Source of the DNA: Ignavibacteriaceae bacterium
Lineage (GTDB): Bacteria > Bacteroidota > Ignavibacteria > Ignavibacteriales > Ignavibacteriaceae
Direction of reading: 5' to 3'
Length of the DNA stretch: 64,000 nucleotides
Assembly (NCBI GenBank): GCA_013388545.1
Contig: JACAFB010000047.1
Span: forward strand, 118,704-182,703
Shown here: piece after piece, positions 1-64,000 of the stretch
Layout of the letters: every line of letters starts with the position of its first letter
Position numbering within the stretch: position 1 is the first letter of the stretch
The notes under the pieces: generated by a model
The model's input: the letters and a program-made list of their open reading frames with translations, nothing else
Database searches by the model: none
Told to the model about the DNA's origin: nothing
Translations under genes and position numbers: made by a program

Positions 1-1125
1 AGATTCCGGGTTTACTTCGATTCGTGGAGTCTGATCTTTGAGCCAGTAAATAGTATCCTTATATGAAAATCGAATACCAACCTCATAATCTCGCAAAGCC
101 ATGAAAGGATGTATCCAGATTTCATCAATGCCTGCCTTCTCTTTTCCAGTCACAAGTATCCTTTGTCCGGCAACGTCGAAGAAATTATCTGAGGCATGCC
201 TGAAATGCAGATTAAAAGGTTTCCGATTTATTGACCAGGTTTCGGATGCGGAAATTTCAATTTGTTGTGAAGAAAATTTTTTTTCAAGAACTTTTGGTGA
301 ATGATAAGTCCAGAAATTTGTTTGTTCGTTAAATTTAATTCCAGCGAGATAGCGGATGCAATTATTTGTGAATAATTCAAGATGAAGCCTGTTAAAATTC
401 TTTTGATCATAAATAGTATATGCTCCGACCGCTAAGATCTTTCCTTTACCCAAATCATAATCAATAACCAATCTGGAATTTTCTTTTAGATGAATGTATG
501 ACCAATCAACAGCAGCAACTTTTCCATTTTGCGGAAGTGATTCATCAAAAAATCCAATTTGACGACTAATCTGATCATAAGCAGGAGCCCAAATGTAAGC
601 GCCGCCATTCAATCCTGAAAAAATCGGATGTGAACGATAGGAGTGTAAGCCAAGTTTCCTGCCATAACCCTCATCAATTGCTTTAACATAGCGGACAGTT
701 GGAATTTCAATCTCCACCCCCAGCAAATTAATATATCGTAAAGCGTCAAGTGTTAATAGTAATCCGCCTCCATTAGAAACAAAATTTTTTAAGGCTGCAA
801 CAATCTTATCATTCTTTTCAACAGACAAAAAATCACTCGAGTCAGGTCGGTGAATCCAGATAACATCAAAACCGGAAAGCAAATCAGAATCTTTTAGTAA
901 TTGATTAAAATCAATCAGTTCGGTTGAAAAATCTGAATTAGCTTTCAAAAAATTAATTGCGGCATTCAATTCAGACACAGATAAATTGACCCTGTCAACA
1001 GTCAGAAATCCGATTCGAATAGTAGATGATTTTGATTGAGAAGAGATAGTAAAAGAGATGAGAGTAATAAGAAAGCCTGCCCGGATAAATACTCGAAGCA
1101 GATGTCTGTAGTTAATAAAATTCAT
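1..1125 (-). CDS. Secreted ThuA/DUF4350-like (glutamine-amidotransferase-like fold) protein, C-terminus truncated by window edge
   Basis: Minus-strand frame open from ATG at 1125 (MNFINYRHLLRVFIRAGFLITLISFTISSQSKSSTIRIGFLTVDRVNLSVSELNAAINFL...GFDVIWIHRPDSSDFL...FVSNGGGLLLTLDA) to the window start; absent from the ORF track because it runs off the edge. Confidence 0.6.
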   Translation of the reverse strand, partial: MNFINYRHLLRVFIRAGFLITLISFTISSQSKSSTIRIGFLTVDRVNLSVSELNAAINFLKANSDFSTELIDFNQLLKDSDLLSGFDVIWIHRPDSSDFLSVEKNDKIVAALKNFVSNGGGLLLTLDALRYINLLGVEIEIPTVRYVKAIDEGYGRKLGLHSYRSHPIFSGLNGGAYIWAPAYDQISRQIGFFDESLPQNGKVAAVDWSYIHLKENSRLVIDYDLGKGKILAVGAYTIYDQKNFNRLHLELFTNNCIRYLAGIKFNEQTNFWTYHSPKVLEKKFSSQQIEISASETWSINRKPFNLHFRHASDNFFDVAGQRILVTGKEKAGIDEIWIHPFMALRDYEVGIRFSYKDTIYWLKDQTPRIEVNPES

Positions 1126-1218
1126 AATCTGTTAGTAATAAGAATTTATAACAGAGCTAATTATTCTAAACCTGAATGAGGTTAAAAATCTAATTATTTA
1201 AAGACTTCAGATTATAAA

Positions 1219-2637
<1,419 letters not shown>

Positions 2638-2679
2638 TCAGTTTCCTATTCGATTTGATTAGTTAAGAATTAAGATGGT

Positions 2680-3534
2680 TTATGTACGAGCCTCTTCAAA
2701 AGCTTTATCGATGTGACACTGAAAGCTGTGATAAGAAGTCTCTTCCATTTCTTTGTAAGTTTTATTTCTTCTCTCAAGAGTTGCAAAATCAACTTTATGT
2801 GCATCGAATTCAGGCCCATCGACGCAGACAAATACGGTTTTATTGTCCACAGTAGCTCTGCAGCCTCCACACATTCCTGTACCATCAACCATTATTGGGT
2901 TTAGGCTCACAACTGTTTTGATTCCATAAGGTCTTGTAGTTTCAGCAACTGCTTTCATCATTGGAATTGGTCCAATTGCTAATACAAAATCAATCTTTCG
3001 ACCTGAATCAATCAATTCTTTTAGCTTAGCAGTGACAAATCCTTTAAAGCCATATGAACCATCATCTGTAGTTGGATAAACCTCATCACAAACTTTTTTC
3101 ATTTCATCTTCCAGAATTACAAATTCTTTTGTTCGTCCGCCGATAATGGCAATTGTATAATTTCCCGCATCTTTAAGAGCAACAGCAGTCGGAAACGCAA
3201 TTGCTGTTCCTACTCCACCGCCAATACTTACAGCAGTTCCAAAATTTTCAATGTGAGAAGCTTTACCCAATGGTCCAACAACATCCGTTATATAAGAACC
3301 AGTAGTAAGTTGGTTTAGCTCATTAGTGGTTTTACCCACACCTTGAACAATTATGGTAATTGTGCCAAGCTCCTTATCTGAATCGGCAATCGTTAATGGA
3401 ATTCGTTCACCATTTTCGTTAATTCTAATGATAACAAACTGCCCTGCTTTTCTTTTTTGTGCGATCTTTGGAGCTTTGATAATGAATTTTTTTACGGATG
3501 GGGCTATAAATTCAGCTTTAATGATTTCGTACAT
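2680..3534 (-). CDS. nfnA: Sulfide/dihydroorotate dehydrogenase-type FAD/NAD-binding subunit, NfnA-like
   Basis: Ferredoxin reductase-like fold; C-terminal 2Fe-2S region DGTGMCGGCRATV...FVCVDGPEFDAHKVDF; directly upstream of nfnB. Confidence 0.82.
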   Translation of the reverse strand: MYEIIKAEFIAPSVKKFIIKAPKIAQKRKAGQFVIIRINENGERIPLTIADSDKELGTITIIVQGVGKTTNELNQLTTGSYITDVVGPLGKASHIENFGTAVSIGGGVGTAIAFPTAVALKDAGNYTIAIIGGRTKEFVILEDEMKKVCDEVYPTTDDGSYGFKGFVTAKLKELIDSGRKIDFVLAIGPIPMMKAVAETTRPYGIKTVVSLNPIMVDGTGMCGGCRATVDNKTVFVCVDGPEFDAHKVDFATLERRNKTYKEMEETSYHSFQCHIDKAFEEART

Positions 3535-3784
3535 TGAATTTCCGTACTAATTATAAAAAAATGATTGATTCAAACAACTTTAATTTTACTTCCTAAACTT
3601 ATCAATTTTTTATGTGAGTATTAACCTTTATACTTTATTTTTTTTGAGTTAGATACATTTATTTGCTACTTTAGGAAAGTATAAGAATCAATACTTTTCT
3701 ATTATGAACGCTGAGGGTATTTTTTTCAATTATTTAATCAATCAATCTTTTCTCTAAAATTATTTTGGGAAATACTTATTTGGA

Positions 3785-5092
3785 ATGAAGCTTCATACAA
3801 AAATTTTTATTGGCTTATTCTTTGGGGCGGCTCTGGGTTTACTGGCAAATTTTTTTATTTCTGACAAATCAACTATTGAATGGATCGTCAATAATATTTC
3901 TTATCCAATAGGTCAGATCTTTTTGAGATTGATTTTTATGGTTGTCATTCCCCTGATTTTTGTAGCAATCGTCCTGGGAATTTCGGACTTCAGAGATATT
4001 AAAAAAATTGGACGTATTGGAATTAAAGCTTTACTTTTTACTTTCTTCATTACTTTGCTGTCAGTGCTAATCGGAATAGAAATGGTTAACATTTTTCAGC
4101 CAGGTTTGAATATTGCTGAGACTGAAAGAGCTGCTGTGATTCAGTCATTGTCAGGAAATCAGTCTGTTACGGGAATAATAACAACTGCAAAAGAATCAAA
4201 AAGCTTTGTGCAGATTCTGGTTGATTTGATTCCACGCAATCCATTTGCAGAAATAGTTTTTGCTTTTGATCCGAATTACAGGGGCGGAGGATTGCTGGCA
4301 CTTATGTTCTTTGCTTGTATTTTCGGTGTGGCAATGGCGCTTGTTGATTCAAAGAAAGTGCAGGCGTTGACATCAACATTTCAAGGTATATATGATGTCC
4401 TGATGAAAATAATTGATTTTGCTATGAAGATCGCGCCTATCGGTGTAGCTGCATTGATTTTTTCTTCAACCTCTCAACTTGGATTTCAAGTTATCGCTTT
4501 GCTCCTGCAATATGTACTTGTTGTTTTAGGGGCACTTATAATTCACATAGTTTTAACCTACGGATTTATTATTAAATATTTTATAAAGAAAAATCCACTT
4601 CATTTTTTCAAGTTAATCTCTGAAGTCATTATTACTGCTTTTTCAACCAGCTCGTCAAATGCTACTTTGCCAACATCAATAAGGGTCTCGATTGAAGAAC
4701 TTAAAATTGATAAAGACGTGAGTAATTTTGTATTAACTGTCGGCTCAACAGCCAATCAGAACGGAACTGCGCTTTACGAAGGAATTACAGTTCTATTTCT
4801 TGCACAGTTCTACGGTATTGATTTGACAATATCTCAACAACTAGTGGTTGTATTACTTTCAATTTTAGCGGGAATTGGTACTGCAGGAGTACCAGGCGGA
4901 TCATTACCATTAGTTGTTATAGTCCTTCAAACCGTTGGGATCCCAATTGAAGGAATAGGAATTATTCTTGGTGTTGACAGAATCTTAGATATGTCCAGAA
5001 CTGTTGTTAATGTTACCGGAGATATAATACTGGCAGCCTGGATTGACGAGAGTGAGAAAAAGAACTCATTGGGTTTAGCAAACCTAAATTAA
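3785..5092 (+). CDS. Dicarboxylate/amino acid:cation symporter (DAACS family)
   Basis: Motifs STSSSNATLPTS, GSTANQNGTALYEG, GTAGVPGGSLPLVVIVL, GVDRILDMSRTVVNVTGD. Confidence 0.92.
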   Translation: MKLHTKIFIGLFFGAALGLLANFFISDKSTIEWIVNNISYPIGQIFLRLIFMVVIPLIFVAIVLGISDFRDIKKIGRIGIKALLFTFFITLLSVLIGIEMVNIFQPGLNIAETERAAVIQSLSGNQSVTGIITTAKESKSFVQILVDLIPRNPFAEIVFAFDPNYRGGGLLALMFFACIFGVAMALVDSKKVQALTSTFQGIYDVLMKIIDFAMKIAPIGVAALIFSSTSQLGFQVIALLLQYVLVVLGALIIHIVLTYGFIIKYFIKKNPLHFFKLISEVIITAFSTSSSNATLPTSIRVSIEELKIDKDVSNFVLTVGSTANQNGTALYEGITVLFLAQFYGIDLTISQQLVVVLLSILAGIGTAGVPGGSLPLVVIVLQTVGIPIEGIGIILGVDRILDMSRTVVNVTGDIILAAWIDESEKKNSLGLANLN

Positions 5093-5101
5093 GGTTCAAA
5101 T

Positions 5102-5161
5102 AAAAAAGCTAAGACTCAACTACGTAATCACTTATAAATAATAACTGAATCTTAGCTTTTA
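5102..5161. terminator. Bidirectional intrinsic terminator-like hairpin between convergent genes
   Basis: Inverted repeat AAGCTAAGAcTCA ... TGAaTCTTAGCTT (one mismatch) with flanking A/T tracts between convergent CDSs ending at 5092 and 5200. Confidence 0.55.
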
Positions 5162-5199
5162 ATAATAAAACTATCTGAATCGAACAAAATCTTGATTTT

Positions 5200-7587
5200 T
5201 TACTTTATTTCAGATCTCATACTATAAAAAGATCTCCAGGCGAAGACCATTCCTACTACAAAAAATACGAAGCCTACAATCGGAGCAGAGTGTCTGAATG
5301 ATTCTGAAATAGAAATTTCCATAGCTAACAGACCAAACAATGTTGTGAATTTAATAATGGGATTTAAAGCAACAGAGGAAGTATCTTTAAAGGGATCACC
5401 TACTGTGTCCCCAACAACTGTTGCGGCGTGAAGATCAGTTCCTTTTTCCTTTAAATCTACTTCAACTACCTTTTTTGCATTATCCCATGCACCGCCGGCA
5501 TTTGCCATAAAAACTGCCTGAAACAACCCAAATACAGCAATCGAAATCAAAAAACTTATAAAAAATGTGACAGGGGCTGTGGAATAGCCGGGAGCTGAGA
5601 ATAATGCAAATGCTAGTGCAAAACTGAATATAGTTATAAATATGTTCAACATTCCCTTTTGAGCATATTGAGTACAAATTTTAACAACCTCCTTGGATTT
5701 CTCAATTGATGCACTTTTACTTGCTGTTTCATCTAATTGAATATTTTTCTTTATATACTCAACAGCCCGATGTGCTCCGGTTGTTACTGCCTGAGTTGAG
5801 GCACCAGTGAACCAATAAATAACCGCACCGCCGACTATAATGCCCATACTTGCATACGGATTAAGCAGGCTTAAAATAGATGCCGGATCAATTCCTAATG
5901 TTTGTTTTAATAGTAGAATTATCGAAAAGATCATAGCTGTAGCACCAACAACGGCTGTACCGATTAATACTGGCTTAGCCGTAGCTTTGAAGGTATTTCC
6001 TGCGCTATCATTTGCTTCAAGGTAATGTTTTGCTTTTTCGAAATCGGGTTTAAAGCCGTAATCTTTTTCAATCTCTTTATCAATTCCTTTTATTTCCTCA
6101 ATGAGTGATAATTCATAAATTGATTGGGCATTATCTGTTACCGGGCCATAACTGTCTACAGCAATTGTAATTGGTCCCATTCCCAGAAAACCAAAAGCAA
6201 CCAATCCAAATGCAAAAATTGATGGGTAAGCAATAAAGTCAGCCAAAGTGCCTGCACTTGAGACGTAAGCGACAAACATTAATCCGGCAAATACCAGCCC
6301 CATCCAAAATGCGCTGAAATTTCCAGCCACGAAACCGGATAAAATTGTTAGCGAAGCACCCCCCTCTCTTGAAGAGGAAATGATTTCTCTTACATGTTTA
6401 GATTTTGTGCTTGTAAATACTTTTGTGAATTCAGGGATAAGAGCTGCACCTAGTGTTCCGCAGCTTATTACGGTTGAAAGAGTAATCCAAAGATTGTTTG
6501 GCAGATGACCGATCAGTAAATAACTAAGAACATATGTTACAGCAATAGAAAGTATTGAGGTTATCCAAACAAGCATTGTTAAAGGCACCTCAAAGTCCAG
6601 TTCATCTTTCTTAGAATAGCGTAAATGAGTAATTCCTTTGTTTATAAAAAATGAGCCTATGGAAGTAATAATCATCATAATTCTCATCGCAAATATCCAG
6701 GTAAGAAATTCTTTCTGATATGTAACCTCTGTTACTGCAAGAACAATTAAACTAATCAAAGCAACACCCGTTACACCATATGTCTCAAATCCATCTGCGG
6801 TAGGCCCAATGCTATCGCCTGCGTTGTCACCGGTGCAATCTGCAATTACTCCGGGATTTCTTGGATCGTCTTCTTTAATTTTGAAGACTATTTTCATCAG
6901 GTCAGAACCGATATCGGCAATCTTTGTAAATATTCCTCCTGCGATTCTTAATGCGCTCGCTCCTAATGATTCACCTATTGCAAATCCGATAAAACAAGCA
7001 CCTGCAAATTCCCTGGGAATAAAGAGAAGTATAATTAACATCATTATCAGTTCAACGCAAATAAGCATTACTCCAATGCTCATTCCTGATTCCAGAGGTA
7101 TAAAAGATAATTTAATCGGCTTTCCTTCGAGAGAAGCAAATGCCATTCTGCTGTTTGCAAGTGTATTCATTCTAATACCGAACCAAGCAACGCTGTAAGA
7201 TCCCAGGATACCAACTATAGTCCAGGTTAGAATTAACAAAACACCGCCGAAACTATTATGAGTTATAAATCCGAAATAAAAAACTATACAAGCTGCCAGA
7301 AAAACAAAGAGGAGCATTAAAAACTTTCCCTGCTGTACAAGATAAGTTTTACAGGTTTCAAAAATTATCTGGGCAATGTCCAGCATTGACTGATGTGCCT
7401 TCAACTTTTTTACTTTGAAAAATTGATAAAGACCAAAAAGAACACCTAAAACACAAACGCCTATACCAACCATTAAAATCATCTGCTGATTCTCTTCAAG
7501 CATAGGAATGTTTAAGTTAGCTTCCCCTGCAATTAAAAGGTCGCTGACAAAAATTGATGGGAGAATTGATAGTAAGAACTTTTTCAT
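5200..7587 (-). CDS. hppA: Membrane-bound (ion-translocating) inorganic pyrophosphatase
   Basis: Motifs FKIKEDDPRNPGVIADCTGDNAGDSIGPTADGFETYG, DSYGPVTDNAQSI, and C-terminal GGAWDNAKK...GDTVGDPFKDTSSVALNPIIK. Confidence 0.95.
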   Translation of the reverse strand: MKKFLLSILPSIFVSDLLIAGEANLNIPMLEENQQMILMVGIGVCVLGVLFGLYQFFKVKKLKAHQSMLDIAQIIFETCKTYLVQQGKFLMLLFVFLAACIVFYFGFITHNSFGGVLLILTWTIVGILGSYSVAWFGIRMNTLANSRMAFASLEGKPIKLSFIPLESGMSIGVMLICVELIMMLIILLFIPREFAGACFIGFAIGESLGASALRIAGGIFTKIADIGSDLMKIVFKIKEDDPRNPGVIADCTGDNAGDSIGPTADGFETYGVTGVALISLIVLAVTEVTYQKEFLTWIFAMRIMMIITSIGSFFINKGITHLRYSKKDELDFEVPLTMLVWITSILSIAVTYVLSYLLIGHLPNNLWITLSTVISCGTLGAALIPEFTKVFTSTKSKHVREIISSSREGGASLTILSGFVAGNFSAFWMGLVFAGLMFVAYVSSAGTLADFIAYPSIFAFGLVAFGFLGMGPITIAVDSYGPVTDNAQSIYELSLIEEIKGIDKEIEKDYGFKPDFEKAKHYLEANDSAGNTFKATAKPVLIGTAVVGATAMIFSIILLLKQTLGIDPASILSLLNPYASMGIIVGGAVIYWFTGASTQAVTTGAHRAVEYIKKNIQLDETASKSASIEKSKEVVKICTQYAQKGMLNIFITIFSFALAFALFSAPGYSTAPVTFFISFLISIAVFGLFQAVFMANAGGAWDNAKKVVEVDLKEKGTDLHAATVVGDTVGDPFKDTSSVALNPIIKFTTLFGLLAMEISISESFRHSAPIVGFVFFVVGMVFAWRSFYSMRSEIK

Positions 7588-7771
7588 AACTTTTCTCTTG
7601 TTTTGAAATTAGATTATTAGCTGATTAAATATTTAAGGCTCAGTAAAATTCAAAATAAATTACTAAAATTTGCCAACTGAATATCTTAATCACATCGGGT
7701 AGCTGATCTTGTTAAAATTTACACGTGCGTAATCGGATTGCAACGTGCAGAATTGTTTTAATTCTGCAGAG

Positions 7772-7858
7772 CGGAGAGAGTGGGATTCGAACCCACGGTA
7801 CCCTTACAGATACACACGCTCTCCAGGCGTGCCAGTTCAACCACTCCTGCATCTCTCC
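7772..7858 (-). tRNA. tRNA-Ser (anticodon GGA)
   Basis: Reverse complement GGAGAGATGCAGGAGTGGTTGAACTGGCACGCCTGGAGAGCGTG...GTGGGTTCGAATCCCACTCTCTCCG folds as a class II tRNA with long variable arm; anticodon loop CTGGAGA. Confidence 0.95.
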
Positions 7859-7885
7859 TTTATTTGATACAAATATAATTATTTC

Positions 7886-7914
7886 AAATACCTTAGCAAA
7901 ATAATGTATATTTG
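7886..7914 (+). promoter_or_regulatory. Putative Bacteroidota-type promoter (-7 TATATTTG)
   Basis: TATATTTG at 7907-7914 matches the TAnnTTTG consensus; weak -33 element; upstream of the ZIP gene. Confidence 0.35.
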
Positions 7915-7957
7915 CGGTAACTGTATCTTATAATGCCTAATATCATCCTAAAAATTT

Positions 7958-8710
7958 ATGGATCTTCTTACTTTAGTTTATTCATTGATTGCGCTTTTAA
8001 CAGCACTGCTCGGGGCTTTGATGACTTTTCTGATAAAGCTAAATCACTATAGATTATGCTCACTTATTTCTTTCTCCGCAGGATCTTTAATTGCCGCTTC
8101 TTTTCTGAATTTATTACCTGAATCCTACAATTCGATCGGGCCAGTTGAACTTACATTAAGCGTTGCTTCGGGATATCTGATTTTTTTCTTCATAAATAAA
8201 TACTATTCGCACGTTTGTCCTGCATGTTCAGCTTCTCATTTCGATGAAAAGACTACAAAAAAATTCTCCGAAATTTTTCTTACTTTATTTACTGCATTAG
8301 CTTTTCACTCGTTTTTAGATGGAATTGCAATTGCTGCCGGGGAAGTGCATTCTCACAATCAAAACAGCTCAATTTTCCTGGCTATTAGCATTCATAAATT
8401 TCCTGAAGGACTTGCTTTAGCAGCGCTAATGCTTGGAGCATCATATTCAAAGCTTAAAATTTTTGTTTATGTATTTCTTGTAGAACTAACAACTGTTGTT
8501 GGTGCTTTTACAGGAAACTTTTTTTTAAGAACAGGAATTCCAGAAACATTGATGGGAATTCTGCTTGCTCACATTGCCGGAGGATTTATTTTTCTGGCGT
8601 TACATGCGGTGTTGGGTGAGATGCTCAAAAATCATAAAAAGCTTGTAATCTTTTCTATGCTTTCAGGTTTCATGTTGATATTTTTGGCTAGTGTTCTTTT
8701 AAATATTTAG
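7958..8710 (+). CDS. ZIP family metal transporter
   Basis: Polytopic protein with HSFLDGIAIAAG and HKFPEGLALAALM motifs typical of ZIP TM4/TM5. Confidence 0.88.
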   Translation: MDLLTLVYSLIALLTALLGALMTFLIKLNHYRLCSLISFSAGSLIAASFLNLLPESYNSIGPVELTLSVASGYLIFFFINKYYSHVCPACSASHFDEKTTKKFSEIFLTLFTALAFHSFLDGIAIAAGEVHSHNQNSSIFLAISIHKFPEGLALAALMLGASYSKLKIFVYVFLVELTTVVGAFTGNFFLRTGIPETLMGILLAHIAGGFIFLALHAVLGEMLKNHKKLVIFSMLSGFMLIFLASVLLNI

Positions 8711-8711
8711 T

Positions 8712-8800
8712 GGAGAGATGCCGGAGTGGTTGAACGGGGCGGTCTCGAAAACCGTTATTCTGCTTACGTGGAATCGAGGGTTCGAATCCCTCTCTCTCCG
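8712..8800 (+). tRNA. tRNA-Ser (anticodon CGA)
   Basis: GGAGAGATGCCGGAGTGGTTGAACGGGGCGGTCTCGAAAACCGT...GAGGGTTCGAATCCCTCTCTCTCCG; class II tRNA; anticodon loop CTCGAAA. Confidence 0.95.
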
Positions 8801-8821
8801 CACTCTTATTTCAATAATTTC

Positions 8822-10219
8822 ATGGATAGCATCATGTTCGATTCAAAAACCTACACCCAAAGAAGAAGTTTATTAAAGCAACAAGTTGGCTCAGGAATAA
8901 TTTTATTTCCCGGTAACAAAGAAAGTGCAATGAATTATCCTGCTAATACATACAGGTTCCGTCAGGATAGCAACTTCCTTTATTTTTTTGGATTAGATTA
9001 TCCAGATTTAACCGCTGTTATCGATGTTGATAACAACAGGGACTTATTATTCGGAAATGACTTTTCTGTTGATGATATCGTCTGGATGGGCCCGCAAAAA
9101 TCAATCAGGGATAAAGCACTAGACTCAGGCATAAATGAATCATTTCCCAATTCCTACTTGAATCGATTCATTAAAAATGCAAAGAAACAGAAAAGAAAGA
9201 TTCATTATCTGCCGGTTTATCGCGGTGAAAATGCTATTGAATTAAGCGAACTGCTTGAAACAGATATTAAAAAAATAAATAACCGGGCCTCGGTTAAATT
9301 AATAGAATCGGTGATAGAACAGCGATCAATAAAAAGCCCCGGTGAAATTACTGAGATCGAATCTGCTCTTGAGATTAGTTACCAAATGCAGACTGCTGCA
9401 ATGAAATTAACCCAACCCGGTATGATAGAGCGCGATGTTGCCGGTGTAATTGAAGGCATAGCCTGCGCTTTAGGAAAAGGACTTTCTTTTCCTGTAATAT
9501 TTTCGGTTCACGGAGAAACCCTTCATAATCATCATCATGAAAATCTTATGCATGATGGTGATATTGTTGTTAACGACTCGGGTGCTGAATCATTTTTACA
9601 TTATGCTAGTGATATAACCAGAACCTTCCCTGTGAATGGCAGATTTACTACCAAACAAAAAGACATATACCAAATTGTACTCGATGCACAATTAAATTCA
9701 ATCCACAGTGTGAAGCCTGGAATTCGCTTTAAAGAAATTCATCTAATAGCAGCAAAAACAATTTTTGAAGGTTTAAAGAATTTAGGACTGGCAAAAGGCG
9801 ATACTGATGAAGCTGTAAAAGCCGGTGCGCATGCGCTTTTTTTTCCTCACGGTCTTGGGCACATGCTAGGACTTGATGTACATGATATGGAAGGCCTTGG
9901 TGAGGATTTTGTAGGCTATAGCAAAAAAATCAAGCGCAGTAAACAATTTGGGCTTTCTTATCTGAGATTAGCCAAAGAACTTAAATCTGGATATGTATTC
10001 ACAGTTGAACCCGGCATCTACTTCATTCCTGAACTGATCAGTTTATGGAAATCAAAGAAAAAATTTGTTGATTTTATTAATTACGATAAACTCGATGATT
10101 TCAAAAATTTTGGTGGGATCAGAATTGAAGACGATATATTGGTCACTGAAACATCTCACAGGACTCTGGGACGAGCGATACCCAAAACAATTGAAGAAAT
10201 AGAACAAGCCTGTCAATAA
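8822..10219 (+). CDS. Xaa-Pro aminopeptidase (aminopeptidase P family, M24B)
   Basis: AMP_N domain (RQDSNFLYFFGLDYPDLTAVID) and M24 metal-ligand motifs (NDSGAESFLHYASDITRTFPVNG, HGLGHMLGLDVHD, VFTVEPGIYF, GGIRIEDDILV). Start moved downstream of the tRNA (ATG 8822 or 8834). Confidence 0.9.
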   Translation: MDSIMFDSKTYTQRRSLLKQQVGSGIILFPGNKESAMNYPANTYRFRQDSNFLYFFGLDYPDLTAVIDVDNNRDLLFGNDFSVDDIVWMGPQKSIRDKALDSGINESFPNSYLNRFIKNAKKQKRKIHYLPVYRGENAIELSELLETDIKKINNRASVKLIESVIEQRSIKSPGEITEIESALEISYQMQTAAMKLTQPGMIERDVAGVIEGIACALGKGLSFPVIFSVHGETLHNHHHENLMHDGDIVVNDSGAESFLHYASDITRTFPVNGRFTTKQKDIYQIVLDAQLNSIHSVKPGIRFKEIHLIAAKTIFEGLKNLGLAKGDTDEAVKAGAHALFFPHGLGHMLGLDVHDMEGLGEDFVGYSKKIKRSKQFGLSYLRLAKELKSGYVFTVEPGIYFIPELISLWKSKKKFVDFINYDKLDDFKNFGGIRIEDDILVTETSHRTLGRAIPKTIEEIEQACQ

Positions 10220-10245
10220 TTAAATATCTTATCCATTTAAAATTA

Positions 10246-10272
10246 AAAGCCGCTCATTGAGCGGCTTTTTCA
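10246..10272. terminator. Intrinsic terminator, probably bidirectional
   Basis: AAAAGCCGCTCATTGAGCGGCTTTTT: perfect GC-rich stem, ATT-type loop, T tract, between convergent genes. Confidence 0.88.
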
Positions 10273-10286
10273 TTAAACAAATGCAA

Positions 10287-11417
10287 TTAATTTGAATTCA
10301 ATACTTCGATAGATGATTCAAGCAATTGTTTTGCATATTTGAAATTGTGCGAACCTTTACTCAAATCATGTTCAACAAAATAATAGTTGAACAGAGCACC
10401 AGCCAGAAATGCAGGAGCAATCCTAAGCGGGTTACTTGAACTTGCATTTACTAAACCAGTAGATGGATCGATCCAGTTTCTGTTAAGCAATAGTGTATGT
10501 AAGCTATCAAGCAAAGCTTCAACTTGTGTATGACTCTGGTTATAATCGATAGTGAAACCTGCCGATGGATGACAGCCGGTAATTGTACAACCATTTAACA
10601 AGTAAGTTGGATTGCCTGAAGTATTGAGATATTCAATATTCATTGTATGTCCACCGCCAATACCACCACCTGCAGTTGGATCAGCCATATGACAGATTGC
10701 GCAACCGTCAGCTTTGATAACTGAACTGGTTGTATGGAATGAACTTGTATAGGTGTAATTCTGGAATTCAAATCCGCCCACACCAGCTAACATTTGTCCC
10801 TGAACTCCGTAATGTGGATACCAACGATTTGTTGTAATTTTAATTGTATCAGTACTAGCTGTTTTTGAGGGATTTGGTTCCGGACTGATTGTCCTGGTTT
10901 TATGGCAGGAAACACAAAGATTACCTTTACCATAATCAAAAACATAATCCGCAACTCCGTCTACTGCAGAAATAATGGTAACCGGTGCAACAGTACGAAG
11001 TGAGAAGTCCGCATTTGAATGTGGTGAATGGCAGGCAAAGCATCCCGGAGGTGACCCGTTTACATGGGCTGTAACAGTCTGTCCTCTCAGACTTTGAAGG
11101 TAGCCCTCGGTTGTGTGACAATTTGAACAAGAGCTTGAGTTACGTTCAAAATCGCCCCCGATTGCGTGTTTTGAAAGATCCCATTGATACTTTCGTGCCC
11201 ATACATAATATGTTGTGTCATAATCGTAGTTATGACAATCGGCACAAACTATACCCTGTTTGAATCCATCCCAGTTAATATAGGAATCACCAGGATCACC
11301 TTTATCACCTTTATCACCTTTGGGCCCAGCCGGACCTTCGCATCCTACCAACAATGCTCCAAGCAGAGTTGCAGCGATAAGAATAGTGAGAAAGTATTTT
11401 ATATTATTCATATGCAC
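10287..11417 (-). CDS. Multiheme c-type cytochrome lipoprotein with N-terminal collagen-like GXY segment
   Basis: Lipobox-like LLVGC followed by EGPAGPKGDKGDKGDPGDS; heme sites CADCH, CSNCH, CFACH, CVSCH, CAICH plus CTITGCH (CX4CH). Confidence 0.88.
   Translation of the reverse strand: MHMNNIKYFLTILIAATLLGALLVGCEGPAGPKGDKGDKGDPGDSYINWDGFKQGIVCADCHNYDYDTTYYVWARKYQWDLSKHAIGGDFERNSSSCSNCHTTEGYLQSLRGQTVTAHVNGSPPGCFACHSPHSNADFSLRTVAPVTIISAVDGVADYVFDYGKGNLCVSCHKTRTISPEPNPSKTASTDTIKITTNRWYPHYGVQGQMLAGVGGFEFQNYTYTSSFHTTSSVIKADGCAICHMADPTAGGGIGGGHTMNIEYLNTSGNPTYLLNGCTITGCHPSAGFTIDYNQSHTQVEALLDSLHTLLLNRNWIDPSTGLVNASSSNPLRIAPAFLAGALFNYYFVEHDLSKGSHNFKYAKQLLESSIEVLNSN
11294..11320 (+). repeat. Short in-frame 9-bp tandem repeat encoding the collagen-like GDK triplets
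   Basis: tcaccttta tcaccttta tcaccttt-type repeats on + strand (encodes GDKGDKGD on - strand). Confidence 0.7.
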
Positions 11418-11453
11418 TCCATTTTTTTATGGGAAATTATGTTTTTTGTAGGA

Positions 11454-12497
11454 CTAATATTTAATATCCTTTCCGAATAAATTTAGTTTTCCATCAATAT
11501 GTTTTGATGCATTTACGAATTTAAGATTTGCATCTATAACACCGGCGTGACATAAAGAACAATTTTGAACATTTGGATGAGTTCCGCCATCAGCACTTGT
11601 CTTTGGTAATGGATTAGATCCATTTCCATGACAAGATCCACATTCAGAGGTTGCGGGATTATTCCATACCGGCGCGTTTGTTAAGTTACCATTCTTAAAA
11701 TAGCCATGGCAATAAGTATTAGAACAAGTTAAATTCGCTAAATCATAAACCGGATTGGGAGTAAATAACGGCAAGTTTGAATCATACTCTGATGTTGAAG
11801 GATCGTTTGTCTTTAGAACAGCCAGAGGATTACTGCTCATCAAAACTTCGGCTCTTAGATCCGGGTCAGTATGCCCCGGAGTTGATACACTTCCGGGAAC
11901 ATTATGACAATCTCCGCAAAGCAGCACCTTTCCTTCCATGTTACCTTTTAAGTGAACCTGATGGGCTCCGACACCCCGACTTGTGTTTGAGTAATTTCCA
12001 CTCAAATCTCTAGGTGGTGCATTGCTGTTCTTATTTCCATGGCAAGTTGTACAGTTTTCGGGTCCGCCTTTATAAAGATGACAGTTATTGCAAGTTGGAG
12101 AAGCGATACCACCCGAATAATCATTCCCATGGCAAGGCTTACAAAGTGAGAAATCCCAATTCCTGTTCGAAATGTATTTCCCATGAAAGTTAGCAGAATT
12201 AGTATCAACAATTCCTTCAACATGAACTCCAATACCCAGATGACATTCACTTGAAGAACAGCTAACTTCAGTCAACCCGCCCGAAAAGTCGCCGGCGTGA
12301 CATTGACTGCAATCATTTAATTTATTTAAACTGTTTTTTACAAGCAGTCCATGAAAGTTTGCAGAGTTTTTATCGAAAGTCCCTTCACCGTGGACTGAAA
12401 CATTCTGAGGTTGAACAAGCTCATCTTTAAGTTTTGAGCAGCTTGCGATAAGCAGAGCTGCTACCATTATCAGGATAGTCAATAATAATTTTTTCAT
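11454..12497 (-). CDS. Multiheme cytochrome lipoprotein, CxxxxCH...CxxCH (Geobacter-type) domain protein
   Basis: Start set to internal ATG at 12497 (MKKLLLTILIMVAALLIASC lipobox); seven CXXCH (CSQCH, CKPCH, CNNCH, CTTCH, CGDCH, CGSCH, CSLCH) and two CX4CH (CSSSECH, CSNTYCH). Confidence 0.88.
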   Translation of the reverse strand: MKKLLLTILIMVAALLIASCSKLKDELVQPQNVSVHGEGTFDKNSANFHGLLVKNSLNKLNDCSQCHAGDFSGGLTEVSCSSSECHLGIGVHVEGIVDTNSANFHGKYISNRNWDFSLCKPCHGNDYSGGIASPTCNNCHLYKGGPENCTTCHGNKNSNAPPRDLSGNYSNTSRGVGAHQVHLKGNMEGKVLLCGDCHNVPGSVSTPGHTDPDLRAEVLMSSNPLAVLKTNDPSTSEYDSNLPLFTPNPVYDLANLTCSNTYCHGYFKNGNLTNAPVWNNPATSECGSCHGNGSNPLPKTSADGGTHPNVQNCSLCHAGVIDANLKFVNASKHIDGKLNLFGKDIKY

Positions 12498-12523
12498 TTT
12501 AAAACCTGTATTTACAAATATGA

Positions 12524-13729
12524 TTAACTGCCATGACAGTACCCGCAAAATCCTATTCCCTTTGGGCTCGAAGGTGAAAAAGATGAATGACAATTGTAAC
12601 ACACAGATGCATCAGAACTATGCCAATCACCATTTTCATCTTTCATAAAACCTGAAGGATGAGTTTTGGGATTTGTTCCTTGTATTCCGTCACTATCAAG
12701 ATGGCATTGTAAACAAGTTGGATCAGCACCCTGCACATCATGACAGGAAATGCACCTTTCAATATCTCTTCGTGCCAATACTGAATGTTCGCCTCCACCT
12801 GTTCCAACTCCAATAGTTATAAACCCTGCTTTAAGATGCGAGGCAGGAATTATACCGCTAATGCCAAAGTCGTTATTATCTGACTGATGACAATTGGCAC
12901 AAAATGTTTCTATCTGATGGCAGCTTTGACATTCAGATAATTTACTCTTTGAGTCAATGCTATGAGTAAACCGATAGTTTAATTCATGAACACGATTGAT
13001 TGCCTGCTGCTTAGCCCCGTCAACGTAGTTTGAGGGATAATATGGCTGATAAAAATCATCAGAAACATTTTTTTCATAAATCACATTAGTTGCAACGTGG
13101 CACTCTTCGCATGAATTATTGTCGTGACACATTACACAATTTGCATCAATGTCATTAGCAGCGAATCGATGAGATTTAATAAAATTGCTGCTTATGTGAG
13201 ATTGAGGAATTAGATTCACGGTTGAAATATGACAGGCTTCGCAAGCATTAGTTGCCATTCCTTTTTCAGAATGACAGTTATAACAATTTTCCATAGGAGG
13301 ATTTGGTTGGACTGCCTGAAAGCTGTAATCAACTTTATCTAATCCAATATGACATGAAGTGCATTCCATCTTTTGATTACCAGAGTGGAAACTATGATCA
13401 AAAATCAGCGCTGATTCTTTTTGTATCAAAGGTTCATAAGAATCTCCGATATGGCAAGTCCCGCATTCATCCTGATTATCAACCTGATGGCAGACACTGC
13501 AGTTTTCATGGTTTGGGAGCAATCTATCTTTTAATGATGTACTTGAGATAACAGATGAATGGCAGTCTGCACAGCTCATCGCATCAGCATGCAGCTGATG
13601 AGAAAATTTAATTCTTTCCGAGTTATCTGAGTATTCGCTGCCCTCCCGATCATTCATTACAAATGCTGACACAACCAGAAAACCGATAAGAATTATTACG
13701 AGGTTAAGGTAAATAAGTTTTATTCTCAT
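12524..13729 (-). CDS. 14-heme c-type cytochrome (putative periplasmic multiheme)
   Basis: 14 CXXCH motifs counted; several preceded by F[ST/D]H-type heme ligands (IKFSHQLHADAMSCADCH, LIFDHSFHSGNQKMECTSCH); N-terminal hydrophobic segment. Confidence 0.92.
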   Translation of the reverse strand: MRIKLIYLNLVIILIGFLVVSAFVMNDREGSEYSDNSERIKFSHQLHADAMSCADCHSSVISSTSLKDRLLPNHENCSVCHQVDNQDECGTCHIGDSYEPLIQKESALIFDHSFHSGNQKMECTSCHIGLDKVDYSFQAVQPNPPMENCYNCHSEKGMATNACEACHISTVNLIPQSHISSNFIKSHRFAANDIDANCVMCHDNNSCEECHVATNVIYEKNVSDDFYQPYYPSNYVDGAKQQAINRVHELNYRFTHSIDSKSKLSECQSCHQIETFCANCHQSDNNDFGISGIIPASHLKAGFITIGVGTGGGEHSVLARRDIERCISCHDVQGADPTCLQCHLDSDGIQGTNPKTHPSGFMKDENGDWHSSDASVCYNCHSSFSPSSPKGIGFCGYCHGS

Positions 13730-13730
13730 A

Positions 13731-15014
13731 TTACATCATATCGAGATTAGTATTGAACCAGTAATTAATTTTAAAGAACATTCTGAAATCATTCTTATAG
13801 ATTTTGTTATTTAGGAACTGACCCTGTAAATCGAATGACAAAATTCTTAATGGCCTTATGTTTACACCAGCAAGAATGGTAGTCAGACTGTTCTTTTCAC
13901 TAGCAGTTTTGCTCAGCTTATATGAAGTGAAAGAAACTCCCACCGATGGTGTGAGAAATCCTTCGAGAAAAGTGTAACCTGAAAATAAAGAAACGGCATC
14001 AAGTTCTCCGGCATAGCCAAATGTTCTTCTGTAAGTTAATGTTCCGTATGAAGTGACTAATCCTGCAGTAAATCTTTGCGATTCATCATCTTTGTAGGTT
14101 ACATTGGCAAATCTTGCCAGAGCCGAGATCATATTGCTGAATTTGTAAACACCGCCAACTTCCACTTCCTGCGTATTACCATAATCGAATACGGAAAAGA
14201 TGGAGTTGTACCTGATTCTAGGCTCGCGATACTGATAATAAACGTTAAGATTCAGTTTATCTATCGGCTCATAATTGCCATCGATCTCAAACTTTGAAGT
14301 CTTTTCAAAATTCAAATCATAATCATATCTGGTATTTATCGAAATAGTGTTAGGCAGCTCATAACTAATTTCACCGGAAACGAACTGATATTGATTGGAA
14401 TTATTTTCAATTAAAAGATTAACAGGATTAAGATCTGTTCCTAATCTTGCTGCAAAATATTTTTCAGTTCTAAAATTCTTTTTTATGTAGCTTACACCAA
14501 GTTGAAAATTCTTTAATACGGAAGTTGAAAATTTTCCACCGAGGATATAATCATCTTCCCATTTGTCGGTTATTTCCAGCTTCTGATAAGCCGGTACATT
14601 CCCTCCGTAGTAAACAAAAAATCTGTAGTTTTCAGGTTTTACCTCCAGATAAGCACCGTCAAAAACACCACCAGCCACACTATTAAATATCGGCTGCCTT
14701 CCAAGCTTGACTGTAGCGATATTAAAGATTTTTCTTGCTTCAAAATACAAGTTATAAAATCTTAATCGCGGATCGTTCTTCTGCTTTACTGCAAAATCAT
14801 TTTCAAGATTCAGATAAGAGCGAAGTGAGAAATTGCCTTCATTAATATTTAGATTAAGCACCTGGAAACTTCGAAGATGGGTTTCTGAGACATCTGCAGT
14901 ATCAAATCTTTCAAATGAGTAAAGAGAAGAAGAAATTCTGCCGTTTATATTCTGTGCAATTGTTTGCGGAAGAATCAGAACGGCAGCAAACAAGACAAGA
15001 AAAATATTTTTCAT
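13731..15014 (-). CDS. Outer-membrane beta-barrel porin-like protein
   Basis: Signal peptide MKNIFLVLFAAVLILPQTIAQ; alternating aromatic/polar strand pattern throughout; ends in aromatic-rich strand INYWFNTNLDMM; embedded among multiheme cytochromes. Confidence 0.72.
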   Translation of the reverse strand: MKNIFLVLFAAVLILPQTIAQNINGRISSSLYSFERFDTADVSETHLRSFQVLNLNINEGNFSLRSYLNLENDFAVKQKNDPRLRFYNLYFEARKIFNIATVKLGRQPIFNSVAGGVFDGAYLEVKPENYRFFVYYGGNVPAYQKLEITDKWEDDYILGGKFSTSVLKNFQLGVSYIKKNFRTEKYFAARLGTDLNPVNLLIENNSNQYQFVSGEISYELPNTISINTRYDYDLNFEKTSKFEIDGNYEPIDKLNLNVYYQYREPRIRYNSIFSVFDYGNTQEVEVGGVYKFSNMISALARFANVTYKDDESQRFTAGLVTSYGTLTYRRTFGYAGELDAVSLFSGYTFLEGFLTPSVGVSFTSYKLSKTASEKNSLTTILAGVNIRPLRILSFDLQGQFLNNKIYKNDFRMFFKINYWFNTNLDMM

Positions 15015-15057
15015 TAATTTATTTAACGATTGTTAAAAATAGCTATTTCAGAAGCTA

Positions 15058-15591
15058 CTATTTAGGAACACTGTGTTTTATCTTTTCCCACATAGTTGTC
15101 AAATCAAATTCTTTGAAAGTAGGACTTTCAGGGTTATGACAGTTAACACAAAACTTATCAAGTGAATCATGAACAATCAATCCGTTTTTGATTGATTCCT
15201 CTCTGCTCTTCATAACTTTGAGGCTTTTATATTCTGAACCTGGTCCGTGACAAGTTTCGCACTGCACTCCATCTTCAACTTTGAATTTTTCCATCTTCAA
15301 AGAAGCATCAACATTGTAACCACTTGCGTGGCATTTAAGACATTCAGGAGTTTCAACTGCTAAAGTTGTAAACCCTTTCTCTTTTGCAATTCTGTTTGAT
15401 TCTTCTGACTTTAATGTTTCATAAGCTTTTGAATGTTTGCTCTCCTGCCAGATAGAAAGTTGTTTACCCTGCTTATCTGTTTTATGACACATACCGCAGG
15501 CTTCAACACCTACAAATTTCTTTTCTTGAGCAATGGAGACATAGATGGGACTTACTAGAATTAACAGCGAGAGAAAATATTTGATGATCAT
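15058..15591 (-). CDS. Tetraheme cytochrome c (cytochrome c554-like family)
   Basis: Signal peptide; CGMCH, CLKCH, CETCHGPGSEY, CVNCH motifs. Confidence 0.87.
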   Translation of the reverse strand: MIIKYFLSLLILVSPIYVSIAQEKKFVGVEACGMCHKTDKQGKQLSIWQESKHSKAYETLKSEESNRIAKEKGFTTLAVETPECLKCHASGYNVDASLKMEKFKVEDGVQCETCHGPGSEYKSLKVMKSREESIKNGLIVHDSLDKFCVNCHNPESPTFKEFDLTTMWEKIKHSVPK

Positions 15592-15700
15592 TTAACCTCC
15601 AATTAAAAATTGGATTAACATTTTGTAATAATTAACACATAACAAATTTAGAAAATAATAATTTGAAATTCCATGTTATGTTAAAAATATTTTTAAAGTT

Positions 15701-17347
15701 TTATTTTATCAGCATCATTTTTCTAAACATCTCGGACTCATTTAGTCTTAATTTACAAATATAAATTCCTGAGCTAAGATTATTAGCTGACCATACAATT
15801 TCATACTCTCCGCTGGGCATAAAGTTGTGCAAGAGCGATTGAACTTTATTTCCGAGAACATCATAAATATCAAGTGTAACATACGATGATTGAGGTATAA
15901 TAAACTTTATTTTCGTAGAAGGATTGAATGGATTTGGATAGTTTTGAAAAAGATTAAATGAATACTCTGAATTTTGTTGATGCTCGTTAATTGTTGTTGA
16001 ATCAACAGCATAGCCTCTGAAAGGAATTATCTTATTACCACCATCGGAATTGATAGTAATTGAACCACTGTAATATCCGGCTGCCCCCGGATAGAATGTT
16101 AAATCAATGTAAGTCGAATGCATTGGTAAAATCTGCGTTTGATAATTACCAATTGTAAATGCAGAATCGCTCGAAACAATGTTCTGAATATTTAACGTTT
16201 TGTTTCCCACATTCAATAGTTGGAAGAAAAGTGATTGCATATTCCCAACTCTTACTGTGTCGAATTGCATTTTAAGAGGAAGAGCAAGCAGCAAAGGATT
16301 TTGAGGACGATTTTCATTTGTGCGAAATGAATAAATTCTTTCAACAAATACGCTATGATCTATAAAAGGATTACGTTTGTTCTGATAAAATGCTATCAGA
16401 TTGTTTCTGTTTATTTCTTTAATTGAAACTTCATCAAAATCATTCCATATTCTGAAAATATTTTCTTGCCTTATGTCAAGATAATTTCCAAAGTTCTCAT
16501 ATCTGATAATAAAGTAAAGCATTGCTCTGCTTACATCGCCTTTGTGGACGTCGCGAGGTTCGAAAACAGTTTGATTCACAGAATCCTTACCAAGTTTACT
16601 GCCGCCCAATTGCCATGTAATTCCGGATAAAACTTTCCCGAACGGATAATTGCCACGGGTATTGTTAGCATTTTTATCCGTAGGGTAAAGGTGATTTAAA
16701 TCCGATCTCATTGGTTCATCTTGATTAAAAGTAGATTGAGGCCAGGAGTGTTCAGTATCAAAATTTTGATTTTGTGCTTCTGTTCGGTTATTAGCTTTTA
16801 TTTTTCTTCCTGTGTAAACGCATTCAATTGTATCTCCTGGCTGCTGATCAAGCGTATCAAACATTCTGTCACGCGCTGTGTTGTATCCGAGTGATGTATG
16901 ATTGATTACAAGATTTTTCAGCACACTTTTTAGTTCATTATCATATAAGTTAAAAGTAGTTGCGTCATAACTGTCATTAAATATTGCCGAACCTGTTAAT
17001 CTTACAGAGAACAATTTTGTACTGTCCGGTGATTCAAAAATCAGAAGATCATTATCAATAACATTTTGAGTGGGTTTAAAAAAAATCCAGAAAATACCGG
17101 AGTCTGATGGACTGATATTAAATGATGAATCGGATGTAGAAAATGATCGATTGAAATTTACTATTCCACTTACTTCAAATTCTTCTTCACAATCATTTTT
17201 AATTATAATTTGAAGGCTGTCTTTGTTTCCGGTTATTAATTGTGGAAAGTTAAATTCCTGCTGATTGGTGATTATCTGAGAATGAAGGTTAGCAGTAAAA
17301 AATAATAATGTTACTGTTATTAAAATTACTTTGAAAATTGCTTTCAT
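15701..17347 (-). CDS. Secreted endonuclease I (EndA/NucM-like) with T9SS C-terminal sorting domain
   Basis: Nuclease motif DTEHSWPQSTFNQDEPMRSDLNHLYPTDKNANNTRGNYPFG; C-term YSFNLFQNYPNPFNPSTKIKFIIPQSSYVTLDIYDVLGNKV...LSSGIYICKL..MMLIK. Confidence 0.9.
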   Translation of the reverse strand: MKAIFKVILITVTLLFFTANLHSQIITNQQEFNFPQLITGNKDSLQIIIKNDCEEEFEVSGIVNFNRSFSTSDSSFNISPSDSGIFWIFFKPTQNVIDNDLLIFESPDSTKLFSVRLTGSAIFNDSYDATTFNLYDNELKSVLKNLVINHTSLGYNTARDRMFDTLDQQPGDTIECVYTGRKIKANNRTEAQNQNFDTEHSWPQSTFNQDEPMRSDLNHLYPTDKNANNTRGNYPFGKVLSGITWQLGGSKLGKDSVNQTVFEPRDVHKGDVSRAMLYFIIRYENFGNYLDIRQENIFRIWNDFDEVSIKEINRNNLIAFYQNKRNPFIDHSVFVERIYSFRTNENRPQNPLLLALPLKMQFDTVRVGNMQSLFFQLLNVGNKTLNIQNIVSSDSAFTIGNYQTQILPMHSTYIDLTFYPGAAGYYSGSITINSDGGNKIIPFRGYAVDSTTINEHQQNSEYSFNLFQNYPNPFNPSTKIKFIIPQSSYVTLDIYDVLGNKVQSLLHNFMPSGEYEIVWSANNLSSGIYICKLRLNESEMFRKMMLIK

Positions 17348-17430
17348 TTAATCAGTCAATGCTTACGGTGTTTTGATAATCAATTAAAATCTTTAATTTC
17401 GCCCGTTAAAATAATTCAGGTTAAGTTATA

Positions 17431-17880
17431 ATGAAACAAATATTACTTTCAGCTTTGGCTTTTTTCTTAATAATTAATGTAAGCCTGACAGCACAAATTG
17501 ATCAACACATATGGAAACCGCTCGTCGTAGAGGAAAATCAGAAACTCTGGTACGATGCAAATATGCTTGACTCTGCTAAAGGCGATAAGTTCCAGGTTTG
17601 GGTGCTGGAGCTTCATAAACCTCCACTTGAGATTGAAAATATAGACGGCGATGTTTACAGGTCTAAAACACTATACACAGTAAACCTCAATTCTGTTAAA
17701 TATGGGATCCTCAAAATCGTTTATTATGATGTTGCAAGCCGTGAAATATTTAGTTATGACTATTCTAAACCTGAAGAGTACGATGACCTGAATTATCCTT
17801 ATCCAATTACTGAAAATTCTTTTATGTTTTTAATTCTTAAAGAACTGATGAAGCAAAAAGGAGAGCAATCCCAGAAATGA
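17431..17880 (+). CDS. Secreted protein, surface-adhesin E-like, unknown function
   Basis: Signal peptide (MKQILLSALAFFLIINVSLTAQ) and a compact beta-rich domain (WYDANMLDS...FQVWVLELHKPP...ILKIVYYDV). Confidence 0.6.
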   Translation: MKQILLSALAFFLIINVSLTAQIDQHIWKPLVVEENQKLWYDANMLDSAKGDKFQVWVLELHKPPLEIENIDGDVYRSKTLYTVNLNSVKYGILKIVYYDVASREIFSYDYSKPEEYDDLNYPYPITENSFMFLILKELMKQKGEQSQK

Positions 17881-18305
17881 CCAGAAATAATTTCGATGAT
17901 AAAGTTTATATCAAAGGATCACCAATTCACGGCAGCGGAGTATTCACTTCTGTTGCAATTCCAAAACATAGTTTGATAATGCCTATTGATGGTGAAGAAA
18001 TTTCGGTTGAAGAGTGCGAAAGAAGAGAAAATGAGGAAAACAATGTTTACATTTTTTGGAAGACCGATGAATCTTTTCTTGATGTATCATCTACGCCAAA
18101 AATTAAATATATAAATCACCTTTGTGACTCGAATTGCGAAGTTGTTGAAGATGATAATGGATGTTTATGGCTGTACTCGATTAAGGATATACTTGCTCAC
18201 GAAGAGCTAACAATTAATTATGGTTACGAAGAAATATACCAGCACTGTGTTTGTGATTTTTGCGATCCTAATCGTGATCAAATAAATTCTAATCAGAATC
18301 TATAA
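17877..18305 (+). CDS. SET domain-containing protein (putative protein-lysine methyltransferase)
   Basis: GSPIHGSGVFTSVAIPKHSLI, INHLCDSNCEV (NHxCxxN), EELTINYGYE, post-SET-like CVCDFC; 4-bp ATGA overlap with upstream gene. Confidence 0.88.
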   Translation: MTRNNFDDKVYIKGSPIHGSGVFTSVAIPKHSLIMPIDGEEISVEECERRENEENNVYIFWKTDESFLDVSSTPKIKYINHLCDSNCEVVEDDNGCLWLYSIKDILAHEELTINYGYEEIYQHCVCDFCDPNRDQINSNQNL

Positions 18306-18313
18306 TACCTGCA

Positions 18314-20155
18314 TTAGACTGATTCTGTTTTTTTGCTCTTTTCAACTAACCTGGCATTTTTTCTGTCAAGTTCAGTGAGATATTTTTTCCTGATTCTGAT
18401 ATTCAGAGGAGTGACTTCTACATATTCATCATCGGAAATCCATTCTAATGCCTGCTCAAGAGTTAAAAGTCTCGGAGTATCCAATCGAATTGCTTCTTCG
18501 GCAGTTGATGATCGGAAATTTGTAAGCTGTTTTGTTTTAGTTACGTTCACAGGCATATCATTCTGCCGGGAATTTTCACCAACTACCATTCCCTCGTAAA
18601 CCTTTGTTCCTGCTTCTATAAAAAATTCTGCCCGCTCCTGAAGCTTGTTCATAGCGTATGCTGAAGCAGTTCCTGATTCCATAGCTACAAGCGCACCCCG
18701 CTGACGGGAGGGAATTTCGCCTTTGTATGGTTCATAACAATGAAAATTATGATGAATGATTCCAAGCCCTTTTGTGTCAGTCATAAATTCGGAACGATAC
18801 CCGATCAAACCCCGCGAAGGTATAAAAAATTCAAGTCGGGTGTTATCATTAAATGTAATCATATTCTTCAATTCACCTTTTCTTTTCCCAAGCTTTTCTA
18901 TAACAATACCAGAATAATCGTTGGGAACATCTATTATTACATGTTCAACAGGTTCAGATAAAACATCATCAATTCTTTTCAGAATTACTTCCGGGCGACT
19001 TAACTGAAGTTCATATCCTTCACGTCTCATATTTTCGATTAAGATTGCAAGATGCAGCTCGCCTCTGCCGCTGACCTTAAATACATCCGGCGAATCTGTC
19101 ATTTCTACTTTAAGGCTCAGGTTTGATTTCAGTTCCTTCGAAAGTCTTTCACTTAGGTTGCGGGTAGTAACATACTTCCCATCCTGTCCGGCAAAAGGTG
19201 AATTGTTCACGATAAAATTCATTGTAATTGTCGGTTCATCAATTTCAACAAACGGAAGAGGTTCAGGATTTTCCGGAGAAGCGACGGTCTCACCAATATC
19301 AACATCTTCCAATCCTGCGATAGCACCAATATCACCGGCAGTTAATTCATTTACTTCAATTCTTTTAATATTTTCAAAAGTGTACAACCTGGAGATTTTG
19401 AAATTCAATTTTTCATTACTCCTTGTAATAAGAAAAATGTTTTCACCCGCCTTTAATCTTCCCGAGTGTATTCTGCCAATTCCAATTCTTCCAAGATAAT
19501 CATTGTAATCAATTGCAGAAATCAGCATTCTAAAAGGCTCATCAGGGTTGGCTGCGGGTGCAGGAACGTGTTTAATAATTGTTTCGAACAGAGGAATCAA
19601 AGAGTTACTATCATCATTCAACTGATATCGTGCAATTCCCTGTTTTGCTATTGAATAAACAAACGGGAAATCGAGCTGATTGTCATTTGCACCAAGGGAA
19701 ACAAATAAATCAAATACTTCATTAAGCACTTCATCGGGGCGAGCATCTTTTCTATCAATTTTGTTGATTACAACAATGGGCTTAAGGTTAAGTTCTAAAG
19801 ATTTTTTAAGTACAAACTTAGTTTGAGGTAAAGGTCCCTCCGCCGCGTCCACAAGCAGTAAAACCCCGTCAACCATCTTTAGTGTGCGTTCAACTTCTCC
19901 CCCAAAATCCGAGTGACCCGGTGTATCGATAATATTTATTTTGATACCATTGTAATTGACGCTAAGGTTTTTAGCAAGAATCGTAATTCCTCTTTCTTTC
20001 TCTAAAGCATTTGAATCCATTACTCTCTTCTCTACCTGCTGATTATCACGCCAGACTCCCGTTTGTTTTAACATATAATCAACTAAAGTTGTCTTGCCAT
20101 GATCAACGTGAGCAATAATGGCAATATTTCTTAAATCATTTCGGATGTTTTTCAA
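18314..20155 (-). CDS. typA: Translational GTPase TypA/BipA
   Basis: GTPase motifs AHVDHGKTTLVD, DTPGHSDFGGEVERTLKMVDG, NKIDR; full-length BipA architecture (SRGLIGYRSEFMTDTKG). Confidence 0.97.
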   Translation of the reverse strand: MKNIRNDLRNIAIIAHVDHGKTTLVDYMLKQTGVWRDNQQVEKRVMDSNALEKERGITILAKNLSVNYNGIKINIIDTPGHSDFGGEVERTLKMVDGVLLLVDAAEGPLPQTKFVLKKSLELNLKPIVVINKIDRKDARPDEVLNEVFDLFVSLGANDNQLDFPFVYSIAKQGIARYQLNDDSNSLIPLFETIIKHVPAPAANPDEPFRMLISAIDYNDYLGRIGIGRIHSGRLKAGENIFLITRSNEKLNFKISRLYTFENIKRIEVNELTAGDIGAIAGLEDVDIGETVASPENPEPLPFVEIDEPTITMNFIVNNSPFAGQDGKYVTTRNLSERLSKELKSNLSLKVEMTDSPDVFKVSGRGELHLAILIENMRREGYELQLSRPEVILKRIDDVLSEPVEHVIIDVPNDYSGIVIEKLGKRKGELKNMITFNDNTRLEFFIPSRGLIGYRSEFMTDTKGLGIIHHNFHCYEPYKGEIPSRQRGALVAMESGTASAYAMNKLQERAEFFIEAGTKVYEGMVVGENSRQNDMPVNVTKTKQLTNFRSSTAEEAIRLDTPRLLTLEQALEWISDDEYVEVTPLNIRIRKKYLTELDRKNARLVEKSKKTESV

Positions 20156-20207
20156 TTATAAAATCCTGTAATAATTAATAAAAAAAGGCTGGACAGAAAT
20201 TTGAGTA

Positions 20208-20492
20208 TTAAGTAATTATCTGTGTGTGAAGCGCGATTTCTTCAAGAATTGAAGTTACTTTCAGGCATTGATTCAATGAACCGCTGAAGACTACCGCTTT
20301 TCCTTTTACGTGCACTTCAAATGCAAGCAAGCGGGCTTCTTCAAATGTGCAGTTTACTGCTTTTATCAACTGATTGATTACCTCATCAAAGGTATGGATG
20401 TCGTCATTAAAAAGTAAAACCCTGCTCGAAAGATCAACTCCCGAATCAATACTCTCATCAATTTTAATATTTGTATCTGTCTGTAAATTCAC
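20208..20492 (-). CDS. clpS: ATP-dependent Clp protease adaptor ClpS
   Basis: VLLFNDDIHTFDEVINQLIKAVNCTFEEARLLAFEVHVKGKAVVFSG. Confidence 0.88.
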   Translation of the reverse strand: MNLQTDTNIKIDESIDSGVDLSSRVLLFNDDIHTFDEVINQLIKAVNCTFEEARLLAFEVHVKGKAVVFSGSLNQCLKVTSILEEIALHTQIIT

Positions 20493-20624
20493 GCTTAAAT
20501 TTAGCTAAACTAAAAAAAATGTAAAAGTGAAATAATGGGTTGTTAACTCAAAAAAGTAAGTTTGTTTTTGTAACCCCCTATTTATATATTTTTTTTCAAA
20601 AATAGTTCAATAATTGGAGGCAGC

Positions 20625-21377
20625 ATGAAAATAGCAGTTTGTGTCAGTAATGTTCCTGATACTGCTACAAAGATTAAAATTGGCGCCGATGAAAAATCAA
20701 TTGATCCATCCGGTGTGACATTTATTATCAACCCATACGACGAATACGGAATTGAAGAAGCTCTCAGGATAAAAGAAAAGTCCGCAGCAGATTCGGAGGT
20801 AATAATCGTCACACTCGGCGAAGATTCCAGTAAAGAAACTATTCGTAAAGCACTTGCAATGGGTGCCGATCGAGCAATACTTTTAAAAAGTGAGACACGG
20901 AGAGACTCTGTTAGCGTTGCAAAAGCACTTGCAGATGAAATAAAAAAACTCGGGTGCGATATAGTCTTTTTCGGGAAACAATCAGTTGATTATGACAACT
21001 CGGCAACCGGACAAATTACCGCTGAATTGCTGGGATATAACTGCGTTAGTGTTGTTGTCTCCCTGGCAATTAACGGAAATAAAGTTATTGCTGAGAGAGA
21101 AATTGAAGGCGGAAGAGAAATAGTTGAAACTGAATTACCAGTTGTAATAACAGCTCAAAAAGGATTGAATGAGCCAAGGTATGCTTCATTAAAGGGTATA
21201 ATGGCAGCCAAGAAAAAAGTAATTGAAGAAAAACCGGCATTAGAAAGTGATTCTTCAGTTGAAATACTCAGAGTAAGAAGACCGGCAGATAAAAAAGCCG
21301 GAAGAATTATTGGAACTGACAGTTCTGCAGTTCCGGAACTGGTCAGATTACTCAGAGAAGAAGCAAAAGTAATTTAA
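20625..21377 (+). CDS. etfB: Electron transfer flavoprotein beta subunit
   Basis: MKIAVCVSNVPDT...INPYDEYGIEEALRIKE...MGADRAILL...FGKQSVDYDNSATGQ; adjacent to etfA. Confidence 0.94.
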   Translation: MKIAVCVSNVPDTATKIKIGADEKSIDPSGVTFIINPYDEYGIEEALRIKEKSAADSEVIIVTLGEDSSKETIRKALAMGADRAILLKSETRRDSVSVAKALADEIKKLGCDIVFFGKQSVDYDNSATGQITAELLGYNCVSVVVSLAINGNKVIAEREIEGGREIVETELPVVITAQKGLNEPRYASLKGIMAAKKKVIEEKPALESDSSVEILRVRRPADKKAGRIIGTDSSAVPELVRLLREEAKVI

Positions 21378-21387
21378 AGGGAAAAAC

Positions 21388-22359
21388 ATGAATAAAATTG
21401 TTGTTGTACTCGAACAAAGAGAAGGTAAATTAAAAAGGTCAGCATTTGAAGCTGTTAGTTTTTCGGCTAGCTTAGCCTCAAAAATCGAAGCTGAATGCTC
21501 AACAATTGTTATTGGTTCTGAAGTTCAGAATTTAGATGAAATTGCTAAGTATGGAATTTCTTCTATAACCTTATTTAAAAATGATTCATTGATGAATTAT
21601 TCATCATCTGCTTACACAGACTTAGTTGTTGAATATGTAAAGCAAAATGCAAATAACATTATAATTTTTTCAAATACTGCATTTGGAAAAGATCTTGCTC
21701 CAAGAGTTGCCGCCAGACTTGATGCGGGCTTATTGATGGATTGTATTTCACTAGAAGTCAATGATAACGAATTGGTAGCCTCAAGACCTGTATTTGCCGG
21801 AAAAGCAATTCTTGACGCAAAGCTGAAAAGCGAAATAAAAGTTTTTACAATCAGACCAAATGTATTCAAACCAATATTAATTGAAGACGCTACGGCGGCA
21901 TCAGTTAATGTTCAGAATGTTGAACAACCAAATCTTAAAAGCAAAGTAATTGAAATAAAAAAATCTGAAGCAAAGCTTGATGTAGCTGAAGCCGATATTA
22001 TTGTCTCAGGCGGCAGAGGAATCAAGGGACCCGAAAACTACCATCTGATTGAAGAACTTGCCGAGGCAGTTGGTGGTGCAGTCGGTGCTTCAAGAGCTGT
22101 TGTTGATGCAGGATGGAGACCTCACAGGGAACAGGTTGGCCAAACCGGAAAAACAGTTTCTCCATCACTATATATTGCGTGCGGAATTTCAGGAGCCATT
22201 CAACATTTAGCCGGGATGTCATCGTCTAAGTATATTGTCGCAATCAATAAAGACAAGGATGCACCAATATTTACAGTTGCAGATTATGGAATTGCGGGTG
22301 ACTTATTTGAAGTATTACCAAAGCTTACAGAAGAAATTAAAAAGCTAAAATCACAGTAA
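21388..22359 (+). CDS. etfA: Electron transfer flavoprotein alpha subunit
   Basis: C-terminal FAD motif VSGGRGIKGPENYHLIEELAEAVGGAVGASRAVVDAGWRPHREQVGQTGKTVSPSLYIACGISGAIQHLAGM. Confidence 0.95.
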   Translation: MNKIVVVLEQREGKLKRSAFEAVSFSASLASKIEAECSTIVIGSEVQNLDEIAKYGISSITLFKNDSLMNYSSSAYTDLVVEYVKQNANNIIIFSNTAFGKDLAPRVAARLDAGLLMDCISLEVNDNELVASRPVFAGKAILDAKLKSEIKVFTIRPNVFKPILIEDATAASVNVQNVEQPNLKSKVIEIKKSEAKLDVAEADIIVSGGRGIKGPENYHLIEELAEAVGGAVGASRAVVDAGWRPHREQVGQTGKTVSPSLYIACGISGAIQHLAGMSSSKYIVAINKDKDAPIFTVADYGIAGDLFEVLPKLTEEIKKLKSQ

Positions 22360-22370
22360 GGGAGTTGATT

Positions 22371-22958
22371 GTGTATAAGGTTCAGTGTGAAATATTAGGA
22401 ATATCTGCGAGTCCTTCTACCGGCGGAGCTTATGCTATTTTATTAAAAGAAATAGGTGGTAATCGAAGACTGCCAATTATTATAGGTGCTTTTGAAGCAC
22501 AGGCAATTGCCCTGGAAATCGAGAACATTAAGCCACCAAGACCATTAACACACGATTTATTAAAAAACGTAATTGAAAATCTTGGTGGAGTTGTTGTCGA
22601 AATTCAGGTAAGTGAGCTCAGAGAAAATACATTTATTGCGAAGATTATTTTAGAGCTTGCAGGCTTGACAAATGAAATTGATGCAAGACCAAGTGATGCT
22701 ATTGCTCTTGCAGTAAGAACACAAGCTCCAATTTATGTTGCAGATTCTGTAATGGATACTGCTTCTTTTGTTCCATCTGAGGAAAGCGAAAGATTTGAGC
22801 TTCAAAAGGAGACTGAAGAGGAAGAGTCTGTCTCCGGCTCAAAAGAAGCTAAAATTGCTGCACTTCAGACAAAATTGCGGGAAGCACTTGAATCGGAAGA
22901 ATATGAACGTGCAGCTAAACTAAGAGACGAGATTAAAAAACTTACAAGCCAGAATTGA
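22371..22958 (+). CDS. Bifunctional nuclease family (DUF151) protein with C-terminal UVR motif
   Basis: GAYAILLKEIGGNRRLPIIIGAFEAQAIALEIE...RPLTHDL...DARPSDAIALAVR; C-term LQTKLREALESEEYERAAKLRDEIKKL (UVR). GTG start at 22371 fits the GGAG at 22361 better than the annotated TTG at 22365. Confidence 0.9.
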   Translation: MYKVQCEILGISASPSTGGAYAILLKEIGGNRRLPIIIGAFEAQAIALEIENIKPPRPLTHDLLKNVIENLGGVVVEIQVSELRENTFIAKIILELAGLTNEIDARPSDAIALAVRTQAPIYVADSVMDTASFVPSEESERFELQKETEEEESVSGSKEAKIAALQTKLREALESEEYERAAKLRDEIKKLTSQN

Positions 22959-22959
22959 T

Positions 22960-24441
22960 TTAAGAAAAAACTTTTTTCCCGATTGAACAATCCAGGCAGG
23001 CATCTTTTGAACAATAATTTCTGAAAAGTTCTATCATTCCCTGGTATAAAACGCTCCGGTGATTAGCATCATTTAAAGAAAGAATTTCGTTTACTTCATC
23101 CACCAGTGTGTTTTCACTTTTTTGAGTGTAATTAATAAAAATTGAATATACTCTCTCTGCCTCAGTTTTTTTGTTGAAGATCTGGAAGTATACGTAAATT
23201 ACGGGAAGCATCACATTGATCAATATTTCATCAGCCCTCGATAGTCCAAGCAAATATTTTATCTCTATATTCGCATTCTTTTCAAAAGTGTAATGAGTAC
23301 TCCAGAATCCCTCTCCTTTAACAATCAAATTGTTTCTAAGCACAGAGATATGTTTTTTCTGATCGTCATTCGCTTCGATAGAAGTAATAATTTTATGAAG
23401 TATATTTTGGTGAACCAGCCTGTAAATCAAACGTGCTGCAGCAGCTATTCTGATCGTTGGAAAATTCTGAGGTCTTAACTTAAAAAAATGCCAGTCCTCT
23501 TTATTGATTATCCTCCCGTCATAAAATTGCTTTAAGGATGCCCATATCTCGGTGATCTTTTTCAAATAAGCCGATGTACTTTCATCCGGTAGTTGATAAA
23601 TATCAGGGAGCAGACCGCTAACATTTAAAAGAATTGATTCTGCAGCAAGAACAGGATCAGGATGATGATTAATATGCCTGTAGAAATTAATGTCAATACT
23701 TTTTGCAAGTTTAAGCATAACGTCTTTGTTTTTCGAGTATCCAAGCGCTTCAAACATCATTTCATAAACAAGCTGCTGCCAAATAATTTGCTCTTTAAAG
23801 TCTTCGGCAGTGAATTTTTTATTTATAAAATTTTCATCAAGATCATACCTGACAACCGGCTCTTTAATATTAAGCTGCCTGAGATATACTATTTCTTTAA
23901 GCCTTTCATAAACACGTGTGCATTTGTGTTTAAATCTCTCAACACCAAGATGGAAGAGCACATCAATTTTTTCCTGCTCGCTCATTAATTCATTTATTTC
24001 AAGACAGGGCATTTTGTTTATTCTCTTTTTCCTGTCGCTATCTATTGCGCTTTGAATATTTTTACGAATATTTCCATCTATAAACTCATCAAGTGAAACC
24101 GATTGTATTCTTCTTCCATCCTGACTATAAACGTAATGATGACGATTATCGGGTGTTAAAACTGCATGAAAAATTACTTTGTTGTACCGCTTATTAAGAT
24201 TATGCCCGTGAGCTTTCCAATCTGAATGACTGGAGTCTATCTCAACATCGCCAAAATATGTTAGTGAGCCTATTTTAATTCGAGCATTTTTAAAGTCCGG
24301 TCCACCAAGATCCTTATTCTCCTCTCCGGCGTCAATAACTTTTATTAATTGTCCGTCATAAGTGGTAAGAGTTTTTATAAATTTCTGCGACTTCCAGATT
24401 TCGCATAAAAACTTTTCGAGCGGTTTTGATTTTGATTTCAT
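22960..24441 (-). CDS. DUF2851 family protein
   Basis: GGPDFKNARIKIGSLTYFGDVEIDSSHSDWKAHGH...NKVIFHAVL; C-terminal Cys cluster CSKDACLDCSIG. Confidence 0.82.
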   Translation of the reverse strand: MKSKSKPLEKFLCEIWKSQKFIKTLTTYDGQLIKVIDAGEENKDLGGPDFKNARIKIGSLTYFGDVEIDSSHSDWKAHGHNLNKRYNKVIFHAVLTPDNRHHYVYSQDGRRIQSVSLDEFIDGNIRKNIQSAIDSDRKKRINKMPCLEINELMSEQEKIDVLFHLGVERFKHKCTRVYERLKEIVYLRQLNIKEPVVRYDLDENFINKKFTAEDFKEQIIWQQLVYEMMFEALGYSKNKDVMLKLAKSIDINFYRHINHHPDPVLAAESILLNVSGLLPDIYQLPDESTSAYLKKITEIWASLKQFYDGRIINKEDWHFFKLRPQNFPTIRIAAAARLIYRLVHQNILHKIITSIEANDDQKKHISVLRNNLIVKGEGFWSTHYTFEKNANIEIKYLLGLSRADEILINVMLPVIYVYFQIFNKKTEAERVYSIFINYTQKSENTLVDEVNEILSLNDANHRSVLYQGMIELFRNYCSKDACLDCSIGKKVFS

Positions 24442-24751
24442 TTTTCCACCCGCTTGAATTTAAATGCCCAGGATGAATAAACAACAGGAATAAAGTATCT
24501 AAAAAAACAGGTTGATTCCTGATAAGAATTGTTTTTCCTGATTCGGGTTGGGAAAGAAATTTTGATGCATCCTGATTTGCCTGACCGTAATATTCTCTCG
24601 ATTACGGAGAGAACTTTAGAAGAATTAATCGATTCTGAAATCCTGCTTTGCGGCAGCATTTTCTTTCCTGCTTAATGGAAGTTTCAAAAATGACAATAAA
24701 ACTTACAAATAAAGAGGTAAAATGCAAACAATGTTGAGGAATTCTTTTTAA

Positions 24752-25558
24752 TTATGCAGGATTATTGATTTGTTCATTAAGACTGAGCATTTCACTCAAA
24801 GCAGCTTCAGCAAAATCTTCACCGTTTGATTTATAAAGCACCGAGCGGCTTACATTTATTATAAAATCGTTATGATTGACCTGATTCATCAATTTGACAA
24901 TTTCATTTAAGCTTCCCCCCTGAGCTCCTACGCCCGGTATTAAAAGAGGTAATGAAGCTAAATCAGTCATAGAATTTTTAAGTTCAGAAAAGTTGGTAGC
25001 TCCAAATACGATTCCACAGTTTTTATTTTTATTCCATTCTTTTACTTTGTTTATAACTTTCTGATATAAAAATTCTCCATCTTTAAGAGTTAATTTCTCA
25101 AAATCCTTTGAACCTGGATTTGAAGTAAGAGCTAATACAAAACTCAGCTTATCATTGTAATTTAAAAATGGGCTGATTGAATCTTCTCCCATATAAGGAT
25201 TAACAGTCACAGAGTCAAACTTTAAATAATCAAAAACAGATTTCGCATACATCTGTGAAGTATTACCAATGTCACCTCTTTTAGCATCTGCTATTGTGAA
25301 AACATTTTCCGGAATTATCCGAACGGTTTTTTCAAGTGTTAAAAAACCCTGCTGACCCAATGCCTCATAAAATGCAAAATTTAATTTAAATGCTGCTACG
25401 AACGGTGATAATTTTTCTATGATAATTTTATTAAACTCAAAAACAGGGTCATCAGAATGTTTGAGGAATTCAGGTATTTTATTGAAATCAGTATCAAGCC
25501 CGACACAAACATGTCTGCCTGAATTAATGTTGTAATAAAATTTTTCTATCGACTTCAT
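24752..25558 (-). CDS. pyrF: Orotidine-5'-phosphate decarboxylase (type 2)
   Basis: VCVGLDTDFNKIP, FKLNFAFYEALG, FTIADAKRGDIGNTSQMYAKSVF, LIPGVGAQGG. Confidence 0.95.
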   Translation of the reverse strand: MKSIEKFYYNINSGRHVCVGLDTDFNKIPEFLKHSDDPVFEFNKIIIEKLSPFVAAFKLNFAFYEALGQQGFLTLEKTVRIIPENVFTIADAKRGDIGNTSQMYAKSVFDYLKFDSVTVNPYMGEDSISPFLNYNDKLSFVLALTSNPGSKDFEKLTLKDGEFLYQKVINKVKEWNKNKNCGIVFGATNFSELKNSMTDLASLPLLIPGVGAQGGSLNEIVKLMNQVNHNDFIINVSRSVLYKSNGEDFAEAALSEMLSLNEQINNPA

Positions 25559-25582
25559 TGTAATAAGTTTATAAAAAGCAGA

Positions 25583-26839
25583 TCAAGTATAATTTTTGCG
25601 GGTTCGGTAAACATTTGCAACAATTCCAAGCATTATCATGTTCGCAAGCAAAGAACTTCCTCCATAGCTAACAAACGGCAGGGGGATTCCAACAACGGGC
25701 ATTATACCAACAACCATTCCTACGTTAATAAGGAAATGGAAAAAATAAATTGAAAATATTCCGGTAAGTGTAAGACTTAAAAATTCATCTTTTGCAGAAG
25801 TAATCAATCTTAATATTCTCACAAAAAGAATCAGGAACAGGGAAAGCACAACAATACCGCCGATAAATCCAAATTCTTCACCAATAACACAAAAAATAAA
25901 ATCCGTCCACTGCTCCGGAATAAACTGAAGTTGAGTTTGATTGCCATTTAAAAAACCTTTACCCCAGATTCCGCCCGATCCAACAGCAACCTGCGCCTGA
26001 ATTGCATTATAACCCGCTCCAAGCGGATCGGCAGAAGGATCAATGAAGGAGTGAATTCTTTTTTGCTGATGAGGACTCAATGCCTTAAACACATAGTCTG
26101 TAAAAAATCCTGCAGCAAGATTTAGAGCAAATATGGATCCGGAGAAAAAGATATCCTTTCTGAAAAAGATAAGAGCAGCTGCAACTATGATTAAAGAACC
26201 AATGAAGTAGTACATACCAAATAAAGATGATACAGCAACAATTCCGGGAGAAAGGACAACAAATAAACCAAAAAGACTGATTCCTTTCCAAAAGATCATT
26301 GTTAGTATGAAACCTAAAAAAATAAAAGACGTTCCGGTATCTGGTTCAAGCAATATTAGTGCGACAGGAATCAAACCAATGGCAAGAGCAAATAGGATGT
26401 CGCGGAAATTATCAATGTCAGTGTTTTTTCTGCTTAGAAATGAGGCAAGTGCCAGAACAGTTCCAATTTTTGCAAACTCTGAAGGTTGAAAGCCCATCAT
26501 ACCAAGATCCAGCCAGCTTTTTGCACCTGATACTCTTCTTCCGATTAGAAGAACGGCTGTTAATAATAAAAGCGATAGCAAGTATGAAGGAATAGTTACC
26601 AATCTGAAAGTATTGGTTGGAACAGAATAGGCAATAAAAAAAACAATTATCGATCCGATTCCCCAAAACAATTGTTTTGTAAAATTACCGGATGCATTAA
26701 GGTTATTTATAGTAGCGCTATAAATTGCGGCAAGCCCGAAAATGGTTAATAAAATAGCAGGGAGAAAAAGTCCCAGATCAAATCTGTCGTTAAGTTTATA
26801 ATCAATTCTCAAGGCTAGCACCAATAAACTGGTTTTCAA
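25583..26839 (-). CDS. rodA: Rod shape-determining protein RodA (SEDS glycosyltransferase)
   Basis: SEDS motifs [75 protein letters not shown]. Confidence 0.95.
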
Positions 26840-28622
26840 TTAGTGGTTTAGTTTCCTCCCGAGGACTTGTGATATTGTTTTTCATTAAATAAGCTTCGAT
26901 TAATTTTTTTGCAATAGGTGCTGCATGCGTTCCGCCAAATCCAACATTTTCAACGACAATAGCAATGGCAATTCGGGGATTTTCATAAGGGGCAAATCCA
27001 ATAAAGAAAGCGTGATCTTTTCCGTGAGGATTTTGTGCAGTTCCGGTTTTACCGGCAATTTTAATTTCATTCATCCTGATATGAGTTGCAGTTCCTGATC
27101 CATTAACAACTAAAAACATCCCTTCCTTTACTATGTCAAAAACCTCTTTCTTAACTCCTGTATTGATTTCTTTAAACTTAAATGGCACCAGTTCTTTTGT
27201 CATATCATCTCTATAGCCTTTTACAACATGAGGGACGAAAGACTTTCCGTTATTCGCAATTAAAGCAACATATTGAGCTAATTGTAACGGAGTAACACTA
27301 ACCTCACCCTGACCAATGCCCAGGCTTGCCATAATGCTTTTAGGCCAGTTTGGTCCATATATCTTCTCATAAAAAGCAGTGTTGGGGATAAAGCCGGCAG
27401 ATTCTTCTCCAATATCTATTCCTGTTTTTGTTCCAAATCCAAATTTCTTTCCGTACTCATACCATTTTTCAAGACCAATTTCATAAATAAGTTTATAAAA
27501 GAAGGTGTTACAAGATTTCTCGATTGCGTGTACTACATTAACAGCTCCGTGTGAACCGTGACATTTGAAAAATCTTCCGAAGGTAAATCCCCCACCGCAA
27601 TAAAATGTGGTTGAAGTTGTGATCACTCCAAGATCCAAAGCTGCAATTGCAGCAAGCATTTTGTAAGTAGATCCGGGTGGTTTAAGTGACATAGTTGCCC
27701 TGTTAAACATCGGCTTATCAGGATCAGAATATAATTTATTCAAATAGTCGCGCGTTGTTACATAAGAAAACTGGTTCAGATCGAAATCGGGTGAGCTTAC
27801 AAGAGCAATTATTTCACCGGTCGAAGGTTCAATTGCAACAACTGCTCCCCTTCTGCCTTTCATTTCTTCTTCAGCAATTCGTTGAACGTCAGCGTCTATA
27901 CCAAGAACGAGATCTTCGCCTTTGATTGACTGGGTGTCCATTTCACCATCTTTAAACTTATCAAATTCACGACCTCTGGAATCAACAAGGACATAGTTAA
28001 ATCCTTTTTTACCCCGTAAAACCTTCTCATATTTTTTTTCAATACCGCTATGCCCGACATAGTCGCCTGGGGTATAATAATCTTTTTCTTCCTGAAGTTG
28101 TTTGGCAGAAATTTCTTTAGTATAACCAAAAACATGAGCCCCGACAATCCCGCTTGGATAGCCTCTTTGCATTTCGACGACATAGTCAACACCTTTAAGG
28201 TTTTCGGAATGTTCCTCCAACCAGGAAACGGTGTTGAAATCTATCCCTCGTCTTATTCTAACAGGTATATACTTAGAATATAGTCGATTGTTATACAAAA
28301 TTTTGCCGATATATCCTCTATCTGCACCAATTACTGTTTCAATAATTTCATTCAGGCTTGTGTCGTATTCAGCCGGGGTAATTCTGAGTGTATATGCTGG
28401 AATATTGCTGACAATAACATTAAAATTTCTGTCCAGGAAAACACCGCGCAGCGGGGTTTGTTCGATTGGCTTAATACTATTATCAGCTGATTTGGTATCA
28501 TAAGCTTTTTGCTGAACGATTTGCATTTGAAATAATCTAAATGCAAGCAGAGCAAAGCTTGTGAATAAAACAAAGTAAATAATAGATTTTCTTTGGAATG
28601 AACCAAAACCAACTGCTCTCAA
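26802..28622 (-). CDS. mrdA: Penicillin-binding protein 2
   Basis: [11 protein letters not shown] (SxxK), KSCNTFFY (SxN), [21 protein letters not shown] (KTG). Confidence 0.95.
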
Positions 28623-29107
28623 AATCTTCTCCTTAATATGAAGAAAACCAAAATCAACAAACTAATCACGGACGTGTAAATTCCTGATACAATTCCATTT
28701 TCAAAAAATAAACTAAAAATATTAGTTGTTAAATCAGCACTGGATAAAAACGAAAAAATCATTGAGTCAATTACTGCACATATTAAAACAATTACCGAAA
28801 ACATATAGCTTCTGAGATAAAAATCACGTTTATTTTCATTTGAAAAGTAACCGGCAACAAAACCCGAAAGAGTTTTTGCAAGCATTGCACTTCCTAAAAG
28901 GCTCCCTGTTATCAGATCAAAAAGTAATCCATAAACAAACCCCTGAACAGTGCCAAAAATCTGGCCGTTATTTATTGTAAAGTAAACCAGAAGAATCAAA
29001 ATAAGATCAGGAATAATTCCCTGAATAGCAATTAAAGGGATAATTGTTGTTTGTAAAATCAACACAGGGAAAAAAACAAGAACCGGAATGAAGTAATTAA
29101 ATTTCAT
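28619..29107 (-). CDS. mreD: Rod shape-determining protein MreD
   Basis: Small polytopic protein between mreC and mrdA; ATGA overlap with mrdA. Confidence 0.85.
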   Translation of the reverse strand: MKFNYFIPVLVFFPVLILQTTIIPLIAIQGIIPDLILILLVYFTINNGQIFGTVQGFVYGLLFDLITGSLLGSAMLAKTLSGFVAGYFSNENKRDFYLRSYMFSVIVLICAVIDSMIFSFLSSADLTTNIFSLFFENGIVSGIYTSVISLLILVFFILRRRF

Positions 29108-29108
29108 T

Positions 29109-29945
29109 TTACTTTCTGTTGAAAAAATTTAATTCCAGATCATTCTTCTGCTTGCTTTCAACAACCTTAAGAACAAAAACATTTTCAGTTCCGTTAATAT
29201 CTGAAAATGGTTTAATTTGAACTTCGTTAAAAATACCAACCTCAACCTTGCTAATTCCGATAACAACTCCAATAGGGATGGGTACATTTACAATTGAACT
29301 TAATTCCGATGTTACAACCCTGTCACCCTCCTGAATATCGTATGTTTTTGGAACATCAACTATAACAAGATTTTCACCATTCCATTTCATAATTCCATTT
29401 ACGCGGCTACGCTCATTCTTCACAGTCAATTTTAAATCCGTATTAAAAAGAGTTCTGGCTAATGAAAAATCTTCGGAAGTTGAATAAATAATACCTATAA
29501 GACCTTGACCATCGAAAACAGGCATTCCGGGTTTAATACTGTCATTCCTTCCAACATTAATTGTTATAGTACCTTGAGAACGGGAAAGAGAGCGCGAAAC
29601 AACAGATGCAGGATGAATAGGATATTTAGTAGTGTCCTTTAAATTAAGAAGCGAGCGTAACTCCTGATTTTCGATTCCATACTGCCGTAGTTTATTAACC
29701 TGAAGCATTAATTCCGCATTGATCTCTCTGAGTCTTTCATTTTCATTTTTCAAGCTGCTAATGTTAACCAGATCTGAAATAAAAGATGTAACAAAAGCAA
29801 AGCTTCCGAATGCTACTGCACGGACTTTTTTAATTTCTCGCTGTTGATTTAAAGACAATGCGCCAAGGCTAAGAAGAATGAGAATAATCAGGATAATATA
29901 TTCTTTAAAGTTTTCCCAGAGATACCTAAAGAATCTTACCATCAA
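29109..29945 (-). CDS. mreC: Rod shape-determining protein MreC
   Basis: Single TM, coiled coil, beta domain (VVSRSLSRSQGTITINVGRNDSIKPGMPVFDGQGLIGII...VVTSEL); between mreB and mreD. Confidence 0.92.
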   Translation of the reverse strand: MMVRFFRYLWENFKEYIILIILILLSLGALSLNQQREIKKVRAVAFGSFAFVTSFISDLVNISSLKNENERLREINAELMLQVNKLRQYGIENQELRSLLNLKDTTKYPIHPASVVSRSLSRSQGTITINVGRNDSIKPGMPVFDGQGLIGIIYSTSEDFSLARTLFNTDLKLTVKNERSRVNGIMKWNGENLVIVDVPKTYDIQEGDRVVTSELSSIVNVPIPIGVVIGISKVEVGIFNEVQIKPFSDINGTENVFVLKVVESKQKNDLELNFFNRK

Positions 29946-30967
29946 TATCTTCTGTTACGAATTAAAACTTTTGAATAATGATTTATATTTTCAATAACTT
30001 TACCCGCACCTCTGACTACGGCTGTAAGAGGGTCATCCGCCACGTGAACAGGGAGATTAGTTTCCATTTTAATTCTTTCATCCAATCCCTTCAAAAGGGC
30101 ACCGCCGCCGGTTAGCATAACGCCTCTGTCGAGAATATCGGCAGATAGTTCAGGAGGAGTTCTTTCAAGAGTCTGTCGCACTGCATCAACAATCTGTACG
30201 ACAGATTCATTCAATGCTTCTCTTATTTCTACTGAACTTACTTCAGTGGTTTTGGGAATACCACCGACCAGGTCTCTTCCCTTAACCTGAATTGTTATTT
30301 CTTCTTTGAGAGGAACTGCTGAACCGACTTCACATTTAATTGCTTCGGCAGTTCTTTCACCAATAAGAATATTATGATTCTTCTTAAAGAATTGCATTAT
30401 TGCGTAATTCATTTCATCACCTGCAATTCTTATTGATTCTTCATTCACAATGCCTGATAAGGCAATCACAGCAATTTCTGTTGTACCACCACCAATATCT
30501 ATAATCATACTTCCAACAGGAGCTTCAACATCAATCCCGATTCCTATGGCAGCAGACATTGGTTCTGCAATTAAGTGTACTTCTTTTGCTCCTGCATGTT
30601 CTGCACTATCCCTTACCGCTCTTTTTTCAACCTCGGTTACTCCTGAAGGAACTGCAACAATTACTCTTCGACTTGAAAATGTACCTGCACGAACTTTTTT
30701 AATAAAAGCTCTTATCATTCCTTCAGCAATTTCAAAATCGGCAATAACTCCATCTCTCATCGGGCGGGTAACTTTAATTTCTTTATGTTCTCTGCCCTGC
30801 ATCTCTTTTGCTTTATTCCCGAGTGCAATAATTCTTTTTGAATTCCTGTCAAATGCAACAATTGAAGGTTCATTTAATACTATGCCCTTGCCTTTTACAT
30901 AGATCAACGTATTAGCTGTTCCAAGGTCAATTGCAATATCAGTAGAAAGAATATCTAAAAAACCCAT
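29942..30967 (-). CDS. mreB: Rod shape-determining protein MreB
   Basis: STDIAIDLGTANTLIYVKGKGIVLNEPSIVA, IDIGGGTTEIAVI, GVMLTGGGALLKGLD. Confidence 0.98.
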   Translation of the reverse strand: MGFLDILSTDIAIDLGTANTLIYVKGKGIVLNEPSIVAFDRNSKRIIALGNKAKEMQGREHKEIKVTRPMRDGVIADFEIAEGMIRAFIKKVRAGTFSSRRVIVAVPSGVTEVEKRAVRDSAEHAGAKEVHLIAEPMSAAIGIGIDVEAPVGSMIIDIGGGTTEIAVIALSGIVNEESIRIAGDEMNYAIMQFFKKNHNILIGERTAEAIKCEVGSAVPLKEEITIQVKGRDLVGGIPKTTEVSSVEIREALNESVVQIVDAVRQTLERTPPELSADILDRGVMLTGGGALLKGLDERIKMETNLPVHVADDPLTAVVRGAGKVIENINHYSKVLIRNRRY

Positions 30968-30975
30968 ATTTCCTC

Positions 30976-32502
30976 TTAGTGTTTAAAGTGCCTTATTCCG
31001 GTAAAAACCATTGAAATATTATTTTTATTTGCTGCATCAATAACTTCACTGTCACGCACAGAACCTCCGGGCTGAATCACAGCAGTTGCACCATGTTTAA
31101 TAATCTCGATCAGTCCATCAGAAAATGGAAAGAATGCGTCGGAAGCAGCTACTGAATTTGATAAATCGAGGCCATGCTCTTTTGCTTTTATTGCTGCAAT
31201 TTTAACTGAATCCAGGCGAGACATTTGTCCTGCACCAACACCCAGTGTGGCTTTGTCTTTAGCAAAAACTATTGCATTTGATTTTGTATGCTTTGCAATC
31301 TTCCAGGCAAATAACAAATCATCAAGCTCTTTTTCTGATGGTTTTTTTTCTGTAACAAAGTTTAATTGTGTTTTATCCAGAACAATACTATCGCTGTCCT
31401 GAACGATTGCACCACCAGGAATACTTCTGAAAGTCAGTGACTTCCCGGAAACTGATTTAAGCTGTCTGACTAATCTTCTGTCCTTTTTCTTTTTTAATTT
31501 ATTTAAAGCGGCTTCTGAAAAATCAGGAGCGACAATTACCTCAAGAAAAATTTCATTTAATTTTTCTGCTAGTTTTTCATCGACCTGCGAATTAAAAGCA
31601 ACAATCCCGCCGAAGGCTGAAACTGGATCACATTTGAGAGCCTTTTCATAAGCATCAAATAAGCTGATGCCAATAGCGGCACCGGCAGCATTATTGTGTT
31701 TTATGATTGCGCAAGCATTTTCGCCCAGCTCTTCAACCAACTCAACGGAGGCAACTAAATCAAGGATATTGTTGTATGAAATTTCTTTTCCATGAAAAAC
31801 TTCAAAATACGAACTGAAATCGCCATAGATTGATGCCTGCTGATGAGGATTTTCGCCATATCTTAAATTCTTTTCAAGATTGTAATTTAACCTGAACTGA
31901 GATTGAGGGAGTTCAAACTTCTTTTCGAGATAATTTGATATATAAGTATCATAATTTGAAGTATGAGCAAAAGCTTCAGCGGCTAATCTTTTTCTGGTAT
32001 CAAGACTTATTTCGCCGGAATTAAGTTCTTTGATAAACGGAGAGTATTGTTCAGGATTTGTAAGAATGGAAACATATTTGAAGTTTTTTGCAGAAGCTCT
32101 GACAAGGCTTGGGCCTCCGATGTCTATATTTTCAATTGCAGTTTCAAGATCTACCTCAGGATTCTGAGTAACTTTTATGAAAGGATAAAGATTAACACAA
32201 ACTATATCGATCGGGAGGATGTTATTCTTAGTGGCAGAAATTCTATCTTCCTCAATATTTCTCCTCATCAAAATTCCACCGAAGACCTTGGGATGAAGTG
32301 TTTTAACTCTGCCTTCAAAAACCTCGGGAAATCCTGTGAACTCGGAAACTTCGATCACATTAATATTTTCAGATTTTAATAGCTTAGCTGTATTTCCGGT
32401 TGCAATGATTTCATAATCACTCTTGATTAATTCACGGGCTAAATCTACGATTCCTCTTTTATCTGAAACACTTATTAGTGCAAGCTTTTTCAAAATATTC
32501 AA
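30976..32502 (-). CDS. purH: Bifunctional AICAR formyltransferase/IMP cyclohydrolase
   Basis: ALISVSDKRGIVDLA, GRVKTLHPKVFGGIL, IDIGGPSLVRASAKN, RYGENPHQQASIYG, VIKHNNAAGAA-like IIKHNNAAGAAIG. Confidence 0.97.
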   Translation of the reverse strand: MNILKKLALISVSDKRGIVDLARELIKSDYEIIATGNTAKLLKSENINVIEVSEFTGFPEVFEGRVKTLHPKVFGGILMRRNIEEDRISATKNNILPIDIVCVNLYPFIKVTQNPEVDLETAIENIDIGGPSLVRASAKNFKYVSILTNPEQYSPFIKELNSGEISLDTRKRLAAEAFAHTSNYDTYISNYLEKKFELPQSQFRLNYNLEKNLRYGENPHQQASIYGDFSSYFEVFHGKEISYNNILDLVASVELVEELGENACAIIKHNNAAGAAIGISLFDAYEKALKCDPVSAFGGIVAFNSQVDEKLAEKLNEIFLEVIVAPDFSEAALNKLKKKKDRRLVRQLKSVSGKSLTFRSIPGGAIVQDSDSIVLDKTQLNFVTEKKPSEKELDDLLFAWKIAKHTKSNAIVFAKDKATLGVGAGQMSRLDSVKIAAIKAKEHGLDLSNSVAASDAFFPFSDGLIEIIKHGATAVIQPGGSVRDSEVIDAANKNNISMVFTGIRHFKH

Positions 32503-32520
32503 CCTGATATTAAATTGTTG

Positions 32521-33123
32521 TTATGTATAAACCGCCCTGCTGCCTTCTACCTTTACTTTTCCTTCTGCAATTTTTTTTATTACAAAAGGCAGTATCTCGT
32601 GCTCAATTTTAAGAACTTTTGAGGCAATTTCTTCGGCAGACTGAACATCTGAAATATCAACTGACTTTTGTGCAATGATGATTCCTTTATCATATTCTTC
32701 ATCTATAAAATGCACTGTTGCACCCGACACTTTAGATGAAGCTTCAAAAACTGCTTTATGAACGTTCATGCCGTACATTCCTTTCCCTCCGAATGAGGGA
32801 AGCAAAGCCGGATGAATATTTATTATCCTATGTTTGAACTTTGAAACAATTTCACCGGGAATAAGTTTTAAATATCCTGCCAGCACAATTAAATCGATTT
32901 CAAGTTCTATTAATTTTGAAAATAATTTATCCGAAGAAAGTGAACCTTCTGTTTTCCCTATAGAAAAAGTCGGGATAGAATTCTTTTTCGCAATTTCAAA
33001 CGCAGGGCAATCACTTTTATCACTGAATACTGCTTTTATGCTTATGAGATTTTTTAAATCTTCAGATTCAATTATAGCGTTTAAGTTTGATCCGCGACCC
33101 GAAACAAAAACAGCAATATTCAA
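32521..33123 (-). CDS. purN: Phosphoribosylglycinamide formyltransferase
   Basis: IAVFVSGRGSNLNAII, VLAGYLKLIP, INIHPALLPSFGGKGMYG, SGATVHFIDEEYDKGIIIAQ. Confidence 0.96.
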   Translation of the reverse strand: MNIAVFVSGRGSNLNAIIESEDLKNLISIKAVFSDKSDCPAFEIAKKNSIPTFSIGKTEGSLSSDKLFSKLIELEIDLIVLAGYLKLIPGEIVSKFKHRIINIHPALLPSFGGKGMYGMNVHKAVFEASSKVSGATVHFIDEEYDKGIIIAQKSVDISDVQSAEEIASKVLKIEHEILPFVIKKIAEGKVKVEGSRAVYT

Positions 33124-33206
33124 TTTTTTCCGTTAATAAATAGTTGTACGAAATTAGTTATTCATTATAAAATAAGCAATTAGAGGGAAGGATTTTACGA
33201 TAAATT

Positions 33207-36373
<3,167 letters not shown>

Positions 36374-36490
36374 TTACTATTATCAATTTAATAAGCCCAA
36401 ATAAGAGGTATAATTGAAAACTAATTTTGTAAATATTTTATTTTTTATTTGGCAAATAGAATAAAAATTTATATTCTTAATGCAGATATT

Positions 36491-36901
36491 ATGAAAGAAG
36501 AGTTAAAAATATCAACTGTGTTTCCTGTAAGTGCTAAAGTAATTTATGATGCCTGGCTTGACAGTAAGGAACACTCCAGGCTTTCGGGGGGCAAAGCTGT
36601 TATCCAACCCTGGCAAGGCGGTAAATTCAAAGCCTGGGATGGATACATTTCAGGAAAAAATATTAAGCTTCAGCCGTATGCAAGAATTGTACAATCCTGG
36701 AGAACAACTGAATTCCAGAAAGATGATATAGACTCGCGAATAGAAATTTTACTTGAAAAAACTCAAGGCGGAACGAGGTTTACTTTAATCCACAAAGACA
36801 TTCCCGAGGGGCAAGGAAAGAAATACGAAAAGGGATGGAAGGATTTTTATTTGAAACCTATGAAAGATTATTTCAAAAAGGAAAGCAAAACAAAATCCTG
36901 A
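36491..36901 (+). CDS. SRPBCC/AHSA1-like START-domain protein
   Basis: MKEELKISTVFPVSAKVIYDAWLDSKEHSRLSGGKAVIQPWQGGKFKAWDGYISGKN; internal ATG preferred. Confidence 0.83.
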   Translation: MKEELKISTVFPVSAKVIYDAWLDSKEHSRLSGGKAVIQPWQGGKFKAWDGYISGKNIKLQPYARIVQSWRTTEFQKDDIDSRIEILLEKTQGGTRFTLIHKDIPEGQGKKYEKGWKDFYLKPMKDYFKKESKTKS

Positions 36902-37027
36902 GACTCCTGAACAATAATATCTATTCTGCAGCCCAAATTTAATCACGGAAAATTTCCATAATTTCATTTACCATTATAAATCAGGATATTTGTAATGACG
37001 TTATTGAAATCATAACCAAAACTAAAA

Positions 37028-38581
37028 TTGAGTAGAAATAAATTACAGCTAATTGTAATCATCACCTGCAGCTTAATAATTTTTAAACCCGATTTGATTG
37101 CTCAGGATTCAAGTAAAAGCCTTGTTCTTAAAACTAACAGACCCCGGCAGAGTTCACCGTTTTTCTATCAGCCCGATTTAGCCTACGAAATTTGGCAGCA
37201 ATTCAAAGTTATGCAGGCTGCAAATGCCGGCGATCCGCTTGCTATGCACGAACTGGGAATGAGATATTTGCTTGGTCAGGGAATTGCCCCGGATACTTTG
37301 AAAGCAGCTTTCTGGATTAAGCAAGCCGCTGATAAAGAGATCACGTCGGCAAGATATAATTACGGAATTTTATGCCTCAATGGCTGGGGTGTTGATTGGA
37401 ATCCTTTTGAAGCTTATAAATATTTCCTGTATGCTGCCAGTGATGGAATGCCTCAGTCTCAGTATGTAATCGGACTTCTGAACACTGATAATCTGATTAT
37501 CAGGCAAAACTGGGAGAACGCATACTACTGGATTAAAAAATCTGCCGATGCCGGTTTTGAACCAGCAAAAGATATTCTACAGGAAATTATTCCTAAAGTC
37601 TCACCGGAGATTTTGAGAAGTGATTCTGAAAATTTCATCCAAAAAAATGTTAATAAAAAATTGTCTGAAGATGAAGATTTTAATTCTTCAATAGGATTAG
37701 TATTTATTGATTTTGATAACCTCATCGACTCAATTCCCCGAGTTACGAATTCAATACTAATCGAAGACTTAACCAATGCACTCGAAAATGATTCGTTGTT
37801 GAATAGTCTCAAAATTGATTCTACTTTAAATTTTAATGCTCAGCAGCTTGAACAAATTAAAATACTGGGTGATCATAGCTGTCCGGAAGCTTTAACAATT
37901 CTGGGAAAAAGTTATGAGTATAGATACAATGATATTCTTAATAAAATTAAGGCTGCTGAAAACTACATTCGTGCGATTAAATTGGATTCTTACCGTTCCC
38001 GAATTTTGCTATACAGACTGATAAGTGACAATCAATTCAACGATCAATTAAACCGAAGCATTGAAGCAAATGAAGCATCAGCGCTTTATGTATGGTATGG
38101 CTTAAATGCTTTAGGACTGCGGAATGATTTGACTTCAAACGATATTATCACAGTTCTTCAAAAAGCTTCTGCGAAAGAACATCTGCCTTCGATAGTCGAA
38201 TTGGGTTTGAACTACTACACAGGAAATTTTGTAAGCAAAGATTTTGATAAAGTACTTGAACTTTGGAAGTATGCTGAATCGAGGGGAAGTATTGAAGCCA
38301 GGCTTCGGATATTTGCTTCTGCCGTATTTGACAGATCGTTCCAAACCAGCAATGAGAACTTAATTACTGAACTAAAGCACCACATAAAACAAGGATCAAT
38401 ACTTGCTCAAATTATACTCGCTAAATGTTATGAAGACGGATTTGGTACACAAAAACGAATATCCGAAGCCGTTAAGAATTACAGGTGGGCAGCTCAGCGA
38501 GGTAATAATTTTGCATTTACTAAACTTAAAGAAATTTACAATTCGTTAAGACCGCCAGATGAAAAATTCAAATTAGATTAA
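37028..38581 (+). CDS. Secreted Sel1-like repeat protein (TTG start)
   Basis: Signal peptide; Sel1 repeats (DPLAMHELGMRYLLGQGIAPDTLKAAFWIKQAAD, SARYNYGILCLNGWGVDWNPFEAYKYFLYAA, AQIILAKCYEDGFGTQKRISEAVKNYRWAAQRG). Confidence 0.82.
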   Translation: MSRNKLQLIVIITCSLIIFKPDLIAQDSSKSLVLKTNRPRQSSPFFYQPDLAYEIWQQFKVMQAANAGDPLAMHELGMRYLLGQGIAPDTLKAAFWIKQAADKEITSARYNYGILCLNGWGVDWNPFEAYKYFLYAASDGMPQSQYVIGLLNTDNLIIRQNWENAYYWIKKSADAGFEPAKDILQEIIPKVSPEILRSDSENFIQKNVNKKLSEDEDFNSSIGLVFIDFDNLIDSIPRVTNSILIEDLTNALENDSLLNSLKIDSTLNFNAQQLEQIKILGDHSCPEALTILGKSYEYRYNDILNKIKAAENYIRAIKLDSYRSRILLYRLISDNQFNDQLNRSIEANEASALYVWYGLNALGLRNDLTSNDIITVLQKASAKEHLPSIVELGLNYYTGNFVSKDFDKVLELWKYAESRGSIEARLRIFASAVFDRSFQTSNENLITELKHHIKQGSILAQIILAKCYEDGFGTQKRISEAVKNYRWAAQRGNNFAFTKLKEIYNSLRPPDEKFKLD

Positions 38582-38638
38582 ATATTTTTCGGTAAATATT
38601 CTAAAAAGAAAAAAGTTCCAACAATTATTATTAAGCAA

Positions 38639-39781
38639 ATGAAAACAGATTCAAAACTTCCTTCAATTGGTACAAGCATCTTTGCAGTGATGTCAAAAAT
38701 GGCAAATGATTATAATGCTATAAATCTTTCTCAAGGCTTTCCTGATTTCAACTGCAATGAAGAATTGAGAAATCTTGTTTCTGACTACATGAACCGCGGC
38801 TTTAATCAATACGCCCCGATGCCGGGAGTCTTGAAACTCAGACAGAAAATTTCCGAGAAGACCTTAAAAGTCAATCACCGGTATTACGATCCCGAAAATG
38901 AAATTACAATTACTGCAGGTGCAACACAGGCGTTGTTTAGTGCAATATCTGCATTAACAGGCAAGGATGATGAGGTAATAATTTTTGAACCGGCTTACGA
39001 CAGCTACTCACCTGTTGTTCTGTTAAATGGCGGCCGGCCTGTCTATATAAAATTGAAAGGAAATGATTTCCGGATTGACTGGGATGAAGTTGCCGATTCA
39101 ATTACTGAGAAAACTAAGTTGATAATAATCAATTCACCTCATAATCCAACCGGCAGTGTAATAAATGAAACAGATATCAGAAATCTTGAAACGATAATTG
39201 AGAATAAAAATATATTTGTAATTAGTGATGAAGTTTACGAACATATTGTGTTTGATAATAAAAAACATTTAAGCCTGGCATCTTCGGAATTATTGTATCA
39301 AAGGTCTTTCATCATTTCCTCTTTTGGAAAAACGTATCATACAACAGGATGGAAAATTGGTTATGCAAATGCACCCGGATATCTGATGGATGAATTCAGA
39401 AAAATTCATCAGTTTATTGTTTTTGCAGTGAACACGCCAATTCAAATGGCTTATGCTGATTATATTGAAGATGAGAAAAACTACTTGTCGCTTAATGACT
39501 TTTATCAGGAAAAGAGAGATTATTTTTTGGAAAACATAAAAGATTCACGATTCAGGTTTAAACCTGCAGAGGGAACATATTTTCAGATTCTTGATTATTC
39601 TGATATATCAGAACTCGATGATTATACCTTTACGGAAAGGCTGACGAAAGAATCCGGTGTGGCAACAATTCCGCTCTCACCGTTTTTTTCAGGATTAAAT
39701 GATTTAAAATTAATCCGGATTTGCTTCGCAAAACGAAATGAAATTCTAAAAAGTTCTGCAGATATTTTAAACAGAATATAA
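38639..39781 (+). CDS. PLP-dependent class I/II aminotransferase (methionine/kynurenine aminotransferase-like)
   Basis: INLSQGFPDFNCNEEL, NSPHNPTGSV, SDEVYEHIVFD, SSFGKTYHTTGWKIGYANAP. Confidence 0.93.
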   Translation: MKTDSKLPSIGTSIFAVMSKMANDYNAINLSQGFPDFNCNEELRNLVSDYMNRGFNQYAPMPGVLKLRQKISEKTLKVNHRYYDPENEITITAGATQALFSAISALTGKDDEVIIFEPAYDSYSPVVLLNGGRPVYIKLKGNDFRIDWDEVADSITEKTKLIIINSPHNPTGSVINETDIRNLETIIENKNIFVISDEVYEHIVFDNKKHLSLASSELLYQRSFIISSFGKTYHTTGWKIGYANAPGYLMDEFRKIHQFIVFAVNTPIQMAYADYIEDEKNYLSLNDFYQEKRDYFLENIKDSRFRFKPAEGTYFQILDYSDISELDDYTFTERLTKESGVATIPLSPFFSGLNDLKLIRICFAKRNEILKSSADILNRI

Positions 39782-39788
39782 TTTTGTT

Positions 39789-40877
39789 ATGGCAAAATTT
39801 AACCGCATAAGTAAACTTTACGAATTCTATGCTTCCGACCTAAGTTATAACGAGGTTGAAAAGTTAATCCGCAGAGATGTTCCCGAGATGTACGATTTCT
39901 ATGTACGAAGAATGAAAAGACCAGGTAAAACCGGAGGCTCGTTCTGGGGTACCCTGAAATTTTTCCGGGATCTTTTTATAGATTTTCTTGAACAGCTCAC
40001 ACCTGTCAGACGATTACTTTATTCGGCCTCATTATTGTTTTTCATTATTGGTGTAATCTCAAATTTTTGGGACTATGCCGTGGTGGCATTCATTATTGTT
40101 AACCTGCTGCTTGCATTTGAAATTGCAGAAAAACTAAGTGCCAGAGATGAAATTGAAGTTGCACGCGACATTCAAAATTCACTTATTCCACAAGAGTTTC
40201 CCAAATTAGATTCATTCGAAATTTCGGGATGCTCACTATCAGCTAATGAAGTTGGCGGTGATTATTATGATTTCATTCAGACGAACACAAATGGGAAAAC
40301 CTTTTTCGTTATCGGTGATGTCTCTGGTAAAGGTATGTCTGCCGCACTTTATATGATTCAAATCAGGGCTCTGCTTATAAATCTTGTTGAAGATCAATTA
40401 TCACCGAAAGAATTAATTCTTTCTTTACGAAGACAGCTTGATAAAATTTTACAAAACAATTCGTTCTTTACACTAATTGCCGCAATTCTTGAAAAGGATA
40501 AGAAAATAAAACTCGCACGAGCGGGACATATGCCGGTTATTCACTATAAAATGAATGAAAAGGTGTGTGATTTTATTAAACCTTCAGGAATGGCTATCGG
40601 AATTGATAAATCGGATAAATTCAGTTCAGCACTCCAAGAGGTTGCAGTCGAGATTAACACCGGCGATATTCTTGTTTTTTATACCGATGGTATTACAGAA
40701 AGCCGGAACAACTTTGGTGAAGAATTCGGAGATACCAGGTTGCAAAACATAATTAAAACTTTTTCCGATAGAACACCAAAAGAAATCGTGGATCAAATTC
40801 TGGGAAACATATCAACCTTTACGGGTAATTCTGCGTCCGGTGATGATAAAACAATCGTAATTTTCAAAGCATTGTAG
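39789..40877 (+). CDS. PP2C-like SpoIIE/RsbU-family serine phosphatase, membrane-anchored
   Basis: ARDIQNSLIPQEFPKLDSFEISGCSLSANEVGGDYYDFI, FVIGDVSGKGMSAALYM, DILVFYTDGITESRN. Confidence 0.92.
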   Translation: MAKFNRISKLYEFYASDLSYNEVEKLIRRDVPEMYDFYVRRMKRPGKTGGSFWGTLKFFRDLFIDFLEQLTPVRRLLYSASLLFFIIGVISNFWDYAVVAFIIVNLLLAFEIAEKLSARDEIEVARDIQNSLIPQEFPKLDSFEISGCSLSANEVGGDYYDFIQTNTNGKTFFVIGDVSGKGMSAALYMIQIRALLINLVEDQLSPKELILSLRRQLDKILQNNSFFTLIAAILEKDKKIKLARAGHMPVIHYKMNEKVCDFIKPSGMAIGIDKSDKFSSALQEVAVEINTGDILVFYTDGITESRNNFGEEFGDTRLQNIIKTFSDRTPKEIVDQILGNISTFTGNSASGDDKTIVIFKAL

Positions 40878-40883
40878 ACCATT

Positions 40884-41870
40884 ATGACTTCATCTATTCA
40901 ACTCAAAAAAAGAGCTGCAAAACTTTCACTCATTGTGGGGTTTGGCATGCTGGCAGCAAAATTAGGCGCATACCTTATAACCGGTTCAGCCGCAATTTTC
41001 TCTGATGCTGCCGAGTCTATAGTACATATTATGGCAACAGCAATGGCTTTGTTCAGCATCTATTTAAGTTCAAAGCCTGCTGATGAATCACATCTTTACG
41101 GACATGGAAACATTGAATACTTTTCAGCCGGAATTGAGGGTGCTTTGATAATTATTGCTGCAGTTGTAATAATTAACAGTGGTGTAAATGATATAATATA
41201 TGGTTCTCAACTAAAGCAGCTTGATATCGGAGTGATAATTATTTCCTCTGCCGGAGCTATAAATTTATTACTTGGCAATTACTTGATTAAAATGGGAAAG
41301 AAAACAAATTCCCTTACACTTATTGCAGATGGGAAACATGTACTTACAGATTCATACACAAGCATTGGAGTTATTATTGGAATACTGTTGGTTATCATTA
41401 CCGGATTTCAAATTCTTGATCCATTATTTGCAATTGGTGTTGCAATAAATATTTTGTTCACCGGTTACAAACTTGTAAGAGAATCAATTGGCGGGTTAAT
41501 GAAGGAAACCAATAAAGAGGTACTTAATAAATTGATAAAGAAATTAGCTTCAATTAAAAAGGAATACTGGATTGATTTGCATGAATTAAGATTCTGGCAG
41601 TCAGGTGAAAGAATTTTCGTCGATTTACACCTGATATTTCCTTATTATTTTACAATTCAGCAAACTCATACAGAAGAAAATGCAATCGAAGATGAACTGG
41701 TAAAAGAGTTTCCGAGTGTTCAATTGAAAATTCATTTTGATTATTGTGTAGCTGAGCTTTGTAAGTTTTGTGAATATTCAAAATGTCCGGTAAGAACTGC
41801 ACCTTTTTCAGATAAATTTGAGTGGGATATTAAAAAGATGACAGGCAAACCGATTTATCTTATTAAATGA
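40884..41870 (+). CDS. Cation diffusion facilitator family transporter
   Basis: ITGSAAIFSDAAESIVHI, LYGHGNIEYFSAGIEGALII, ADGKHVLTDSYTSIGVIIG (HxxxD). Confidence 0.93.
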   Translation: MTSSIQLKKRAAKLSLIVGFGMLAAKLGAYLITGSAAIFSDAAESIVHIMATAMALFSIYLSSKPADESHLYGHGNIEYFSAGIEGALIIIAAVVIINSGVNDIIYGSQLKQLDIGVIIISSAGAINLLLGNYLIKMGKKTNSLTLIADGKHVLTDSYTSIGVIIGILLVIITGFQILDPLFAIGVAINILFTGYKLVRESIGGLMKETNKEVLNKLIKKLASIKKEYWIDLHELRFWQSGERIFVDLHLIFPYYFTIQQTHTEENAIEDELVKEFPSVQLKIHFDYCVAELCKFCEYSKCPVRTAPFSDKFEWDIKKMTGKPIYLIK

Positions 41871-41872
41871 GT

Positions 41873-43084
41873 TTAACTGGTTTTTGGGTCTTGAACCTTT
41901 ACAAGAATAATCAATCCTAAAATAAAAAATAAGCCTACCGATAAAATTGCCAACCGTTGACTTTCAGTTATAAAACTGATGTAGCCAAATAAAGTTGGTC
42001 CTAATATGGCACTGCTTTTCCCGAAAAAAGAATAAAAGCCGAAGAACTCGGTTTTTTTATCTTTGGGTGTAAGTTTTGACATTAGGCTTCTGCTTGTTGA
42101 CTGACAAGAACCCATCGCTGACCCGGCAAGAAGTCCGACAACATAAAATCCGGTTTTGTCTGTGATAAAGAAAGCCAGCCCAACCGTGAGTATCCATATC
42201 AGCAAAGTAATAATGATTGTTTTCTTCTGCCCGATTGAATCAGCTACGATTCCCAGAACTACTGAACCTAAGATAGCAGTTGTTTGTACAGTGAGAAAGA
42301 AAATCAGCAGCTCATTTTTAGAAAAACCCAATGTAGTGCTGGCGTAATTTCCGGAGAAAAAAATAATTGTATTTACTCCTTCAATGTAAAAGAAATAGGC
42401 CAGCAGAAATAATGCAAGATTTTTATAGTTCTTCAGGTGAGAGATAGTCGACCATACCCTGCTAAAACCAATTACAAAATAAGACTTATTTCTCTCAACC
42501 GATTTCCTGTTGTCTTTAATGTAAATAAAGAGTGGAATAGAAAATATCAAAAAGAAAAGTGCAGAAACAGGAAATGTTTCTTTAATCATTTCAGCCTGGA
42601 TAAACGGAAAAACCAAAGCTAATGTAGCCAGCGATCCCAAATAACCCATTGCAAAACCATAACCGCTTACACGTCCATAATTTTTGGGTGTAGTGATTTC
42701 CGGCAGGAAAGAATCATAAAAAACCAGCCCTGCTTCAAATCCAATATTCGCAATAATGAAAATTATTAATCCTGAAAGAATATCCCCTCTGCCCACAAAG
42801 TAAAGCGATGCTGTTGCAATGATGCAGATCAAAGTAAAAAACAACAGAAATCTTTTTTTACCAGCCGAATAATCAGCTATAGCTCCAAGAACAGGAGAAA
42901 TAATTGCAGTGGCAATCATAGCAGCGCTTGTTCCAAAACTCCAATACAAATCACCGATTGATTGGTTGTCTGCTACAGTTTCTTTGAAATAAACTGCGTA
43001 TAAAAATGTCACTACAATAATAGAGAACGAAGTATTAGCAAAATCAAACAAAGTCCAGATGAAGATTTGAGTTTTCGATTTCAT
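41873..43084 (-). CDS. MFS transporter, UMF1/Atg22-like family
   Basis: FIWTLFDFANTSFSIIVVTFLYAVYF, SPVLGAIADYSAGKKRFL; 12 TM-like segments. Confidence 0.88.
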   Translation of the reverse strand: MKSKTQIFIWTLFDFANTSFSIIVVTFLYAVYFKETVADNQSIGDLYWSFGTSAAMIATAIISPVLGAIADYSAGKKRFLLFFTLICIIATASLYFVGRGDILSGLIIFIIANIGFEAGLVFYDSFLPEITTPKNYGRVSGYGFAMGYLGSLATLALVFPFIQAEMIKETFPVSALFFLIFSIPLFIYIKDNRKSVERNKSYFVIGFSRVWSTISHLKNYKNLALFLLAYFFYIEGVNTIIFFSGNYASTTLGFSKNELLIFFLTVQTTAILGSVVLGIVADSIGQKKTIIITLLIWILTVGLAFFITDKTGFYVVGLLAGSAMGSCQSTSRSLMSKLTPKDKKTEFFGFYSFFGKSSAILGPTLFGYISFITESQRLAILSVGLFFILGLIILVKVQDPKTS

Positions 43085-43578
43085 CAGATCTGTTTCTTTT
43101 TATCAAACTTGGTAGTTGAGTCTTCAACCAGTCCTCTTCCTGATTTGTGAAGTTTGCCTGTTTCTTTTAATTCATTAAGAATGGCATCAAGAATTCCGTT
43201 AATAAATTTTCCGCTTGCTGAAGTGCTATAAATTTTTGCTATCTCTATTGCTTCGTTGATTGAAACTTTTGGAGGAATGTCTTCAAAATAAAGAAGTTCA
43301 CAGATTGCCATCCGCAGGAGGATTTTATCAATTAGAGCAATCCTGTTCATTTCCCAATTGGCAACCCTTTTACTTATCATTTCATCAAATATTTTTTTGT
43401 TGAGAGTAACTTTTTGAATAAGCTCCTGAGAAAATTTTTTATCCGCTTCATTGCTCAGATCAATAAGAACATTCTGAACAAGATCATTTAACGAATTACC
43501 TTCCATTTCACATGCGTAAAGGATCTGAAGAACTCTCTCACGCGCCAATCGTCGTTTAAATACCTGTGACATTTTCAA
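43084..43578 (-). CDS. nusB: Transcription antitermination factor NusB
   Basis: RRLARERVLQILYACEMEG, VSINEAIEIAKIYSTSASGKFINGILDAI. Confidence 0.95.
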   Translation of the reverse strand: MKMSQVFKRRLARERVLQILYACEMEGNSLNDLVQNVLIDLSNEADKKFSQELIQKVTLNKKIFDEMISKRVANWEMNRIALIDKILLRMAICELLYFEDIPPKVSINEAIEIAKIYSTSASGKFINGILDAILNELKETGKLHKSGRGLVEDSTTKFDKKKQI

Positions 43579-43612
43579 AGTGACCTAAGATGTTTAATAA
43601 AATTTCATTGAT

Positions 43613-44650
43613 CTAAAGAGCAAAGAACCAAAAAATTACAAGTGCAATACTTTCCCTTAAACGGTAATATAATTCATCCTCCGAGCTTAGAATTAGTTCC
43701 GATGGAACAGCGATGGTTGAGAAATTATAAAATCTGCAAATCTCAAATACCCGGTTCAAATGATATGACTCAGAAATAACAATTACGTTATCGAATTGCT
43801 TTTTATCAATTAAATTCATCTTGATATAGTGAACCTGTTCAGTTGTTGATGTGGTATTATCCTCGAGTTTAACATCTGCCGTATCAACGTCATAATTAAG
43901 CAAATAGTTAAAAGCAACCTGCGCTTCTGAAAGTTCGCCGGGTGCATTACTTCCGGTCAAAAGTATTGTTCTTGCAAATCCATTCTTGTAAAGTTCAGCC
44001 GCTTTATCGACTCTGACTGCAAGGCTTGGACTGGGTTTATTATCTGACCAAACGGCAGCTCCCAGGACAACTACAATATTATTACTAATATTATCTAATT
44101 TCTTTTCCCATCTTTTTTCATAACTCCCGGATTCATAAATAAAAGCACCAACCAAAATTAAAATCATCAATGTAAATGAACTTAGTGCAGACCTTAAAGG
44201 GATTCTGTTTCTTTTGAATATCCCATACCAGATAAAAAAAAGAAAATATATCAATGTGAAGTAATATAAAGTGAATGAGGCACCATTGACCAGCCTATAA
44301 AATGGCTGCCCTATAAAATAAAACTGTTTATCAGATTCAAAAGGATTAAGATTTTTTACAACAAAGCAAAGAATCAGCAACGCCGTTAAAATATACGAAT
44401 AGTAAATGAGCAATTGTGGCTGTGGAGTACTTGATCTCCGAATCAGATAAAATGTTAATCCAAGAATTATAAGCAGGAAAGTAATCAGGTTAATCACATT
44501 TCCGGTTGCTTCGGGATTAAAATAACTCAAAGGTAAAGATTGATTTGAATACTTAATGTAAATAAAGATAACTGACTGCAGAAATATCAGAAGTATAACA
44601 AAGAAAACTGATTTACTTTTGTTTTTATTGGAGTTCATCAGAAATATCAA
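43613..44650 (-). CDS. YdcF/ElyC (DUF218) family membrane protein
   Basis: VVLGAAVWSDNKPSPSLAVRVDKAAELYKNGFARTILLTGSNAPGELSEAQVAFNYLL...TEQVHYIK...VIVISESYHLNRV. Confidence 0.87.
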   Translation of the reverse strand: MIFLMNSNKNKSKSVFFVILLIFLQSVIFIYIKYSNQSLPLSYFNPEATGNVINLITFLLIILGLTFYLIRRSSTPQPQLLIYYSYILTALLILCFVVKNLNPFESDKQFYFIGQPFYRLVNGASFTLYYFTLIYFLFFIWYGIFKRNRIPLRSALSSFTLMILILVGAFIYESGSYEKRWEKKLDNISNNIVVVLGAAVWSDNKPSPSLAVRVDKAAELYKNGFARTILLTGSNAPGELSEAQVAFNYLLNYDVDTADVKLEDNTTSTTEQVHYIKMNLIDKKQFDNVIVISESYHLNRVFEICRFYNFSTIAVPSELILSSEDELYYRLRESIALVIFWFFAL

Positions 44651-44781
44651 ATAAACAAATAAAATATAACCAAAAACCCGACTATTTATTACAATCCAAT
44701 TAATTAATAATTTTTATCCTTTTCTAAAAGGTTTTAATAATATTCATAATGGAAGATCAAAATTCACTTAAAAAAAGTGAC

Positions 44782-45444
44782 TTAAGGAAGCTTAAATGTC
44801 AGTTGAATAGACATCTGAACTTTGACAGGAACTCCCTCTTTTTTGCCAGGCTTGAATTTGGTTTTTCTCACAGCATCAAGTGCAGCTTCATCACAACCCG
44901 AACCAATTCCTTTCACTAATCTTACATTTCTGACAAATCCATCTTCATCAATAAATGCAAGAACATAAACTTTGCCTTCAACTCCGTTTTGTTTAGCAAG
45001 CGGTGGATAAATTAATTTACTTTGAATTGCCTGAATACCGCCATAGGGTTCGGGCATAACCTCAACTGCTACAAAATATACAGGTTTCTCAACTATGACT
45101 TTTTTTTCTTCTTTTATCATTGGAGGAGGAGCGCCCTGATTTTCTGCTCCGGCATCAAGCTCGTTATTGATAAGTTCGACTTCTTGTTTAGTGTCTGGTT
45201 TCTCTTTTTTAACAGGAATTACAGGTTTAGGAGGCGGAGGTTTATTTTCGTGCCTGGTTGATTGTATATCTTCTACTGTGAACAATTCCTGAGGAGTTTC
45301 TCTTTTGAGAGTTGAATCATCGTTAATTACAGGGAAAAATTTAAAGGCAATCAGAATTACACTCATCGAAATGATGAGAGATAATTTTGATACAGTTTTA
45401 TACTGACTTCTCAAATCAGCATCGGGTGTTTTAACGATCGGCAT
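44782..45444 (-). CDS. TonB family energy transducer
   Basis: N-terminal TM, Pro/Lys-rich linker, C-terminal YPPLAKQNGVEGKVYVLAFIDEDGFVRNVRLVKGIGSGCDEAALDAVRKTKFKPGKKEGVPVKVQMSI. Confidence 0.93.
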   Translation of the reverse strand: MPIVKTPDADLRSQYKTVSKLSLIISMSVILIAFKFFPVINDDSTLKRETPQELFTVEDIQSTRHENKPPPPKPVIPVKKEKPDTKQEVELINNELDAGAENQGAPPPMIKEEKKVIVEKPVYFVAVEVMPEPYGGIQAIQSKLIYPPLAKQNGVEGKVYVLAFIDEDGFVRNVRLVKGIGSGCDEAALDAVRKTKFKPGKKEGVPVKVQMSIQLTFKLP

Positions 45445-45467
45445 TGCTAAAATTCAAGTATAAATAA

Positions 45468-45935
45468 TTACTCTTCAAATAAAATATTTTTATTTTCAAT
45501 CTGCTTCTTAAGGATTTTGAAATTGAAAAACCACATAATCAAACTGCCTAATAAAGAACCACCGGAATCTGCTATCCAATCCATAAATTCACAAGATCTT
45601 CCTGGAATAAACATTTGATGCAATTCATCAACAGCTCCATAAACTATACACACAATAAATGAAATCAGCAGAGAATTCTTCTTTAAATATTCTGATTTTT
45701 GTTGAATTGAAAAACTCAAATTTAATAGTATATTTAAAACAAGGTATGCACCAAGGTGATTTAATTTATCTCCCAATCCAAGAGAAGGAACACTTTGCGA
45801 TGGAAGTGAAGTTGCAGCCAACAGAATCAGCCAATAAACAATCAAAATAATGTGTACCACCGGAAATTTCTGTGATGAAATTTTTTTATATAACAGATTT
45901 ACGAAGGAATTTAATTGCATTCGGAATATTCTCAA
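45468..45935 (-). CDS. VanZ-like family protein
   Basis: LPSQSVPSLGLGDKLNHLGAYLVL...GAVDELHQMFIPGRSCEFMDWIADSGGSLLG; overlaps 3' end of nnr, start may be 45920 or later. Confidence 0.88.
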   Translation of the reverse strand: MRIFRMQLNSFVNLLYKKISSQKFPVVHIILIVYWLILLAATSLPSQSVPSLGLGDKLNHLGAYLVLNILLNLSFSIQQKSEYLKKNSLLISFIVCIVYGAVDELHQMFIPGRSCEFMDWIADSGGSLLGSLIMWFFNFKILKKQIENKNILFEE

Positions 45936-47454
45936 TTATATCACCAGCCAGAATTCCATACTCGGTCATTTTTTTTAATAACAAATCTGCAGAAAGACTG
46001 TGAAGATAAACTGCTGAGATCACTGCATCTTCAATAATCTTTTTCTGAGATATCAAACCTGAAAGAATTCCTGTAAGCACATCACCGCTTCCAAACTTAG
46101 CTAAGCCCGGATTTCCTGTAGAATTAATCAAAGCTTCGCCTGATGGTGTAAAAACTATTGTTGGTGCGCCTTTTAAAACAAGATAACTTTTTTGTGAAGT
46201 TGAAAAATCTTTTCCGAAACGAAGAATGTCTTTTTTAAGCTCACCGACTGTAATTCCAAACAAATCTGAAAATTCACCATGGTGCGGAGTAAGCACAACA
46301 TTCCTCAACAGATTTTCTCTTTTGTAGAAATTTTCTTTTAAAGAATATAATCCATCAGCATCAATTACGATTTTCTTCGCAGCAGAATATTCAAGAATAA
46401 TTTCTCTGACTGCATCAAGAGTTTCAGGGTTTCTGCCAAGTCCCGGCCCGATTGAAATTACTTCTGCCCAATCCAGTTTTTTCTTTAGTTCAGACAAATT
46501 TGACGTTGAGAGGAAACCTTTCCCTTTGTCTTCATAGCCTTGAACAACAAGTTCCATCAAATTTTTGTGAACATATTTTTTTATTGAATTTGGAAAAGCA
46601 AGAATTACCGAACCAGTCCCTATTTTCAAAGCTGCACGTGCTGTCAGTAATGCAGCACCCGGAAATTGTTCAGAACCAGCAACAACAAGCAGTTTGCCTG
46701 AAGAATATTTATGAGCGTCTTTTTTCTTTTTCGGAAGTGCTTCAAATGCATCTTCCGGTTCGATCAGATAATCCTGAACCGGTATATCATCGAAAAGATT
46801 TTCATTAACTCCGATTCCGGCTAAACATATTTCCCCGGCGTTTGCATAACCATCTCCAAAAAACAATCCCTTCTTCAAACCTGCAAGTGAAATTGTGAGA
46901 TCGGAGTGAAAGCACAGACTTGAATAACCTTTGTTAACATCAAGTCCTGTAGGAATATCAACTGCAACTTTAAAGGCTGAATGGTTATTAATATTTTCAA
47001 TAATATTTTTATAAGGTTCGCGCAAATCCCCTTCCGATCCGCTTCCAAGTAAAGCATCAATAATTACTGAGCAATCTGAAAGAAAGCGAATATCTTTTTT
47101 AGAGATATAATTCTTTAATATCAGCTCATCATCATTCTCAGCTAATTTTTGTAAGATCTGGAAATTCATTTTTGCATCGGGGGACATTTCTTCCGGCAAT
47201 CCGAGGTAAAGCACTTTGACTTTCAATCCATCATTTCTTAAATGACGCGCAAGTGCAAATCCATCTCCGCCGTTGTTTCCTTTACCGCATAAAATTCCAT
47301 AAGCTGATTTTCTGTACTTAAATGTTTTATCAATGATAATTTTTGAAAGGTTGATGGAAGCATTTTCCATAAGGATTGAGCCGGGGATATTCAACCTGTT
47401 GATTGCAAAGCTATCAATCTCTCTTATTTGCTGATTTGAATAAAGCGGTATCAT
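45886..47454 (-). CDS. nnr: Bifunctional NAD(P)H-hydrate epimerase / ADP-dependent dehydratase
   Basis: SILMENASINLSKII, GKGNNGGDGFALARHL, YSSGKLLVVAGSEQFPGAALLTARAAL, GNPGLAKFGSGDVLTGILSGLI. Confidence 0.95.
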   Translation of the reverse strand: MIPLYSNQQIREIDSFAINRLNIPGSILMENASINLSKIIIDKTFKYRKSAYGILCGKGNNGGDGFALARHLRNDGLKVKVLYLGLPEEMSPDAKMNFQILQKLAENDDELILKNYISKKDIRFLSDCSVIIDALLGSGSEGDLREPYKNIIENINNHSAFKVAVDIPTGLDVNKGYSSLCFHSDLTISLAGLKKGLFFGDGYANAGEICLAGIGVNENLFDDIPVQDYLIEPEDAFEALPKKKKDAHKYSSGKLLVVAGSEQFPGAALLTARAALKIGTGSVILAFPNSIKKYVHKNLMELVVQGYEDKGKGFLSTSNLSELKKKLDWAEVISIGPGLGRNPETLDAVREIILEYSAAKKIVIDADGLYSLKENFYKRENLLRNVVLTPHHGEFSDLFGITVGELKKDILRFGKDFSTSQKSYLVLKGAPTIVFTPSGEALINSTGNPGLAKFGSGDVLTGILSGLISQKKIIEDAVISAVYLHSLSADLLLKKMTEYGILAGDIIENIPNAIKFLRKSVI

Positions 47455-47524
47455 AAAAAATCTCCTTTAACAAAGTACAATTTTGATCTTTATAATCAAA
47501 AGCACTTCAGGAGCACTTTTAATT

Positions 47525-48952
47525 TCAGAGGAAGGAGCTTATTAAATTTATTATTGAGCCGGGAAAGACTCCAAGAAGCACAACAAGAATTGCAGAGAGC
47601 ACCACACCAACCATTCCCATTGCACTTTTTGAGGGAATAACTTCTTCCCCCTGATCCTTAAAGTACATCAAAACAACTATTCTCAGATAAAAATAAACAC
47701 TAATAACACTTGATAAAATTCCTATCAATGCAAGCCAGGTTAAACCTGATTTTATAGCTGCAAAAAACACATAATATTTTCCGAAAAACCCGGCAAATGG
47801 AGGAATACCTGAAAGAGAAAACATAAAGATTGAAAGAAGAGCTGCCAGAGCTGGATTTCTTTTCGCTAACCCGGCATAAGAGGCAATTGAAAGATTAGTT
47901 TCATTTTCACCTTCAATCAGAGCAACAATTCCAAATGCACCAAGGTTCATAAAAGAATATGCGGCGAGATAAAAAATTATTCCTGCTGTTCCCTCAGAAT
48001 TTCCTGCAGCTAAACCAATTGCAAGATAGCCGGCATGCGAAATAGATGAATAAGCCAGCATACGTTTAATATCATCCTGGGAAATTGCAACAATGCTTCC
48101 ATAAATCATCGAAAGAGCTGAAACAAAAATTAAATATGGAGTAAACAAGCTGCCAACATTTCCGTTAAACAAAGCTGCAAGTGTTACAAGAATAGCGCTG
48201 AATGCAGCAGCCTTTCCGCCGGTAGAAAATAATCCGGCTACTACAGTCGGCGAGCCCTGATAAACATCAGGCACCCACATGTGAAATGGGAAAGCAGCAA
48301 TTTTAAAAGTAAAGCCGACCAGAAAAAGCAGCACTCCGGCAAGGAATAAAAGGTTACCTGTCAATTGTGGGAAACGGACTGTCAATATATCTATCGAGGT
48401 AGTTTGAGCAGTTCCATATATCAAACCTATTCCGTAAACAATGAAGCCTGTTGCAAAAGCACCAAGCAGAAAGTATTTCAAAGAGGCTTCATTTGCGTTA
48501 TATCGTTTCCTGTTCAATCCCGCTAAAACATAAAAACTTATAGACATTAACTCAAGACCAATAAAAATTATAAACAAATCTTTAGCTCCAGCCATAAGCA
48601 TCATTCCAAGAACAGATGACTGAAGAATTATATAATACTCCCCGTAATAAGTACCATACTTTCTTATATAATCTGCCGAGAGAAGAGTAACAATGAAAGC
48701 CCCGATATTAAAAATGAAACTAAAGACATTAACATTTCCTCCGGTTGCCAGCATACCATTGAATAGAATAGAAACGTTGTTTACAGAATACAAAGAAAAA
48801 AGACCCGCGGCACCGAAAACTAAAATTGAAAGAGCAAAAAGGATTTTTTCACTATCCTTCGAGTACATTTCAACTATAATTGAAACAAGAATCCCACCTG
48901 AAACTATCAGCAATGGAATTATATGATATAAATCTTGTAAACTGTTTAACAT
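47525..48952 (-). CDS. nuoN: NADH-quinone oxidoreductase subunit N
   Basis: LLGAFATGFIVYGIGLIYG, FKIAAFPFHMWVPDVYQGSPTVVAGLFSTGGKAAAF; order nuoJKLMN. Confidence 0.96.
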   Translation of the reverse strand: MLNSLQDLYHIIPLLIVSGGILVSIIVEMYSKDSEKILFALSILVFGAAGLFSLYSVNNVSILFNGMLATGGNVNVFSFIFNIGAFIVTLLSADYIRKYGTYYGEYYIILQSSVLGMMLMAGAKDLFIIFIGLELMSISFYVLAGLNRKRYNANEASLKYFLLGAFATGFIVYGIGLIYGTAQTTSIDILTVRFPQLTGNLLFLAGVLLFLVGFTFKIAAFPFHMWVPDVYQGSPTVVAGLFSTGGKAAAFSAILVTLAALFNGNVGSLFTPYLIFVSALSMIYGSIVAISQDDIKRMLAYSSISHAGYLAIGLAAGNSEGTAGIIFYLAAYSFMNLGAFGIVALIEGENETNLSIASYAGLAKRNPALAALLSIFMFSLSGIPPFAGFFGKYYVFFAAIKSGLTWLALIGILSSVISVYFYLRIVVLMYFKDQGEEVIPSKSAMGMVGVVLSAILVVLLGVFPGSIINLISSFL

Positions 48953-48992
48953 TTAAAATCTGTTCTTTTGTTTTTAATCAAAATCATCCCGT

Positions 48993-50522
48993 TTATGGCA
49001 AGCTCAAATTTGATTTGCCGGGATTCATTACCTGCTCAATAACTTTTGATGTTGATTTATCAGATAATTTTAAGAACGTATTAGGATACAATCCTATCCA
49101 GACAATAAAAATAAAAATTGGTATTACAACAAGAATTTCTCTTGCCGTCATATCTTTTAATCCGGAAAGTTTGGGATTCTTTACTTCACCAAAAACCACC
49201 CGCTGGTACATCCATAAAAGATAAACGGCTGCAAATATAACTCCCGATGCTGCAACTATTGAAAACAACCACGAATTAAGAACTGAAGATTTAAATGCTC
49301 CGGTAAGAATCAGAAACTCACCAACAAAGCCGTTCAATCCTGGCAAGCCAATTGAAGATAAAGAAGTAAACATCAGCGCAAATGAATAAAAAGGAACAAG
49401 CCTGGCTATACCTCCATATTCAGAAATTTCGCGAGTGTGAGTTCTTTCGTAAATTACTCCGACCAAAATAAATAAAGCTCCTGTTGATAAGCCATGATTT
49501 ATCATTTGAATAATTGAACCCTGAATTGCAATCTGGTTCATAGAAAAAATTCCAAGAACAACAAAACCAAGATGAGCAACTGAAGAATAAGCAACGAGTT
49601 TCTTCATATCAGTCTGAACCATAGCTACAAGAGCGCCATAAATAATCCCGACAACAGCAAGCACTGAAATAAAAGGAGCGTATTCAATCGATGCTTGTGG
49701 AAACAAGGGCAGATTAAATCGAAGTAAACCATAAGTTCCCATTTTCAGAAGAACACCTGCCAGAATAACACTGCCTGCAGTTGGAGCCTGAACGTGAGCA
49801 TCGGGAAGCCAGGTATGAAGCGGGAATAACGGGACTTTAATAGCAAAACTAAGAGCAAAAGCAAAAAACATGAATCCCTGAATAGAAACAGGAATAGTTG
49901 GTCCAGCTTGATATAAATCCACAAGACTGGTAGTAAAATAACCAAGAAATCCTGAAGCATAAACTGCGAGCCAGATAATTGCAACCAACATCAAAAGGCT
50001 TCCGGCCATAGTGTAAATGAAAAACTTGATGGAAGCATAAATCCTCTGTTCACCTCCCCAGATTCCAATAATGAAATACATTGGGATTAACATTGCTTCC
50101 CAAAATACATAGAACAAAAACAGATCGAGAGAAAGAAAAACTCCTATCATTCCAAATTCGAGCATCAGCATAAAAAATGTAAATTCTTTTACTCTAGAAG
50201 TAATACCTGACCAGCTGCTCAAAAGTGTTAAAGGAGTTAAAAACGTTGTTAAGAGAACCAAAAGAATGGATAATCCGTCGACGCCAACAAAATAGAAGAC
50301 ATTCAGGTTTTCAATCCAGCGAAACTTGTGAATAAATTGGAAATCAGGATTGTTCGAATCAAAGAAATAATAAACGACCAAAGAGATCACAAAAACAATA
50401 ATAGAAACCGCCAAACCGAAATAACGAATAAGGCTTTCCTGACTATTCTTCAGAAACATAGTAAGCAGCGCTCCGATCAAAGGAGCAAATAATAAAATTG
50501 TCAGCAGTGTATTACTTTCCAT
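48993..50522 (-). CDS. nuoM: NADH-quinone oxidoreductase subunit M
   Basis: FAIKVPLFPLHTWLPDAHVQAPTAGSVILAGVLLKMGTYGLLRF; gene order. Confidence 0.97.
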   Translation of the reverse strand: MESNTLLTILLFAPLIGALLTMFLKNSQESLIRYFGLAVSIIVFVISLVVYYFFDSNNPDFQFIHKFRWIENLNVFYFVGVDGLSILLVLLTTFLTPLTLLSSWSGITSRVKEFTFFMLMLEFGMIGVFLSLDLFLFYVFWEAMLIPMYFIIGIWGGEQRIYASIKFFIYTMAGSLLMLVAIIWLAVYASGFLGYFTTSLVDLYQAGPTIPVSIQGFMFFAFALSFAIKVPLFPLHTWLPDAHVQAPTAGSVILAGVLLKMGTYGLLRFNLPLFPQASIEYAPFISVLAVVGIIYGALVAMVQTDMKKLVAYSSVAHLGFVVLGIFSMNQIAIQGSIIQMINHGLSTGALFILVGVIYERTHTREISEYGGIARLVPFYSFALMFTSLSSIGLPGLNGFVGEFLILTGAFKSSVLNSWLFSIVAASGVIFAAVYLLWMYQRVVFGEVKNPKLSGLKDMTAREILVVIPIFIFIVWIGLYPNTFLKLSDKSTSKVIEQVMNPGKSNLSLP

Positions 50523-50525
50523 AAA

Positions 50526-52463
50526 CTAACGGCTTAAAATAATCCAGAATAAAGCGAGTGTAATTCCAAGAACCATAATTATAGCATAAAACTGTGCGAG
50601 CCCGGTTTGCAATTTTCTGGAATAAACAGAAATAATTGCTACTACCTTTGCCAATCCATTAACTGTACCATCAATTATCTTGTTATCTGCAATCTTCCAA
50701 AGAAAAGAAGTTGATCCTTTAACAATGGGATTCACAATTGTATAATCATAAGCTTCATCAACAAAATATTTATTCAGAAGAAGATTGTAAGTGAGCCTGA
50801 ATTTCCTTGAAAGATTCTCTGCGATTGAAGGTCTGTTAAGATAAATGTGCCTTGCAAACCAGATTGCAGCAGCTGCACCAACAACGGAAATCGTCATCAA
50901 AGCAATTTCTTCGAAATGTGAATGAGTGCCAAAGATGATCATCTTTCTTTCGGCCTGCTTAAAGATTGGTGAAAGCCAGTTATGAAATCTATTCCCATGT
51001 TCCCCGGAAAAGATTTCAGGAATTCCTATTAATCCGCCAATTACAGAAAGAACTGCGAGAATAATTAATGGAATAGTCATAACCTTGGGAGATTCGTGGG
51101 GATGCTTATCAGAACCAAATCTTGATTTTCCTTCGAAGGTCAGGGTATAAAGTCTGAACATATAAAATGCTGTAAGCATTGCGGTGATCACCCCGATTAC
51201 CCACAGAAACCAAAGTCCATTAGCATAAGTGTACCACAGGATCTCATCTTTGCTGAAGAAACCCGAGAGTGGAGGGATTCCTGAGATAGCTAATGCCGCA
51301 ATAATAAAAGTTTTTGAGGTAACGGGCATAAATTTTTTCAAACCGCCGTAACGCTGTATATCCTGCTCTTCGTGCATTGCATGAATAACAGACCCGGCGC
51401 CAAGAAATAATAATGCTTTGAAGAAAGCGTGAGTCATAACATGAAAAATTCCTGCACCAAATGCCCCGGCTCCAAGTCCAAGAAACATATAACCAAGCTG
51501 ACTGATCGTTGAATAAGCGAGAACTTTTTTAATATCATTCTGTACCAAACCAATTGATGCAGCGACGATTGCAGTCAATATTCCAATTACGGCAACAACA
51601 ATTAAAACTGCAGGAGCAGAAGCAAATAAAACTGAGCAGCGGGCAACCATATAAACGCCTGCAGTAACCATTGTAGCAGCGTGAATCAGAGCTGAAACAG
51701 GCGTCGGACCAGCCATTGCATCGGGAAGCCAGACAAACAGAGGTATTTGAGCGGATTTTCCGGTTGCACCAATAAACAATGAAATTGCAATTAAACTGAA
51801 AACACCTTCCGAAACATTAAAGATACTTGCACGATTAAAAACATCATTAAAATTAAGACTTCCAAAAGTCATAAATATTAAAAACATACCAACAAGGAAA
51901 CCGAAGTCCCCAATTCGATTGACAATGAATGCCTTCTTGCCGGCATCGGCTGTGGTGCTTTTTTCAAATTTTCGATCATACCAGAATCCAATTAAAAGGT
52001 AAGAACAAAGACCAACTCCTTCCCAACCAAGAAATAACAGTACAAAATTATCGGCAAGAATGAGATTCATCATTGCGAAGATGAAAAGATTCAAGTACGA
52101 AAAGAAACGCCAGAAAGCCTTATCACCGTGCATATATCCAATTGAATAAACATGAATGATGAAACCAACACCCGTAACAAGCAAAGCCATTACCAGCGAC
52201 AGTTGATCAACCTGATAAGAAAAATTAATATTCAGGTTACCAACATTTATCCAAGGGAAAAGAGTTACAATTGTTTGTCTTTTATCGACCGGAAGATTTA
52301 GAGTTTCAAAGAATGAAATGACTGAGATAATAAAGGATAAACCGATAGAACCACTTCCGATTATTCCGATTAATTTTTCATTTTTTATTTTCGGGCCAAA
52401 TATTCCATTGACTAAAAACCCAAGCAAAGGAAGCAATATTGTTAAATAAATATGCTGGGTCAT
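50526..52463 (-). CDS. nuoL: NADH-quinone oxidoreductase subunit L
   Basis: GKSAQIPLFVWLPDAMAGPTPVSALIHAATMVTAGVYMVAR; gene order. Confidence 0.97.
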   Translation of the reverse strand: MTQHIYLTILLPLLGFLVNGIFGPKIKNEKLIGIIGSGSIGLSFIISVISFFETLNLPVDKRQTIVTLFPWINVGNLNINFSYQVDQLSLVMALLVTGVGFIIHVYSIGYMHGDKAFWRFFSYLNLFIFAMMNLILADNFVLLFLGWEGVGLCSYLLIGFWYDRKFEKSTTADAGKKAFIVNRIGDFGFLVGMFLIFMTFGSLNFNDVFNRASIFNVSEGVFSLIAISLFIGATGKSAQIPLFVWLPDAMAGPTPVSALIHAATMVTAGVYMVARCSVLFASAPAVLIVVAVIGILTAIVAASIGLVQNDIKKVLAYSTISQLGYMFLGLGAGAFGAGIFHVMTHAFFKALLFLGAGSVIHAMHEEQDIQRYGGLKKFMPVTSKTFIIAALAISGIPPLSGFFSKDEILWYTYANGLWFLWVIGVITAMLTAFYMFRLYTLTFEGKSRFGSDKHPHESPKVMTIPLIILAVLSVIGGLIGIPEIFSGEHGNRFHNWLSPIFKQAERKMIIFGTHSHFEEIALMTISVVGAAAAIWFARHIYLNRPSIAENLSRKFRLTYNLLLNKYFVDEAYDYTIVNPIVKGSTSFLWKIADNKIIDGTVNGLAKVVAIISVYSRKLQTGLAQFYAIIMVLGITLALFWIILSR

Positions 52464-52494
52464 AATCCGGCTCTTAAAATATTATTGATGAATA

Positions 52495-52800
52495 TTACCA
52501 TTTGAGAATATTTATCTCGTCAATATTTAATGTTAATTTATTTCTAAATAATGCTATGATAATTGCAAGCCCAACCGCTGCTTCGGCGGCTGCAACTGTC
52601 ATCACAAAAAAAACAAATATTTGTCCAACTGAATTGCCGAGGTAGGAAGAAAATGCTACTAAAGTCAGATTAGCAGAGTTAAGCATTAATTCAATCGACA
52701 TAAAAACAACGATCGCATTTCTTCTGATAAGTACTCCGGTAACACCAACTAAAAACATAAATGCGCTGAGAGCCAGGTAATATTCAATTGGAATTGTCAT
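52495..52800 (-). CDS. nuoK: NADH-quinone oxidoreductase subunit K
   Basis: [30 protein letters not shown]; gene order. Confidence 0.96.
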
Positions 52801-52802
52801 AA

Positions 52803-53318
52803 TTATTCAATTTTCTTTTTAGCTAAAATTAGTGCCCCAACAGTTGCCGCCAGCAGAAGAAAACCTGCAGCTTCAAAAGGAAGCAGATAATTAGTATAAA
52901 GCTGTTTTCCAATAGCTTCAATAGTACCTGAATCAATACTTTTTGTCATTTCAGGAGAAAGTGATTCGGATGGTTTTGAGAAAAATAAAAGATAAATCAG
53001 TTGAAGAAAAATTATTGCAGCAATGGCAACAGCAAATATCTTAAGTTTTGGTTTGGCTTCAAGAAATTTCTTTTCGTGCTCGGGTTTCAGCAGCATTATC
53101 ACGAAAAGAAAGAGAACCATTATAGCTCCGGCATAAACTATTACCTGAGTAACTGCGATGAATTGGGCATTGAGTAATAAATATAATCCGGCCAAACCTG
53201 CAAAATTTAATATCAGATATAATGCACTGATAACGGCATTACTGCGGGTTATCATCAGAATTGCTGATATGACAGATATAAGAGAAAAAACTATAAAAAG
53301 TAATATTTCTAAAGACAT
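52803..53318 (-). CDS. nuoJ: NADH-quinone oxidoreductase subunit J
   Basis: Polytopic protein with [25 protein letters not shown]; gene order. Confidence 0.95.
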
Positions 53319-53333
53319 TAATCTTTCTGAAAA

Positions 53334-54629
53334 TTATGGAGTATTTCTGTAAATCATTCTGGGAAAAGGAATAGTTTCCCGAATATGATCAAGACCGCAA
53401 ATCCATGCTACTGTTCTTTCCAGCCCTAAACCAAAACCGGAATGAGGCACTGAACCAAATTTCCTCAGATCAAGATACCATTCAAATGCTTCTCGTGGGA
53501 GATTGTGTTCCTGAATTCTCTGAAGCAGTAAGTCGAAACTATCCTCACGCTGGCTTCCACCAATTATTTCACCATAGCCTTCAGGTGCCAGTATATCAAC
53601 CGCAAGAGCAAATTCAGGCTTTAGAGGATCACGCTTCATATAAAATGCTTTTACTGCAGCAGGATAATGATGAACCATAACAGGTCTGTCAAACTGCTCT
53701 GAGATAATTGTTTCATCTCCTCCACCAAGATCATTTCCATATTCGAACTCGATGTTATTTTTTTTCAGAATTTCCACAGCTTCATCATAGCTTATCCTTG
53801 GCAGAGGACGCTTAACATTATTAAGTTTAGATAAATCTCTTTCGAGCACCTTTAGCTCAGATTCTCTTTCTTTAATTACAGTTTGAACAACATATTCAAG
53901 AAATTCTTCGGCAAGATCCATATTATCATTTAAGTCTGCAAAGGCAACTTCAGGTTCAACCATCCAGAATTCTGTCAGATGTCTGCGGGTTTTAGATTTT
54001 TCTGCTCTGAAAGTTGGGCCAAAAGTATAAACTTTTCCCAGTGCCATTGCTCCGGCTTCTGCATAAAGCTGACCTGACTGAGTTAAATATGCTTTTCCTA
54101 AATCAAAATATTCAGTTTCGAACAGTGTTGATGTACCCTCACAGGCGGCAGGAGTAATAATTGGAGGATCCATCAAAGTGAATCCTTTATTGTCAAAGAA
54201 ATCACGAATTGCTTTTACAATTCGGTGACGAATCCGCATAATTGCAACCTGACGGTTAGATCTTAGCCATAGATGTCTTTTATCCATAAGAAACTCAACC
54301 CCATGCTCTTTTGGCGTAATTGGATATTCGTGAGTTTCATTTATTACCTTTAAATCGATTGCATCCATTTCGTAGCCGCCTATAGCGCGAGGCTCTTCTT
54401 TTATTTTTCCTGTCACCTCAATTGAGGATTCCTGACCAATTCTATCAGCAGTATTAAAAATTTCATCGCTGACATTTCCTTTGAAATAAACACACTGAAG
54501 GTACCCTGTTCCATCCCGGAGTATTAAAAATTTTATTTTCCCGCTTGAGCGTTTGTTGTATAACCAGCCTTTTAAGGTGATTTCCTGACCAACATGTTGG
54601 GATAAGTCTGAAATGAAAATTTTCTGCAT
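53334..54629 (-). CDS. asnS: Asparagine--tRNA ligase
   Basis: Class II aaRS: OB-fold N-term, [48 protein letters not shown]. Confidence 0.96.
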
Positions 54630-54770
54630 TTATAGAATTTATTGTGAAAAATTGGAAGCAAATATAAAAACCTCAACTGATAATTCAAAAGTAAGCCCTG
54701 ATTTGAAAAGTATTAGATTTCCGAAAGCAATGAGCATTTCTTTAACTTTCAATCGGGGAAAAAGTGTTTT

Positions 54771-55088
54771 TCAAAAAAAGACTGCCAGCCATATTGTCTC
54801 CCTTTCTTTAGCTGTATATTCTACCCTGTGTTTAAGATGAGGAGGAATGCTCAAATAGTCACCTTCTTTTAGATTCAACCTTTGCCCATCCTGAAATTTC
54901 AGAGAAGCTTTTCCTTTAAGCACGATAATCCATTCGGTTTCTTCCTGATCATACCAAAACCCCTCGGGACTTTTCTGACCGGTTGAAATAATTTTTTCAA
55001 TTCTGATATTCTTTTCTGAAAACAAAATCTCTGATATTTCATTGTTAAAATCAGGATTTAAGTTCTTAAAAATATTTTCTACTTTCAT
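54771..55088 (-). CDS. Cupin-domain protein
   Basis: EGFWYDQEETEWIIVLKGKASLKFQDGQRLNLKEGDYLSIPPHLKHRVEYT. Confidence 0.87.
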   Translation of the reverse strand: MKVENIFKNLNPDFNNEISEILFSEKNIRIEKIISTGQKSPEGFWYDQEETEWIIVLKGKASLKFQDGQRLNLKEGDYLSIPPHLKHRVEYTAKERETIWLAVFF

Positions 55089-55190
55089 TTAGTTCTTTCA
55101 ATTACTCTTACCTTAAATTTAATTCATTAATTCAAGAATTTCAGAAACCTTTAATTTTTAATTTAAGTTTAGTGATTTAACTTCTAAAAG

Positions 55191-55223
55191 TTTGATTATA
55201 GAGATTAATTAGTTATAAATTTG
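55191..55223 (+). promoter_or_regulatory. Putative Bacteroidota-type promoter (TTTG-N21-TAAATTTG)
   Basis: tttg at 55191-55194, TAAATTTG at 55216-55223; fits -33/-7 consensus and lies upstream of the YHS reading frame. Confidence 0.45.
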
Positions 55224-55313
55224 CCTCAGCATTTTCATTATAAAACAGAAATTGTATTAGTTAAAGTAAATAGTATTATTACTAATATTACATTAAAACG
55301 CAAAGGCCTAAGC

Positions 55314-55661
55314 TTGAAGAAGCTCTATATTTGCATATTCGCATTTTCAGGATTGACTTTTCTCATTTTTTACGGGAATAATTTTGCTCAGGTACATCCT
55401 GTTCAAAAAGATTCTTCAATAATAAAAGTCGGTTCGAAGGAGAACACAAACACTTTAATAACGATTGACAACACCAATAAGCAAATATGAAATAAATTAT
55501 GCCCGGTTACTGGCAATCAGATAGATTCTGAAGTTAATACAGTTGAATATAAAGATAAGTTATATGGATTTTGCTGCAATGACTGCGATAAAAAGTTTAG
55601 AAAAAATCCTGAGAAATTTGTAAAAAATCTTAGTGAGGATGGTACAAAATTTCTAAAGTAG
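55314..55661 (+). pseudogene. Secreted YHS/TRASH-domain metal-binding protein interrupted by in-frame TGA (55488-55490)
   Basis: Continuous frame: LKKLYICIFAFSGLTFLIFYGNNFAQ...NTNKQI[TGA]NKLCPVTGNQIDSEVNTVEYKDKLYGFCCNDCDKKFRKNPEKFVKNLSEDGTKFLK, stop TAG at 55659; TTG start at 55314. Confidence 0.75.
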
Positions 55662-55802
55662 GAAGTCACTTTGTTACCTAAACCTGAATTATAAAAATTT
55701 TAGGTTAAAGAAATTTTAATTGTTTGCTCTTTTCGTTGAAAATATTTTATTTAGCTGTGGCACTTGTTTTGAAATTCTTATTGGTAAGAAGTTGAGGTTA
55801 AA

Positions 55803-56525
55803 ATGTTCAAAAAAGTAATTGCATTATCCGTTTTATTCATAATCTTTTTCATTGGAAGGGTTTCTGCTCAATCATTAGATGAAATTTTGTCTAAACATTT
55901 CGAAATAATCGGCCAAAAATCATTAAGCCTGATGCAAACTCTTTCCTATCAGGGCAACATAATACAAAGCGGGACTCAGGTTCCTGTTCGGGGTTTTATC
56001 AAACGGCCGAATATGATCATGACTGAAATCAACTTGCAGGGAGTAATTTCAAAGCAAGGATTTGACGGAGTAAATGGCTGGATAATTAATCCATTTACAG
56101 GTGATTCAGTTGCCCGCCCCGCTTCAGAGGAAGAACTTGAACTTCTGATGGATCAGGCTGATATGGATGGGCTTCTTTACAACTACGAGCAAAAGGGGTT
56201 TTCCGTAAGACTGCTCGGTCAGGAAGATCTGGAAGGTCAGCCAACTTTTGTTATAGAATTGGTAAAGCCCTCAGGCAATACCTACAAATATTATCTTGAT
56301 GCCAGGAATTATGTAATTCTGAAAACCTCAACGAGCCTGGAATATGGGGGAAGCCCAAGATTAAATGAATACATTTTCAGCAATTATAAAAAGGTTCAGG
56401 GAATTCTTGTCCCGTTTAAGACAGATATTGTGGTGGATAAGCAGATGGTGGTTCAGTATGTATTTGACGATATTTCTTTTAACAGGGTAATTGAAGATGC
56501 TCTGTTTCAACCTCCGGCCAAGTGA
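55803..56525 (+). CDS. LolA-like outer membrane lipoprotein-sorting family protein
   Basis: Signal peptide; LDEILSKHFEIIGQKSLSLMQTLSYQGNIIQSG...KRPNMIMTEINLQGVISKQGFDGVNGWIINPFTGD...YYLDARNYVILKTSTSLEYGGSPR. Confidence 0.75.
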   Translation: MFKKVIALSVLFIIFFIGRVSAQSLDEILSKHFEIIGQKSLSLMQTLSYQGNIIQSGTQVPVRGFIKRPNMIMTEINLQGVISKQGFDGVNGWIINPFTGDSVARPASEEELELLMDQADMDGLLYNYEQKGFSVRLLGQEDLEGQPTFVIELVKPSGNTYKYYLDARNYVILKTSTSLEYGGSPRLNEYIFSNYKKVQGILVPFKTDIVVDKQMVVQYVFDDISFNRVIEDALFQPPAK

Positions 56526-56540
56526 GATAAAAGGTTGAAT

Positions 56541-59147
56541 TTAAATAAGATTTATCATCTGAAGGATATCACATAATTTTTCAGAATCTATAAAAGAAAA
56601 ATTATCTGCGCTGATAATATTTTCTTTGCCTTCAATCTTAGCATTTGAGAAAAAGATAATTTTTTCTGTTAAAGAAAATTTATTTTGTGATAAGTAAAAA
56701 TCGTTTACTTCAGTATGGTCAACATAATCAGCATAGATAAATTTTGCCTGAAGATTTATTGTCCGTGTGTTTCGGATTATCGAACTATAAAGATTTACTT
56801 CCCTGCCAAACTCAATTTCCTGAGACTGAATTTCACGGAAACCAAGAAAGGTCAGAACACTTTCAATTTTTGCGAGGTAAATTTCAAATGAATAGCTCTC
56901 AACAATTGAAAGGTTAAATAATCTTTGCGCTTCAAATTCCTGGTCGCAGTTAAAATTACCAATGCCAAAAATGAATGTCCAATCTTCAATTGATATTAAC
57001 GATGATATTTTTTCAGCGGAAAGATTGTCGAATAAATTCTTATCCAATAAAGTGCGGTTGAACATATATTTTTTTATATCTTCAAAAATCGAATTACGCG
57101 TCAGGTAACTTACAATATGGACATTGCCAAAATTTAATAACGCATCGTATCTTAACATTTCATCGGTGTACCATTGATTTGCAGGATTCCATAAATGATC
57201 AAAATGAATGACATACTGAATATCTGATGGCTTAAAATAAATGTTTGGTAATTTACTTGAAGATAGAATAACATCAGCTTTGCTTTCCCGCACGTTTTTG
57301 CTGAATTGATTTTCTGCCGGGCGATCACTTCTGACAGCTTCATATAAATATGATCTGATTTTATTTTTCTTAAGAACATTTTCAATCCTCTTCAATCCTT
57401 GTCTGTCATATTGAGATAAAATCAGCACTTTTGAACCGTTTGAAATTATCTCATCAATCTGTTCAAGCATTAAATTAATTTTAGGATTTTCCTCAGATGA
57501 AGAAGAAAAATTACATACCTGGTTCAGTTTATGAAGAAGAGTAAAAATGTTGGCCTTATAAAAAAGCGGATTACCTTCATTGAACATACGCTTGAGATCT
57601 GATCTTCCTGACTGAAATATTTCTTCATATTCCAGTTTTTGACTTTCATCCAGGTTAATCCATAAATCCTGATGCGAAATCTGAGGAATGTCATCGTGGA
57701 AGTTTAACTTCTTCAAAGCTTGATATAGAAATCTATTCTGAGCTGACAATGACTTAATATCTTTATAAGAAATTCTCCACTTGTATTTCAGGTTTGGAAA
57801 ATTAAAATCTTCTAAGTTATAATCTTCAAGCTTTGAAGTGTCAATTACAAGACAGTCCGTTGTCTTTAGAATTGAGGATATTCTGTCAAGGTCAGAAAAA
57901 ATTTCTTTATAGTTCTCCGAGAGGATTAATTTAACAGGAACTCTGAATCTATGTTTATCTAGTTCATTGTAATTACTGAAAATCGCAGCCGGATAGTTAT
58001 ATAAATATTCCCGAAGAACATTAACCCAACCGTAATTCTGATGTTTATAATATCCAACTCTGTCGTTTCCAATGTTAGTACCATCTGTTAAAACAAGAAC
58101 TGATCTGATCTCTTTCTTTCTGAATAAAATTTTTAATGCATGAACCGCCTGCAAAATTATGTCCATCCCGACTTCTTCACATAACACTGCAGAGTGGTTT
58201 GATGCAAGAAATTTTGCCCCTGCTTTGTGATAAGATTTCAGAGGCTTTAAAATTTCTTTTTCTTCCTCGGCTGACAGTTCACAACCTTTTTCATAAAGGA
58301 TGCTGTATAAATAGGGCGGTAAATTTTCATCACTGAAGATATCAGTTATATCTGTGGCGAAATCAGTCTTTAAATCAGAGATTGAAAAATCGGAAATAAG
58401 CTCTTCAAAGTTTAGCTGAGAAAAATCAATAGCCTGAATCTCAACACCGGGAATTTCGGAGATTGAATAATTTAGCAGATGGTGGTGCCTGTTAAGTTGG
58501 ATATTTTTAGCGGAAAATACTTTAGGTTTTACATTTGGCAGTTCATCAATTTTACTTTTAAAAATTCGCACCTTTTTATTTATTGATTCAACTTTGAATG
58601 ATTTAACCGAAGGCAAGTGATCGTGTGTATTTTCAAAGTCAAATGAAGTAAAATTAACCTGATATATTTCAGCATTCAGGTTTTCAAGTTTGTTTAGGAC
58701 TTCGGGATTTGATAAAGTAAAATTGAATGATTTAAGGAGCCCAGCTTTCAACTCACTTTCAATTTCAGTAATTGAAATGTCCGGTTCCATCAAAGTTATT
58801 TTTTTTAACTCAGGTTTATGGAGTCTGCTGCCTTTATTAAATAAACTTGTCCGGACTTCTCCTTTTTTAATTGTAAAAAAAACAGGATTTGTTTTTGGCT
58901 TTTTAAATGAATTGGTTTCAATTTCCGGAAGAAGAAAAGTTGAGGAAAAGCTATAATTTATTTTGATATGAAGAGGGGGTATAAATTTCTTGTTAAAAGA
59001 AATCTGTTCACTTATCTCAACTGGAATTTTATCAATAACTATAAACTCGTTCAGAGGTGTTTTAATCCATTTTTGCCAGCTTGAATGCTCTGGCCCTTTG
59101 ATCGGGGAGATCTTAGGAGAAAGTTTTAATCTTAGCCGTCTAAGCAT
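56541..59147 (-). CDS. Degenerate SNF2-family helicase-like protein with C-terminal Mrr/restriction-endonuclease-like domain (putative pseudoenzyme)
   Basis: SNF2-like order of motifs but altered residues: LKSYHKAGAKFL (Q-like), VLCEEVGMDIILQAVHAL (motif I, GKT lost), DCLVIDTSKLEDYN (motif II, DEAH lost), KVLILSQYDRQGLKRIENVLKK (IV), YVIHFDHLWNPANQWYTDEMLRYD (V/VI, RxxR lost); C-term FEIYLAKIESVLTFLGF...GREVNLYSS...INLQAKFIYAD. Confidence 0.72.
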   Translation of the reverse strand: MLRRLRLKLSPKISPIKGPEHSSWQKWIKTPLNEFIVIDKIPVEISEQISFNKKFIPPLHIKINYSFSSTFLLPEIETNSFKKPKTNPVFFTIKKGEVRTSLFNKGSRLHKPELKKITLMEPDISITEIESELKAGLLKSFNFTLSNPEVLNKLENLNAEIYQVNFTSFDFENTHDHLPSVKSFKVESINKKVRIFKSKIDELPNVKPKVFSAKNIQLNRHHHLLNYSISEIPGVEIQAIDFSQLNFEELISDFSISDLKTDFATDITDIFSDENLPPYLYSILYEKGCELSAEEEKEILKPLKSYHKAGAKFLASNHSAVLCEEVGMDIILQAVHALKILFRKKEIRSVLVLTDGTNIGNDRVGYYKHQNYGWVNVLREYLYNYPAAIFSNYNELDKHRFRVPVKLILSENYKEIFSDLDRISSILKTTDCLVIDTSKLEDYNLEDFNFPNLKYKWRISYKDIKSLSAQNRFLYQALKKLNFHDDIPQISHQDLWINLDESQKLEYEEIFQSGRSDLKRMFNEGNPLFYKANIFTLLHKLNQVCNFSSSSEENPKINLMLEQIDEIISNGSKVLILSQYDRQGLKRIENVLKKNKIRSYLYEAVRSDRPAENQFSKNVRESKADVILSSSKLPNIYFKPSDIQYVIHFDHLWNPANQWYTDEMLRYDALLNFGNVHIVSYLTRNSIFEDIKKYMFNRTLLDKNLFDNLSAEKISSLISIEDWTFIFGIGNFNCDQEFEAQRLFNLSIVESYSFEIYLAKIESVLTFLGFREIQSQEIEFGREVNLYSSIIRNTRTINLQAKFIYADYVDHTEVNDFYLSQNKFSLTEKIIFFSNAKIEGKENIISADNFSFIDSEKLCDILQMINLI

Positions 59148-59151
59148 TTAA

Positions 59152-59685
59152 TTATTCATTAGTCTTTTGAAGATGAACCTGTTCACAGGCAAGTTTTAAT
59201 CTTTCAAAAGGCTCAAGCAAATATCGGTTTTCGGTAAGAGGTAAAAGTTTTTCAACAATGGATTCAAGTTCCGATTCGAATTTTTTTAGAGTTGAAACAA
59301 AAATCTTTCCTTTACCATTACCATTACTCAAGAATTTTTCACAAACCTGACTGCTCTTGTGTTGTCCATCCTCTTCGTTAAAAACCCTGATTATTCTTAC
59401 TCCCTGTTTATTATTTGCACCCAGGAAGAAGGGATCTTTGACAATTATCAGATCGATCTCCTGATTAATCGCATTTAGCAGAGGCAAAGAGATCAGTTCA
59501 ACAAGAATATGTTCCAGAAGCACATCTCCATACAATGTTTTCTGGAAATTAGTTGGTCTAATAGGCGCAGTAACTCTGAATTCAATTGGCTTTGTGTCGG
59601 AATCAGTAACCAAAATAGCCCCCATTAAACCTGATCCATCGGAAATTTTAAAGGTATCCAAAAAAGCTAATTTATTGATATCCAT
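59152..59685 (-). CDS. Conserved-looking hypothetical protein, putative partner of the SNF2-like protein
   Basis: 177-aa ORF with normal composition, stop 4 bp upstream of the SNF2-like start, same strand; no recognisable domain. Confidence 0.7.
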   Translation of the reverse strand: MDINKLAFLDTFKISDGSGLMGAILVTDSDTKPIEFRVTAPIRPTNFQKTLYGDVLLEHILVELISLPLLNAINQEIDLIIVKDPFFLGANNKQGVRIIRVFNEEDGQHKSSQVCEKFLSNGNGKGKIFVSTLKKFESELESIVEKLLPLTENRYLLEPFERLKLACEQVHLQKTNE

Positions 59686-60053
59686 TTCTGCTCCAGTTCT
59701 CTTGGTAATAAACTCTTTATAATTAACATCTTTATCACATTCAATGCCACTTAAATGCCCGACTTTTCTTTATAGAATTAATATGAGACATCATTCTATT
59801 TCTTTAATTAGTACCTAAAAAAATGATTTTTTAATTTTATTTAACGCATTTTTGAACGTCATTTTTTCTCTGCGGTTAATTGATTGGGATACCCGAATTT
59901 TAAGAAAGTAATTTTTACACAGAGTAAAGAATTACTTCCTGCAACGCCTGGAGAAAGAATTAAGTCGTGTGAAGCATTAAACACTTGATTGATAAAATTT
60001 TCAGCAGTATTTTTATGTAGATTAAATCTAAATAGTAAGTAACTTTTACTCAA

Positions 60054-60275
60054 ATGAAAAAAGCCTCTCAATTAAATTTTGGTGAAAAAGTAGTCATTAA
60101 CGACATAGATGTTCTAAGTCCTCACTGCAATCGTCTTCTTGAAGTTGGATTTACTCCCGGTCAACAAATCGAGCTGGTACATAAATCATTCTTTGATGAT
60201 CCGTTGGCATTCGCTTTAAGAGGAACCATCATCGCAATAAGAAAACACGAAGCTGATTCTATAACTGTTATTTAA
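60054..60275 (+). CDS. feoA: Ferrous iron transport protein A
   Basis: Small SH3-like protein (MKKASQLNFGEKVVINDIDVLSPHCNRLLEVGFTPGQQIELVHKSFFDDPLAFALRGTIIAIRKHEADSITV) directly before feoB. Confidence 0.93.
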   Translation: MKKASQLNFGEKVVINDIDVLSPHCNRLLEVGFTPGQQIELVHKSFFDDPLAFALRGTIIAIRKHEADSITVI

Positions 60276-60285
60276 TTATCTCTGG

Positions 60286-62310
60286 ATGACAAACTCTCCT
60301 TTAATTCTGTTGACCGGGCCGCCTAACTCCGGCAAGACAACTTTGTTTAATTTGCTTTGCGGAAAAAATTATAAGACCGTCAACTATCCTGGTTCAACTG
60401 TTGAGTATTTAACTTCCAGCATTTTAGAGAAGTACGATATTCAAGCCGATTTATTAGATTCACCTGGCATTATAAGTTTAAATCCTGAATCCCCTGACGA
60501 GAAAGTTTCCGTCGATTCATTACTAAATCCACCTGGTGACAAGCAGACAAAGCTTGTGATAGTAACAATCGACTCAACTCAGCTTACAAGACACCTTCTT
60601 CTGGCAAAGCAGTTAAAGTTAAGCGGCTTTAGAATCATTATTGTACTTACTATGGTTGATCTCCTGAAAAAGCGTGGATATGATATCAATGCTGATTTAC
60701 TTAGTGAAAAGTGTGCCTGCCCTGTTATAAAAATTGATGGCAGGACTGGCAACGGAATTGAAAATCTCCTAATTGAAATAAGACACTCCCTGAATGATTC
60801 TATTCTTACTCCGATTGAAAAAGTAAGAAGTTCATTGAAGGAATTCAGTAAAGATGAATTGTTAGAAATATATTCCGAGAATGAAAAAATTGAAAAAGAT
60901 TGCATCCACGAAATAAATTCTCCGGTTAATAAGGATCAACTAAATAAGGCAAATGCTGAAATAAATATTATTCAAGATAGAAATGTAAAAGCCTCGCTGA
61001 AGATTGATGAAACCACAAGAAAAATCGATTCTATATTATTGCATAAATCCTACGGTATTTTGATATTCATTCTCATTATGACTTTAATTTTCAGCTCAAT
61101 TTTCTGGCTGGCAAATCCACTGATGCAATTAGTAGACGAATTTTTTGGCGACCTTGCATCGAAAGCAAATACTTTGTTTGGGCAGAATCTTCTGGGCGAT
61201 TTGATTTCAAATGGTATAATCAGCGGAACCGGTTCAGTATTGGTTTTCGTTCCACAGATAATAATACTCTTTCTGATTTTAGGGTTGCTCGAGGACACTG
61301 GTTATCTTGCAAGAGGTGCAATGTTAATAGATAAACCTCTTTCAAAAATCGGATTAAATGGAAGATCATTTGTTCCGATGCTTACGGGATTTGCTTGTGC
61401 AATTCCTGCAATGCTTGCCACCCGAACTATTCCGAACCGCAGAGAAAGACTGTTAACGATTTTCATTATTCCACTTATGAGCTGCAGCGCACGTTTACCA
61501 GTCTATGCACTGTTAATTGCATATCTTACTCCCCCTGATAAACCCTGGCTTGGCGGAGTGATTCTGACTTCAATTTATATACTCAGCATTTTGAGCTCGG
61601 CAATTATATCTGCGATAATTAATAAAACCAAAAATAAACTTGTAAATGTGAGCGATAACTCATCCTTCATTCTAGAACTGCCAACTTATCGTTTCCCAAA
61701 GTTCAGAAATATTCTTTACAACACAATTGACCGGACTTTTTCATATATAAAACGGGCTGGCCCGGTAATTATTCTCTTTTCTTTATCATTATGGTTTTTA
61801 ACTTATTTCCCTGATAATAATCCTAAAGTTGATACTGCCGGTTTATCAGAAAATGAAATTATTGAATTACAAAATGCTGAAAGACTTTCAAACTCATATG
61901 CTGCCGGTTTAGGCAAACTTATACAGCCAATTATGACTCCTTTAGGAATGGATTGGAGAGTGGGAGTATCACTGATTTCTGCTTTCGCTGCACGCGAAGT
62001 CTTTGTAAGTTCACTTGCTTTAATATTTAAAGTTACCGGCGAGGATGAAACTTTGCAAGCATCAATGCTTGATGCAATGAAAAAAGCTGAAATTGAAGGA
62101 ACCGGCAAAAAGTTATTTACAAAATCAACGATCATTGGTTTGATTGTCTTTTTTGTTTTTGCAATGCAATGTTTGTCGACTGCAGCAGTCGCTCGTAAAG
62201 AAACCGGAAGCTGGCGTATACCAATTTTACAGATAATTATATTTTCCACTTTCGCTTATGTGTTCACATTTATAACTGTTAATGTATTGCAGGCAATCGG
62301 TATTTCATAA
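60286..62310 (+). CDS. feoB: Ferrous iron transport protein B
   Basis: TGPPNSGKTTLFNLLCG, NYPGSTVE, DSPGI; gate motifs GFACAIPAMLATRTIPNRRERLLTIFIIPLMSCSARLPVYALL. Confidence 0.96.
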   Translation: MTNSPLILLTGPPNSGKTTLFNLLCGKNYKTVNYPGSTVEYLTSSILEKYDIQADLLDSPGIISLNPESPDEKVSVDSLLNPPGDKQTKLVIVTIDSTQLTRHLLLAKQLKLSGFRIIIVLTMVDLLKKRGYDINADLLSEKCACPVIKIDGRTGNGIENLLIEIRHSLNDSILTPIEKVRSSLKEFSKDELLEIYSENEKIEKDCIHEINSPVNKDQLNKANAEINIIQDRNVKASLKIDETTRKIDSILLHKSYGILIFILIMTLIFSSIFWLANPLMQLVDEFFGDLASKANTLFGQNLLGDLISNGIISGTGSVLVFVPQIIILFLILGLLEDTGYLARGAMLIDKPLSKIGLNGRSFVPMLTGFACAIPAMLATRTIPNRRERLLTIFIIPLMSCSARLPVYALLIAYLTPPDKPWLGGVILTSIYILSILSSAIISAIINKTKNKLVNVSDNSSFILELPTYRFPKFRNILYNTIDRTFSYIKRAGPVIILFSLSLWFLTYFPDNNPKVDTAGLSENEIIELQNAERLSNSYAAGLGKLIQPIMTPLGMDWRVGVSLISAFAAREVFVSSLALIFKVTGEDETLQASMLDAMKKAEIEGTGKKLFTKSTIIGLIVFFVFAMQCLSTAAVARKETGSWRIPILQIIIFSTFAYVFTFITVNVLQAIGIS

Positions 62311-62377
62311 AAAATAATTATTCACTGTTTATTATCTTAAGAATAGTATTTGAAAAAATTAGAATTCTGATAATTAA

Positions 62378-62851
62378 ATGAAAAATCAACAAGCAAGGGA
62401 TATCTTTCGTAATTACCTTAAAAACGGAAAGAACAGGATAACCCCCGAAAGATTCGAAGTTTTGGAATCAGCACTTGAGTATGAAGGACATTTTGGCGCT
62501 GATGATTTGTACATATTAATGAAAAATAAAAAGTCCAGGGTTTCAAGAGCAACTGTTTATAATACACTTGAACTTCTCTCACAGTGTGATCTTTTAAGCA
62601 AAAGAAATTTTGGTGATAACCTCACCCGGTATGAAATAAATTATAAAAAACAAACGCACGATCACCTTATTTGCGTTGATTGCGGACGAATTGTTGAATT
62701 TACTGAAACTATAATGAAAAAACTTCCGGAAGAAATCTGTGATAGTTTAGGATTTAATTTTGAAAGTTATTCTTTTAATATTTTTGGCAGATGCAAGGAA
62801 CCGAGAACCTGCAAAGCCGGCTCATCAAAAGAAAATAAAATCAACAAATAA
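62378..62851 (+). CDS. Fur family transcriptional regulator
   Basis: NRITPERFEVLESALEYEGHFGADDLYILMKNKKSRVSRATVYNTLELLSQCDLL; HDHLICVDCGRIVEF. Confidence 0.94.
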   Translation: MKNQQARDIFRNYLKNGKNRITPERFEVLESALEYEGHFGADDLYILMKNKKSRVSRATVYNTLELLSQCDLLSKRNFGDNLTRYEINYKKQTHDHLICVDCGRIVEFTETIMKKLPEEICDSLGFNFESYSFNIFGRCKEPRTCKAGSSKENKINK

Positions 62852-62869
62852 ACTGTTTGAAAAACATTA

Positions 62870-63586
62870 ATGCTTAAATCTGAATATCCATTAAAATGGC
62901 GAAAAGACGACTTTGAGATAAAGATCTTCTGCTCAATTCCAAACATAGCCACAGGAATTCTGCTCAAAGCAGGCAATGCCAACCTTGTGATTGATCCGGG
63001 CGATGGAATTCTCAGAGACCTGAAAGATGAAATAGGAACTGAGAAAATCCTGTCAATTTCAGATGTATTTATTTCTCACGGTCATCACGATCACCTTGGG
63101 GGCGTATGGTCATTGCTTACCTATTTAAGGGTGATGGGAAAAAAGAATCATTTGTCAATTTTTTTCCCAAAAGGCTGTGTGGAAATAAAAAGCATTTATC
63201 AAGCATTCACTAAAGTTTACTCGAAGTCTTTGCCATATAAAATCAGGCTTAAAGAAATTGAAAACTATAATGTATTTAGCAGCGGTAAAGTAAAAATTAA
63301 ACCTTTCCCTGTTATTCATAAAGAATTTCTTGCTGCTAAAAAAATTATTCGCAAGGTACCAGCAATAGGATTTAAATTTATTTATAAGAATAAAGTCATT
63401 TGCTATGGCGGCGATACAGCTTATTGCGAGGAATTAGTCAAAAATGCCAGAGGTTCCGATCTCGCAATAATTGAAGCTGGACACTTCAATGAAAAGTCGG
63501 ACGATATGATGCATATGACTATCGATGAAGCAGTTAAAGTTGGTTCTTTGGCTAAAGATTTTTTCCTTGTTCATGTACCAGAATAA
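62870..63586 (+). CDS. MBL-fold metallohydrolase
   Basis: LVIDPGDGILRDLKDEI, ISHGHHDHLGGVWSLL, ICYGGDTAYCEELVK. Confidence 0.92.
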   Translation: MLKSEYPLKWRKDDFEIKIFCSIPNIATGILLKAGNANLVIDPGDGILRDLKDEIGTEKILSISDVFISHGHHDHLGGVWSLLTYLRVMGKKNHLSIFFPKGCVEIKSIYQAFTKVYSKSLPYKIRLKEIENYNVFSSGKVKIKPFPVIHKEFLAAKKIIRKVPAIGFKFIYKNKVICYGGDTAYCEELVKNARGSDLAIIEAGHFNEKSDDMMHMTIDEAVKVGSLAKDFFLVHVPE

Positions 63587-63617
63587 AAACTAATAATTAC
63601 TAATCACAAATACTTGT

Positions 63618-64000
63618 ATGATAAAAACATCAATTTCATTAATAATGACAATACAGATTTTGTTCATTCAGAACATAATTGCTCAATCAGAATTTTACAG
63701 CATTGAGGGAGAAAAGCATTTTCGTAATATAAGAATGTTAACAGCTGGAGGTGAAAATGCTGAAGCTTATCTTTCCTTTAAAGAAGATAAGCTGACTTTC
63801 CAGGCAACTATTGATGATCTGAAATGTGATCAGATATTTACTATGAATTTAGATGGCTCAGAAAAAAAATTAGTTTCTAACGGATTAGGCAGAACCACAT
63901 GCTCATATTTTATGCCGGATGATAACCAAATAATTTATGCTTCAACTCACCATTATGACGAGCAGTGCCCTCCCCCGCCAGACAAATCGAGGGGCTATGT
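63618..64000 (+). CDS. Secreted TolB/PD40 beta-propeller-type protein, truncated by window end
   Basis: ATG 63618: MIKTSISLIMTIQILFIQNIIAQSEFYSIEGEKHFRNIRMLTAGGENAEAYLSFKEDKLTFQATIDDLKCDQIFTMNLDGSEKKLVSNGLGRTTCSYFMPDDNQIIYAST...; open to window edge. Confidence 0.68.
   Translation, partial: MIKTSISLIMTIQILFIQNIIAQSEFYSIEGEKHFRNIRMLTAGGENAEAYLSFKEDKLTFQATIDDLKCDQIFTMNLDGSEKKLVSNGLGRTTCSYFMPDDNQIIYASTHHYDEQCPPPPDKSRGY

Follow-up and report, generated by a model that had tools for sequence, protein, structure and literature searches.

An Ignavibacteriaceae bacterium carries a two-gene unit that codes a protein of 868 amino acids (P868), very likely a SNF2 pseudo-ATPase, and a partner of 177 amino acids (P177). 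The explanation that we favor on balance is that P868 is a genuine SNF2 pseudo-ATPase that would act as a non-motor scaffold for P177 and that derives from, or has a common ancestor with, an active module composed of P177 and a SNF2 effector. It is based on homology, motif loss, gene pairing, purifying selection in relatives, synteny and a reversal of evolutionary rates. Complex formation by the two proteins, DNA binding and the cellular role of the pair are what we infer beyond these observations. The window referred to below is the whole 64,000-nucleotide stretch of contig JACAFB010000047.1 that was analysed. The two ORFs have the lengths given in the initial annotation of this DNA and lie on the same strand, with 4 nt between the P177 stop codon and the P868 start codon (Table 1).

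Table 1. Features of the P177-P868 unit and of the neighbouring genes. Positions are those of the window.
Feature	Position	Strand	Remarks
P868, very likely a SNF2 pseudo-ATPase, with degenerate C-terminal nuclease domain	56541..59147	-	868 aa; identified by ORF, phmmer, family profile, AlphaFold, Foldseek
P868 N-terminal region, aa 1-290	58278..59147	-	pLDDT mostly <50; fast evolving
P868 SNF2-like two-lobe core, aa 291-725	56973..58277	-	family profile, AlphaFold model, Foldseek
Degenerate Walker A / motif I, AVLCEEVGMDIILQ, aa 320-333	58149..58190	-	Lys replaced by Ile; GMDII in place of GxGKT
Degenerate motif II, CLVIDTSKLED, aa 432-442	57822..57854	-	Asp kept, Glu lost; IDTSK for DEAH
Degenerate motif III, YKWRISYKDIK, aa 455-465	57753..57785	-	ISYKD for TGTP
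Degenerate motif VI, WYTDEMLRYDALL, aa 659-671	57135..57173	-	arginine fingers gone; YTDEMLRYD for DRxHRxGQ
P868 degenerate Mrr-like domain, aa 734-864	56556..56948	-	catalytic Asp replaced by Asn; QAK kept
P177, first gene of the pair	59152..59685	-	177 aa; family without a name; predicted RNase H-like fold
feoA	60054-60275	+	divergent neighbour; context, outside the unit
feoB	60286-62310	+	divergent neighbour; context, outside the unit
fur	62378-62851	+	divergent neighbour, context, outside the unit; feoA-feoB-fur block 60054..62851; feoB-fur kept beside the pair in many relatives

Domain Organization of P868

The single P868 sequence gave only sub-threshold matches to Pfam, none of them over the cut-off, and its phmmer match to a Sulfolobus SNF2/Rad54 protein (E = 1.8e-5) is a weak identification. 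A profile of the P868 family (14 relatives) matched the SNF2 core structure 1z63 at E = 4.6e-30 with both lobes covered. The AlphaFold2 model is mostly confident from about residue 290 to 868, and Foldseek superposed it on 1z63 with a TMt of 0.69 and an rmsd of 4.5 Å. Two RecA-like lobes are predicted in this model and the motif sites follow the SNF2 order, as expected for SNF2 fold and descent. Judged by profile and predicted structure, the two-lobe SNF2 layout proposed in the initial annotation is real.

Two parts of the protein had been overlooked there: the N-terminal region of ~290 residues, whose structure is predicted with low confidence, and a degenerate Mrr-like domain at aa ~734-864. 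Mrr_cat was matched by 6 of the 14 relatives, alignment of the C-terminal family alignment with intact Mrr domains by hhalign gave a profile-profile match of 97.4%, and the model of this region shows the alpha/beta layout of the Mrr_cat fold. Its substituted catalytic residue (Table 1) makes the nuclease domain look dead as well. The domain is absent from three relatives (L058, L068 and L081).

Loss of the ATPase Motifs

The alignment used to compare motifs contained P868, 37 Ignavibacterial relatives and the intact orthologous pairs, four at first and five later; in it the motif sites of P868 align with the intact motifs of the orthologous pairs. The Walker A Lys is Ile in P868, the Glu of DExx is Thr and TGTP reads SYKD; motif V is degraded and both arginines of motif VI are missing. 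The signatures of an active SNF2 ATPase (GxGKT, DExx, [ST]GTP, DRxxRxxQ) are thereby all disrupted. The replacements initially read from the sequence (GMDII, IDTSK, ISYKD and YTDEMLRYD) were correct, with the amendment that the Walker B Asp is still present and Glu alone is lost from motif II. P868 keeps 3 of the 26 ATP-motif columns that are invariant in five intact relatives versus 49 of 107 such columns elsewhere (Fisher p = 0.0014). This excess loss is significant for P868 alone: family-wide, 9/26 versus 49/107 columns are kept (p = 0.38), a non-significant difference that reflects the frequent retention of motif I and motif II residues. P868 is very likely a pseudo-ATPase, and its motifs predict neither ATP hydrolysis nor translocation.

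Across the 38 Ignavibacterial members essentially nothing is left of motifs III, V and VI; the lone R..R match to motif VI, in L058, is RSGR, a chance resemblance. All motifs are present in the intact outgroups. The search for Ignavibacterial homologues with a full motif set found none, and the pseudo-helicase claim of the initial annotation gains from these losses being common to the family. The replacement of Lys by Ile and of DEAH by DTSK, in turn, failed as a family rule. The Walker A Lys is retained in 30 of the 38 members, 11 of which have the whole GxGK[ST], and the Walker B Asp is present in nearly all members; the family may therefore still bind nucleotide. Parsimony places five changes of Walker A state on the tree, at least three of them forced by well-supported branches; by this reconstruction Walker A was lost several times within Ignavibacteria. 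P868 has no close relative and forms the longest end branch (1.73); its Ile and DTSK appear as the extreme state of one long branch, and the clade-wide lesion, as read from the alignment, is the disappearance of motifs III, V and VI. The absence of motif VI from every Ignavibacterial member suggests that it was lost once, early in this group, in a tree that is incompletely resolved and in which an intact outgroup joins inside. In one relative (L060:10498-12762) the motif I and motif III regions of the first RecA lobe are seemingly missing, with the pair arrangement kept.

The P177 Protein

No credible match to P177 was found in Pfam, NCBIfam, PADLOC, PHROGs or PDB sequences; its profile retrieved nothing meaningful from PDB sequences, and comparison with a viral fold library gave no match below 1e-3. 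Foldseek related the structural model (pLDDT 84, pTM 0.82) to the RNase H-like fold of endonuclease V, Argonaute PIWI and NurA, with E about 1e-5 and a probability of 1.0 but moderate TMq values of 0.38-0.60. These are the solved folds closest to the P177 model, but sequence similarity to them was not detected, and no conserved acidic residue occupies the position of the first-strand catalytic Asp across 26 P177 homologues. P177 is therefore probably not a canonical nuclease. Endonuclease V proteins of the relatives, sought for a profile comparison with P177, yielded three partial matches only. Across the order, identity is 52-69% for P177 versus about 20-25% for P868. Residues G22, Y52, G53, E158, P159 and R162 of P177 are invariant.

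Conservation and Context of the Gene Pair

P177 and a close P868 homologue occur in the same 16 of 59 relative genomes; the two extra P868 matches, in G040 and G042, are to ordinary SNF2 proteins whose motifs are intact. Searching one genome per GTDB species with the P177 profile identified 42 contig loci, including one fused remnant (L094, see below) and a few that run off short contigs, and an SNF2-like gene adjoins P177 in 42/42. The stop-to-start gap is -37 to +28 nt in 36 of the 37 loci measured and 215 nt in the remaining one. A conserved P177-P868 two-gene unit is near certain, and the linkage that the initial annotation had made a condition of its proposal is borne out. Promoter and terminator patterns at the pair were not above shuffled background.

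The neighbours of the pair are nuo genes, asnS, a cupin gene, a LolA-like gene, feoAB and fur. Synteny with feoB extends to 17 loci, including the window, and synteny with fur and the MBL-fold gene to 13. P177 was found neither on plasmids, phages or viral contigs nor outside Ignavibacteria in the sample of its own phylum; in a sample drawn around genome G333 it was present in G333 itself only. A pair of the Ignavibacterial type, whose SNF2-like ORF has only 422 aa, was found on a short contig (L053) in a 1.5-Mb MAG that carries the label Gammaproteobacteria and is probably misbinned. A histidine kinase gene is located upstream of P177 on the same strand, at a distance of 355-800 nt, in eight loci (L054, L055, L056, L059, L064, L066, L071, L078). 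Its PAS/GAF domains were confirmed for L064, and the gene is missing from the window.

Selection and Evolutionary Rates

The three closest pairs of P868 homologues with a broken Walker A have dN/dS values of 0.071, 0.082 and 0.078, and the ratio reaches about 0.18 for more distant dead-motif pairs, with many dS values near saturation. For P177 it is 0.02-0.07. These values were measured on relatives, as P868 has no close relative with which selection on P868 alone could be measured. Purifying selection at this level (0.07-0.18) indicates that the dead-motif SNF2-like family is maintained; together with the complete partner linkage it upholds the initial view of a maintained gene rather than a decaying one. 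The mean p-distance between intact pairs of different phyla is 0.60 for P177 and 0.58 for the SNF2 protein, versus 0.35 and 0.74, respectively, within Ignavibacteria, where the two distances are correlated (r = 0.84). The rates are thus reversed in Ignavibacteria, where P177 has slowed and its SNF2-like partner has accelerated.

Intact Relatives in Other Phyla

The partner of P177 is a SNF2 protein with intact motifs in Nostoc, Symplocastrum, Desulfobacteraceae and two Acidobacteriota loci, and the closest P177 relatives beyond Ignavibacteria all adjoin SNF2 DNA motors. The C-terminus of the intact SNF2 proteins is variable: Mrr_cat, a phosphorylase domain (PNP_UDP_1), an unassigned region or none. 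The best PADLOC profiles for them are ZorD and DpdE, followed by DrmD; against the ZorD cut-off of 1500 they reach 134-174 bits. Genes for Mrr, HNH, HSDR_N, PIN and DUF6088 proteins are among those found nearby.

Several loci have a particular organization. In Nostoc (L090:10729-13368) an intact SNF2 protein beside P177 is fused to the nucleoside-phosphorylase domain PNP_UDP_1, a variant with a swapped C-terminal domain, and in Nostoc mirabile (L094:10097-10648) a single frame joins a P177 fragment to part of the SNF2 second lobe, apparently what a deletion left of the pair. A P177 homologue from the cyanobacterial phylum sample (L117:6888-9053) adjoins a sigma-70-type sigma factor gene and a PilZ/YcgR-like gene. 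In Acidobacteriota (L121, L122-L134) a distant P177-like gene recurs in a cluster with a partner of ~260 aa that has no Pfam match, one or two FHA-GGDEF genes and a Ser/Thr kinase gene, possibly an undescribed signalling cassette. No similarity between this 260-aa partner and the N-terminal 300 aa of P868 was detected by hhalign.

Comparison with Known Systems

The order of SNF2 and Mrr-like domains in the P868 family is that of ZorD, the SWI2/SNF2 helicase with an Mrr-like nuclease of type I Zorya, whose profile is the top PADLOC one for the intact relatives. P868 has no ZorA, ZorB or ZorC neighbours and is partnered by P177 instead, the Ignavibacterial forms are dead, and the NCBIfam ZorD search gave no match to P868. 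Nor were above-cut-off profiles with partner genes found for P868 among the SNF2 components of DISARM, BREX and Dpd. In BrxHII and RapA, too, a degenerate restriction-endonuclease-like domain comes after the SNF2 core, but they are described as helicases with an inactive REase (PMC12839542), whereas in P868 the SNF2 core appears dead too and the partner differs.

Inactive SNF2 domains were proposed to bind or sense DNA, from sequence and structure, in the case of the inactive lobe of DndH (PMC10853773) and of the inactive SWI2/SNF2 domain of PglZ, with inactive REases as a further precedent (PMC12839542). Like P868, these are SNF2-derived P-loop domains without catalytic motifs or arginine fingers (PMC10853773, PMC12839542). 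They are second-lobe domains inside a larger protein, whereas P868 keeps both lobes, the whole SNF2 layout and a P177 partner. In a limited search of partial literature, no account of a complete two-lobe SNF2 pseudo-ATPase that has a fixed partner was found.

Origin and Possible Role of the Pair

In the explanation that we favor, the ancestor would be an active module of P177 and a SNF2 effector that survives in Cyanobacteria, Desulfobacteraceae and Acidobacteriota, related to the Ignavibacterial pair by descent or common ancestry. Motifs III, V and VI would have been lost early in Ignavibacteria, followed by repeated erosion of Walker A. In the simplest account, ATP-driven translocation disappeared and a scaffold contacting P177, and perhaps DNA, was kept. 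What remains in P868 would most likely be a non-motor, probably DNA-binding scaffold holding or positioning P177, the presumed functional centre of the unit. Domestication of the pair from a defence-like module is plausible. A bolder form of this proposal, which we find possible though doubtful, is that a two-gene defence-type SNF2-effector module was turned in Ignavibacteria into a scaffold that binds DNA, has no motor activity, is inherited vertically and serves a new RNase H-fold family. Living lineages would then show graded stages, from fully active forms through forms that have Walker A but no motif VI to forms that are dead throughout, nuclease domain included.

The initial annotation had envisaged a regulatory, DNA-recognition or defence module. 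The idea of a defence module has indirect support: it fits the intact relatives in other phyla, whose profiles resemble ZorD, DpdE and DrmD and which have effector-type swapped C-termini and the nuclease and other genes listed above in their vicinity; in Ignavibacteria the locus shows no sign of mobility and is in many cases syntenic by feoAB-fur, outside a defence island. The pair might still be an active defence module there if the dead SNF2/Mrr protein were a sensor or decoy for invader DNA, with P177 or another protein as effector. Inactive enzymes and SNF2 lobes have been proposed as sensors of defence systems (PMC7159879, PMC10853773, PMC12839542), and the fast evolution of P868 would suit such a role, but one chromosomal place by feoB-fur in 17 loci, the lack of any copy found on plasmids, phages or viral contigs and a P177 conservation unusually high for a defence gene make it rather unlikely. 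Also improbable is a housekeeping or signalling role, with P177 as a member of a regulatory family and P868 as its structural partner in a signalling complex unrelated to DNA. Vertical and syntenic inheritance, the Acidobacterial operons with FHA-GGDEF and Ser/Thr kinase genes and the histidine kinase gene that precedes the pair in 8 Ignavibacterial loci are consistent with it; the 260-aa Acidobacterial partner, however, has no detectable similarity to P868, the kinase gene is distant where present and missing from the window, and the nearest non-Ignavibacterial relatives of P177 all lie beside SNF2 DNA motors.

The two other alternatives concern P868 itself. A gene on its way to loss, with a recently dead motor, would account for the very fast evolution of P868, for the several members in which the C-terminal domain or a part of lobe 1 is absent and for the fused remnant L094, but such decay was rejected as highly improbable given the dN/dS of dead-motif pairs, 868 open codons, complete linkage to P177 and retention of structural core residues. 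That P868 is still an ATPase with an unusual active site is scarcely credible: most family members do keep the Walker A Lys and the Walker B Asp, yet P868 has lost Lys, Glu, motif III, motif V and both arginine fingers, and motif VI is missing in every Ignavibacterial member.

With the scaffold reading preferred, the novelty of P868 lies in its being a complete two-lobe pseudo-ATPase, very likely, with a fixed partner, the known cases in bacterial defence proteins being single inactive SNF2 lobes. The presence of intact, intermediate and dead forms in one gene family makes the loss of a motor with retention of its scaffold testable by comparison of orthologues. P177 represents a protein family without a name that is found also in the Acidobacterial FHA-GGDEF-kinase operons, and its binding target would inform both contexts.
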